64,000 bases of DNA from contig JAKZAN010000006.1 in NCBI GenBank assembly GCA_023053545.1, positions 4,345,001-4,409,000 on the forward strand. The letters run 5' to 3'. Numbering within the stretch: the stretch's first letter is position 1; every line of letters starts with the position of its first letter. The position numbers and the translations under genes are program-made. Origin of the DNA: Lepidurus packardi (taxonomy: Eukaryota; Arthropoda; Branchiopoda; Notostraca; Triopsidae). The notes beneath the pieces were generated by a model. That model saw only the letters and a list, made by a program, of their open reading frames with translations. It had not been told where the DNA came from and did not search any database. Positions 1 to 64,000 of this stretch are shown in pieces.

Positions 1-934
1 AGGAGCCGGCTATTGTAGCGTATCGTTTTCTTATATCTCAATCTAAGCAGAGGTATATTCCGAAACGATACGTCTGAAAAGCTATCCTGTGCAGTACCTG
101 AGTCTTTTTTCTTAGTAAAAAGTTTTTCCTCTTGGCATTTGTAAAAAATATATAGATATTTATATATATAGATATAAAAAAATAAAAAAACATTAGCAGC
201 TTTTTCTGACCGGTGCATTATATAGATTAACATCAAGGGTGCTGTGAGAAAGATGATAGTTGATAAGGGATAAAACCAAATACATCTACTGGCTTTCCTT
301 TTTATTTTTTTATCTAAAACATCCAGAGCAAATAATCCCTTCAAACGGTCTCTGAGGAATTTCAGAAACCTGAAGATCTATCCCAGCTTTTTTCCCACTA
401 AAGAATGCGAAACGGACTGTACTGTACACATCCTGTCCCCCAAGTTTTCATTGTTAACGCTCTTGAACAATAAGCCTTGTTTGGTTCTGCTTGTAATCCG
501 TCCTTTTACATCACAAACTTTGCATGCTTTGCATGTTCGATAGAGGATTAGCAAGTACCATACACTCATTTTATTCTCTGTTGCAACAGCTATCGGATGC
601 TGCACCATAAAGCTTAACGATTCATATCTGTGCCGGATTCGTAGTAAAAAGCAGGGGCGAGTTTCGCTTTCATCGAAAGTCCTAAAACTTACGGTAGCAG
701 TATAGGACAACAAAGCGCGGCTGAACATACAAGCCAGATCTGCATATCAAGAAGTTGTTTTAGAATTTAAGCTATCTATATACTTCCCAAACCCAACCCT
801 GTTTGCTCACCCTGTCGCACCCTTTTAGGATCAACAAGAGCCTCCACCTGCCGTTTCCCTTATCCATCCATAAAAAATAAAACCAATAATAAAATAAAAT
901 CAACAGTGTTTAGTTCTCGGTTCAAAATGGTTTC
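1..934. other. Non-coding flank downstream of tap
   Basis: No exon or conserved protein is visible on either strand. An AT-rich run with TATATA repeats lies around 145-185. One copy of the palindromic-type word GTACTGTAC is at 419-427. Short open frames here look like chance. The stretch is the 3' flank of the minus-strand bHLH gene. Confidence 0.6.
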
Positions 935-940
935 TTTATT
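935..940 (-). terminator. Polyadenylation signal of the neurogenin gene
   Basis: TTTATT on the plus strand reads AATAAA on the minus strand. It lies about 42 nt beyond the stop codon of the bHLH gene, so the 3' UTR would be very short. This is the nearest canonical hexamer downstream of the stop. Confidence 0.5.
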
Positions 941-981
941 ACAAGATTGTTTTTTTTTTATAAATATATACAGCAATTTTT

Positions 982-2001
982 TTAAAAGCATTGGAAACTT
1001 TGGGAGATTTCTATGCCTTGGTAAGATTCTTCGGAGAATCCATCCGAAGAGCTGCACGTCAAGTATGAAGGCGGTCGTTCTCCGAAGGAAGATTGTTGCG
1101 AGTACCAGTTTTGCAAATGATGATGTTGCTGAGGAGATTGCTGCGAATCCCACGCTTGACCGCACTGCGATTGGTAAGACGAAGGAGAAGCGTGGACAGC
1201 TGCAGGGGACAGATCAGTTTTGTACAGCGATGAATAGTTTTGATCGGCATTGGGGAAATAACGGTTATCACGTAGAGTGTTGGGGAACATTGCAGTCAAA
1301 CTACGCAAGGAAGAGGCTAGCGTCGCTTCGCAATCAGAGTAAGAAGAGGAGCTGCTGTTCAAGGCGGAGGAGAAGTGACCGTCCAAGGCAGGTGATTGAC
1401 GTAGTGGGTTAGGTACCAGTGACGCCGACTCGGGATTAGTCGATGTAATGCTACTCTTATGGTCGCCGATGCTTACGGTGACGTTCCCCACATTGACGTT
1501 GACGGATCCATTCTTGCTACCGTCTTCGACCACGTCCAGGGCCTGGGACATGGCCCAAATGTAGTTGTGAGCAAATCGCAAGGTTTCGATTTTGGTCAAC
1601 TTCGTTTCCTCCGGGAAGGTGGGGAGAATGGTACGCAATTTGTCCAAGGCATCGTTCAGCATATGCATGCGATTCCGTTCTCTGTCGTTGGCCTTTGCTC
1701 GGCGGTTTTTCTTCAAACTGACCACCTGGGTCGGACTGCGGACCCGCGCCCGGGACTTACTGTAGCGTTTTTTGCGTTCGCCACTTCGGCTGGTACCACT
1801 TTCGCGGTTCTGTTGAACTCGCTGGACGTTTGCGATCAACTCTTGCAGTTCCACGTCGGCTCGGGCGTCGTCCGCTGACATCGGCTCGGACACTTCTGAC
1901 TTTAGGGCCATTTCTGTGGACTGGGACACTCGATTGTTTGACAAGAACCGTTGACTGGAAGTAGCAACTTTGGCGGACAATCCCTTTTTGGTCTGCACCA
2001 T
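982..2001 (-). CDS. tap: Neurogenin-family bHLH transcription factor (tap orthologue)
   Basis: This is a single-exon gene of 339 residues. The basic helix-loop-helix domain spans about residues 97-155. It contains the basic-region signature [11 protein letters not shown], a loop with [12 protein letters not shown], and helix 2 with [13 protein letters not shown]. The KAND form and the FAHNYIWA helix are typical of neurogenins rather than NeuroD (KANA) or atonal proteins. Family members are nuclear, bind E-boxes as heterodimers with E proteins (daughterless), and promote neural precursor or neuronal differentiation; in Drosophila the orthologue is tap. The N-terminal part is basic and serine-rich, and the C-terminal part is rich in Ser, Gln, His and Tyr (SSSSS, QQHHH), as in activation regions. 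The start is the ATG whose A is at 2001 (context AAGCCATGG); upstream in-frame sequence has only a TTG. It is intronless, as is common for this family. Family assignment is very secure; the exact orthologue name is an inference. Confidence 0.93.
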
Positions 2002-2126
2002 GGCTTCCAAGAAACTTTCTCACTAGTACTAAAAACGCGCTTGCAGAGAAAATCTAGAAACTTTGACTGCTCAACGAAGCTATAGCCGAAGAAGTGGCGA
2101 TATTTACTGCCTGTGCCCCAGACGAG

Positions 2127-2162
2127 GACTGAATAAGTCTGAGGGGGCAACCCCCATTTATG
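2127..2162 (-). promoter_or_regulatory. Candidate core promoter of tap
   Basis: On the minus strand a TATA-like CATAAATG (near 2162-2156) is followed by an arthropod-style initiator TTCAGTC with its A near 2130. The spacing is about 32 nt. This would give a 5' UTR of roughly 130 nt before the ATG at 2001. The TATA match is imperfect, so this is only a candidate. Confidence 0.3.
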
Positions 2163-5100
2163 TGAGCCCAAGAGGGGTGCTCAACTTGACCCTCGATAGT
2201 TGCTGGTGAGCCTAGGGAGGAGTCGAGGGCGAAACATGAGCCCCAAACCAATCGGCACCCTAAATAGCACGGGGCATCATTGTTCATGCGACAAAGGATT
2301 TTAATGACTATACGTAACCAAGCGAAAATCGCTAAGCCTTTTCTTCTTCTTTTACAATCCCAAGCAAAAAGTCCAAATCCCAATCGTTTTTTTTTTTTTT
2401 AATAAAAATTCTCCTTTTTAACCTTCATTTTTACTTTATTTTTTAGTTTATTCTCGTTTAAACTATTTCACTGTTGGCGAAATATTGCCAGGCTCCCGTA
2501 TGGCTTAGCTTATTGACGCGAAACATAGATGGCACTGCTGTTTGTTATTGTTTTGCGAAAGTCTTGCGTAAGAAAGTAATTCTAGTTAATTTTCACCTAC
2601 AATCTCCATGCATTTAAGGTTCTAGGTTATGACGTCGCTAAAACATCACAAAAGTTTGATGAACGAGCCAAAAAAAATCTCTTTTCCCGTTGAAGTGGAA
2701 CCCCCTCTTGACATCGCACCAGCCTCTATAAATCGGCCAGGATCGATAGTGACTCTTGTGCGTACAGTCGAACAGTGACCACCTGTCACTTGTTGAAGCC
2801 GAACGCTGACTCTATATACAGGGACCCACTTAGAACCATATCGCTCTTCGCTTATGCATAAGGAATCAAGGATAAGGTCTCTTGAAAACGTCTTCGAGCA
2901 TTGGATTTACTGCGCGCATTAGTTTCACGATTTCGGGTATTTCACCGAATGATCTAGTAGAGCATTAACAAGAGCCCAGAGAAGGGATTTTTCAGATCCG
3001 AGCGCAGATGTTATAGAAAAGGAAATACTCTACATGTATTGCCTTCGTTCAAAAGCACGTGCGATTGCCCATCAGGTCGAGTCGGTTGTCGGTCAAGGCG
3101 GTGGGAAGGGTCAGTGCAATTTTATAGAGACCGACTCGTGGGGTCGCCACACTCATCAAAGCAGCTTCTCACAATGTCCCGCGTATTTCACGCCTCGCAT
3201 TACTTTAGCCTATTCGACACCTTTCTACCCAATCCCCCCACAGGTGCTGGTCCTTTTACCATGTTCCATGCAATACCGCCACACTCCCAGAGACGTGAAC
3301 ATCGGATCCAGATTGAGAAGTTTCGGACCCATTTAAGCGGCTCTTTGCCCGCCCCAAGAATCCTATGCGCAATTAAACTCACCAGTCTATTTTCACTAAT
3401 TTTCTCCAAGTCATGCAAGCTCCCTTCGAAGGGGTGACAACATGACCCTCCCTAAAAGCTTTATGGACTTGAGAGACTGATCTTTCCGACCCCCGGCTTC
3501 AATTTTTATATGGCTTGGAAAGAGATCATTCCTCAAACGACAGATTTTCTTCCACTTCCCGAACCCGTAAGTTTTTCTTAATATTACAGTACCCCTTTTT
3601 GATTTGGCTGCACCCCCCTTCTCCCTCTTTCCTTTTAACTGCATCTCTAGGGATGGAATGAAGAGACGCCGAGGATGCTGATCGACGCTTTTGCGTGGGT
3701 CGTACTTGGGGCGGCGTCATTTGAATACGAATCCAGCACCCGGCAGGGGTCCTCTACCATATAGAGTGATAGTATAGGAGAGCATAGGAGAGCCGAAAGA
3801 AGGCGAGGGACAGAGAGAGAGGGGCAGAATTTCTAGGGCGACAAGGAGGGTTGCACTCACCAGGCTATTCCAATGGTTTACCCTGAATGTGACTGCGAGG
3901 GTGGGAGGGGGTCACATTAACTCCATTGTACGATGTGCAGCCGGCGCGACGCCCTGGATGCTGCAGCAATGTCCACAGGAAAAGTATTGCGCTCGGCCCC
4001 GCACCGCTGAATCTTACAACAGGCAAAAAGTATGCAGCTTGTTATAATGGTTTAACAGTCCGAGAAAACCAAGTTTGGAATCCCTGATTTTGGATGACTT
4101 TTTACTGCCCATTGGGAAAGTAATAAACAGAACGTCCAAGCGATTTCCCTAATTGCTTGCTTGTCCACTTTCGCGTTAAAGGACTAACGGTTAACACTTG
4201 ATTTGGGGGTCAAACAAAGATTGATTTTTGTTGTTTTTTTAGATTTGGTAAGTCATAGGTTCATGGTTCATGAGGTCATGGGATACAAGGATTCATGCCC
4301 AAGGCATGGCACGCTTAGGTTCACGGTGATTTCTAGGTTTAATGGCGAGGTGACACGGTTGATTGGCGCAGGTGTCATCCATAACCTTTGTAAGCCGTGC
4401 GATATACCCTTTTCTCACTTCATGGGTGACGCGACCGATGGGTAAATGCTATATGCCAATCCTTGTGTATGCCAAATGGGGAGGAAAAGGTTGTGGAGCG
4501 AAAAGGGGTGAATTTCAATGAAGCAAACAGTTTCGAGTGCAACGAATCGACATAGCAAACAATCTCTTAACTCGGATTACCATTAAATTTCCTATTGGCG
4601 TTAACTCGTTAAACTTTCCACATCTGACGCGACACGAACTATAACCCTTTAAAACATGTTAAAACGTTGACGAAGATTCTCCACGGTCCACACTTCAAAA
4701 AATGATACTCGCTACGGCAGATATTCATAACAAAAGTTTCACATATGGCAGACCTGCTGGCTCCCTGCGAAACCGTAAGTCTAGCCAAGATGCTACGCTG
4801 ACCTATTTTACATTCAAGAATTTGCGTTATCGCAGACAACGGCGGTAGCAGTTACGGTTACGGTATGTTTGCAGTGGTAGGCTAGTTTGGCGACTTTGTT
4901 TTCTGTTAAGAGTCTTGATAATAATGACACGCGTCTGAAAACCACAAGACTCGTGTCAGCAATCGGAGCCCCTTCCATGAATGGCAGATAAGCCCTGATC
5001 GGAGCTTCCGTTCACCTCGCGTCTTTGCATGGCCATCTGCCCAAGCTTCAACTAGATGTATACTGTACTGTACACACAATACTGTGCAACCATCGAAGGC

Positions 5101-8100
5101 CTGACTCGCTGACTGGGTACCAAAGTTTCAAGATAATGCAATCTAAGGGGTTCTTTGATAAGCTATGGCTGGAAGATAGTATCAGTAGGAAGTAGATCAG
5201 TAGGAAGGCTTTTGAAAGGGAACATGTTAATTGGCAAGGAACTTTTTTTTATATAAGAAAAAGTGCCGTTCTTGGTTGAGGCGTCCAAATACATTCCACC
5301 GTGAACAACAGTTTGAGGATAAAGCGTTAGGCGAGAGGATTATTCATGTTGCACACCATATCCACCCTATGCATTTTGGTCTTTTATTCTCCTCTTTCTC
5401 CTTTTGGGCAAGTTGGTGCAGCCATCAACTATATCAAACCTCTCAACAATAGGCGAAGAGCGTGGCTTGGGGTAAAGCAGTTTGGGGGTCCACCATCAAG
5501 CAGTGCACATGGGCTTTACATAGAGTATGGATGGCGCACACGACTAACAATGGACTTAGGACTCCTTATGTTTGTTCGCGAGGTTTCATACCAGACTAAA
5601 GGACCAGCTTAACTCGGTGTTTTCCTCACACTTATTCTGCCTTCCTTGCTTTCGCTAAAACTGGTGTATCAGGTAGTCAATACTTTGGTATAAAGTGTTG
5701 GGCTTCGTGTCACTCGACTGAAATCTAACAAACTAACCAATGTATCCCTTCCCCCAAAAGAAAGTTAAACTCAAAGTTTTAAAACTCGAGACTGTTCGAA
5801 TTTCAATGTTTTCCCTGTACCAGTGCGCACTGGTTCTGCTCCATGGTGCAGCACTGGTTCCATCAAAACCGCTATGAAAACGGAAGGAAAATCATTATTT
5901 ATCGCTGATTTTTTTCTTTTAATTTTTAGAGCAGGATATTAGTAAGCGTTTGTCACTGCCTGCTGACTTATGCTCTTTCAGGCCCTTTTTACTTCAAAAG
6001 TTCAGGCTTTTTTGCTTCAAAAGTTCAGGCTCTTTTTACTTCAAAGTAAACTGAAAATGTTTAGCTCCCAAATAGACTTACAACTTAACAAAGTTGTCGA
6101 GTTTGAAAAACTGCTGAACTGTTATTTAAAGCAGGCAATCCTTTTAGTACGGATAGCGGACCATGACAGATTGGGGAGTATTCCGCGATATATAGGGGAG
6201 AACTCTTTGGTCTAATCACAGTTCAAGCTCTACATTTGCATTCAACTAGTGTACTCCCGGTATTTTTCCGTGGTCTTAAATGAGGTTCTTAAGCGCATTT
6301 GCATGTAGGGTTCCGCCATTGAAAAGAATTACTTCCTCGGCCCAAAGCTGCGGGTAGCTCGCGACGGTCACGGCTCATGAACAAAGTCGCTCTCTTTCCT
6401 TGTCATCTTTGTAATGAATGAGGTCCTAATGAGCTTGGTATACTGGTGTACCTCACACCTTGTCAGCGAACGCTCCAATTGCTCTCAATGCGCTTTCTGC
6501 TAACTATAGGTATATACCTAGACCCCTGCGCTGCTTGAATGTCAAGCAAATCTTACCTGCTGAGTTATAGGCATAGGCATTAGCATTCGTATTCACTCCG
6601 GAAGGGCTATAAAGCTTCAGTTATATGTTTCTTCCCTTCTGATGACTTTATACACTGGCTTAATTGTATTCTGCAGACTGTTGAAAGTGAATTAGTATCT
6701 ATACATTAAAGTATCTTCATGACATGAATACATCTCTAGTTAATCGTAAGAAAGTATTTGTACCAATCATAGCCTTGCACCAGATTGCATGCATTGTAGA
6801 AATCGAAACTTTTCGAAGTTTGGAAAAATTAAAAAAATTGGGAAATTTGGAAAAATTCAAAAAAATTCGAAAAATTCTGAAATTTGGAAAACTTCGAAAA
6901 CTCAAAAAATGTCAAGTAAGCAATAACATAATAACAAAAGAAAGAAGCGAGACGTGTATTCATTGTTGGAATAGACAGTATAGGACAGTGCCAAGGGACG
7001 GTATGCATAGTGAAGTCGGTAGCCTAAACAAAAGTAATGAAGCGCAGTCGGTCTTTGACGTAATCCAAATGGATGTTGTGTTGATGCGGGTTGCGCGTTG
7101 TGCGCGGGGATTATCCCTGAGCATCCCAAACCAAAACCAACGGGACGCTTTTTTCATTGTCCTTTACAGCTTTGCACAGCAAGACAAGAGAAATTCGAGA
7201 CCTCTATGTACTCCATACAGGGCTGCTCTGACGCAACAATGAATAAGGGTGGGGGGAATAGCGAAGGTGTATTTAACATCCCCCGTCCCACCTGCCGTTC
7301 CCGACCCATTGTTCATTGTTGCCAAATAGTCGCAACAGTTAAAATAACTCAGCCCACGCAGACCGTGAAGGTAAATCTAAACGGAACCGTTTATAGTTAA
7401 ACCGTTGTTATAACGTCAAACAAGATTAAAGGTAAAACCCAAAATGGCCTCCAACCCACGCACGGCACATATATGTATACATAAGTTTTGTGCGTTCAGG
7501 CAGAAATCCCATACCTTTCTTTAAAACAGTTTTACCCCTGGTTCTACCTCTCCGAAGCTCCTCAAAAATTCCCCCAAAGGGATTTCTAAGGTTTCGACTT
7601 GGTAAACGACAAAAGGAATCTAGTTCGACACGTGTAGCAGGCTGCGCGAATCAATTGGGCACGTTTATCCAGTTCCAAGCAGGCTTACAAAATCAGGATA
7701 TTTTACCCCAAATTTGCACATAAGGAGAGTAATGACCATAAGTACCTCCCTTACACCCTGCTAAATGAACACATGAGACGCACGGCGAGTGACATGCTCT
7801 GCACGTGTCACGCGCATTGAGGTCGTTTGTTGGCAGCAGGCGTTTATCCGGCCGAGAGTAGATTAAGCACTCACAGCCCCTTAAATTGACACACACCGCA
7901 TTCCATTTTGGCCAGCTTCCAACCATTAGTATAAAAGACACATTTCACGGACATTATAGCCGTATAGACATGGGTGTTACTACATGCTTCGCGTTAATAT
8001 GTAAAAGGATGATAGGTGCATTTTGGCAGTCATTGGGTAATTTGGGACAAGGCCACTTATCTAGGCATAATTTACTATGAAGACGTAATAAAGTACTGTC

Positions 8101-8459
8101 ATGAATAGAGCAGCGCTGAAGGAATGATTAGAACAGGTATCTTTTGTTGACATGTAAGCGAGAGAGCACTTACACAGCAGGTAAAACACTTGTGGATAAT
8201 TGGAGCAATACTTAAACCGGAAACTTGCAACAGACAAAAACAGACAAGAACAGACATCCAAGGGAATAGTTATCAAGCAAGAGTTCATCAAAAATATACA
8301 TCAGTTGTGAGTGTCTCAACAGTTTTCTCATGTCGTGATAAAACGTTCACCTCAAAAGTATTAAAGGTGACAATGACCCGAACAACATGTTCGTCTTCAT
8401 GGGCAATGACTGGTTTTAGGAACGGGCAGTGACTGAATTTAGGAACGAAACTCCTTTCC
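2163..8459. other. Intergenic region between tap and the cathepsin gene
   Basis: No conserved coding exon was recognised on either strand. It holds a solo end of the TIR element family at 2491-2585, a plus-strand TATAAAT at 2727-2733 without a following gene, a degenerate AAATTTGGAAAAATTC-type low-complexity stretch at about 6806-6910, a GTACTGTAC word at 5065 and two decamer words at 7234 and 7312. The remaining open frames (for example 4203-4445, 5970-6215, 7098-7400) have no recognisable motifs. The region may carry regulatory elements for tap, but none can be shown. Confidence 0.5.
2491..2585 (-). mobile_element. Solo terminal fragment of a TIR transposable element
   Basis: The stretch starts with GGCTCCCGTATGGCTTAGCT and continues through ATAGATGGCACTGCTGTTTG and a TTGTTATTGTTTTGCG block. 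The same order of blocks occurs in reverse complement at about 27475-27570, which is the right end of a complete-looking TIR element. No partner end was found nearby, so this appears to be a truncated copy. Confidence 0.6.
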
Positions 8460-8496
8460 TATAAAATGATTGCTGCGTGTCTTAGATGTCGTCAGT
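8460..8496 (+). promoter_or_regulatory. Core promoter (TATA plus initiator) of the cathepsin gene
   Basis: TATAAAA starts at 8460 and the arthropod initiator TCAGT is at 8492-8496, placing the start site near 8494. The spacing of about 34 nt is close to the usual one. It predicts a 5' UTR of about 50 nt before the ATG at 8545, consistent with the gene model. Confidence 0.6.
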
Positions 8497-8544
8497 ATGA
8501 TACAGTTGTTAGCTTGAGACGCCTCATAGCATACAGACGTTGAA

Positions 8545-9968
8545 ATGAAGTTACACTTTTTCCTTATAGCCTGTGTTTCTATATGGCTAACAAGTTGTTG
8601 TGCACCGAGTTCTTGCTCTCAAAATAAAACGGAAGAAGATCATAAATGGGACAAATTTAAGGTATTAAAACATACGAACACTAAAGCTAATATTTCTAAG
8701 AAATGCTACATACAATACGTTGTTAGGATCAAGGAGGAAGAAAATACAAGAATGAGGCCGAGGAAGCAAGACGCCGAGAGACTTGGAAAAAGAAAATGGT
8801 AGAAATTGACGAACACAACAAGCAGTATGCTAGTGGTAAGGTTCCTTACATGTTAGGAGAAAATAAGTTCTCGGATATGGTAAGATATGATGCTTTAAAA
8901 CTATAAGAATTGCGAGATTTAATCCCATGCTTTATGTAGACGTACACAGAGTTCGCGGAAACTTACTTGACACTCCAGGTACCGAAAATGCGCCCGAATG
9001 CGAGTAGGGTACTAAGCAGTACTTCCGCAAGGGCATTGCCAACCTCGGTAGGCATAGGCAAAACTCTATTACTAATGCTTAACGTACGTATCCTTGGAAG
9101 TTGGACTACAGTACGGATCCCTGTATGGCTGCTATCAAAGACCAGGGAAGTTGTGGTAGTTGTTATGCGTTTAGCGCCATAAGTCCTTTGGAATTCGATC
9201 TCTGTTTGAAGAAAGGCAATAAGTTAACAACGCTGAGGTATGTTCTTCTAAGCTTGCGACAATATTTCTGAACAGATAAGTCCCTTCTCTTCTATTTTTT
9301 CGTGTGTGTGTGTCTTAGTGAACAACAAGCAGTGGATTGCACAAGTTGTTACTTGACCGGTGGGAACAATGGATGCGGTGGCGGACTTTATACTACTGCA
9401 TGGGAAAAAATGCAAAGTAATCCGTTTGGAATCAACACGGACACGACGTATCCATACAGTCAGGTAGCGTAACAAAAATACAAAATTACGAAAGCTTGAA
9501 ATTAGTCATCGTAATACAGGATAAAGGCCTTTGCTTATTCCGGTTTAACATCTTTGCTCGAGCAGCTGGGGTAGCATCGTACAAATGGTTGACCAGTCGC
9601 AGTAATTCGGAAATTATGACAGCATTGTCCAACAAGCAGCTTGTTGCTGTGGGTTTGGCAGCAAACAGCAAATTTCAAGCCTACAAGTACGCTATTTTTT
9701 TTATAAATGAAATACACTATGCGTTCTTAATACGTATTTATCCTTTTTATACAGAACTGGCATCTTCACAGATACTGACTGTAACTCAATTGGAGCTAAC
9801 CATGCTATTGTACTTGTTGGGTACGGAACCGAATCGGGTATTGACTACTGGCTTGCAAGAAACTCGTGGGGAACCGGGTGGGGAATGTCAGGTTATCTGA
9901 AAATTAAGCGTGGGACCGATTTATGCCATATTGAGTCCTATCCCGCTGTAGTAACTGCTTCGAGTTAA
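8545..9968 (+). CDS. Cathepsin L-like cysteine protease (papain family C1A), complete, 7 exons
   Basis: Exons are 8545-8661, 8727-8879, 8940-9047, 9101-9237, 9319-9463, 9520-9686 and 9755-9968. All introns are GT-AG, 53-81 nt, and the joined frame of 346 residues is open. A signal peptide covers about residues 1-22. The I29 propeptide has an ERFNIN-like helix (EEARRRETW...IDEHN) and GENKFSDM. The mature peptidase has the oxyanion Gln141 and catalytic Cys147 in QGSCGSCYAF, then His292 in NHAIVLVGYG and Asn312 in RNSWG. The papain GCGGG loop and YPY are also present. The enzyme should be a secreted or lysosomal endopeptidase, and in crustaceans such enzymes often serve in gut digestion. Odd points: Tyr replaces the usual Trp after the active cysteine, and exon 4 begins LDYSTDPC where a DWR-type sequence is usual. 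All catalytic residues are kept, so activity is expected. Exon borders rest on protein alignment logic; the exon 3/4 junction is the least certain. Confidence 0.93.
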
Positions 9969-10626
9969 CGTGTAATTTAATTGTCGTGCCCAATTACTAC
10001 CGAATTTAGCCGGTTTTTCCTTTAAAAATATATTGGTTTACTCAGTCGACTTCTGCATTCTCTTGATTTATAAATAATTCAAAATTTCCTCTGAATTCTT
10101 TCTCATCTGTTATATCCTTTCATTATCGGTATCGCTAATGTGTTAAACATGTCTAATTTTCAAGCAACAGAAACCCCTAACTTGTTCGTTTAATAAGCTT
10201 CCTTTAAATCAGCTTTTGTGGTAAGAGAGCTGCCATCTAGTAGCTAAACTGTGAAAATGTATTGCGCAATGACAGTGGGGAAAGCTGATACTAACTTCAA
10301 CGTATGCTTTTGGTGTTGGTAGAGAGCGAGTTCTTGTACTTTTGTGTAACTTAGTGCAAGGATAATAGAAGGTATAGATATATTTAATCGTTTTCTTTAC
10401 TTAAAACAACAACTACAAATTCTGAGTAATTTAATATGTTAAACTTGGACTCAATTTTCTACTTCGAGTTATTAAAAAGTGTTTTTTCGAGGTGACTCCA
10501 AGTCGATTCCATTCAAAAGACGCGAACGTGCATTGATATTGAAACTCATTCAATACGGCTAAGACGTTTTTCTAAATTTTCGTTAATTATTTGTGTTCGT
10601 CTGCAGGTTCTGCGTAAGTAGCAGTT
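9969..10626. other. Cathepsin 3' flank and Srrm234 5' flank
   Basis: AT-rich sequence with no coding exon. No exact AATAAA follows the protease stop; AATATA-like and ATAAATAA-type sequences occur near 10028 and 10069. A good 3' splice site (TTGTGTTCGTCTGCAG, ending at 10606) lies 20 nt before the next ATG. It may mark a spliced 5' UTR for the splicing-factor gene. Confidence 0.4.
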
Positions 10627-13600
10627 ATGTATAATGGGATTGGGCTGAACACAGCCAGAGGTTCTGGCACCAATGGTTACGTCCAGCGGAATTTGGCCTT
10701 TATAGCTAACAAAAAGGAAAAAATCCAATACCGGACTGAGGAAGATCTTGCCAAACTTGACGCCCAGACCAATCGTCAGCCAAATAAGGAGATTCTAGCT
10801 CACGAAAAGAAGCGAAAACTTGAATTAAAAGTCCTAGAACTCCAAGATGTTTTAGAAGACCAAGGGTACGTCCAGTTACCCCCAAATCCTTTAAACTACA
10901 TCTCTTCTCGCTACCTAAGACTTACCTTTAACTGTAATTCAACTTTTATTGAATTAAGATTTTAAGACTTACCTTTAACTATAATTTCAACTATAATTTA
11001 ACTTATAATTCAACTATAATTCAAATTCAACAAACTCTAAAATTTAGGCAAACATATTTTTGACATTTTGTAAAGTCCCAGCTTTCGTTTTCTGTTCGCT
11101 AACATTACACGTTTCTATGCTTGAAAGACCGGGTTGGTATCCTTAAAGCTCTCTGAAGGTTTTCTTGTGCAAAAAAGTGCTGTCATAATACCTGTATGAC
11201 GTTTACTTGACAGCATCACTCACATCAGCCAACTTCAAGCTGGCCATGCGCCTTTGGAGACATTCAACAAAGGCTAGAATAATACCCAATCTTCCTCCAG
11301 GCGTTTCCTTGATTTTTAACTTACACGCTGTCCAGCTTTTCCCCAGGAGAAACCGGCATAAATACAGCTTAACACGTATCCTAAGTGTAATCTAGGGTAG
11401 TGCGTATTCTTTCCACGTTCGTATGGTGAATTAACTGAATTTTTATTAACGATTTTCCATTTCTTCTCCCCTAATTCCGTTATAGTGTTCTTTCTAATCC
11501 TTAATCACCGTCCCTACTATTGATTAATGTTACGTCTGAGTTATGTGAAAAGCGTAGGGTGACGCCGATCAATATTCGACCGCCTGAAGCGGAACGGAGC
11601 GGAATGAAGGCGACCACGGAAACTATTGATTTTCCTCCATGTCTCCATATTGCCTTTGCAAAGTTGAGCCAAGCTTTAGTAGTGTGCGGCAGCGAGTCTA
11701 TTACATACTTGGTGTTCGTTTATACCTTAAACGCCTTTACCTAGCTCGCCAACTAGTTTTTATTAACGTAGTGTATTTTATCGCAGTGTCAATTTGTATG
11801 CTCCAAGTGAACTCTTTACGGGCGGAACTAACACGTTTTGTTTCATTTGGACAGGCTGCCGGAGGAAGAAATCCAAGAAAAATTACTGGCATACCGTGCC
11901 ATGCTAATTGAAAAAGAAAAGACTACCCAGAGCAAACCTTACGAACGGGACGAGTTTGGAAGATTAATGTAAGTAGATTCATTAATTATTATTTATTTTC
12001 CCTCAAATAAAAAGGCGAAGAATTGAAAAAAAAAGCTTGTGACGACGGTAAACACGCGTGTTCCTCCATGCCTTTTATGCGCAAAAGAAGTGCGCCAACT
12101 AGTCTTTTGGGAGCAGGGAGCGTTTATTGATTTGGGCATCCTTTTCCTCTCAGCTTGATCTTCTGCATCTGTTAGTGAGGATGGACGCCATATTGGGTGT
12201 TCGTTACGTTAGATTGTCCTTAAACCTAAAAAAAGTGTTAAATCTAGTCATGTAACGGGTTAGTTTTTAATTAGTGATGACGTGATAAGTCCAAGTCTTC
12301 CAGTTGCAGTTTTTGCAACCAATCCACGTCTTCCATTTGTGCATTAATATTGTTGCCTTGTCCGAGTCTTCCATTTCCTGAAATGTATTCCGTGTCCGAG
12401 GTCTCAAAGAAAATTAGCTTTCCCAATAGTTTATTCTATCAGCGTTCGTTATCCGTCTTGAGGGCACACGCGAACACCAACCCTTACGTTGCTAACAGGC
12501 ATTTCGGTCCAAACGGACGAAAGTTCAGCTTCTCAATTCCTCAAGCTCCTCCTCGAGAGAGATCAGTACTAGAAAGCAATGATTTGATAGCAAGCGATCA
12601 CGTTCACGGCATTAAATGGCCTGCGTTTAACATTGTCACAGTACCGTGTACGTGCCATTGCGCCAACGGTAAACGCAAGAAGAAACGCAAACGTAAAAAA
12701 CCACGAAATTGGTCCGTAACTCATGTAGAGGAAGTTAGAGCACGATCGTATTGGGATTTGGACGACGAGTCTGTAGTAAAACGCTCCCTGCGCTCGGTTA
12801 TTAGGTATTTTTCGTGTCGAGTACAGCAGATTTCGTATTTTTTTTTTTACAAAAATCGATCTAATTTGTTGTTTGCGTTTGTATTTTTTAGTGTTAAGGA
12901 CTCGCACGCCCTGGCTGAAGCCCAACGCGAGAAAACAGTACAGTTGCGCGCTGCATTTGGCATTTCCGAAACGTATGTAGATGGTTCCAGTTTTGATGCC
13001 AGTCGGAAAGCAGCTAAAGATGTTAAAGATGCAGAGCCACCCAAATACGACATCGTGCACTCGCCGACTCCCAAGCCAGAAGAAGAAGTAAAGGACAAGA
13101 AGGAGAAGAAAGACAAGAAGAAGAAAAAGAAGGAGAAGCGGAAACACAAAGACAGGTATGATTGCATTTGTTTTTCATTTTATCCTGAATTTTAAGGCAA
13201 TTTTGACGTGTACTTTGACGTTTTTGAAGCAGTTCTTCCGAGGCCGAGTCTGAAGATGAAAAGTCCAAAAGCCATAAGAAGAGGAAAGGTGACTCGTCGG
13301 GGGAGGAGTCTGACAAAGACAAATCAAAGTCCAGGAAAAAGGGAAGCAGAAGAGATTCTTCCGACGAGGACATCACAAAGTAATATTTTTGTTACGTTTA
13401 AAGAGGAATTAGTATAAATGATGATTGAAAAGACTATACAAGGTAGAATTGGGAAGGTATTAACGATTGAATCTGGTTGTTAGGGAGGATAGAAGAACTA
13501 TAAAACGATCCCGCCATGATTCTCATAGTCCTTTACCCTCTTCGAGTGGAACCAGCAAACGTCACCAACAAGTAAGGGAATTGAGACCCAAGAGCATGTC

Positions 13601-16600
13601 ATTTTGGCAAATTTGTCTCTATAATGGTTCCTACTTCTGGAGTTTCTTTCGTTTGTTAAGTAATATGCCTTGCTTCCGGGTTAAAAGGTACGTTTTCTCT
13701 TTGTACCCATTTGTCTTCATGGTAAACTGGCACGAAAATCGACCAGCACGTTTTTTTTTCTAAGCGCATTTAATTTTATTCCCCCGTTTTTCTCTAAATG
13801 ACTCGTAACTTTTTACTATATTTTTTGCATTAATACCATTATTAACAGTTAAGTTTAAGTATCTCCGAGTGTTAAACTACTGAAACTGATTGACAAGATG
13901 CAGTAACGTCATATTCCAAAACCACTGCAAAAAATTTTTGTCCATATTGCAGTATATTTTCAATTCATATTCAATATATTTTCAATTTTTTTCATATTGC
14001 AAAAAAAGAACGCTGATGCATGCAGGCGGTTATCGAAATGTTTTGTCTAGGGTTAAGTATCGACATTGTTTCCGTTTCAATTTTCGATTCCTAATCAAGT
14101 GCAGAGAGAAATAGCGGTTTGGGTTTTTGCAGGCGATTATCGATATTGTTTCTTTATGGTTAAGTATCGATATTGTTTCCATTTCAAATTTTGATATCTA
14201 ATCGCCGGAGAGGAAAATAGCGGTTTTTGTGCTTTTTCATCGACAAAATTCGAGTTTTTACAAGTTTACAAGAAGCTTTTCGTGTCAGTTCACTGTACAC
14301 TTTGACAAAAGTTATTTTTTAGAACAAAAATTGACTCAGCTTGGTCGTCTTTCGTATAAAAGGAACGGAAGAAGATAGAAAGTACTTTGTCAGCTTTCGG
14401 TTTTGACGTTTGTCTCTTGCTACATAAAAGACCAGTCCATTTTTTTCTCTGTTCCATTAAACTTGTCTACTTTATATAACTGCCATGCCTTATCCAGGAG
14501 TGACCTCACCATCTCGTAAGTAATCTTAAACACACACACAAGCAAAACCACACACGTATGAACAAAATTGCCCTTCTTTCTCAGTGCTATTGGCTAGGAT
14601 ATATTTGGTTCATAAAAACTTTGACTGTTGTCTTGGTCCATTCCACGTTGAGTTCCCTAACAGTCTTGCTTCATTTTAGGAGAAACCTTCAGACGATCGC
14701 GGAGGCCGGGTTAGTCGCCATGAAAACCGGGAAGCTAACGGAGACAAACCCGGCAGAGATGGACGTCAACGCCACATCGAAAAGCCACGCGATCGAGAAG
14801 AACCGCCTCGAGAACGCTCCAAAGATAGAATCCGACCCGAAGGCAAAGAATCCCGCGTAGATTCGTCCAAGAAGCCCGAATCCCGCGATCGCCGTGATCA
14901 GGACCAGGATCGCGGGGATCGCCACCGTTCCAACCGAGACCGTCCTCAAGAAGACGCTCGAAGCAGTCGCCGAGACGGACCTGAGCGCAGCAACGGCCGA
15001 AGAGAAGAACCCAAGCCGATTGCACCGATCGAAAAGGCTGTCGTACCCGAAGAGGCAATTCGGGAAGAGCCTAAGGATCGTCCGGCCCCGGAGGTTAGGG
15101 GCAATGGTCGCGAAAAGAACGGCGGAAGTCGCCGTTACGATGATCGGGATCGAAATCGGGAACGGGACAGGAGCAGGGATCGCGATAGGCCACGACGAGA
15201 GAACGACAACCCACGAGATCAAGACCACGATCGACGTAACCATCCCAGGGATCGCGACAACACCCGCACGGAAGATCGCCGCGAGCGAAGAGACTCCCCC
15301 AAGCAGGACCGCCGAGAACGAGACAGGATTTCGGAGCACTCGCAGCGCCGAGATCGTTCTAATGATCGCAGCAAGGACGCCGAGGACGTCAGCCAGAAGA
15401 AGATCGTCGTAGAAGCGGTTGTGTCCCGCGACGACCGGAGAGAACGTAAAAAGTCCCCTGCGAGCCAGGTGGAGAGCAATGGGAGCCGGAAAACAGGGGA
15501 AAAGGAACAGCGAGAGCAACAGAAGCCCGAAAAGGGAAGCTCGGGACACGAGTCTCGGCGCAAAAGTTCGCCGATGTTGTCGCGTTCGCGGAGTCGGAGC
15601 TATTCACCCTTGCGGCGTAATACGGGTCGCTATCAGGAAATTCCGCCGCAAGCGCGCGTACTCGAGCAACCGAAAGCCGAGCTGGAAATCGCCACGCCCC
15701 TGAAAGTGTCGTTCCCCATACCTAGCAAGAAGTTTTCAAAAACGAAGAGCTCTTCGTCTTCTTCATCTTCCTCGTCCTCTTCCTCGTCCTCTTCGTCGTC
15801 CTCGTCCTCGGACTCGGATAGTTCTCACAAATCTGACAAGCGGAAATCGCGCAAAGCTCGATCTCGCGAATCTTCGGAAGATTCCAGCAGTTCTTCGCGC
15901 TCTTCGTCGTCGTCTTCAGACTCTTCGTCGAGCTCGTCAACGTCGCGTTCACGTAGTCGTTCGCTTTCGATCCCGCGTCGCTCGGGGTCGCCCTCTTTTC
16001 TAGACAAACGCAGAATCACCAGGTAAAGGAGTACCTACAAGTTTATCCGCTACGTCTTTTCTTCTTCCTTCATTATTACTATAATTTTTTTGTCCTAAAC
16101 CCTTTGAGTTCAGTTTTAAGAAAAAAACGACATCCCTACTCCATCAGACACTTAGAATTTTTGAGTTTTCGATTATTTTGATTTATTTTTTTTTAGTATT
16201 ACTTTCTTAGCTGTTCCTTTTGGCATGTATCGTATTTTCTTTCCAGTAGTTAATACACTTTTCAGTTCCGCCTCGCAGTTTTGTTGTACAGCAAGTTGTG
16301 TTTATCCTTGGCCCTTGTACAATGTTCTTGTTACAGCAAGCTCCCTTAGGATGCCCAAGCGATTCATAACGGTAAGGTCCAGCTCATTTGCCGTTTTTTC
16401 TCCAGCTTGGTTCCGCTTTTATTTGATTTTTTTTTTTTAAATCATCCGTACTTCTGTTGTCGGTACCTTAAACAGTTCTCGCATTGTTACAACGCCAATT
16501 TTCTTATAATTTTAATTTTTTAGATTTTTATTAACAATGAAAATTTGAGGGGAATTGTGGTCATTTTGGATTTGTTGTCATTGGGGACGTAGTACGGGGG

Positions 16601-16990
16601 AACTTAACAAACCAGGGCGTACTAACATTCAAATTGTATTTTACTAGTGCTCGTAAACGTCCCATTCCATACCATCGTCCCACGCCTACTCCACTAACTA
16701 GCAGCTCGGAATCTGATTACTGGGACCGGTCCAGTCGTTCTTCTTGTTCCAAGAGTCGCTCACGATCCCGTTCTTCGTGGAGCAGGACATCCAGAAGTTA
16801 TTCACGATCTCGTTCGCACTCCAGGGCCAGGTCTAGTCGGCCGCGTTCGCGTCATACTTCCCTGAGTAGTCGTAGTTCTGGACGAAGCAGTTCGCGTTCG
16901 TCTTCGAGGTCACGAGGCTCGCGAGCTTCGTCTCGCGACAGTGCACGGAGAAAGAAGAGTAGCACCCGCAGCCGAGAGAACAGTCGCTAG
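10627..16990 (+). CDS. Srrm234: Srrm2/3/4-type SR-related splicing factor with cwf21 and eMIC domains, complete
   Basis: Exons are 10627-10865, 11855-11968, 12892-13155, 13233-13379, 13484-13571, 14680-16022 and 16648-16990. Joined, they give 845 residues; an optional in-frame exon at 12499-12804 would make 947. The N-terminus MYNGIGL..RGSGTNGYVQRN is the SRRM2/Cwc21 signature. A cwf21 domain follows at about residues 55-105, which in the family contacts Prp8/Snu114 in the spliceosome. LRAAFGI and YVDGSSFD (about 136-153) also match SRRM2. Then come a Lys/Glu-rich linker, a long RD/RE/RS region in exon 6, a polyserine run near 641-665 and RS repeats. Residues about 722-747 (PSFLDKRRIT-S-ARKRPIPYHRP) match the eMIC domain of SRRM3/4, which enhances neural microexon inclusion. 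The combination of cwf21 and eMIC in one gene is the ancestral invertebrate arrangement. It is a nuclear protein. Orthology is secure; isoform usage is inferred. Confidence 0.93.
10866..11854 (+). other. First intron of Srrm234 with a short tandem repeat
   Basis: A 989-nt GT-AG intron. It contains a roughly 47-bp near-duplication beginning AAGACTTACCTTTAACT at 10917 and 10964, followed by repeats of ACTATAATTC to about 11030. No coding exon was recognised. Confidence 0.5.
12499..12804 (+). other. Srrm234: Candidate in-frame cassette exon of Srrm234 (102 codons)
   Basis: The intron between 11968 and 12892 contains a 306-nt stretch, open in the phase needed at both ends. It is preceded by a strong acceptor (TTGCTAACAG, ending at 12498) and followed by a donor, AG|GTATTT, at 12805. 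Its length is a multiple of three, so inclusion or skipping leaves the downstream frame intact. The encoded segment begins HFGPNGRKFS, has a CTCHC cluster, a very basic KRKKKRKRKKPRNW stretch and an acidic WDLDDE motif. No known domain was recognised. It is either an alternative exon or an exonised sequence. Transcript evidence is needed to decide. Confidence 0.45.
14024..14233 (+). repeat. Diverged tandem duplication (about 107 bp) with TATCGATA sites
   Basis: Two adjacent copies begin GCAGGCGGTTATCGA (about 14024) and GCAGGCGATTATCGATATTG (about 14130) and both end ATAGCGGTTT. The second copy contains two TATCGATA words (14138-14145 and 14165-14172), identical to the DRE promoter motif of insects; in the first copy both are mutated. 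It lies in an intron 120-330 nt upstream of a TATA box. Confidence 0.6.
14355..14515 (+). promoter_or_regulatory. Possible internal promoter and alternative first exon of Srrm234
   Basis: TATAAAAG at 14355 is followed 37 nt later by a TCAG initiator-like site (14390-14393), then an ATG at 14485 and a donor consensus C|GTAAGT at 14516. Splicing to the 14680 acceptor would shift the short MPYPGVTSPS frame into a stop. If this exon is used, it would therefore act as a 5' leader for a shorter RS/eMIC protein starting within exon 6. Two DRE-like sites lie just upstream. This is suggestive only. Confidence 0.25.
16023..16647 (+). other. Srrm234: Terminal intron splitting the eMIC domain
   Basis: This 625-nt GT-AG intron separates KRRIT from ARKRPIPYHRP. 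The donor reads AG|GTAAAG and overlaps an in-frame stop: unspliced RNA encodes RITR then TAA at 16024-16026. Retention or a terminal exon inside the intron would thus remove the eMIC C-terminus. A further acceptor-like site (TTTTTTTTAG, ending at 16196) opens an in-frame stretch to 16440. No AATAAA or ATTAAA was found in the intron. Confidence 0.6.
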
Positions 16991-17532
16991 TCATTATTTT
17001 TGTGTTTTTAGGGATCTCTGTGTTTTGTTAGTTGTGCGATATTACTTAACGAATTAAGCATTAAGGTATGACAGGCTCAGTTGAGCCAAGTGAATCTTGC
17101 AATTCCAATGTTGCACTTGTGATGAGCATGGGAATGAGCAGGAGAATCAGGGGCGTAACTTTGAGATTTATGCCCTTATCTGCGGCTACAAGTACTTAAG
17201 AATACTCTTGATTAAAAAATTTAGATAATGTCTCTCATCAAAGGCTAAACACGGCCACGGTGAGCTGTTATAATACTCCCTGTTGGATTTTTGGATCTCA
17301 TGTGAAATTGCATTAACCCATGTATGTGAACCATCTACTTAAGCTTATTTTTTCTTGAAACAATATGAGGGTGATTACTCTCCCATATTGAGAGTAAGAT
17401 CTTCTAGTCATTTGCTGCTTCTCGTAACGTTTTTTTTGTTCGATTTTTGTTCCAGTCTGAGCTAAAGTCGCATTCCCAACCTTGCTAGTCATTCCAATTC
17501 TTCCCTAAGAAATCTCGTATTGTTTCCGTGTG

Positions 17533-17538
17533 AATAAA
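17533..17538 (+). terminator. Polyadenylation signal of Srrm234
   Basis: AATAAA about 540 nt after the stop, followed by a GT/T-rich stretch (TGCGTATTTCTTGTCT). An earlier ATTAAA at 17211-17216 is a possible proximal site. The next gene's 5' exon begins only about 150 nt downstream. Confidence 0.55.
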
Positions 17539-17684
17539 TGTCAAGCACTGCGTATTTCTTGTCTCATTGAAAGGAAAATGTATTGGATAAAATACCGTTA
17601 AATAAGTTTGAAATTGGCGCGTATCTAAATACCGGCCAATAGGAGAGCGGCTAGTCTATCAACGTAGTGGGAACATACGATTGG

Positions 17685-17779
17685 TCAGCTCTTGCGGCAA
17701 CATCAACAAACGTAACGAGCTGTCTCGCAGGAGTGTTGTTGTCATATTCTTGTTTCTTTCCTAAACAAAGCAAAGAAAG
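17685..17779 (+). other. Noncoding 5' exon of SMIM14 (approximate start)
   Basis: A donor AAAG|GTGAGT at 17780 matches the acceptor TTTTACTTTTCAG ending at 18289, immediately before the SMIM14 ATG, giving a 510-nt intron in the 5' UTR. The start is estimated from a TCAG initiator-like site at 17685-17688, preceded by ATTGG (a reverse CCAAT box). No TATA box is seen. Confidence 0.45.
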
Positions 17780-18289
17780 GTGAGTCTCTTCCCATTCAAT
17801 TTTCAACTAATTTGTATGGTTTGGAGCGTGTTTTTGGTTACTGTTTCTAGTTTGAGTCTTTCAAAATTCAGTTAAACGCGAACGGAAATTTTGTTGTTTG
17901 TTTCCACACTGAAAGTGAAACACACACCACACAGCGGCTAGACTGACCGTTAGTTATAACCTTTCCATTTCCGAAAGTGACTCGTCTTCTAAAGGTGAAA
18001 GAACTTCAGAATCTGTATTCGCCAAGTTCATTTTTTTTACAGGAATGCTAATTTGTTAAGTCAAAACTTGTGTAGAGAAACTTGCCTTTAGTTTGCTTTT
18101 ACGTAATTAACCAGAAGTGCCTTGACTGACTTGAGCTTGACTGAGGTCAGAAGTTAACCTTGGTTAGTTTTATGTTGCGCTGTTACTTTCAGAATACGTG
18201 TTCTTGTATTGTATAAGAGATGAGGAAAGAATAGCTCTTAGAATATTAATCATTTAAATTCATTAAAGTCCACACCTTTTACTTTTCAG

Positions 18290-18727
18290 ATGGCTGATGG
18301 TGGAGATGGATTTGACCTGTGCGAATGTATTTGGAACCATGAGATGGCTATGAGGAGACTTATTAACTTGGTAATTAAAAAAAATTATCTTTGGAACTAA
18401 TTTTATTTATTAATTTTTTTGTGCGAACAGTTGCGCTCCTCGCAGGCGTATTGTAACGACAACGAATGCCTTACAGATCTCCCTGGGCCAACCGGTGCAC
18501 CGAATGCAGATAACGGAATGTTTTTTATGATGATCTGTTGGGCAGCTTTGGCGGTTGCGTTGTACTTGATGCGACCCCCTTCTCTAAGAAACAGAAGTGA
18601 TGGTAAACCCAGTCAGGTACTATATTCCACTCGCATTAATTGGCTTTACCTGCTCTAATTGCCATTGCTTTGTCCATTGTAGGGTCCGAATGGCAGAGGG
18701 CCTCCAGCTCCACCTGCTCTTAATTAG
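18290..18727 (+). CDS. SMIM14: SMIM14, small integral membrane protein 14
   Basis: Coding exons are 18290-18370, 18431-18616 and 18683-18727, giving 103 residues. The N-terminus has the family pattern GFDLCECIWNHEMAMRRLIN, then LRSSQAYCNDNECL with conserved cysteines and LPGPTG. One membrane segment spans about residues 57-74 (MFFMMICWAALAVALYLM), followed by RPPSLR and a Pro-rich tail ending PPAPPALN. The human protein (about 99 residues) has the same order and length. It is an ER membrane protein whose exact role is poorly known. The start codon lies directly at the splice acceptor. All introns are short GT-AG. The 3' UTR region contains overlapping GTACTGTAC words at 18777-18790. Confidence 0.95.
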
Positions 18728-21700
18728 CCCTAGACGCCTTCCTCGCAAGTGATTTGGACCAATGACAACGTCGAATGTACTGTACTGTACGGTGGTGATG
18801 ATTGAGGCACGTTTTCTTGTAAATTTTCAAAGGTTATTGTAACGAAAACTTCTTTGTGTGGTTGTTATGGGCTTGCACAGGCTAAGGATATAAATATCGT
18901 ATGGCTTACTTTTAATGTAGCTGCAGGATTTTTATGTATCATATATAAGTAGCCTTGGAATATAACCCAGATTTAATACCTGGAACTGGATTCCTTATAC
19001 AATATAAACTTCTTGTATTCTTGAGTTGTTTTATTTCTCCATTTGCTTTATTCGCAGTTTTTTAACCAAAGAACTTTGGTATCATAAAACCTTCGTTATG
19101 TCTTCGAGCATTATAGGTATATGAGTATTACAGCTTGGAGTGTGTTCGAGTCGAGTGGAAGTGAAGTGAAGGTGCACATTCCAATTGCGCTACCGCAACA
19201 AAAAAAATCCGAACACTTAAGCTAATGGCTTCTTTAGGTTCAATGGTGGAACTGATCCCTAATGGTCACGTTCGTTCACGGTTTATAAGCTGCTAAGTGA
19301 ATGGAGTAATTGCTTTAAAATTGCGTACGTCATTCGCCTTTGTAAATGGCAAGGACCTTTGCTTAAAACTTGCCTGATTGCCTTTATGAGATGAAGGTGA
19401 GCCCAATTAAAACAGTGAAAAGGTTTCTTTTTCTGTGTATGGAAAATAATCTATAAAGATCAATGCGTAGCAACATGGGCAAGTCATTACTTGAATGTCC
19501 TGTGACGTCACCCGCTTGTCTAGCATTGGCAGTCTTTAGACAAGTATACTCCCTCAACAATGAAATCCCTTCGCTGTATGTTGACACTTGAGTTTCGTAA
19601 CGTCGAAGTACCTTGCAAAAGGCATTATTTCGGTTCATTCACATGGGGGAATTCAAGCCTATCAATAGGGAATTTGGCAATCCAGTGATACCTTAATTAA
19701 TATCGCAAGAAATATCTTGTTGTCGACTCCCGAATGTGGCTTTTTCTAATGAAAACGTTTCGGAAGACCTTTTCATGGTCAGCCTAATTACCTAGCTATA
19801 TTTTCTTCTTGCAATGATGTATATAGGTACAAACAAAAGAGGTTCAAACAGGAAGGGATCTTTTTGCTATTGCAAAATAGTTTCGTAATAAGTTATAGTA
19901 TATCTGAGACAGAATAACAACCTGGGGTGATGGCTGCTGGCCAAACCCAGCCAAACAGACGTACCGGACACTAAGTATTACATATTGGATGGTTGCGAAA
20001 GCGTCTGCAGTGCTTGTGTAGCGTATTTGTCTTGTATAAAAGGTATAATTTTTGTTTTCTCATGTGCGTTTTTTGTCTTTTTGTATTCCTTGACAGGTTA
20101 ACGCGAGGTAGCATGAATGACAACTTACTTAATTGGTGAAACCATGGCTGAATTGGCGTTTTTTGTTCGGATTCGTCGCGCATGGCGCTAAAGGCTAAAC
20201 GATAAGAGGTCTTGGATTGGCATAAACGTTTCCGGTGCTAAGGACCAGCTTATCTACTTTGCTGGTTATTTAAGGCCGCACGTTTGCTGCAACGCTGGAA
20301 CGGATGGCAGGTATTTTATCACTTTTGTTCTCGTAAAAAGCTAAGCTATGGAAAGGATGTTCAACTTCTCACTCCTTAACAGATGGTATACCTCCTGATT
20401 TACGAGTCTTTTAGCTGAAAGCTAGCTAAATTGTAAAGGCAACGACCAAAATCCAGGGATACACGAAGCCTACCATGCGTTACTAAGTGTTAAAGTTGGT
20501 CAGGTAAACTATGGTACGAGCCACTTTTTTGAACCCACAACGCATGTGGGACCTATCAATTAATTGATCCCTTGAGGTATTGAAAAAGAGAGGTTTCCAA
20601 CATATTTAGGAAAGAAAGGAAAATAAAAACGAGTGGCTTTTTTGGTGGTTTGAGGTATCTTTTGTGTGTATTTTTTGGGCTTGTTAGGTTGCCATGAAAC
20701 TGAATGAAACGTTTGAAAAATTACAACTGGTCAACGTTTCTTGAACCGTTATAGTGAGCCTTGTATTTTCTTAAACTTTAATAGGGAGGTCAATAGAGAC
20801 CGACATATATATATATTGTGTAAAAGCTCTAAAATTGAAGGCTCTATTTCCACTGCTGTCTCTTGATCCCGACAAATCCTGTTTGGCCGCTCTCTGCACT
20901 ATATACCTTCTAATTGCTGTGAAAGAACAATACTTCAAGCCCGTTGTCATGGTAGTGGCTTTGATCGTGGTTGATATCAAAGCGATGAAATCAGCTTCTA
21001 TCTTGATCGAAAAAGCCAACGCCAAATCCGCTTTTTACGGACCAACGCTCGAGTGTGTGAAACCCAGCACTCTTACGTTTGGCTGAACACCTTACATCAA
21101 GTTCTGGCTCTACCTTTCACGGGTAACCTGAAAATTTAACGGTTAAAAACTAATCTAAACAAAAGCGCTCTCGAGAGAAAAAACTCTGTGGTTTCTGAAC
21201 TTCTTGTTTGATCTTTTATTATACATCCAGAAAAAGAGAAAACTTTCTATGCCAAAACTTGTTATTTTTCACCATGTGACCCACTGTTAGAAAATACTGG
21301 AAAACATCGTTTGACTTAAAGGAGTGAACCACAGTATCTTGGTTTCTGAACCTATATACGTAGGTATATTTTGTGGTTTCCAAAGTTTAAAACGTTTCCA
21401 AAATTCTTTTTTCATTTTATACTTTATTATATACTTTAAGTATACAAATATATACTATATTACATATATACACTGTGTATGTACTGTGGAATGAATCATT
21501 TAAAGTTCGCAAGAATTAGATCATAATCTCGCGCTGCACTTGGACGCCATCTATAATGCCTTTTTTGGCGCAAAAAAAGTGGCGTGGGTGCGTTGTTTAG
21601 TCGTTGTGTTGTCTCACGTTTTCCTGTGACGTTTTCTTCAAACAAGGGAAGTTAAATTGTGCAATTTAGGCGAAAAAGAAACCTAGGACAGGTAAACATT

Positions 21701-24590
21701 ATGTAATATAGTTCGTAGAATGCATACAACATATGTATTTCATGACACGTTCATTGTCGAACGTTTTTGCAGGTATGAAGTCAGAATTGCCTTGCCTTTG
21801 CGCTCATTTTCATTGTTCAAGCTTGGAAAGGCTCCTTGTCGTGTAGTGTAACTTTAAACCATTCATCTGATTGACTTTGCGGGAGTAAACCCTCGTTTTA
21901 CCTGTCTCACCTGGGCTGTCCACGTTGGCGCCCATCAGGTGCCAAATCTGACACTCGAAACGTATTGTTCCACAGCAGCCAACAGTGAAAAACCTCCCTT
22001 CTGGCTCTTTTGGCATTGCTTACCGTATCCTTTACACTCTTGCCTCTCTCTACTCCAGATATCATCTGACTTGCTAACGAGCAGGTGAAAAACTTTCTCA
22101 CTTTTAGGGTTCGCCTCAACACACCAAACACTCGGCAGATGTCAAGGATCCCAATTTCCCGAACAACTATACAGTTACGAAGCTTACCATTGTGAAGAGG
22201 CTCATTTTCATACGTAGAGAAGCTTCGTGCGTTTTGTGGCTTTTCACATCAAACGAAAATTATAGGCTGTCTCGAGTCTGTAAGAGGAAAATAAGCCCCT
22301 TGACAGTTTTCGGCCACTTGAGTGCCTTTAGCTTTCGCATCTGTTGTTTAGCAGAAGGGACTAAATTAACCTCCTTATATCCGTGGATGTTTTCCCTAAA
22401 TCAAATTTTCGCTCTTTTCATAGGTATACACAAGCGGGAAAGTGGCTGGGAAACCTTCTGTTTGAAAAGAAAAGAGGCGGTTACTATTGTCCCTTGTGCT
22501 GTTTCCTTTTCTAACTGGAAATCTCGTGTTTCTGTCGCTATTGAAAAGCCCGGAGAACCCGCAAAGAATTAGGAAGCGAGAAATTACGGTTATCAAAAGC
22601 ACCTCTGCAACTCATAAATTACAGTGGTAAGCTTCTGGCAGGAAATCAGCCCCAAAAGGTTCGTATTTTAACTATTGTACACATAACCTAAACACAGATG
22701 ATACCCATTCACGACTTTTTAAACTCTTAGATGTAGTCCGTGTATAATCAGGAAGCGTGGCCCTCGTCGCTTTGCCTGCCACTCCAACCTTTTGACATTT
22801 CTTCAGGGCTTTTCTTGTATAACGAGCATAGGAGCAACAGTCTAACGCTGATTAAAGCTTCCGAAGCGTACTTTTTACTCGTAACCTATCTTTAAGATCC
22901 AAACTTCGCTTAACTTGCTTACTTTTACATACATAGAACAAAGGTAGAGTTCTATTTCCGGAATTCCGAGAAGGGAATCAACCAAGTGCAGTACAGACAG
23001 CACTCTTCAAACTTAAATCGCATGATTTATCTTTTCCTCATTGGAAAATGCAGCTTTTCAAAGTGCTATCCATCATTTTGGGTGCAAACTTGGTAAAAAC
23101 TCGGACTATCGATACTGTGTACATGTTTCCTTTAACGGCACCAAAGAGTGTGAGATTTAACTCTTCAGGTGTTTCTTAACGATGTAGCCCAGCATTCGTA
23201 GCATTGCTCGGCAACACAGTACTACAACAAGGTGTTTGTTTTACCCCCCCTCTGCCTCCTGGTCGGAGCCATATCATGACTATGAATGAAGGAAGTTTTC
23301 CATTAACTTTGGGGAAATTCTGACTAGATGGATATGAAGGTGCCCCAAACGGCCCGAACCAAAGTTTCCCAAAAGACAAGCCAAAAGGTGTCGAGGTGTG
23401 AGAGCAAGGTGGAAAAAGGAGAGGAAATTTCACAGGTCCGGCTCGGTTTAGGGTACTGTATTGTATATGTATATCCACACAGCGTATAATGTACTGTCCA
23501 TGTATAGTAAATCATACTTTACCCCAGATGCAGCCCGATGGTGTGTATATATCCCATACTACCAACGGCCACCTCATCGATCACGTCTGACACTTGTGTT
23601 AGCTTTTGTTTGCCTTGTTGCTTAGCAGGCAGTGTATATAATTGTAATTCCTTCATAAGTTTCCTTTTCTATTAAGCGAACAATCTTCCCAGGAACGTTT
23701 CATTCTCCTTCCCATTGCATTCTCGTTTTCGTACAAAATTTCCCAATTATTATCCCAAGTATTGCAATTGAAAAGATTGTAGGATACTTGAATTGGATCT
23801 TTGGAATGTGGAGTGGGGAATCTAGTTTAATCTAACGAAAGGTCAAACTAACTTCCTGCGTTTCCCAGCTTTTCTGGGAAGACCTCCGCAAAATATGAAC
23901 GAAACCACAGTATCTTAGGTTTGTGAACGAAAACCACCCCTCGAGTGTCAATATTTTTTCTTAATTATTGGCACAAGGCTGTGTTCTTCCGTTTTTCCGG
24001 CCTTTTGGGAACTGGCGGCGCCATCGTGTATTTGTGTCTCACTTCTTTTATCAGCATACCCTTTCTCTGCTACTTTTGCAAATACGTTTGCAGCACGTTG
24101 CACTGTTTGCCAATCTACAAAACTCCAGACATTCGTGTATTGATACAGTGTTGTGTTTTTATTTGAGTTCCAACTAAGAAACCATGGAACATCCCCCACC
24201 CATCTATCGTATCTCGTGGTAAAAACCCGTTGTTCCTTAAGTCTATATCATATAATGTAGTCTGGTTTGAGCGTCCGTGGCGATACATAGCCATTTCGGC
24301 CTTATCATTACTCATTTTACTCGCTCTTAAACTTGGCTACCTTATTTACTGTATTTTTTGTTGCGGTTTGCCTGCTACTGTCGTTTCTTTCTTCGTAACA
24401 AGGCTTGGGGTGAGACATTGGGTCGAAAAATTCAAACTTGACTCTATTAGGCATGCTAAATTAGCTTGCAACGGAAGTTTCAAGAATGAAAAACAAGAAT
24501 GAAAGTTTTCAAGAATGAAAAACAAGAATGAAAGTTTCGCATAGCAACAATGAAACTAACTTTTCAAAACAGTTTCGCTTACAAAATTTC
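18728..24590. other. Left part of the 37-kb gene desert
   Basis: The SMIM14 3' UTR probably ends near 19000 (no exact AATAAA seen; AATATAAA at about 19001). No other gene is recognised. The most coding-like stretch is 20835-21086, open on both strands, without a known motif or splice context. From 24478 to 24532 a short AAGAATGAAAAACAAGAATG repeat leads into the tandem duplication that follows. Confidence 0.5.
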
Positions 24591-24595
24591 AACTG

Positions 24596-24950
24596 TAACA
24601 TGCAGAAGAGCACCTAATATGCACTACATTCCCTTGCAACAGTCAACAATGAATCTTTCGCATGAAAACCAACGAAAATAGCTAAAAATGCATTAAAAAT
24701 ATCAACTAACCAAAATTCAACTGTAACATGCATTAGTACGAATAATATGCATAAAAAAGTTTCTTTCATACATGCAGAAGAGCAGTAACATGCAGAAGAG
24801 CACCTAATACGTACTACATTCCCTTGCAACAGTCAACAATGAATCTTTCGCATGAAAACCAACGAAATTAGCTAAAAAATACATTAAAAATATCAACTAA
24901 CCAAAATTCAACTGTAACATGCATTAGTACGAATAATATGCATAAAAAAG
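24596..24950 (+). repeat. 190-bp tandem duplication
   Basis: TAACATGCAGAAGAGCACCT occurs at 24596 and 24786, and the copies stay near-identical through ATATCAACTAACCAAAATTC up to ATGCATAAAAAAG. Copy one is full length (24596-24785) and copy two runs to about 24950. The high identity suggests a recent event. Each copy has one CAACAATGAA word. Confidence 0.85.
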
Positions 24951-26723
24951 GTCTCGAGAATGAAACTCGCCTAAATTTCTCCTTGACCATTCCGGGTTCC
25001 ACATACTTGAAATAGTTCGTTTTAAAAATGAAGCTGAAAAAGGTCAATAATTACAGGTTTTGATCTCCAGCTCCCAGATGAAGAAGGTTAGAAAAAAACT
25101 TTTTTTTTTCTTTTTTTAAAGAAAGAAAATTATATGGGAAACTATCCCTTTTTGCTCCTCTGCTACGTAGACAATCTGGGCGAAGAATTTTGTGAATGGA
25201 CCAACTCTGATCCCTTAAAAAAAAAATAAAAAAAAATATATATGAGTAATAGTTTAGTGGATCGGTTGGCGCCTGCCGTTCAGCAGGGGGGCTTTTGCTC
25301 ATGCCTTTTTAACATGGTTCCCTTTTAATGTTAGGAGGGGGTGGTTGGGGTCAAGTATGATCCGGGGCTTATGCAAATGATCTCTCTGGACGGGGACTGA
25401 CCCCCACCTTGTGTGTTTTTCAAAAAGCCAACTTGAGCGTCTATCTGCACGATTCGTGCAGTTCCGAATTCTACGGTTGCTGGTGCTGTCAGGTGGTCCC
25501 CAGTGCACCTTTTTGCGCTCTTTGGCTACTTGGCCTGCTTCTCCCCTCTCGTACCGATACATATATACATCTATAGAAGAATAGAACCGCAAAGCAAGGC
25601 AAAGCTATATATCTGCTCAGTTTTATACCTGAGCTATAGATTTTAAAACAAAACGGTGACGAAGTGCTGACTAGTGATCCCTCCTTTGTTTGCACACGGG
25701 GGCTTTTAGACTGAGGAACCTCCAATGAGAGGAACCCCAACAGAGTGTTTTAATGATGGGAACCTGATGAAGTAGACCTGCTTATGGGGTTTTGCTCTCG
25801 ACGTCTGTCTCTCTCTCTCTTTCTCTTGTTTCTGGCTATGCTCTCCATGCTCCTTTTGGAAAAGACTGACTGCTGCCGCGTGCAGCAGACGATGAGAGGT
25901 AAAGGGCATTAGGTATTAACTAGTTCCGGCTAAAAACCGACCCACAAAAAATGGGGGAAAAGGGAATAGCAGAAATACTCAGGAAAGAGTCTTTTTCCTC
26001 CTCTTACCTTAAAAAAGGCTAATAAATTGGGTAGTAACACACCTTATGCTGTTCATAGGAAAGCCCTTCCCAAATATTAGAGGGTTTTGCGAAACTAGAC
26101 TGATGAATGGGTTAAAAGACTGTTTTTTTTGGTACCCAAGGGGGATGGTAGTGGGATGTAGTTAAAAGGAGTGGTCAGTTGAAGGAATTTCTTTGAAATA
26201 CTTTTTTTTTTTTTTTTAACTTGTTCCTGCAGCTCGATTTATTGTGTCTATTAAAACCCCCTTGGAATCCTTAACGCAATACTCATGGAATGCTTTTTTT
26301 GGTTTTTCTTTTGTTTTATATCTTTCTTTTATCTTTTTTTTTTGGGTGGTAGGGATATAGAAGACTGGCAACAAGGAATTTTACATTGCATCTTCCGCCA
26401 AGAACATGAACATTTTTAGGGCTGGTGAAACAAGCAATACTTGGGAGCCATTTCCCAGGAGCTGGATGGATGGTTGCTGGTTAGTGAGGAGCTAATGAGT
26501 CATTTTCGCTAACATAACGTTGAGGTTTAACCCGGCCTGGAAACTATAGAGCGTAAGACGTCCTAAATGGTTTTTTACTTCGCCTGAAAGACTAAAAGTT
26601 CCGGAAAATTAAATAAAAAATAAATAAAAAATTGCATTAACAGTAATTTGGAAGTTTACGTTACACATTTGTTCGGGAAGAATGTCTGCGTGGAAAGTCG
26701 GTTAGAATTTTTTTGTCTTTTTT
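24951..26723. other. Intergenic, simple sequence only
   Basis: Poly(A)/poly(T) tracts, a CT-rich run at about 25806-25830 and a tRNA-like A-box at about 25248 that does not extend to a tRNA. No protein-coding exon recognised. Confidence 0.5.
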
Positions 26724-26727
26724 TTAA

Positions 26728-27041
26728 GGCTCCCGTATACCTTAGCTCGGTACAGGCGGTTAGCACTGGGAATTTCGCTAAGGTTTAATTTTTAATGCTT
26801 AAACATAGGAAAAGCGGCCTTATTGCATTTCATTCTTACTAAGGGCTTGTTTTCAATGCTTAAACATAGGAATATGGTCCTTGATTGTTACCAAGGTCTA
26901 TTTTCTCTAGTTCTACCATTCGAAAAATGTTGGATCTTAGATTAATCTTAATTAATCTTAGATTAATGTAAAAAAATCAAATACACCCAAAATCTCAACC
27001 TATGTAGATACAAATAAAAGATTTAGTTTTCCCTATTAAAT
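26728..27041 (+). mobile_element. Second left end of the TIR element, with a 62-bp internal repeat
   Basis: GGCTCCCGTATACCTTAGCT directly follows TTAA at 26724-26727. It continues CGGTACAGGCGGTTAGCAC..GGAATTTCG, parallel to the left end at 27042. A block ending AATGCTTAAACATAGGA recurs 62 bp apart (about 26793 and 26855). No matching right end is present before the inner element, so this is a partial or nested copy. Confidence 0.5.
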
Positions 27042-27570
27042 GCTCCCGTATACCTTAGCTCGGTATAAACGGTTATAGCATACGGAATTTCGGAGCAACT
27101 TTTGAAGAAAGCACTGCATTTAATGAAAAAAATTCTTTGACCGTAATCTTGAGCTTGCTAACAGGTAGTGTACAACCAATGGACAATTTTTTCCAATGAA
27201 TAATAAATTAGCAATCTGCAAATGAAGTTTGTAACTATAAGAAATACGTTACCTAACAATCTGTCCTTTGGTTGTGCACTAGTTGCTAATAAAAGAAAAC
27301 TTTTGTTTTAGTTTGCTTTGAAATCTGGCAAGCCGTTTTCGAGAAAGCTTGTTCCGAAAGTTTGGCGACTTGATTTGGGATATTGTGCTGCTACAGCAAA
27401 CTGTGGTGACAAATTGTACTTTTCATATCAAACCAAGCGTAGAAACTTGGCCGGCAATTAGCTGTCTATTTATGTTCTTACTTTCTTATGCAAGGCTTTT
27501 GCCAAACAATAACAAACATCAGCGCCATCTATGATTCTTTTCCATCAATAAGCTAAGGTATACGGAAGCC
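27042..27570 (+). mobile_element. Non-autonomous TIR transposable element (529 bp)
   Basis: The left end GCTCCCGTATACCTTAGCT and the right end AGCTAAGGTATACGGAAGCC are inverted repeats of about 19 bp. The element is flanked by TTAAAT at 27036-27041 and again at 27571-27576, a likely target-site duplication. The other left end (26728) also follows TTAA. No transposase frame is inside. TTAA flanks are reminiscent of piggyBac-type elements, but the family cannot be fixed by eye. Confidence 0.6.
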
Positions 27571-27585
27571 TTAAATGTCATTAAA

Positions 27586-27888
27586 TAAAAGAACACAATT
27601 CAGTAATTAAAACTGGAGAGATTCAAATGCAGTGTAATATTATACTACTATACCTTACATTATAGTAATAATAATATACTTTACATTCTAGAAACAGAAG
27701 AGGGATGTAGCTGTTAAAAAAATCCTTAAAATTCAAGATTTTAAAAATTCCAAAAAATTACCAACGAAAATCTGCAGTAAAACGTTTTACAAGTAAAAAC
27801 TCCTTATATCGTTTATTGTCATGAAATCATATTACACAATATTCCCAAAATCCAACAGTTAAATAGGAAATTCCGTATAATACTTGGA
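27586..27888 (+). repeat. Dispersed AT-rich repeat, copy 1
   Basis: It shares blocks in the same order with 33838-34150: AAATGCAGTGTAATATT, then ATCGTTTATTGTCATGAAAT, then GTTAAATAGGAAATTCCGT. It abuts the right end of the TIR element. No coding capacity. Confidence 0.6.
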
Positions 27889-30260
27889 AGTGGACACGCA
27901 CTGTACAAAAAATGGCATTAACAGTCGAAGATATGGAATGTTTATTTTAGTTTAATGCTCTAACTCTTTTCCAAAACATTCATTGTTGTTTTGAATTGAA
28001 GTTGTGGTCGGGCTTGTTTTAGAAGACTGCTGCGTTTATAATTTGTGTTTATATTTTCTTAGGAAAAATAACTCGGATTTGGGATCTGCGTGTTTTGGGG
28101 AAAGATACACCACGTGCTGGGTTTGGAGGTGTGAGATTCTGACACTTTTGCAAATTTGCGTATCTGTCAATCATGGAGGTTTCAGGTCTTCTCTCTGGCA
28201 AACGAGATGAAATGGAAACGAAACGAAAGGAAGCGAAACGAAACGAAACTGTGAAACGGTGAAATCGTTCCTTGACATGCGAGATACCCAGTCACACAAG
28301 CCAAGATCTACGTTGAGCCCAAACAGCACTTGGGACATGTCAGACAGTTTCAAATCTGATAAAAATCCTATTATGTGTTAGCCTTGCTAGCTTTGCGTTG
28401 ATGGGTACGTCAGCCCCTTTTGGCCCTGGCGCGAGAAAGCATTTTTATGCAAATGTGCAAAAGGGCGTGAAATGCTCCTTGCCCCTCCGTTGAGCTCGAA
28501 ATTTTTCAAAATGTTACGCGATTGACTGGACTTGGCAACTTGAGTATTATTGTGCCTTCTTTTTCTTTGTTAAAAACGACCGCCCTCCCCCGCTAACAAA
28601 ATTTGAACCATGACAAAAAAAATCTGAAAATTATTACAATTTGATTAGGGAGATTTGAACTTTCTCAAACTTGGCGCTCTACTATGGAAAACGAAGCTTT
28701 TTAACTGTCTACCAGCACATTTAGTTCAATTTCTTTTAAATTCTTTTGACTCGATTAGGTATTCAAACCCAACCAAGTCAATGTAACTCAACTTGATACT
28801 TTACGTTGGTTAAGTATTGCGTTCTTTTTACAGTTCTCCAACTCAGCATGGACTTCTTGAATGACTCAAAAAAAATTCTAAAAAATAAAGAAAGTAAAAA
28901 CGACAACACAGTGTCTCTCATTAAGGGTCGTTTGGGCAGAACAGCACAACAACTTCGTGACCTCTTAGCACATATCATGTATAGTACCAGCAGGTCGGTC
29001 TTTGCTCAGTACACACGCTTGGTACATAACGCATTCCCCAAACTGGTCAAACGGAGCGCTTTGGGGGATAGGATGGGTTAAGCAACCCTAATTATAAACA
29101 TAAGGGGGGAATAAGTTGGGTTGGTAATTTGCGAAAAGCGGTTGAACCAATTAAGACTTGAGGTTTGTTTGAAAACAGGTGCTGCGCGATGTTGGCACCT
29201 CTTTTGCATCGGATTACTTTTTTTTTTTTTTTTTTTTTTTTAATGGAGCTTGTTATGCAAGTGTGTAATTATGAGACAAATAGCTCCTGGCGAATTTTTC
29301 GGTTGACTTGTTGAAAAACACCCGGACCCTCTTGCTTTCTGTTTGGACGTACCGGTTCCGAATTTCGTCGGTTTTCCGTGACTGAGTTACGACGTGGTAT
29401 TGATACTGATGGCCTCGGCTTTTAATTTTAATTACAAACTGTTAGTTTCTGTTGGCAACACATGGTTTATAGTTCCACTATTCGCCAGTGTAATTACGGC
29501 ACGCATGCCGCCAACGTGTCCGTGTTCAAGGAATCAGAAAACATGATCTGGAGTGAATTACTTTCGTTGGACTTGGCCAAGTGTGTGGAACAGCACAGCA
29601 GGAGTTTACGATTTTTTTTTTTTTTTTTTTACTTTGTATTTGGCCTGGACCTGAGGATAAGCTGAGGATAAGGAAGAAGGTAAATGGAACAGGAATCTTC
29701 TTCAGCTTTCAAACTAAAGAAGTGTTTTGTTTTTACATAATGATTGAACGAAATTCAAGTTTGGATTGAGCTGTAATTCCTAGCTCCCTTTTTACCTTTC
29801 TTGTGTTTTTTGAGTTCGTCATGTAAACTGTTAACTATCTGAAAGTTAGCTTTGTGAAATGCGTCGCACTGTTTCAGTTAACCAATTTGTTGCGGATCTT
29901 AAGCCATTACTATTGTTCAAAACCGCGTCAGAAACTGCAGAAACTGTGCAAAGATATTCAGGAACTTGGTTAACCTTCCATGGCAATGAAATACTTCAAA
30001 ATAAGTTATATAAAGCTGAATTTAAAGTTGTAATATTACGAAATTTTTTTTAAAAAAAGTAGATGAAGGACATATCTAAAATTGTAAAATTGTTTAAAAC
30101 AATACGAAGAACATTTCCAAAATTGTAATAATGTTTTTTTGTTTATTTTTTGAATAGGACTTGTAGGCTTAAGCCTGTTACCGTCGTTTAGTTCTTCCTA
30201 AAAAAAAGGCTTGGGGTGAGGAGTTGGGTAATGTCTAACTTAAAAGTAGGGATAAATGTG
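27889..30260. other. Intergenic, no gene recognised
   Basis: Contains GAAACGAAACGAAA-type simple repeats (about 28205-28250), a poly(T) run of about 23 at 29219 and another near 29611. The 91-residue open frame at 28806-29081 has no recognisable motif. Confidence 0.45.
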
Positions 30261-30299
30261 GCGGTAAACATAGATTCACTGTTGACCCAGACTCGGTAC

Positions 30300-30740
30300 T
30301 ATTCGTCATTACTGAGTTTCACTGTTGACAAGCACGGAAATTGTGTGTTGCAATCCATAGGAGCTCACTCTTGGAGTTCATAGTTGAAGTTCACTGTTGA
30401 CAACCATTGCAATTCTTTACTGAAATTCATTAAAGCTGATTCTGGGGGTTCATTATTGAAGTTCATTGTTAACAATAATGGAAATTGTGTGTTGAAATCC
30501 ATAGGAGCTCAATGTTGGAGTTCATAGTTGAAATTGACAGTTGGCGGCCATTGCAGTTCTTTACTGACATTCATTAAAGCTGATTCTGGGAGTTCGTTAT
30601 TGAATTTAATTGTTGGCAGTAATGTAAGTTGTGTGTTGAAATCCATAGAAGCTTGTATAGATGCAGTTCATTACTGTAGTTCATTGTTGACAACCATGGG
30701 AATTCTTTCTTGGGATCCATTGCCGTTCATTCACGCAGTT
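30300..30740 (+). repeat. Three-unit tandem repeat, period 144 bp
   Basis: TTGTGTGTTG recurs at 30341, 30485 and 30629, each followed by (C/A)AATCCATAGGAGCT-like sequence and preceded by GTTGACA-like blocks. Units are diverged. Related text (GTTGCAATCC.TAGAAGCTCACTG, and TTCTGTAAAAATAACCGAAT) occurs at 36400-36545. Confidence 0.8.
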
Positions 30741-32029
30741 AACTGTTGCAATTCGTAAAAAGTGACCGAATACAGAACTGTAAACCTAGTTTTAGTTACC
30801 AAACTGCAAGAAAAACGCCTTCGATTTGTTGTGAATTTACGAGACTTTCTGTAGTTGATTCAGATTGCATTCAAACATGTATTCAGGTCGTGTAGAAGTC
30901 ACAACGGGTTATTGTGTTCTTTTACCTTGGTTGGAACTAAACGCTCTAATAGTTTGGAAGTAATCACTAAGAGAGACAAACTTAGTGAAAGCATGATTGA
31001 AATCCCCACTATTGGAAAGAGGGTGGAGCTTAAAAGGCAAAAGAGCGTTAGATTTGGACCTTTCGCTGATAAAAACGAATTGAGCATGTGTATAATGCAT
31101 TGGGGCATTGGAAGTCAATTCGTTGGTTTGGAGGCGGAAGATTGTGTCTTCTATTTACCCAAGGAAACTTTCTGTTTCTCGCGATATGTGTCTATATGCG
31201 TGTGTGAGTTTCGTGTCGGTGTTGTTGTTGTTGTTACAGCGTTGGCTAAACATGGCTGTGCAAACGGGTTGTTATTAGCCGCCCACATTTCACGGGAAAC
31301 CTGCTCATTTCCATACCAGTCAAAGCACACCGCCGTCTTTTAGCCGACTCTCGTTCATCCTCTGGATGCACGTTGGTTAAATACCTTAAAAAATCTTCAT
31401 AAAATAGCACAAAGGCTCGTGATTTGTGCTCACCCCAGCGTGTCAAGCTACAGCAAAACAAACATTCCCTTTTTTCTTTGCTCTCTGTATAATTAGAAGC
31501 GTCGTTAAATGTTGAAACTCTAAACTTAAATTAAGAGCCATTTTTAAGGATTTTTTAAACGCATATTTGTAATTTTCTTAGTAGTTTAGTTATTGGTTTT
31601 TGCCCCCCCCCCCCCCCCAACTGCAATCTGAGGTTCAAAATAAGATCTCAAGTCAACTATCCTTTTTTCTTATCTCATGAAATATTAAGAGAAAAATAGA
31701 ATAAAGTCCTGGAGAAAAATGAAATGAATTTCTACTCTAATTAGGCGCATTGGGTCCGACTTTCACTCTTCCACTACCCTAATTTCCTTTGCAACAATCG
31801 CCGAATCCACTTTCTGCATTCTAATGCGCAACTAAACTATCCCGAGTACTCGTTTCTATACACAAGGAGCGTAATTACACAAGACCCCTATAGGGACTCT
31901 CAACCGACCGACTTTGCATCGATACGCTACATTTCTTGCCAACTATTTCTTTTTTTTTTTAGATTATTGGAAGTTAAACCACGACATCGTTTGCAAGTGT
32001 TTGAGAAATCTAAAGCAGTTGAGCAGACA

Positions 32030-32066
<37 letters not shown>

Positions 32067-33537
32067 AAGAAGGTAGTAGTGACCTTATGCAAGTGTTATG
32101 GCCTTTAATAGGTATCTTCGTGTTTGTAACTCGGTTTATATGTTTGCTATGGCTTGGATGCATAATTAGAAGGCACTTGGGGTGCAGCAGAACAAAGAAA
32201 GAAAAAAGAAAAACTTGAGCGGAACAATTAGGGCTCGGGTTGCGAGCTGGGAGCGTTTTTCATAATAGAAAAGCTCTTTTTTTAACACTTGGGAGGGCTT
32301 GGGAGCGTTAACTTGTGTCGGCGAATGATGAGGGCGCACCGCTAACGTTCGGGGATGCTGTTTTTGCGGGGCAAGCGTGAACCGCCTGCATCATTTTCAT
32401 TAGGGCCGTTTTTCATATGCAAACGAAGGCTTTCCCCCCCTTCGTAGATCGGCCAGTCTCCCAAAAGCATTCCTTTCGGAGGTCCTTCCTTATTTATACC
32501 AAAGTTCCCTCTTGGCTTATATGTGTGTGCCTATTGTATTGGTGGCCATGTTAAGCTCTCGCTGACCCTCTAATCGAGTCCGGGACACACTCAAGAAAAG
32601 AAAGAAAAACCTTTTGGCTCGGCCTTTTCTTGTAACTTATCTTTTTACAGCTGCGATGTCGAACCGTGTTTCCCATCCATACCGACACGTCCCAACGCCG
32701 AATGGCTGATGGATCTTTTTACACACTAACTTGGAGTCCAAAACTTGAGCTATAATTAACGTTAGAAGCTAAACTATAAAGACGATGCACCAAACTCGTA
32801 CACACTGGTTTTTACTCTTTTAGATGGACGAAATTGGATGTGCCTGCCTTTGAGAAAATCTTCTCTAATTCCTCCTCCATATTCCCCAATTCTTCTATGT
32901 TCGAATTATTTGAATTTATTGTGAATTATTTAAATTTCTTTTGAACTTATTGTGAATTATTTGAATTTCTTTTGAATTTCTGAAATTATTTGAATTTCTT
33001 TTGAATTTCTTGCGAATTATTTAAAATTCAATTGGAACTATTTGAATTAGTTTGAATATAATTTGAAAATTAAGAAAATTTGGTGCCAATAAAATAATGG
33101 CAAGAATTAGGATCAAACTGCCATATTGCAGTATGAAAGTTGGACGGCAATTGAACTCCAAATAATGAGTTAATGATTTAAGTTACTAAACTTTAATTTT
33201 ATTTATTTTTTAAATTGTAGTTTCTCCCAGCGATAGGCTCGCGGTTTCCTTTATTGATAATCAGTTTTACATTGTTCTTTTAGCTATGGAAGGACTTGAC
33301 ACGTTAAAGGGTAATGCGAAAGTATTACCCTTTAACAATCTCTTGTCGTGTGACTTATATATTTTTGTGACATGAATATATGATGCCAGCAATAGGCAAA
33401 GGCTACGCTGGTATAATTATTATTATTATTTTTTAAGAGGACTTAACACTGAGGTTATTTAAGAGATACTTTCGAACTCAGGTTTTTAGCTTTAACTTAG
33501 AAAAAGGCTGAAAATAGTGTGGGATGAGGGGGAACAA
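30741..33537. other. Intergenic, low-complexity rich
   Basis: Holds a C16 tract at 31603-31618, a poly(A) run of about 31 at 32033-32063 and a degenerate TTTGAATTTCTTTTGAATTA repeat at about 32905-33060. The 162-residue frame at 30855-31343 shows no domain and no splice context. Nothing else is recognised. Confidence 0.45.
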
Positions 33538-33790
33538 GACACAAGGACGCCGGGTCCCGACAGAAGGACGGCTAGCCTAATCTGACCTAACCTAGCTTAA
33601 TCTAACCTTGTGACCTATTTTTAATACTACTTAAACACTTAATAATCTCATTGGCGCTTAACCAATGAGCAGAGGCTTTTAAAACTCTCAATTTCTATTG
33701 GTCCCTTACAAGATTATAGTGGCGTCCTTCTGTCGGGGTCCGGCGTCCTTGTGTCGGGGTCCGGCGTCCTATTGTCGAGTCGTCCTCGTG
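33538..33790. mobile_element. Inverted-repeat element with GTCCTTGTGTCGGG termini
   Basis: Left arm 33538-33570 (GACACAAGGACGCCGGGTCC..) is inverted at 33722-33755 (GGCGTCCTTCTGTCGGGGTC..) around a loop of about 150 bp. The right side has extra tandem copies of GGCGTCCT(TG/AT)TGTCG to about 33790. The loop includes CCTAA-like repeats and a CATTGG..CCAATG palindrome. It is probably a foldback or MITE-type element. Confidence 0.6.
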
Positions 33791-33837
33791 TCGCGTTGCC
33801 GGATGAGGTTCAGAAAGTCCCAATCTTCGAAATTATT

Positions 33838-34150
33838 TATATTATTAAATTAAAGAAAGGAATGAAATTCTATCGTTAAAAACGGAAAAATTCAAATACA
33901 CTGTAATATTTTTTTATTAATAAGACTGATATTATATTACATTACAGTAGCCGGATTAACTATTTCAAACGATTTAAAAAATTGAAATTTAAAAAAATCT
34001 AAAAATTCTCGAAAATAATACCAATAAAATATGCAATAAGACGCTTTAAATTAAAAATCATATCATTTACTGTCATCCAATCATGATTAGACAATATTAT
34101 CAAAATCCTGTCGTTAAATAGGAAAATTCCGTGTAAAAGTTTGTAATATT
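33838..34150 (+). repeat. Dispersed AT-rich repeat, copy 2
   Basis: Diverged relative of 27586-27888 with collinear blocks AAATACACTGTAATATT, ATCATTTACTGTCATCCAAT and GTTAAATAGGAAAATTCCGT. Spacing between the first two blocks is about 168 bp here and 184 bp in the other copy. Confidence 0.6.
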
Positions 34151-36390
34151 TAGGGGAATTTTTGGTCCATGTTTTCCCTCACCTGCGCCTCTGCTCGCAC
34201 ATCATTAGCCAAAACGTTAAAACGCGCTTTGCTTGTTAGACTGTTACGAAACCGCCACATCGTACCCCCCCCCCCCCCCCCCCCCCCCCCCCTCATAAAA
34301 AAACAAAAAAAGCTACGCCATAAACCCTTTTCCACCCCTCTTTGCCTCCCAAAACTACCTTATCCTCCAGGTTTTCGGATGGAACATTGAGCATATGGAC
34401 CTTCCGTTACCCCGTCGTCATAAAGTTCGCGTCCATGTAAAAAGTTCGTTAATTGGTATACGAATGGCAAACCGTACCGCACTGTACTATACTGCACGTT
34501 TCTTTTCTTTTTCGTAATTTCCCCCCGCTTTTTGTTGTATGGCCGTTACCTTCCAGATGACTCTCCGTTGACGAGCAAAAAAAAAAAAAAAAAAAATAGT
34601 CTATCTGTAAGCACAGTAGGGGTTGTCTGTCGTTATAGTCCCGGGCAAACCTGACCGAAGGCGCGGAGCACATTTGTGCGTTGTATACGGCAGCAATGAG
34701 GGGTTTTTGTTATAATGTAAAAGCTTAAAAGCCATATATTTTGGCCAGGGGTATCAGGGAAAGCCTCGAATAAGAAAAAAGGCAAAGGCCCCAGTCTTGT
34801 TCGAAACCCATGGGGGCGCAAAACTTCACCCTGAGCGACTCAATGGCGCCTCATTCGTTACCACGAGTCCGAGTCCGAGTCGACTTTCTCTCCCCTTGCG
34901 TGAAAAACGTGAAAACCGTGATAGACAAAAGGCAACTCTCCTGCGATCTTTTCACGCTTACTTGTTATTATTTAAAAAAAAGAAAGTAAAGAGTCTAGTA
35001 AATTATGAACCAAATAAAGCTGCGAACGATCAATTCCATCCAATCGCCTTTGTGTTTGCCAAAGAGCCCGTGTTGGGGAAGAAAAAGCGGCCGGCTCCGT
35101 GCCTTCTAACTGGGCCGGGACTGCAGCGGGACTCGCGGGCACCCCGTTACGCGGACGGCCGTAAATAACGCTGCAGATGACGGCAATGGAAGGGTTTGAC
35201 CGAGGTGACCAGTTAAAAGCAGGCTCGATTGAATTGGAAGTTGGTGGTGCACGCCTCCTTTATACGTGTCTATATATAATGTTCGATAGTTCTCCATCTT
35301 TTAGAAGCAAAACAAGGCAAAGGGGAGGAGGGGAAGAAAAGATAGAGAGAGGATATTAAAAATAAAAAAAAAATATGAAAAATAAAAAAAAAAATATGGA
35401 AAAAGCTTTTATAGGAGTTTGGCCCGCGTGAGTGTGTGTGGATACAGGTCTTGGTCTTGGGAGTCCCGCCAGGAAAGCGGCAAACTTCAAACGTTTTTTA
35501 AAATTTTTTTTTCATAAAAAGAAACCAAGCAAGGAGGAACTTTTGATACCCTGGCGGTGCGTGGCCACGTTCATGAATCATGATTAGAGCGGTCAATGAA
35601 GCAGCGCCGCCCGTGAGAATCTGATCAGGGTAGTACCTCTTAAAAAAAAAAAAAAGGTGGAATTTTTCTCCCTGTCGACTTCCAAGAGTATATAAAAGTC
35701 GGTGCGCGGGCACAAGTATTTTTTTTTTAATGAGCGCCTTGGATCCACAAAGCGCTTGTTAGGAAATTGTAAGGGCCGTAAAATATAAAAAGGAAAAATG
35801 AGACTTGCGAAAGCGGTTTGGCGTGATATGGTGATAACCAATCAGCGCTGAGATGGATGCGAAGGTGTGAATGAGGCACACCTGGTTGGGTTTTTCCTTT
35901 CCCCTGCCGTCTGATTAAGCTCCGCCTTCCTCGGCTAGGACCTAATCGAAGGCTGTATACATTGATACGGTGAAAGTGGTAAAATTCAGCAAGATTCGCC
36001 TCGCCTTGTTCATGGATCGTCACGTTACTTCACCCCTCGCTTTAAGATCGGAGAAATTATAAGGAAATTATTCAGATATTTTTCATTCCTCCGGCTCAGG
36101 TAGCTTGCCACATAGCGCAGAGTCAATGGATAACGTGTCAGTAGAGGCAGAAGCGCAGAAGATCAACGTGTACAACATACCTGTAAAAGAATGTTGGGGG
36201 GGGAAAGGTTATAACTTAACGATGAAGATGAAATTCTCGTATGCTGTCGACCTAAGGAGCTACTGTTTGAAGAACCTTTTTACACTGTTGTCATGGCTTT
36301 TTAAAACTTCATGGCCTTGTTTTCATAACATAGAAAAACCAGGATTTACACTGTTGGTCAGTGGCGTTTCCTTTTTTCAAAATAAAAACC
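34151..36390. other. Intergenic, no gene recognised
   Basis: A C28 tract at 34265-34292 is the longest homopolymer in the window. Several poly(A)/poly(T) runs follow. Open frames such as 34797-35168 and 35727-36023 lack motifs. Confidence 0.45.
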
Positions 36391-36545
36391 GGAGAGAAAC
36401 TGTTTTGAACTGTGAACATTCAGTGTTGCAATCCGTAGAAGCTCACTGTTGTTGAAATTCTGTGTTGAGACCCCTTAAAGCTCACTGTTGGAGTTCAGTA
36501 TCAAAGTTCGTTGTTGACATTCTGTAAAAATAACCGAATATAACG
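36391..36545 (+). repeat. Relative of the 144-bp repeat family
   Basis: Contains TTCAGTGTTGCAATCCGTAG, AAGCTCACTGTTG, and GTTGACATTCTGTAAAAATA followed by ACCGAATA. These match the order of blocks at 30340-30775, so the family is dispersed at a distance of about 6 kb. Confidence 0.55.
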
Positions 36546-39500
36546 CCGTAGCATCAAACAGTGAGCCGTAAACAGTTCGTATCCCTGTGCGTTGGCTAAA
36601 TGAACAACAGGACGGGGGAAAGGACAGGTGTAGTTGCTCAGGAAAAGAAAAGAAAAAGAAGGTGGATAGTGTAAGAGGTTCCGATCTGAGTAGATGCGGT
36701 TAGCTTTATTCGTTGCAGCAATACTAAGGCATGCGACTCAATGCCGACTCATTAGCACTGTCCATGTCGAGGTTAATTAAAATCCCTCCTTAATCCGTTT
36801 GGAAAGTCCCTTTTCGGACCACCACAAATGAACACGACACGACACACACACTCACATATACACAACATCAAGCAAACTGCAGCATGCACAGCGTAGCCGA
36901 CTTCGCGTGAGTTCATTGGAGCGTGCACAGCTTAATCAAGATCTTTTCTATTCTATATGCACTCCCTCTCTCTCTGTCTTTCTCTGCTCTCTGTTCCCCA
37001 GCAATAGTTCTATAGACATGGAATCGGATTCCGGTCATGTTCCCTCTTTAGTACATCACCTAAAAGAGCAAAAAACGCGCTTAAGTTTGTTATTACCATG
37101 CAGAGAGCACAACAGAAGATGTTTAGCTCCGGCTCCGCCCCCAAGTGGCGTCTTTTACAACTTGATTTCTTCCGCCAAACCGTAAACATTCGTCAACCGC
37201 GCGGTAAACGCATTCGACTAGCGTCGTTTAGCAACTTTCGTTGTTGTGGTTGACGTTTAGAAAAGTTCGAATTTCGAAGAATTTTTTTTTTCGAATGTCG
37301 ACGCTTCATTCTATTCATTGTTGATGTCTTTCCAAAGTGGCGTTTGTGTGCTTATGTGTGTACATTCTGTGTTTGGAGGTGAATTGGGACGCATTAGACG
37401 AGGTTTGGGGAATGTTTTCATGGTTGAGTGTCTGGTATGAGTTGTATGATGGATCATTTGGTCTTGGTGGGCGCTGATTGGTATTTTGGGACGTGAACGG
37501 TACTGCCTGGCTAAATGAGGTGGGGGGGAAGGAGAGTTGAGTTTTGAAGTAGATAAGTGTTTTGGTCACACTCATTAGGGTCGACAGATTTGTGTTGCGG
37601 GCGGAAAAACATCCGCTGATGAGAGGAATAAAAAGGTTCATCTGCATAGCATTTATGGCAAACGAACCAACTTTTGCGGCGGCTTCGAGCTTGGGGAACT
37701 GTGCTCTCCCTCACTGCAGGTTGCCAACTTTTCCCTCGGGCACAACGAAAGCCACATTAGAAGCTGACTGGCAAAGGTTGCCTGCCATCAGTAAAAATGT
37801 GTTAAGGCATACTGAATACATTGTTAGACTCTGTTGGGCATCCTTGTGATTTCTGGAACTGTGCGGGAGAGCAATGTAAACGCTGGAGAGTTATTTTTTT
37901 TTTTTTTTTTTTTTTTTGGAAAGATGAAGACCTGCAAGAACATAAGACGAGAAGAGCCTTGGCCAGGTGGGTGGCCAGTCTACTCACCTGATGACAGCTT
38001 AGTTTCGCCCACCAAAAATCCCACCATCTTATCCATTCCACCCCCTTATACACCAATGCTATCCACTCTAGAACCTATACTGCCGGAGTATTAGCCAGTG
38101 AGGCATACCACCAGCCCGAAAACAGGCCCCCGGAAAAACGGAAAAGTGGAAAAATTGTCTCGTTTTAAGACGCGAAAGATCTATTATCTTTCCCTGCGAG
38201 CCCCAAACACACACGTCGAAAGAGCAGAAAACTTCCCTGGCTATTAAGACGTAGAATGTGCCGAAAGGAAAGGACCCGTAAAGCAGCTTTGGGTTGCTAT
38301 TTTGACTCTGCACTCTTCACAAACTTTTTCGCCCATCACACTTGATAATCTCCTGCTCGATCGTGCCCTGCTATGTAAGATGAAGACAGTTAGAACCAGG
38401 AGACAGTTAGGGACTCGAAACGTCTAAACTGTCTTATAACATTCCTTTTATGTGCAATTGTACATGGTTTATTGAGCCGCGAACGGAAACTTTTTGGGGA
38501 AATTTATTTTTTTATTTTTATTATTACTATTACTGTGTAAAGTGATAGTTATTCTTCGGGCTGGACCAGGATATAGGTTTACATTCGTGAAAGACAAATG
38601 GGTAAATGGAGCCAAAAAGAATCTCAAAAAAGACATTGAATAGAAACGGCGCCATTCTTGACAAGACAAGCTTGATGGATGATTAAGTGAGTTGTTTCCC
38701 AATGGACCCAAACATTACTTGGCAAGCAGTTTTACCCTTATATCACCCAGAAAATAGTCTCCATACTAGTTTTTGTCTTCCTTTTATGTGGCGAGCTTTT
38801 AAAGTTCATGTTCAGTTCGCTGCTGCACTTTTTTTTTTTTTATTTAATTTTATATATATGCGAAAGCTTTGTTGGAGGTTAAGACTGAGTTCTAGCCAAA
38901 GTAAATCATAGAATCAAGTCGTTTTATTGGCAAACCCCATCAAATAGGAATAGGTAGATTAGTTCCTTGATTTTGGTTGCAACGAACTGGGGCGCACGAA
39001 TGCATCGTGTTATTACGACGGGGGGAAGAATAGCCACTTGATATCCGGAGGAGAGAGCGCCTCATATTAAAAACAAATCGTGCCGAGATCGCACGCGGCG
39101 AAGATAGACGTTTGCTTTGCCGTGGCACCGAACGGAGGAGTCTTACCTGGGCGTGACGTCAGCGTTCTGTTTTCTCACATGCCTCCCACGTCGCGTAGCT
39201 TGCCTAGCGCTGAGAATCTGAAAATGAAATACCTGTGACTGTTGGCAGTAGAAGAAGAAATATCACTGTGCTACAGAGAATAATATACTTCTTACCGACC
39301 ACCGTACTGCCCGCGTTTTTTGGTTCCTCGAGGAGATAGATGTTTGGCGTGCGTTTGGATCTTTGGTTCAAAGTTGCTCTTGTCTGCGTGGGCCAACTTT
39401 GGCTGCATGGAATTGATACCTTTTCCTTTGGTATAGGTTGTAGGTCCTGCTTATGTGTGTGGTTATGCTGTGGGAAACGGCCGCAAGGAGAGAGAGATGC

Positions 39501-39815
39501 TGATAATGCGATGAATTGGCCCCGGCTGTTAGTGCCAACCATTTATTCTTGTCTTTAAACCATCTCTTGCCAGGATTGTGTTACATAGCGTCACAACTGG
39601 GACCAGAACCTTGCGAAACTTTGGACACTTAGGAATATTTCAGGGGTCGAACCACTATGCCACGTGCAAACACTTCCTGGTAGTACCTGGTAGATTGTAT
39701 GTTAACAAAGGACGGGACTGTATGTTAACAAAATCCCAAAACAGAATTTCAAACTAATTCGCTGTTGAAATGGGTACTGTTCATAAAGCAAATAAGATAA
39801 GCAGGCGTTGCCGGT
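36546..39815. other. Intergenic, no gene recognised
   Basis: A CT-rich run at about 36964-36990, a poly(T) tract at about 37891-37917 and an AT-rich block near 38505-38535. The 110-residue minus-strand frame at 37315-37647 and the plus frame at 37562-37849 have no supporting features. A palindromic CRE, TGACGTCA, is at about 39155. Confidence 0.45.
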
Positions 39816-40030
39816 GAAAAAATTCATTGTTGAGATTTGCAACACAGTGTGTAGTCAGACAGGACTTGAGGAAATTCACTATACACTGTCATGTTTACTA
39901 GAAGATTCGCTGTTGCAAGATTCTATTGTTGAAGTTTGGACACATGATAGGGGAAACGGCATTAGAATTGAGCAAGTCTACGACATAGTGACATGCATTT
40001 GAAGTAAATTAATGTATTTTACAGAAATTA
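39816..40030 (+). repeat. Left copy of a 215-bp direct duplication
   Basis: AAATTCATTGTTGAGATTTGCAACACAGT and following blocks (GGAAATTCACTATACACTGT, AAGATTCGCTGTTGCAAGAT) correspond to 40455-40680 (AATTCACTGTTG..TTTGCAACACAGT, GGAAATTCACTTTGCACTGT, AAGATTCACTGTTACAAAAT). The two copies flank the paired hairpin elements. Confidence 0.65.
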
Positions 40031-40052
40031 TTGAAAGTGTATGTAAGTGTAC

Positions 40053-40192
40053 GGTGTAATAGCGCGTTCCACTAGCTGCACTGGTGCACTATTTTTGGCA
40101 CTCAGTGTGTGTACACAATGTGTAAAGCTATTCACGTTTGACGCACTGAGTGCCAAAAATAGTGCACCAGTGCAGTCAGTGGAACGCTCTAT
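40053..40192. mobile_element. Hairpin MITE-like element, copy 1
   Basis: Arms at 40064-40107 and 40144-40187 are 44 nt long and match at 42 positions as inverted repeats, around a 36-nt loop. They start GCGTTCCACT and contain CACTATTTTTGGCACTCAGTG. The unit is flanked by AAGTGTAC (40045-40052) and AAATGTAC (40193-40200), an 8-bp near-direct repeat as in hAT-type insertions. No coding capacity. Confidence 0.8.
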
Positions 40193-40239
40193 AAATGTAC
40201 TCTGAAGGAGGGGGGGAGTGCATGTAACCGCACGGTGTA

Positions 40240-40392
40240 ATGGCGCGTTTCACTGGCTGCACTGGTGCAATATTTTTGGCACTCAATGTGTGTACACCAT
40301 GTGTGCCAATATGCATGTGTGGTACCAATATGCACGTTTGACGCACTGAGTGCCAAAAATAGTGCACCAGTGCAGTCAGTGGAACGCACTAT
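40240..40392. mobile_element. Hairpin MITE-like element, copy 2
   Basis: Arms at 40245-40288 and 40344-40387 around a 55-nt loop. The right arm is identical to that of copy 1 over 44 nt, and the same TATAAATGTACTCTGAAGGA follows both. The pair therefore arose by duplication of the whole insertion with its flank. The left arm has a few more substitutions. Confidence 0.8.
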
Positions 40393-40454
40393 AAATGTAC
40401 TCTGAAGGAGGGGAAGTGCAACCTCTCTGATAACAAAATAAGGTAACGGCGTTG

Positions 40455-40700
40455 AAAGTGGAAATAATTCACTGTTGTTGGTTTGCAACACAGTCTAATA
40501 GGAAATTCACTTTGCACTGTGGTGTGCGATATAAGATTCACTGTTACAAAATTCCATTCAAATGTGGACTACACAGTAGTGGAAATGTCATTGGAATTTG
40601 CCAAATCTACCACATATAGCCGTGTTTTTTGTGGTAAATGAATGCCTTTTATAAAAATGTATATTTAAAGCGTATGGAAGTGTACTCTGAAAAAAGGGGG
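40455..40700 (+). repeat. Right copy of the 215-bp duplication with an apparent empty site
   Basis: A diverged copy of 39816-40052 that ends GGAAGTGTACTCTGAA (40677-40692). This is the left flank joined directly to the right flank without the hairpin element found in the other copies, as expected for a site before insertion. Confidence 0.6.
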
Positions 40701-43700
40701 GTGGGGTGGAGTGCAACCTCACCTTTCTGGTGAATGTACTGTTTTGGAGTCGTTTGGTGTTTCCATTGGGTACAGACCAACTTGGTGTAAAAGCAATGGC
40801 CAACAGTGAATTTTGTGTGCTGTAGCGATAGAGCGCGAGTTGTGGGGTGGGGAAGAGTTTGGTGGAACATGGAACATGGAAATCAAGTTAGGTGCGGGAG
40901 CTAATGACATTATATATCCCAACATATAGACGCAGTGTGCACATTCAGAGCCCCGAAAGTTTTAGTGAAGTCGCCGTATTTCGTTTTTCTTCCACCTCAA
41001 TTTTCTAGAAGCTTTCAGAGAGAGTTTCTGTCCCAGCACCATATATTCATGCATTTAGGCTTGCGAGCAAGACACACACAGAGAGATATCAGAGCGAGAG
41101 CGACTTCCTTATGCAGGTTGAGCCTGGATTGTCAATCGAGTTGGACTTAATTAAATTGCGCTTGAAAAGCTCGGGAGAGAAGGTCATAAGTCAAGCTGTC
41201 GTCGTTGGGAAACGTTACCAGTCGGCGTTGGGGGGATCCGTGCAAGTCCTTAACCACTCCGTGATAAGATTATCAGGGGGGGTTGGTGACTTTTTCAAAG
41301 GGTTGACCCTAACATTCTTTTCATAGCTAGAAACAATTTCCCAGCGTGAAATTGTCCCCCTACCACCCCTACCACCCCGCTCTACACATGCGTCTTAATG
41401 TCCCTGTATGGATTTCCCATAAACGCTAAATGCCGTGTGGTTTTAAAGAAAGATGTCTTATATGTCCACCCCCTGAAGCGAAGACCGTCACTTAGAACAG
41501 TTGGTACTGTCAAGGAAACACACGGGGTGTCTCGTCCCCACCTGAAAATCGCATCTGCGTAGTCAAGTCTCCATCCCCATATGCAACCTCCTCCACCCCT
41601 GTACCCCCCTGTACCCTCCAACTCAAATATGCATACTCCCGTACTCTCGCAGATAGGATTGGAAGCGGGAGAGTGTGTGGCCCATGGTAGATTTATCTTT
41701 CATTTTCGTTTTCATGCAAGTTTTCAACGTCTTTTCCACGACAAGCTTGTTAGGGTCCTTTTGGAATGCTGCTGGTTCCAAAGTTGGTCGGTTCTCTCGC
41801 AAAACTACCAGGTATTTATCAACTTGCACATGCCAACCGTATTGCCCGGAACAATTCTTCTTGGTACTTTCGGCTCATCGGGGGAGAGAAGTCTTTCTGC
41901 CCCATGTCCTGACTTTAGAAATTATCTTGTCAGTGATTGTCTCGGTAACTAGTTTTATGAAATATGGCCATAACCTTTTTGGGATTTTTCCATCTTCGCA
42001 TTCCCTTTTCTCCCACCAATGCCACCATCCCTCCCAAGGATCTGGGAACGAGTGCTCTTAGGTATTGCCGATGTACACATAATTGCTTTTCAATTGGGTA
42101 TCTGCTGAGGAGAGACAGTGATTGTTTGAAAAGGATTGTGAGGGTGCAAATAAGCCATCAGTCAATACCATCTCTCAGCTTGTGCAGTGTGCTCTCAACT
42201 TGCAACTCGCCTTCGTGCAGGGAAAGTCGAAATAGATCGAGTGAGAAGTACAGTAAAGAGTCCAGAGACCAAAAAAAAGACGTATGATAAGGAATATTTC
42301 TCTTAAAGAATAAGAGAATTCGAATGAAAAAAAAAAAGACAAGATGTATATGCCCAACCCCTCTCGTTAGTTGAGCGGGATCCCCCACCACGATCTTTGA
42401 CACGGGTCATCCATTTGCAGTTCCCCAACAAGCCCCACCATCCCCCAAAGGCGCTCCTTCCTGGCACCCGTCTTGCCGGTATGTACTGTACACTATACCA
42501 TCCATCCTTCCCCCGATGCTCTTGGGGAACGATACATAACGTGAACAGGCAATCCACGCAGTATAGACTGTACTCTTGAACCGATGCATTGATGAAGCTT
42601 TCGATCGAAGGAGAGAGATGAAAAAGGACTCACTGCATCGTCTTTTCGCTCAAGAAAAGTTCCCAAAGTGTATCCTAAGCGGTGATGGGAAGTACGTACA
42701 GTACATAAGTGTAAGGGGGAAATGAGGACTTGCGGTGACGGTTTGGGGGCAACGAGGATCAGGAATCCATGACGCTATTGGAACGTGAGGGGGAAGAGAC
42801 AGACGTTGCTTTATGCAGAATACGACTCAGTTTCGACATGAGATGAGGTGATAGAGATCTATCTATCAAGCGTCAAGCCTCTCTCTTCGTCTATGGTACA
42901 CTTTCCAAACTCGGAATCGAGGGGGTTCTTTATGAACCACGCCCACTCGTATCCCTTAACAACACCCTAGCGTTATCCGCTCGAGTAGAGAAATAACGAG
43001 ACATATGCATTGTCGGGAAGCAAAAAAGGGCTTCGCCTTTTGCCTAATCTATCAGCTGTTGGGGAGATTTATTGGCAACCCTGCTGCTTTCGCCGAGCTA
43101 AAGTTGAATTGAATACCCCAGCTTCCATTTGGCAAATTACTTCTTCGTTCAAGCATGGAGTCCCCTCTTCTGTCTATGTGTCTATCTCTTATGGAAAAAG
43201 TCAATTAAAGGGTTTTAACCTTCTAAACTTCCACCTTCACAAGAATTGAGCTCTTAAACGTCGGGAAACTAGCCAGCGAGTTTAGTGGGAAAAGAAAGAA
43301 GAACTTGTTGGAAAGTATCTTGTTCAGTAGCGAAGGTTAAAGAGGCTTTCAAACTGTTTTTGGCCTACATTACCACCTCTATTACTAACCTGAACCGCTC
43401 CTCCCCCCCGCACACTGATCTCGTCACGCTATATACGCCACTGTCATAATGATACACGATTAGGAACACGGTTCCTGAGTCTCGGTAGTTTGTATACCAC
43501 GCTCCTTACAAGGCAAACGAGGAAACAGAGAATCCACCTTCGCCCTGCAGTCAAATAATCGAAAATGACTCTGTTAAGGGGGGCATTTCTTCCCTTTTTG
43601 TGTGGAAAGGTTTTGGTTCTTGTTTGCCCCCAGAAGAAGTAAGGGGTTTTTAGGAACTCTTGAGGAGCTAATGAGGTGTTTATCGATGTCCTGCGGCTTC

Positions 43701-44930
43701 GGAAATGAGGCACTTTTCCAAAGTTGCCAAAGAGGCAAAGAGTTTCGCTCGGTGTGTGGATCAATCTCCGCCTCGCCTGCGTGTGCACGCGAGTGGGAAG
43801 TTTCTTCGGGGAGGAAAAAGAACTGTGAAAAAGCCAAAGGGACGGATGGATCGGTGGCCATCAACAAGATGGTAATTGCGGTGGGACGCAAGCTTGTCAG
43901 CAAGATACACACACGAGAATCCCTGTGGCTGCTGCAGCCTTTTGGGATCTTGATATCCCGCCCGAAGTCAAAACCTTAACCTTTCAAGCGAACGTTGGGC
44001 TGCCGCTTACAAAGAAAACGTTCGAAACCAGCCACCTTCCAGAGCGTTTGGCTGGGCCCAGCACTCTCTTTTGGGCCAAAGATGTTTCAAACCGGAATTT
44101 TTCGACTCAATAATATATTGAGAGAAGAGGGGACCCTTGTCAGCCATGTCGGTGGTCTGTCCATTAAGTTGCATCCCAGCCCTACGAAACCGCCTTGTTT
44201 CGGTACTCCCCCAAACAAAAACAAAACGGCTTCAAAATCAGGAAACCTTCCCAGAAACAATTCTATTCGTCTTATCTTTTCGTATCCTTCGTAGATAAAA
44301 AGTGGTAGCGTAAATTGTGGTGGGATGCCATTTCACGGGAGATAGAGATGGGACAATTATTTGTTGGGGGTATGCTGTAACTCGAAAGGTAACATAAATT
44401 GGGGGGGGGGTGATATTGAAGCGGATCAGTTAACACATTGCCATATTCAACCCCAATTTAGCTGTATGGTTTATGATTGGGAGACAAGGCGGACCACCCC
44501 CATTGTTCTCAGGTTGGGGGGGGGGGATAAAAGCTGTAATATCTCTGACAAAAAAGGGGATGACTATTCAATGAAAGCTAAAGGCAAGCTAGTTTCGGGT
44601 GGGAGGATGGGGAAAAGGGTGGAAATGGTGCTTGATGCTTGATTTCTCCCCCCACCCCCCTCTTGAGCGTCTTTTACCTCAGCAAAAAAAAAAATAAGCC
44701 TAACATTGGAAAAGCGTGGTCGTGTAATGACAGTCTTGTCAATCCCCTGTCTCGCCTCATTTACATAAACAACAGCCTCAACTGTCTTTTTTCTCTCCCT
44801 CGCATGACTTTACCCGCTTAAATTTTATTCCAAGAAAGATTTTTTTCTTTTTTTTTTGTCGAACAAAATCGATAGGGTAAAATCTGTTGGCATCTCTTCA
44901 ATGGGACCTTTATACGGTGCCAAAGTTTTC
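40701..44930. other. Intergenic, no gene recognised
   Basis: Has G-runs at 44401-44410 and 44516-44526 and the words GTACTGTAC at 42483 and 42696 (as its complement). Many open frames of 60-130 codons exist, but none shows a domain or splice signals in context. Confidence 0.45.
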
Positions 44931-45630
44931 TGGTACAGTACTAGTACCTGGTACGTTTATGCCAGTGCAACACTTAAATGTACTACAGTACTAGTACCTG
45001 GTACTTCTATACCAACACAACACTGAAAAGGGCAATTGACCACGTAAAACACGTTCAAAATTCATTGTATGTCAGTGCAACACTTAAAATGTAGAATGAA
45101 AGTTGACAGTGAGCATGAGAGTAAAATGAAAATGAAAACTGGGGAAAAAAATGTTCGAAATTCATTGTTGACGTCATTCCTGATTGAAGTACATCGGCAT
45201 TGCGGTAATTCATAGTTGAAATCAATCAATGTTGACGTCATACATGGTTGGAATGAACCATTATGAGGGAATTCCTTGTTGAAGTAAATCATTATTGAGA
45301 TAAATTATGTTTGTAAATAAAATAACTTAAAAATAAACTAAATTTTAAAAAGAGAATACGCAAGTTATTGTAGGAAAGTTTAACTCAAATTACACGTATT
45401 TATTGTCAAATTACGGACTCTTACAGCGTATAATTGTCTGGTACCACACTAGTACCTGTTACTTGTATGCCAATACAATTCTTGTACAAAATGAGAGCGA
45501 AAATTGGAACAGACCATGTATACAAAACGTTCGAAATTCGTTGCTTTGACGTCGTGTGGTTGAAGGAAATCAGTGTTGTGGGAATTCATTGTTGAAGTAA
45601 ATCATTGCTAAGGGAATTCATTGTTGTTTT
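44931..45630 (+). repeat. Degenerate repeat block with ACTAGTACCTGGTAC and TTCATTGTTG units
   Basis: TACAGTACTAGTACCTGGTA occurs at about 44934 and 44988 and a variant at about 45440, each followed by TAT(G/A)CCA and CAACAC(T/A). Between them lie copies of TTCATTGTTG (45161, 45584, 45617) and two TTGACGTCAT words (45168 and about 45234) that contain a full CRE palindrome. Confidence 0.6.
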
Positions 45631-46325
45631 ATGTGAAATGTAGACGAAGGATCTTACAGACCATTTTCTCTTTTTTTTTCTTTGAGGGGCCAAGGGGAAA
45701 ATGTGGCTCGCTGGATTTATAGAGCATCCCCGGCCTGAGTCAGCTTTGGTTGGTTTGGTTGCTGGGGAATTATGCGCTGCGTGTGTTGGGCCGTGTGCCA
45801 TGGTCGCCTCGGATTGCCCACACTTAGATGCGCTTGGCGTCCACCAACTCAACTCTTGCTCGTTCGCGATGACAGGCCGTAAGTAAAAAGAATAGGAAAA
45901 ATGTTGTAACCTCGTAAAAAAATGGGTGGATGATGTGTCTCTTTCTTCTCCCTTTGACTTGCGGGGCTCTCTTCTGTAGTAACTCCCCCCTTCCTCCCCC
46001 CGGACGTCGTCGACATCGTTGTGGCGGCGTCTCTTGGGGAGGTTTGATTGGGGTGGCGCTGGGTGGGAAGAAGGGTATCGTTAACTCGCGTATACCGCAG
46101 CAGCATCGGCGTCGGTGCTGGAGCAACGAGACGGAACTGACCCTAACGATCCACGACCTGTGACACACAAGCCGTGAGGCCCCACACACATACACAAAAA
46201 GAAGAAAAGACGGATTCTTGATTGTTTTCTTCCTTCAAATGGTGCCAAATTGCAACCCCGGATCCCCCCAAACATGCCCCAAAAGACTCGTCTATATCCA
46301 TCCCTATAAACCACTCAAAAGTCCA
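45631..46325. other. Intergenic, no gene recognised
   Basis: Open frames on both strands around 45701-46195 are moderately GC-rich but lack any recognisable motif. Nothing else is seen. Confidence 0.4.
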
Positions 46326-46850
46326 CTCGTTTTGCTCAAATAAGGTTAAAATAGACGAAAATAAAGGAAATGTAAAAGAAATAGACGTTAAAATACAAAA
46401 TCAAAAATAAAAGACAAAATCTACGATAAAATAGGCGAAATTGACGTTAAAATTGACGAAATCGAACTAAAACGGCGAAATCGAACGACATCGACGTTAA
46501 AATAGACAAAAACGACGTTAAAATAGACGAAATCTAGCGAAATGGACGTTAAAATTGACGAAATCGAACAAAATCGACGTTAAAATAGAAAAATCGACGT
46601 TAAAATCGACGAAATGTAGCGAAATTGACGAAATCGAACTAAATTGACGTTAAAATCGTCGAAATCGAACAAAACCGACGTTAAAATAGACAAAATCGAC
46701 GAAATCTAGCGAAATTGAAGTTAAAATTGACGAAATCGAACAAAATCGACGTTAAAAAGACAAAATCGACGTTAAAGTCGACGAAATGTAGCGAAATCGA
46801 CGTTAAAGTCGACGAAATCGAACGAAATCGACGTTAAAATAGACCCCCAA
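46326..46850 (+). repeat. Minisatellite of GACGTTAAAATAGACGAAATC-type units
   Basis: About 520 bp are made of alternating modules CGACGTTAAAATAGA and CGAAATCGAAC / CGAAATCTAGCGAAAT in a composite unit of roughly 30-55 bp with many variants. Nearly every unit has ACGTTAAA. It is not coding in any frame for its length. Confidence 0.9.
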
Positions 46851-49800
46851 AAATGAGCAAAAACGCTGAAAATAAATAACGGATTTGGCGGAATAGGAAG
46901 AACCACAAATCATGTCTTGGGGTTTGAACTCTTGTTATTCTTAGCGGTTCTTGCTGTTACTTTTTGCCCTGTAATTTTTGAGGAGGCTGAGCAGTGCGTT
47001 TTGGTTGAGCGGGTGAGCGACGTTTGTCTGTTTCTTTTTCTTTTATTGTTTATAATAGACAAAGAACGAACAAAGTTTTCTCTTTTTGAAACTTCCTTTT
47101 TAAGCCAAAAAAAAAGTAAAGATGAACAAAAAAAATCCTGATTCTATTGTCGAGGGGAAACCATGCTGCGTTGGTGACCCAGCAATCGGATTAAGGAAGG
47201 CAGAAAGAACGCGAGCATCGAAGCTTAGATGCTCCGAGCTCCGAACGGCTGCAAACGATGTGGCATTCAGGTTTTGGGGAGCTTCTTCCGAAGTCGGTCG
47301 TCGGTGTGTAGCTTTTTAGTCTTTGGAACAGCGTCTCGGTCTAAGCCAAAGAAAAGGGGGGTGGGATGGGTGGTTTTAGCAAAAGCGTCTCTGAATTGTT
47401 GGGTTGCATACATCTATCTATCTATATTTATATTTCCTAGGTTCCGTTTTCCCGCACTTCCTTCCGCCTTCTCGATGATTATGGGTGGTAACCCAAAGCT
47501 TTTGGAAAGGAATAGGGTATGCACACCCTGCACACACACACACAGTAAACGATGCTCCTAAGACGATGGAGATGCGCCCAACAACTCGGAGCAAGTCATG
47601 CGAAACCTTCGGCCGAATGTGCGACTAGGGTGAATCACGGTGCAGGGAGTCTCCGCAATTACCATATCAAGGATGGAACGCATGCTGAGGGAAGGAAATC
47701 AGACGGGTGGGGGTGGGGGAGAAAAGAAAAGAGATGCTAAATGCCCCTTTTTTCTTCGGCTCCTTTCTTCCAAGCATGCGGATGACCGAATCTCCCCTTC
47801 ACTTGGAAAATGCAGCTAATTTTTAGACTATTTTATTGCCGAACAAGATATACAAGTTCCTTAAAATTTCCTTAAATAGAAAGACCGGAATGTGGTACAT
47901 TTGTCTAATTGCAAGGCCCTGTACCCGATTCTATGAATGATATTAGAAACTTGGATGCTTTACCTTGAAAAATTCGGTATTTTATCGTAATTTTAGAATT
48001 TTTTAGCTTTATTGGCATACAACACTTACAAAAAATCCATAAAATTAGGTAAGTGATCTGCTTTTAGAATTTTACCCATTTACAAGTCCTTTTACAATAT
48101 TTTATGTAATTTTATGTAATATGTAATTTAATTATGTAAGGTTTTGGTCGTAAATGGCTTGAAAATTCTGCATTTATACTATAATTTTACCATTTGATTT
48201 CAATTTTTAGTGCTTTTGGTGCCATATAACGTTACCCAGTAACAAGAAATTGTGTAAAATTGAGAAAGTGTACGATACTATTGAATTGTAAGATAATGCC
48301 ACTATTTCTGTGGCAATGTAACACATTTCTGCAGTTAATTTACCTCCAAATTGTGGTTTCTAACTTAGATCGTCATATCAAAACTTTCTTAATGTCAATT
48401 TTAAAGCATTTTATTAGCATCAAAGGTATTTTAGTACAATAATATACAATTTTATTCATATACAATTTTAAAATTATTCCGATTATATTATTATTATTAT
48501 TTTGAATTTTTTAGAATTTCGAAAATTTTTTCGCAGGGATTTGAATGTGTCTCACTTTGGTTTCGGGTCGTATCCGTTATCTGAAAGCAGGATCTGGAAA
48601 CCAAAACGGAAAGGTCAGAGATAATTAGACGAAAAGGTCGCCCAGGAATTCAGAGTCGTAGACCATGCATTTTGCAGACGATAATCATCAATGCCCCCCC
48701 CCCCCCCTAAAAAAAAGGAAAAACTTACTCTGGAGGAGCCTCAGCAACACCGGTTTTCTTTGAGCCGGCTCTTTCCGTGTGTGACCTCGGCGTCGTACAA
48801 CAGCTTCTCGGCTTAACTGAGGTTGATGACAAGCATTAATCAAAGCTTTTCATCCGAAAAACGACAAACTTTCCCAAACAAGATGGCACATGTACACAAA
48901 AGGAGCTGCCCCCAAACCTTCGAAAACCTTCGAAAACGTTTTCACTGTTGTGAAAAACGTTCTCTGGGCAGAAGGACGGGCAAGCTTTCCCACAAGGAAA
49001 CGAACGAACCGCGTACTGCTTTTACGTTAGAGCCAGATTTTTATTTAGGAACTAAACCCGAGATTTATATCTTAGCTTGTAGACTAGTGTGCGAGCTACT
49101 AATTAACATGGTTGAAGCTTAACGACTTTTAACTTTTGCAACGCGGGGGGTTTGTTATATAGCTTGTCCTGGGCCAAAGAAAAAAAAAAGAGAAAAACGA
49201 AAAAGACAAAACAAGCCGTAAAAACACCCGGCAGAATTGCGTAAAAATAAAACGCTCCAAAAAACTAAAAATAAAGTAGATATGCTGCGGTCAGTCGAAT
49301 GAGATGAGACGGACATGGAAAATAAAGAATATCCCGAAAAATAAAGAGGGCGCCCCAGGGTGCCCAGGGCGAACGAGTTGTGTCTTACTGCCGCCATTTC
49401 TGGGAAAGTTGTTAATTTAATTTTTATTTTATTTGTCTTCCCTTGGTAATATAGTACCCTTTAGTCCAAAAGAGCCTCGGAAGGAGATGAGTTTCAAGCT
49501 GAGTGAATTAAATGTGCGACATGGTGTCGCCTTGTCGCCCGTTTGGACGAAAAGGCAAGCAACAGTGAAAGCCCTCCTCTCCTTTGGGTGTCACGCCCCT
49601 AAGCCAAGTGTCTCCTAAGTTCATTGTTGTTCTTGTTTTCCCATGGAGTTTTGGTTCTAAAGCCTAAAGGAGCCCAAAGAGGGTAGAACACAGAAATCTA
49701 GCGACTTGCTAATGACTATCCGACCGCACACTGACCATTGCAACTTTGAAACCCGAAGCTATTTAAGAAATCGTCGTCCCGACTTAACGGCTCTAATGGG

Positions 49801-52800
49801 AAAGACAAAAGGGGACAAACGAAGTAGAAGTAGGTCTGTGTTGCGAGAAAGAGTATATATTTATTCTTTTTTTCGTAGAGAGGAGATGGAAGGTTTGGGC
49901 CGTGGCCTGCAGAGCCCAGGCAGCGCTTGTGGGATCTGCTTTTAGCTTCAATTCTGGATGGTTGAACACGCCGTGGTCAATGCTGCCGTAGCGCCGCGCG
50001 CGATGCCAAGCGATGATAAGGCGCTGCAGGATCCCGAAAGTTTTCTTTCTTGTCGGCACATTGCAAGCAAGCTATTGCTTGAATACCGGGGAACAAGCCA
50101 ACCTCTCAATGACCCTTCAGCAAACACCTTCCGAGACAATTTGTCTATGGCTGGACAACTTTTTTGTCGCAAAGGGCTCATCATGGGTTGGCAAATGCAG
50201 AACGAATAAGGATGACTAGACTACTTCGGTAACTTAATTGCTTGTCTCTTTTGCTTTCTTCTTCTTTTTTACCTTGTTTTTACCTTCTTTTGGTCGCTTT
50301 ACCTTCGTTTTGTCGTCTTAACAGGGAAATGGGGCCCAGGGCTCAACAGAAGGCGACTGACGGACGACTGCCGAAGGTGACAAGGTGAACAGACCACCCT
50401 GGGATACTGGAAATTCGCAAAAAAGGGATGAAATTGGCACAAAAAAGAGACAAATCCCTTTTGTCGTTCAGTTTCGCGTGCTTTTGAAAGGAAAGAGGAA
50501 GGGGAACATGGAGATTGTTAAGGCTCCTGTGTAACCTTATGCACAGGCATTTTAGCATGGGAAGAGCATGGCGCAGGCGTTGCACTGCAAAACGACTTTT
50601 CGCTAAACGAGGTTTATAAATTGCAAAAAAGCTCTTGACAGTTAAGTTTCCCAGAGGAATAACTTGCATAGAAAGCCATAGAGGACTTTGTCAGGTTCAT
50701 AACAAATTGGCGATATGCAGATTACGATGTTAGTGCCTAGAAATTCACGTAGTAACTCGATGAAAGATGCGAAATAGGCTCATTAGACAGAAAAAAGAGA
50801 ACAAAAGATAAATAAGCCCGTGTGTGGCCGACATTGCAAGTAGAAGAAAACGGTACGAAAGGAATTTGGTTGATTTGAAGCATGTGAAACCGCCTGTGCC
50901 AAGGGAGGGATACGGTAGCCTTTAATAGAGTTCGGTTTGCGCCTGTTTATACAGGGCTCAGTGCTTTAATCCTATTGTTGGTATAGACAGTTTGCGGGGT
51001 TTCACAATACGATTCATTCGTATATTGTTAGCTTGTCGGATCAGGTTCGTTGGGGCTAAAAGAGCGCATGTGTTTGACGACGTGAGACAATTGACATCTG
51101 CCGTGTGTTAAAACCATCCCTGGGTTTGAACCCTCCTCCGCTCTCTATATGCATGTATCTCTCTACCTTGTTACGTTTGGAGCAGAAGGGGGGAGCATTG
51201 ATACAAAAGCCAGAGGGGGGAGAAGGTTAAATGTTAAACGAGACCTGATGAGATGGAGGGCAGACTGCTTGGAGGTCAGGGGTTAACATCAGAGGAGGAT
51301 AGCGCGCCCGCTAATATAGCTAACACGCGGGGGGGGGGGGGGGACTTTTTTTTTTTTTTTTTTTAACCATGCGTAATCAAGTTTGGGGCAAAAGTCGTCT
51401 CAATGTTACTGAAAGGATTTTATGTATCCCACATCAATTCTATTGCTAGAAATAGCGGCACTCTGCAGCATTTTTACTCCCTAACTTCCCGTACTCCCAT
51501 TTGAAGGTCCTCGGGAGCGTTTTTCACATAATCGGCTTCGCGAGATACCAGGAGATATGTTCAGAGTACCCTGTCTACCGTCCTCTCCTCATTTTTATGT
51601 GCCCTGTGCTAACCGGAATGCTTCCTGGATGTAGCCACCAAAAAAAAGTGGCTAAAGGGTTTTTCTTTTCTTTTCTGAGGCTTTTTTCCTGGTTTCCCTT
51701 ATTTTTTATGTATTTTTTGTTGGTTTTTGGGTCGAGCTTCTCCAGAAAGGGTACGGTATAGTGACAGCGAGGGTGCACTGTCGAGGTGGGACAGAAAGGA
51801 CCAGTTGTGTAGCTTTAATGAAGACATAAATATGGATGACCCGCGGGTAAAAAAAAAAAGAATAAAATGAAAAAAAAATTGACTTGATCTTCCCGGGTCG
51901 TCGTTGGCTCACATCGTCACATGGAGACTTTCGAGAGGGTGTGTTGGTTGCTCTTCTTCTTTTTATAAAAGAGAGATTTCTGGGCGCCCTTCGTCAACAG
52001 GAAATGGGGATACATGGCACACCGCCGTGTAATGATAGCCGGCACCGCTTGGAGTTTACCCTTGCGACCATTTACGTCGAGCTAAGTGCGGGATGTCATC
52101 TTCGGGACAGGCCGAAGAACGATGACAACTCCCGGTGACTTCCCCTGGTTTCTATTCAGGAAGGGATTGAATATTAACTGCGCACCGCGGCTGAAAGTCG
52201 AGATTTTATTTTTTTGTGGGTGGTTTGGGCACTGGGAATGCTGTTACTGTATAGTAGTTCCCAATTTGGCATTCCACTTTCCAAGTCAGCACCAAAGGCT
52301 CATTTGCCCCCGTCTTCAATATCCTGTATGAAGGGGTCTCAAAAGGGCGCCGGACGCCGCACTTGGGGCGTCGAGACCATCGCTAGCGAACGACTTTGAT
52401 TCTCATGGAAATGGGGCGTCTGCTGAGGTCATTTCCGGCCGCCGGATGGCGCGTGCGGCGCGGCTATTCACCAAAGAAAATGCAACTTCTTCCTTCCCTT
52501 GCCAAACCATGAAGAAAACTGTTCCCCTCCGCGGAATGAAAAGCAATGAGACTGAGTGAGAGCGAGAGATGCAAGAGAGAGAGAAAGAAAGAAAGAGCAA
52601 AAAAAGGGGGATTTCGTATCCCCCAGGCGGGTATCATCAGGGATCTTCAATCGATTGCACTCTTCGGAAGTCCCACATTGTAAAAAGGTAATGCGATTAC
52701 TTGCCAAGCATCCGGTCCATTCATGGATGGAAAATAGTGCAGCTCTCTCTGTATATATATATGTATTCCGAGGCAAGTTTCTACGCCCATGACATTGAAT

Positions 52801-53035
52801 TCTACCTCAGATTTTAACTCGATTCTTCGTTCAGTTTAACTTAAAGCTTTGCCAAGAAATGCAAGTAAAATGATTGCAACAATGAAAAAAAATTAAACAA
52901 TGGGTGTTGAAGATGACTGCAACCATGCAACAGTGAAAAAGCATGCAACACTGAAAAAACCATGCAACAATGAAAAAATTACCACAAGCCTCTTCTTAAT
53001 CACAATTAAACAATAATAATAGTAAAGTAACATTT
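46851..53035. other. Intergenic, no gene recognised
   Basis: Includes a very AT-rich block at about 47815-48535 with repeated AATTTTA words, a C14 tract at 48694-48707, a G15 tract followed by T19 at 51329-51364, and GCAACA(A/G/C)TGAAAAA repeats at 52877-52974. Open frames up to 108 codons lack motifs. Confidence 0.45.
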
Positions 53036-53340
53036 TGTTGCCATTTTCACCAGAATTTTTAGCAATTTAAGTATGTAAAAGAGTGCATACCCAAGTACGT
53101 GCATGGGTACGTATATCACGTACATAAGCAAGTACTTATATCAAGTCCTTGAATGTATTTTTCAATATTTTTTTATAAATTCATTTAGAATAATTTCATT
53201 TACAACTTAAGTACGCACACGTATATGTACATCGTATACGTACACATGTACTTACATTAAGTCTTTGAATCATTTTTTATTATTCTTTTAAAAATAATTA
53301 CTAATAGCATTGTCCAAGTACTACTTACATACGTAATTAC
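53036..53340 (+). repeat. Diverged tandem duplication rich in TACGTA words
   Basis: Two neighbouring segments share GTACTTA(T/C)AT.AAGTC(C/T)TTGAAT followed by T-rich sequence, at about 53131 and 53247. Each is preceded by alternating GTACGT/CACGTATA words. The surroundings to 53600 are extremely AT-rich. Confidence 0.5.
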
Positions 53341-55964
53341 ACGCTTTACCTTAAGTACAAACAAATAAACTTATATAGTACATAAACTAGAAGTAGGTAC
53401 TGTAATGAAAACTAATTTAGAGTAGAAGAATATTTCTAGGTAATTCGTTAGTAAAATTTTGTTAAAAAAAATAAAACAAAAATAGTAATAACAATAATAA
53501 ATCAAATTTAAAAAATACATTAAAAGTTCATTAAATTTTAAATTTTTTTTTAAATTTTTGTATTCATTCCACACAATTGTAAATGAAATATTTATTTAAA
53601 AGGCCTTACAGTTAGAAAATTTTGAAAAACGCGTTCATTTATTGCGGAATTACAGTCACTTTTTCGCAGTGTTAGTGCCAAAAGATGACTGTGCATAAAA
53701 GCGTGCAACATATCGCTTCCACTGATGTGTTTCTAGATTGACGGATTTATGGATTTTGTATTGGAATTGGCTATAAAGGATAGCTTTTCTGTTATCATTT
53801 TCCGCGATAATATCATTTGGCTTTTGCGGTGTATATAGTATAAATGGTATCAAAGCACTTTACTTTAGGTCGATTCTGTGCAGAACCACATGCACAGTTT
53901 TGGCGTACAAATTGCCCAGCACACATTCATTCGTTAGATTCGGCAGGTGAGAGCGCGCTGGCAAACCGCTGAGGGATTTGGGTGTCCGCAGCGTTGAGGT
54001 GCCTACATGTACCCTGTTCACACTTGTTCACTTTCGTGTATATTAGTACGTACACTAATAGTACTGCCTTTGTTTACCTCGGCGCATACTCGTCCTTCTC
54101 GAGCTTTCTGTAAGGCGTTAAACGGGAGCTTTGTGTTTTATTAGCTATTTATACACATAAAGACACGGGTCTCTATCTCTGAAATCGCGCTTCAAGGAAC
54201 AGGCGGATGCGCGCGTATCGTATCGTGCCCTCCTTTGTAATGCGCTTTGGGACAAATGGGTACTAGTATTCCCCAGCAATTAAATACCAACGTACTAGGG
54301 GCAGCTATCGATATACCGCAGATAGATTCGAAGTTTCCAGTAATCTCCCGTTCCATATTCATCGAATTGAGTCCAGCTGCGTTGCCCTTGCGCAAAGACC
54401 CCTTGTCTTGACAAAATTCCCCGTAAGTCTCTCCTTTTCATTCTGCGTCTCGTGTACCAACACAACTCCCGGTTGCTCGATCAATACGATAGAGATCGGA
54501 GATCCAAAGCCCCTGGAAAACCCTCTCTCTACTCCTTTGCTTTTCAAGCTTTTACGTGCTTTCTCTATAACTCCTATTCTCTAACCTCTTTATTCTCTGT
54601 CCGGTATTTTGTTCAAGCCTTGTGTCAACTATCTATCGCCTTGAAAAAAAGAACGTGTTGTACATCGCTCGATGTACTGTACACAAACTTGTTTTCGTCC
54701 TCTAAGCTAAACGAGAAGAGAAAGAACTCGAAGTCTCTATAAAAAGACTGATGGCCGGATGAAGCAGTGCCTCCAGGGAGAAAAGTGATGGCGGTTCGGG
54801 GCGCCAAATACGGTGACCAAAATCACCTTGAATGTATACCTAAAAACTGCGTGGCAAAAGCAAAAGAGAACAAGCCAACGATGTTGCCCTGCGCTTTGGT
54901 GTTTGGAGTGTCCACCCTATGTAAGCTCCCACTACCCCTTTATTCTTTTGCCCAGGATCCCAACGCCCACCGACGCCAAAATGGAGTCAATCCTGAGATG
55001 CGTATTGGCGAGGAAGGTGCTACGCTGCACCAATCTCATCTCGGTAGAACAGCGTGAGGCGACACCCGAGTGTGGCCTTTGCCACGCCAAGCTGCCGACT
55101 TTCCGAGGCTCTTCTGGTCACGCCTGCCAGTCCCCGCGTTCAATGACTCCCCTTCCCTGCTTCTCTTTATACCTCCCTCCAATTTCCAGCTCTCTCTTTT
55201 ACTCCTCCTTGTCGGCCCTTCGTTCCCCCGGCTTTGGCTTCCCCGAGTCGAGACCATGCCTTCCCGGGAACGCCGAACCGAGAAACGTGTGCCCCTCTCT
55301 GCTCGGGCTGTGGGCTTAGTCCGGACAATGGGAGAGTCTTGCTAAGGGGTTGGTGTGGCGTGCTGGTGTGGACCCAGGGTGTCGAAGCTCGAACCAGTGT
55401 GGGTCGCGTTCGTGTGGCGGAGGTTGGTGAGATTGGCGCACTTCATTTCTGACACCCAAGTCAGCCTGGTGGTGTTCATGCCCCCACCTATTTTCGCTTG
55501 GACTTGTCGTGCAGTCTCTTGGCAGCAGGGTCAGTAGTACGACAACCTTTCGACCGAGTTGAGGCGTTTGTGTGAAAGACGAACCGAGCTCCACAGCACG
55601 TTTTTCTACCAAAAACGCGTTTACAAAAAGTTGGGCTTTGGCTCTCTCTCAACAATAGTGCTTTTATGTTTATATAAAAATATCTATAAAAATCAGTGAT
55701 TCTAAGAATATATAGAAAACTTAAAACATCTGTGACTTTGTGACCAAAAAAAAAGAATCACAACTAGCGTGACATCTTTACACTGCAATACAAAAGGACT
55801 AGTTACATAGTGCGTGTCGTCTGATTTGATTGGGCAAAAAAAATGAATAAAAGCTGAAGAAAAAGGGGAGTTTTGTGAAAGTTTGCCGTTCGTTTGTTGA
55901 CGAAGACGCCAAGCCGTAACGCCGAGTGCATATGCAGGTCATCATCTCTCAGTGAAGGCTCTTT
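53341..55964. other. T-box gene upstream flank
   Basis: AT-rich to about 53640, then of ordinary composition. A TATAAAAA at 54738 with GCAGT 28 nt later is a weak distal promoter candidate; TATATAAAAA at 55671 lies too close to its TCAGT. The frames at 54813-55345 are GC-rich but without motifs. A GTACTGTAC word is at 54674. Confidence 0.4.
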
Positions 55965-55997
55965 TATATAAAGTGAAGCAAAAGCAGAGTTTACAGT
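55965..55997 (+). promoter_or_regulatory. Candidate core promoter of the T-box gene
   Basis: TATATAAAG at 55965-55973 is followed by TTACAGT at 55991-55997, a spacing of about 29 nt to the A. It would give a 5' UTR of about 330 nt to the ATG at 56323. The initiator match is imperfect, and longer transcripts from further upstream are possible. Confidence 0.3.
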
Positions 55998-56322
55998 GTC
56001 TTGTACCCCAGGACACAGTAGCGCAAACACAACATCGTTCCTCGAGACTCTTTTCCATTCTGGTTGACAACAAATGCTCTGATAGGCTACCCTTACCGAG
56101 CAACCTACCAAAAATTCGAAATAAAACGAAGGAATCCCAACAGTGAAACGTGTCGCCGTCAACACAACCCAGCTCAAGCTCAACCGCGTCGAACAAAACC
56201 ACTCTCTGTCTCACCTTGTTTCCCGTTTGCGAGGATCCATGTCGTTGTTGAACGTTGTTTGGACCTAGGAAGTCTAAAGTGTGTGTATGTGTGACAAACT
56301 TGGATCCTTCAAAAACCTTTCA

Positions 56323-59300
56323 ATGCGCTTCGACATCCAGGAACCCGCGCCCGCAGTCATTTCGACATCCGAGATGGCTTTCCATCCTTTCCTCATGCCT
56401 AGGCCATCTGATTTCAGCGTGAGTTCCTTGTTAACTCAGAGTCCGTACCATCCAGCCGCCTTGGCCGGCTTTGGGAGCAGTTCCGCGGCTGCTGCCGCGG
56501 CCGGGGGAGCCATGCAAGCCGGAGGAGCTAGCGGCCCGGGCATGCAGTCTTTAGGCCTGCCACCGCCGAACGCGTACAATCACCCGATGCTCGGCGGACA
56601 CAAATTCCCTCACCCGTACCCCTCGGCGGAAGATGTCCTAGCTTCCGCGGCCAATGCGGCTGCAGCAGCGGCGCATCTCCGGCCCCTGCGTTCGCTCCCA
56701 CCTGAAGATGACGGAGTGTCGGATGACCCTAAAGTCAGTCTAGAATCCAAGGATTTGTGGGAAAAATTCCATAACTTGGGCACGGAAATGGTGATAACCA
56801 AATCTGGAAGGTGAGCCAAGCAATTTATTCCTTAAAATATAAATTTAAGAAATAGGAAAAGTAGTTTATTGCCTCCTCCTTACAAGGATCGGTGATTGGT
56901 CTAATATCTTAATAGGACAATTTTCTCATTTCCTTGTTCCAGTGGATTGGATTCAGAATCCTTAAGACTAGACTAAAAAGTTGTAGACCTTGTCGTCTGG
57001 ACCTTTTTTGCGCTTATAAAATTAAAAATTTTGAAAATTATCAAGCGAATTTGTTACGTGTAAGTGGTAAAATTAACTTTTTTTGCGTTAGCCAGCAAAC
57101 GTATAAGATGCAATCAAGCTAGACTTGTACAACGAAGAAAGGTTATGGGGTACGTAGGCTTTGTAAAGAGGAACCAAGCGTTTTTGCGGAATGAGCCCCG
57201 TAACTCTTTTCGTGTGTTTTTTGCTGCCACGGCGCCGTTCGGCGAGCAAAAGTTCTCGGATCAAGCCGGACTTGTGCAACGAAGTGCCGGGTGCGGACGG
57301 GAACCAAGTTGGGACAACAAGTTTTGAAAACGGCGTGAGTTTGAAACCCAGTGGCTTTTCGAGGTGTTTTCGCAGAAATTAGAGGAACAAGAAGAGAAGC
57401 TGGTAGCTGAGGGTTATCTTTTCCAAAGGTAGTGAGAGGGGTTAAAAGCTAGCGGTTTTGCAGAACGAGCCCCATGTCCCTTTTTTGTGTGTTTTTGCTG
57501 CCACGGCGCCATTGGGACGGTGTTTTCGTCCGGCCCGTTGCACGAAAGCCTTCGCGCTGCGGTGTCCGGCCCCAGCGTGGCGGGCAGAGCCAAAACGTTC
57601 GTTCTTCCCGAGGTCTCCGACGGTAGCTCGGCAGGGGATCGGAAGACTGTTTTAAGGAGACAAAGCTATTATCGAACATATTCTACCCCATCGTGACGTG
57701 CGTTTGAAGGGCATACAGGTATTGCGTCGAAAGACAAACCGAGAACTTGTACGATTTGTCTACTTTCCCCCCCAAAAAGGGAACCATACTACTTTTTCTG
57801 AAGCTTGTGTAACGAACGGTATTACTCGACGAAGACAAATAACAGGAAAGTAGTTAAAAAAAAGTGTTTCTGCCGCTTTTTTCTTTTCGTTCACCTCTCT
57901 CTCTCTGTGTGTCTCTCGCTCTGCCACTCTCCGTTCGTTTGGTGTGTTTCTGTTTCTATTTCTTGGAGCTGGTTCGGGTCCTATAGCAAACTCAAGTCCA
58001 AAGGTGCAGCTAGCGTCGCATTGATGATACCTCGGTGAGTGAATTAACGAGCTGCAGGTGGTACCCGTAACACGTTAGTTCGTTAGTTTGTGTGCTAGTT
58101 TAGATCGCTATCGTATTCCAGAGCAGCCCAAGCTACATTTTATTAACGAGCAAAGGGTTCACCCAACTACTTGAGCCATTATCAACTTAAAGCTAGTTAC
58201 GGGAAAATAGCCGCCAGTTATCAACCACTTTTTGTCCATCAACCATTGCCTTGGAGCACCGCAAACTAACTTGATCTATTCATTGTTGCTCATTGCCGTA
58301 CATAGAACAGTGCAGAATGAAGTTGTCATTCATTGTTGCTTCCTCAATAACAAGGATCGGTGATTGGTCTAATGTTTTAATACGACAATTTTCTCATTTC
58401 CTCGTTCCGATGGATTGGATTGAGACTTCAATCCTTAAAACTAGACTAAAAAGAAGTAGACTTTGCATGAATAGGTTGTCTGGACCTTTTTTCTGCTTCT
58501 AAAATCCACAATTCGAAACTTGCGGAGCGAATGTATTCTTCCTTATTGCAAATTTTTTGGATTTTTATCGCAAATTTTGGGGATTTGTTTTTCTTACGTT
58601 TGGGTATTTGATGGTGAGCCATAATGGGACTCCGTTGATCCAAAGAAAATAAAATAAAAATAAATACATATCGAAATGGGTTCTATGCCGACCCTGGAAC
58701 GTTACTGTGACCGCAAAAGTTATAGTTAGTTCCCAAAAGTCTGTTGTGCTAGTTTAGTATTATAACCCTTTCCTTCTTTCGTGCTCTGGACTCATGGGCG
58801 TAAAATTTATATGGCGTTGCTTAGGACGTGAGTAAAATCCGGCGTTTTGGGGGGAACTTGGCTCAAGTTTTGTCCCGTTGGCAGAGTTGTAAGTTATGGA
58901 AAGTTTTTGGTCCTGACGTTTGCAAAAGTGATGGTGGGGGGGGGGGGGGGGGGGAGGGGGGACCGAGGAAATATGGGGACTTTGGAGTTTTTGGGAGCTC
59001 GTACAAGTGAATAAAGATGGGACTGACCCAACAAAACGGTTGGACGACACTTTTTTTCCAGACTAGCTTGATTTGCATTTGCATAGCCCCCTGTTATTTG
59101 CATGCATAATAGCGTTTAATGGCCTGGAAGTGGGCTGGGGAGTATGCTGACCAAGAAAGAGCTCGAAAGAAGACCAGAAAACTTGGAATTTTGCCGGAGC
59201 CTTTAGTTTTTTAGTCGTCTGCTTTTGGCAAACGCGGAAAAATCGTAGTACTGGGCTCTTTCTGACCATTGCAAAAGAAGAAAACGATAAAAACATGTTT

Positions 59301-62300
59301 ATTCTCCACTTTTTCCTTGAAAGTCAACATCCGTGTACGTAATATTGGAAGAAAAATCATTTTAAATGTAATTTAACTAGTTTAAAACGTCTTTAAGTCA
59401 TTTAAACCAGTATTTGAAATGAAGTAACTTCCAAAGTCACGAAGTATATGAAGTATGTGAAGTATACGAAGTGAAGTCAATTTAAAGTGAGTTTATTTGA
59501 ATTCTAATGTAAATTTAATGTTTGAATCAAAGTGGGATAGCAGGTTAAGGATAGAATGGTTAGAGTGAAGTTATTGGGTGATTAATCGTGAAAGTCAAGT
59601 GATTTTAGGCGTCCAATTTAAAGTGAACGTAGTTAAATGTGATGTGTCAAGTGACGTTGACAAAGATGGGGAAGGTGGGGGAAAGATGGTATCGCCAAAG
59701 TAAAAGCGGAGGACAATGAAAAAGAAGAAAGACAAGAATTATTAGCAGTTGGAAGGTTTACATGCTTGCGCGGGATGGTCTCACTTTGGGAATGCTTGAG
59801 CCGTGTTTAGTCCTTCGGCTTCGGCGTAGCGCAAAGGGGACAGACGCTGCGGGATTGCGTGCATGGTCTCCACAAGCCTAACGTACCAGCAGGAGGTCAT
59901 GGGCGCCTTGGCTTCGGGACTCTAGTCGCGGTGCGCGCGGCACAGCACAGCGGCTGCGGCAAACACAGCCATCGAACGATTTTCTCGCCCTATACCCCAC
60001 AAGCCTATATATACGTATCATGTGCGTCTCTAGGGCGAAGCTTGTCCAAGAGTCCACCGTCCCGTGCAAATCCCGCGGGATTTGTTCGAAACTACGGGGG
60101 AAAGGAAGACCGAAATACGTATATGCACACACGTTTCCCCTGTGGTGCGTGAATCGCGTGAGCGTGAGAGGGGAATCGTAAGTTTCAGGGAGGTTTTTAT
60201 AGGCTTTGCACCGAGCGGGAGGTTAGAAAGAAGAGAGGGGTCTTACTTACTAATGCACACACCACAGCGCATATGTGGCTCCACCCCCTCTTCATCGATA
60301 CCAACAATCCATAATCCCCATCCCTTCAAAAAACAGCTTCGACTTTTGACACAATGGGTATCAATTTCTATTCTCCTTAAATGCATTGCAAAAGCTTTAA
60401 ACTTGTACAGTACTTTGGGGGCAAAAAGTACTGTACTGTTCTGTACTGTAATTCCAAGCTACCGAACGAAGTCAAACGAAGCCGGACTAATGCGACGAGT
60501 CCGGCCAATAGCCGAATTGGTTGGAGTGCCATTGATGCTGCAATAATGAATCCTGAAGTTCAGTTCATCCTGAATCCTGAAGTTCAGTATTCATTATTGT
60601 AGCATGAATCGTTGTTGCAGCACTCAACCAATGCGGTATTGCCTGAACTTGTCGCATTAGTCCGGAAAGTTTAGTGTTCATTCTTGTAGCACGGCAGCGT
60701 TGGGGGTAAGGCAGGCCGGAGTAGCACTACGAGTCTCGGCTTGACTTAAGGGGAAACTTCGGCAGTTGGGATACCTTAGATTAGAGGATACATTCGGTGT
60801 CGGTGTCGGTCTTGGAGCGTAAAAGGGACTCTTTTCTGGGGGAGTGTGTTCGCTAAGACGCTCATCTCACGCTCGCGTACGCGTGTTATGCGCTCCGGGA
60901 TGTCTGGCTTTGGAGAACGGCGATGATTTTCTTGAGGGTTCGCACTAGATTATCAACGCCAGATTGCTGATGCCGACAAGAGAGCTTGGACACTTTTCAA
61001 AAACAGAATAGCTCGCGCTGCGCCGATGCATCACTGATTCTCTCTCTATGAATTGGGTGGAGTGTGAGTGTCACACACTCCGCGTACATGTACGTGTTAG
61101 AAACACACCTGGACTCGATGGAGTCCACCGTTTTAGAGGGTTAAAGAAGAAAAAAAAGTTCAAAAGCAGCTGCTCCAACACTTAAATTGGAGGCCCAGGC
61201 AAGCTTTTAACCCCTCTGTGTGAGTATGTGTGTATGTCTATGTACAGTATGATTTGGGCCCGAAAGTGGAGTGGACTTGGGGGGACTACGACTACTGGAC
61301 AGACAAACTCTTGGCCGGTGTACAAATAGACGCAGTATAAGCGCATCCCTTTGTTCTTACGCCTCATTGACTAAACGGCTTAAGCGCCTTTCGGGGACTA
61401 CAACGAGTAGCGGAATAGCGTTTGCCAGAGATTTTCTGTCCCTGTTTAGAGCCCAAGTCCTGTGAGTAACAATAGCTTGGGAAAAACAAAAAAACAGTTA
61501 GATTTCAAGCATTTTTTGTTATTTATCGCTTCTTTATGGTCCGCGTAAAAGGAATCGAGCTTATTTTAAACGTGTTTTTATTGTAATTAAGCGTCTTAAA
61601 CGGATTTCACTGTAATGAAATTTCTATTTTTTTTTGGTTTTTAATTTTCTTTTGTTTGGAGTTTATTTTATTTGAATGGTTTTTAAATGACATTGAAACG
61701 GAGGAAATTGAATCAAAGGGGCAATTGGCGGTGCTGGAGTGAAAGGTTTTGATCACTGATGAATGTCGTTATGGGAAGGTGGGAAGAGGGGGGTCTTGGT
61801 AAAATGCTGATCCGATTGTTTTTGAAAGCACTTTTGGCTAATGATTGTGTGTTGGGTGTACTTCTATCTTTCGTTTTCTTGTATTTGACAGACAAATGTT
61901 CCCCCAAATGAAATTTCGCGTTTCCGGTTTGGACCCCAAATCCAAGTACATCCTCTTGTTAGACATCGTGGCAGCCGATGATTACCGCTACAAATTCCAT
62001 AATAGGTATGATTTTTAACTTAAGCCCTCTTTCTTCGCCCTTTCCAAACCTGGTTACTTGCTCAGATCAAAAGTATAGACTCCGAACGAGCCAAAACACA
62101 GGTTTTCGGGGCGAAAAATGAGGGTTATTGGGTCGGGTTTGACCCTATTTGCTTTTGAAAAGGTTGTGACTCGTTACAAACATGGCATTTCTTGATTCGG
62201 TTGGAATTCTTGTACTTAGTCGGTGGATGGTCGCCGGTAAAGCTGATCCTGAAATGCCCAAGCGAATGTACATCCATCCCGATAGTCCGTCAACGGGTGA

Positions 62301-62373
62301 GCAATGGATGCAGAAAGTCGTCTCATTCCACAAACTCAAGCTCACCAACAACATCTCGGACAAACACGGCTTT
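56323..62373 (+). CDS. omb: Tbx2/3-class T-box factor (optomotor-blind/bifid), 5' part
   Basis: Exons in the window are 56323-56810, 61892-62005 and 62220-62373, encoding the first 252 residues; the gene runs past the right edge. The N-terminus MRFDIQE and [20 protein letters not shown] match insect omb, whose protein begins in the same way. Alanine tracts follow at about residues 50-57 and 112-119. [20 protein letters not shown] starts the T-box at about 134-138. The remaining exons continue it with [39 protein letters not shown] and [16 protein letters not shown]. Exon 3 ends in phase 0 just before the TILNS-type segment expected next. About 115 of some 180 T-box residues are present. Family members are nuclear repressors that pattern appendages and optic lobe and bind TCACACCT-type sites. 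Intron 1 is 5081 bp, intron 2 is 214 bp. The ATG at 56323 was preferred over an upstream in-frame ATG because of homology. Confidence 0.95.
56882..57054 (+). repeat. Intronic direct repeat, copy 1 (omb intron 1)
   Basis: ACAAGGATCGGTGATTGGTC begins a stretch shared with 58350-58533. Common blocks include GACAATTTTCTCATTTCCT, ATGGATTGGATT-like text, CTAGACTAAAAAG and TCTGGACCTTTTTT. A related flank (GCCTCCTCCTTA / GCTTCCTCAATA) precedes both. Confidence 0.8.
57165..57245 (+). repeat. Intronic GC-rich duplicate, copy 1
   Basis: GCGTTTTTGCGGAATGAGCC through TTTTTGCTGCCACGGCGCCG resembles 57449-57520 (GCGGTTTTGCAGAACGAGCC through TTTTTGCTGCCACGGCGCCA). The segments are more GC-rich than the rest of the intron. 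Confidence 0.7.
57449..57520 (+). repeat. Intronic GC-rich duplicate, copy 2
   Basis: Partner of 57165-57245, about 285 bp downstream. Short frames run through both but differ in length and ending, so coding is unlikely. Confidence 0.7.
58350..58533 (+). repeat. Intronic direct repeat, copy 2 (omb intron 1)
   Basis: Partner of 56882-57054, about 1.47 kb away. It carries a small insertion (GAAGTAGACTTTGCATGAAT region) relative to copy 1. Two TTCATTGTTG words (58279, 58329) lie directly upstream. Confidence 0.8.
58534..60400. other. Rest of omb intron 1, no gene recognised
   Basis: Contains a G19 tract at 58936-58954 and degenerate AAGTA(T/C)(G/A)(T/A)GAAGT words near 59440-59475. The 97- and 160-residue frames at 59859 and 60064 show no motif. 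Nothing functional can be assigned. Confidence 0.4.
60482..60665. mobile_element. Imperfect inverted-repeat element in omb intron 1
   Basis: The left arm CCGGACTAATGCGACGAGTC (60482) is inverted at the right end ACTTGTCGCATTAGTCCGG (ending near 60664). Inner blocks also pair (ATTGGTTGGAGTGC with GCACTCAACCAAT; CAATAATGAA with TTCATTATTG). The centre holds two TGAATCCTGAAGTTCAGT-like direct repeats. Two GTACTGTAC-type words (60405, 60428) lie just upstream. Confidence 0.65.
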
Positions 62374-64000
62374 GTAAGTATCCCAAAATCTTTAATGTTC
62401 TATATTTTCTCTTCGAATTCCGTTCTAGCAATGTTTCAGTACATCTCAACACCCGTTTTCCATGTCAAACAGTTGCGGATTCTAATTTTCAAACATTCAA
62501 GCTCAAGACTCCCATCCTTTCCTCCAATTTAACGTTCAAACGTATAGAGTTGCATGACTGCCACACGAGGGTATTACTTTCTTATTGATTTTAATTACTT
62601 TCTATTTTTTAAATTTTTTTTAGTTACCTTTCCCAATTACATAAGACAGGAGGGCATCAATATCCCACTTCTCTCTTTTTTCTTTTTTTAAGGCCAGAGT
62701 AGAGACTTGCACATTGGAAAGGGTTAAAAAATAGTTTCAATGGGCGTAAATTAAGGAGGAATTTGGTTACCACAGGTAAGTTTCACCAAAGTATGTGTTG
62801 GCAGTCATGTGTGGCAAGGCGCAGGCGTTATGGGTAAGGGGGGGGGGGGTGGTATGGGCCAAGAATAAGTAAAGGACTGTTTTTGAGCGAGTGAGAGAAC
62901 GTTCCAACGTTGTCATTTGCATAGAAGGTAGTAATTAGGGGTTTTGTAACTTCCGGCTGCTCGGGTTTGTGTCTGCCAAGCTGGTTAACGAGTGCGAGCT
63001 CTACCTGAGGCTTCACACCCTTGCCCATAATAGCCTTGACGCTCCAAAGTGGCTTTTCTGCTGTATCTTTGAGACCTATATGCGTCTAGATACTGATACC
63101 TTGGAAAAACTTTTTCATTTTGCCCCTCAAACTTGGACATATTGGGCTGAGCTAGTTAAAAAGGGGATTCTATGGTGTGTGCGGAGTACCGTGTTCATCA
63201 GGGGGGTGGTATGTTAATGAATATGCATAAAAAGGAGAGAAAAAGTCCCAAGCCATGAATTTCCGGCCCTTGCTTCCATTGCATTGACTGCTGTTTGGTT
63301 GTTAAGCCTCATTTGCATAGCCTGTATTGGAAAAAGCACCCAAGAATCTAAAATAATAAAACCATTTTTTTTTAAACATGGAGAAATTAAGGGAGATGGA
63401 AGAATGGAAGCTTAAGTATGGAAGAAGAAGGAACGCTTGATTTTAAAAAAAATCTTTCGGTTGGCGGAACGAACACTAGACGAGACAGAAAACGGGCCAA
63501 TTTATGATCTTTTTCACCAAGAGATTAGCTTTGGGGAGTTACATGCTTATTATAATGTGATAGATATTCTCCTGTTGTCAATTGTAAAAAGGCAGAACAT
63601 CTGTAGTGCGTCCTTGTTATTGTTTTATTTGTATTTTCTTTTTGTTTTGCGGGGTAATAATATGAATACCGTTTTGCTAACTAATGTTTTACCCCTCTTT
63701 CCATGTCCTGTTATCGCGGCCTATTCGACATCCTGCTTTCCTGATCACACAGACGGAGGTAGGGACTTTTTTCGACCGTTTTTACTTGTCTACTTTTCTT
63801 ACACGTCTGAGCGTTTTCCGTATGGTAAGAGGGAATTATGGTAACACGAAGAACCAACAACAGGACACGAAGAATCAAACGTGATTGGGTACAGCTTTTG
63901 GCATTGTCGGATGGTTTCTTTCGAATCAGGTCTTGGATCTTGTGTTCACACTTTCTTCTTCTTCTGTGGGGAGTTTTGAAAGAGTTTAGGACTAAAACGC
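62374..64000 (+). other. Start of omb intron 3
   Basis: The donor TTT|GTAAGT is clear and no further T-box exon is seen before the window ends. There is a G12 tract at 62838. The 135-residue open frame at 63437-63844 has no recognisable domain. Confidence 0.6.

Follow-up and report, generated by a model that had tools for sequence, protein, structure and literature searches.

A predicted Srrm234 gene of Lepidurus packardi in which the last intron divides the eMIC domain

INTRODUCTION

In non-vertebrate bilaterians, the eMIC domain is confined to neurons by posttranscriptional processing of Srrm234 transcripts, as described in the available passages of PMC8797185. In the fly, the proximal exon that lacks eMIC is either terminal, with a poly(A) site of its own, or, in transcripts that use the distal site, a poison exon; the proteins Elav and Fne promote skipping of this exon together with use of the distal site (PMC8797185). 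The A and G isoforms of fly Srrm234 end in four residues of their own after the shared part (PMC8797185). The main text of that paper names neither crustaceans nor arthropods. Among the literature matches listed there was no report of a Srrm234 gene in a crustacean, and Srrm234 stood beside crustacean or Daphnia only in the reference list of PMC8042237.

Here, we describe a locus in a 64,000-nucleotide stretch of the L. packardi genome (the window, within which positions are given unless a contig is named). A sequence-only reading of this DNA had held that invertebrate Srrm2/3/4 genes make eMIC isoforms through alternative processing, which is the neuron-restricting mode published in PMC8797185, and had proposed the last intron of this gene as the switch.

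RESULTS

Gene model, domains, and copy number

The gene model consists of seven exons on the forward strand (10627-16990) and has an open frame of 845 residues. Its features are as follows.

10627..10865, forward strand: exon 1, with the start codon, the SRRM2-type N terminus, and the beginning of cwf21 (gene model, Pfam, human SRRM2 alignment)
11855..11968, forward strand: exon 2, with the remainder of cwf21 (gene model, Pfam)
12892..13155, forward strand: exon 3 (gene model), its 5' part within the human SRRM2 N-terminal alignment
13233..13379, forward strand: exon 4 (gene model)
13484..13571, forward strand: exon 5 (gene model)
14680..16022, forward strand: exon 6, with an Arg/Ser-rich region and the first part of eMIC (SRRM_C model positions 2-55)
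16023..16647, forward strand: terminal intron (intron 6), 625 bases, phase 2, with a stop one codon in
16648..16990, forward strand: exon 7, with the last part of eMIC (SARKRPIPY...) and an RS tail; stop at 16988-16990
17533..17538, forward strand: AATAAA, likely used as the distal polyadenylation signal (hexamer scan)

Introns 1 to 6 are 989, 923, 77, 104, 1,108, and 625 bases long, and their phases are 2, 2, 2, 2, 0, and 2, respectively. Pfam domain analysis of the predicted protein revealed cwf21 (PF08312) at residues 57-100, with 55.5 bits against a cutoff of 23.2, and SRRM_C ("Serine/arginine repetitive matrix protein C-terminus") at residues 679-743, with 58 bits against a cutoff of 27 (E value, 1.5e-15); no family beyond these two was found with the whole protein up to an E value of 1. 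We take SRRM_C to be the eMIC domain. Residues 1-180 align with human SRRM2 (phmmer; E value, 1.4e-44; 155.2 bits). The sequence-only reading had claimed that the last two exons encode eMIC and that the same gene carries an SRRM2-type N terminus and cwf21. These matches bear out both claims, the eMIC match being above its cutoff in the profile search. No match was obtained with the N terminus in NCBIfam or, up to an E value of 1, with the eMIC stretch among the sequences of solved structures. The Arg/Ser-rich C-terminal part is likely disordered.

Three queries (the eMIC exon, the N terminus, and the DNA of 15900-17000) each gave a single match in the 108.6-Mb genome, at the locus itself, among the best candidates scored. 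Since each end of the gene has one match, we assign the gene, by sequence comparison, as a Srrm234 orthologue (SRRM2/SRRM3/SRRM4) with an eMIC domain. By the same comparison, it is the only Srrm234 or SRRM2-type gene detected in the genome, rather than one of separate SRRM2 and SRRM3/4 genes. A single SRRM2-type gene is the non-vertebrate pattern.

A six-frame search of the genome with PF15230 (SRRM_C) gave no matches, as did the controls (0 of 14). We attribute this blank to the intron that splits the domain; the protein query does find the locus. A second cwf21 domain lies on contig C2 (C2:2528288-2528422) and was absent from the matches of the N-terminal query. The frame adjoining it matched no Pfam family, and we take its surroundings to be a U2SURP/SR140-like gene.

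Four other genes were noted in the window. On the reverse strand, a bHLH gene (982-2016; PF00010, 66.1 bits) is presumably neurogenin/tap-like. On the forward strand are a papain-family cysteine protease gene of several exons (about 8545-9970; Peptidase_C1 match in one piece), a small DUF2615 protein (about 18290-18730; PF11027, 130.2 bits) that we assume to be SMIM14-like, and the start of a T-box gene (from about 56278; 31 bits against a cutoff of 26), with a weak Optomotor-blind N-terminal match (E value, 0.056).

The last intron divides the eMIC domain

Exon 6 ends in RRIT and two further bases; the third base of the Ser codon opens exon 7 and is followed by ARKRPIPYHRP. The spliced frame, ...GSPSFLDKRRIT-S-ARKRPIPYHRP..., continues without interruption to the stop at 16988-16990. 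The division of eMIC at RRIT-S-ARKRPIPY, with boundaries at 16022 and 16648, is as the sequence-only reading had placed it.

The donor of intron 6 is AG/G TAA (the slash marks the end of the exon), and reading through it meets a stop after one codon. The earlier remark that this donor overlaps a stop is correct for the letters but does not set the intron apart: a stop one codon in also is present in introns 2 and 4, and all three are phase 2 introns with a GTAA donor. Reading into introns 1, 3, and 5 meets a stop after 33, 13, and 63 residues, respectively. As a stop at the donor is common to three of the six introns, it does not point to a designed switch.

Ending at RITR means the loss of residues 732-845 (114 residues). 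In the truncated form, the last 92 residues retain an SRRM_C match of 26.9 bits (cutoff, 27) over model positions 2-55 of 67, and exon 7 alone matched no Pfam family up to an E value of 10. Intron retention had been said to remove eMIC. The domain is indeed cut short, but 54 of its 67 Pfam positions are left, with the score about halved, which is a shortening and not a removal of the whole. By analogy with the described systems, it is plausible that eMIC function would be lost on truncation.

Splice sites were scored with a generic animal matrix. On this scale, the acceptor of exon 7 is the weakest of the six (-1.22). Matrices built from 264 kb of the L. packardi genome were dropped, as 18 of 145 candidate introns passed the lowest of three thresholds and G stood at acceptor position -3 in 22%, unlike real sites.

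The weak acceptor is one of the points in favor of plain retention, in which the retained RNA would be exported and translated to RRITR and a stop, and neurons would splice the intron out. The stop one codon into the intron fits this reading, as does a length of 625 bases, which is shorter than introns 1, 2, and 5 (989, 923, and 1,108 bases). We consider it distinctly improbable. The stop carries little weight, being found also in introns 2 and 4, and introns 3 and 4 (77 and 104 bases) are shorter still and would be likelier to be retained by length alone. Moreover, the switch published for the fly, in the passages available, is a choice of exons, and the case of intron retention reported there concerns another intron, which is protein coding and retained in neurons (PMC8797185).

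Candidate proximal exon in the terminal intron

The counterpart sought by analogy with the fly is an exon within the terminal intron. The best candidate is as follows.

16279..16371, forward strand: candidate proximal (poison) exon, predicted, with a score at chance level; other possible starts include 16247, 16292, and 16337

The donor after 16371 (ACG/GTAAGG) scores 6.10, compared with -0.83 to 4.70 for the six annotated donors, and it is the only donor-like site above zero within the terminal intron. Upstream of 16371 are 11 acceptor-like sites that score above -1, the best being 16279 (3.71), 16247 (3.19), and 16197 (3.16); a further acceptor-like site is at 16406. All 11 acceptors, when joined to 16371, give an early end to the protein, 1 to 61 residues beyond RRIT, and the 35-base version from 16337 has the four-residue tail SKLP. 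Relative to the next junction, the stop is 2 to 22 bases upstream in three versions, just downstream in three, and 118 to 190 bases upstream in five. Transcripts are expected to decay when a stop lies far enough upstream of the next junction, and by this rule only the last five versions would be expected to do so. Among other windows, some including real exons of other genes, 57 of 837 equalled the best cassette score, as did 60 of 400 shuffles. The candidate exon therefore is a prediction from analogy and not a statistical finding. UGC or UCUC motifs, which are described for eMIC-dependent exons (PMC8797185), were not found in the last 150 bases of the terminal intron. A search for relatives in which conservation of this intron could be followed gave none in either viral_contigs (370 pattern stretches) or genome_contigs (598 stretches).

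We favor a switch made by a proximal exon that has no poly(A) site of its own, a reading that we hold to be about evenly balanced, and we name the exon ending at 16371 as that exon more tentatively. The proximal exon instead might be terminal outside neurons and carry its own intronic polyadenylation site, like isoform A of the fly, for which there is a precedent in pA1 (PMC8797185). The acceptor-like sites at 16247, 16279, and 16406 and variant hexamers in the intron (AAGAAA at 16118, AATACA at 16252, TTTAAA at 16436, and AATGAA at 16536) would allow this. None of the 625 bases, however, begins an AATAAA or ATTAAA, and AATAAA is found after exon 7, at 17533 (3' of exon 7 there also is an ATTAAA, at 17211); the argument is a weak one, as 1,811 of 4,004 intron-sized windows also lack both hexamers. 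On balance, we regard intronic polyadenylation as unlikely. The suggestion in the sequence-only reading of an alternatively terminated RNA is weakly disfavored by the same absence of AATAAA and ATTAAA.

U-rich sites and ELAV-like sequences

The terminal intron contains 13 overlapping UUUNUUU sites, the highest density among the six introns. At least 13 such sites were present in 84 of 4,004 windows, which places the intron in roughly the top 2%. T-matched windows reached this number in 10 of 48 cases and shuffled sequences in 97 of 500, so the count follows from the T richness of the intron; of the three enrichment tests, only the one without T matching stands out.

ELAV/Hu-like sequence is present in the genome. 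On contig C4 (C4:1236772-1241944), five collinear pieces cover positions 1-348 of the 351 of the ELAV family model. None of the 45 matches in this search reached the cutoff, the best piece having 163.8 of the 279.1 bits needed, and three of the five C4 pieces carry an internal stop as reported. The search was not specific, in that 2 of 14 bacterial-type controls matched too. On contig C16 (C16:262226-262537), an ELAV-like third RRM scored highest with ELAV among nine NCBIfam families (143.5 bits, compared with 66.3 bits for the second). In the region L006 76-1839, the exon that encodes this RRM is directly 3' of retroelement-like frames, which we take to be those of a retroelement reverse transcriptase.

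The last intron also could be spliced constitutively, with any neural restriction coming from promoters or other exons. Its sequence is canonical (GTAAAG...TAG), a CTAAC site of the branch type is located 26 bases ahead of exon 7, and control of the vertebrate genes is transcriptional (PMC8797185). The non-vertebrate mode, on the other hand, is published as posttranscriptional (PMC8797185 and PMC10551640, in the passages available). In addition, this is the only SRRM2-type gene detected and so probably must work in all cells. Constitutive splicing is improbable to our minds.

Open frame in intron 2 and microexon candidates in intron 5

A run of 204 codons free of stops (12281-12891) lies in intron 2, in the frame of exon 3. 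Given that introns 1, 5, and 6 have stops at a rate of 139/2,716, a run of this length has a probability of about 2e-5, uncorrected for the several introns; the remaining five internal or last exons are preceded by 0 to 36 open codons. Within the run is a 306-base candidate cassette (12499-12804; 102 residues) in frame with exons 2 and 3, and an alternative first exon from an ATG at 12383, bypassing cwf21, also is possible. In this frame, the codon score ranges from -0.10 to +0.06 upstream of 12805 and falls to -0.47 downstream, compared with a mean of -0.37 for intron 1 and -0.02 to 0.23 for the annotated exons; similar scores were obtained for 89 open frames of 130-200 residues, and the score does not settle whether the intron 2 frame is coding. 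The frame had no match in Pfam and is found at one place in the genome.

The locus thus might be switched at both ends, with a poison-exon switch of the holometabolous type without its own poly(A) site and, in intron 2, an alternative exon that adds 102 residues or replaces the cwf21 end. This seems to us rather improbable. If it is true, SRRM2-like and SRRM4-like proteins would be made from one gene.

Two candidate microexons were noted on the forward strand of intron 5: one of 27 bases (13661-13687; total splice-site score, 4.85) and one of 18 bases (14498-14515; 4.71). The latter reads GAG TGA, an in-frame stop.

DISCUSSION

The division of eMIC by the last intron probably turns eMIC function on or off, much as in flies. 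We infer the regulation, the tissues concerned, and the use of the candidate exon as follows. Joining of exon 6 to exon 7 would give the full eMIC protein, which, as in other bilaterians, would interact with early splice-site factors and promote neural microexons, and any other processing of the last intron would give an SRRM2-like protein cut at RRIT. Outside neurons, a proximal exon in the intron, the best candidate being the one that ends at 16371, would be spliced in and lead to premature termination. In neurons, ELAV-family proteins on the U-rich intron would promote skipping of the proximal exon, and the weak distal acceptor at 16648 then would be used.

The idea of a switch is sensible and agrees with the published biology, and retention is its less likely form. 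The proposal that this intron is the switch keeps its general sense, as it fits the published non-vertebrate mode, but retention is not supported over the other routes: the fly uses a proximal exon, for which there is a candidate here, at chance level. An intact Srrm234 gene with a split eMIC domain and a single genome match is now placed in another invertebrate. Its exact junctions are named, and they bear on the question of whether a 3' switch like that of the fly exists outside holometabolous insects.

Drosophila Srrm234 (CG7971) is similar in that there is one Srrm234 gene, of which only transcripts that reach the distal last exon encode eMIC; in that alternative 3' processing yields a protein without eMIC and with a very short tail of its own; and in that UUUNUUU motifs are found in the 3' end (PMC8797185, in the passages available). 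It differs in that the proximal exon and pA1 are documented by RNA in the fly, whereas here the exon is predicted and the intron contains neither AATAAA nor ATTAAA. Human SRRM2 (SRm300) aligns with the N-terminal 180 residues (E value, 1.4e-44) and, unlike the gene described here, is without eMIC (PMC10551640, in the passages available). Vertebrate SRRM3 and SRRM4 do carry eMIC, in agreement with the SRRM_C match obtained here, but they are separate genes whose neural expression is under transcriptional control (PMC8797185, likewise), whereas in L. packardi cwf21 and the SRRM2-type N terminus share a gene with eMIC.
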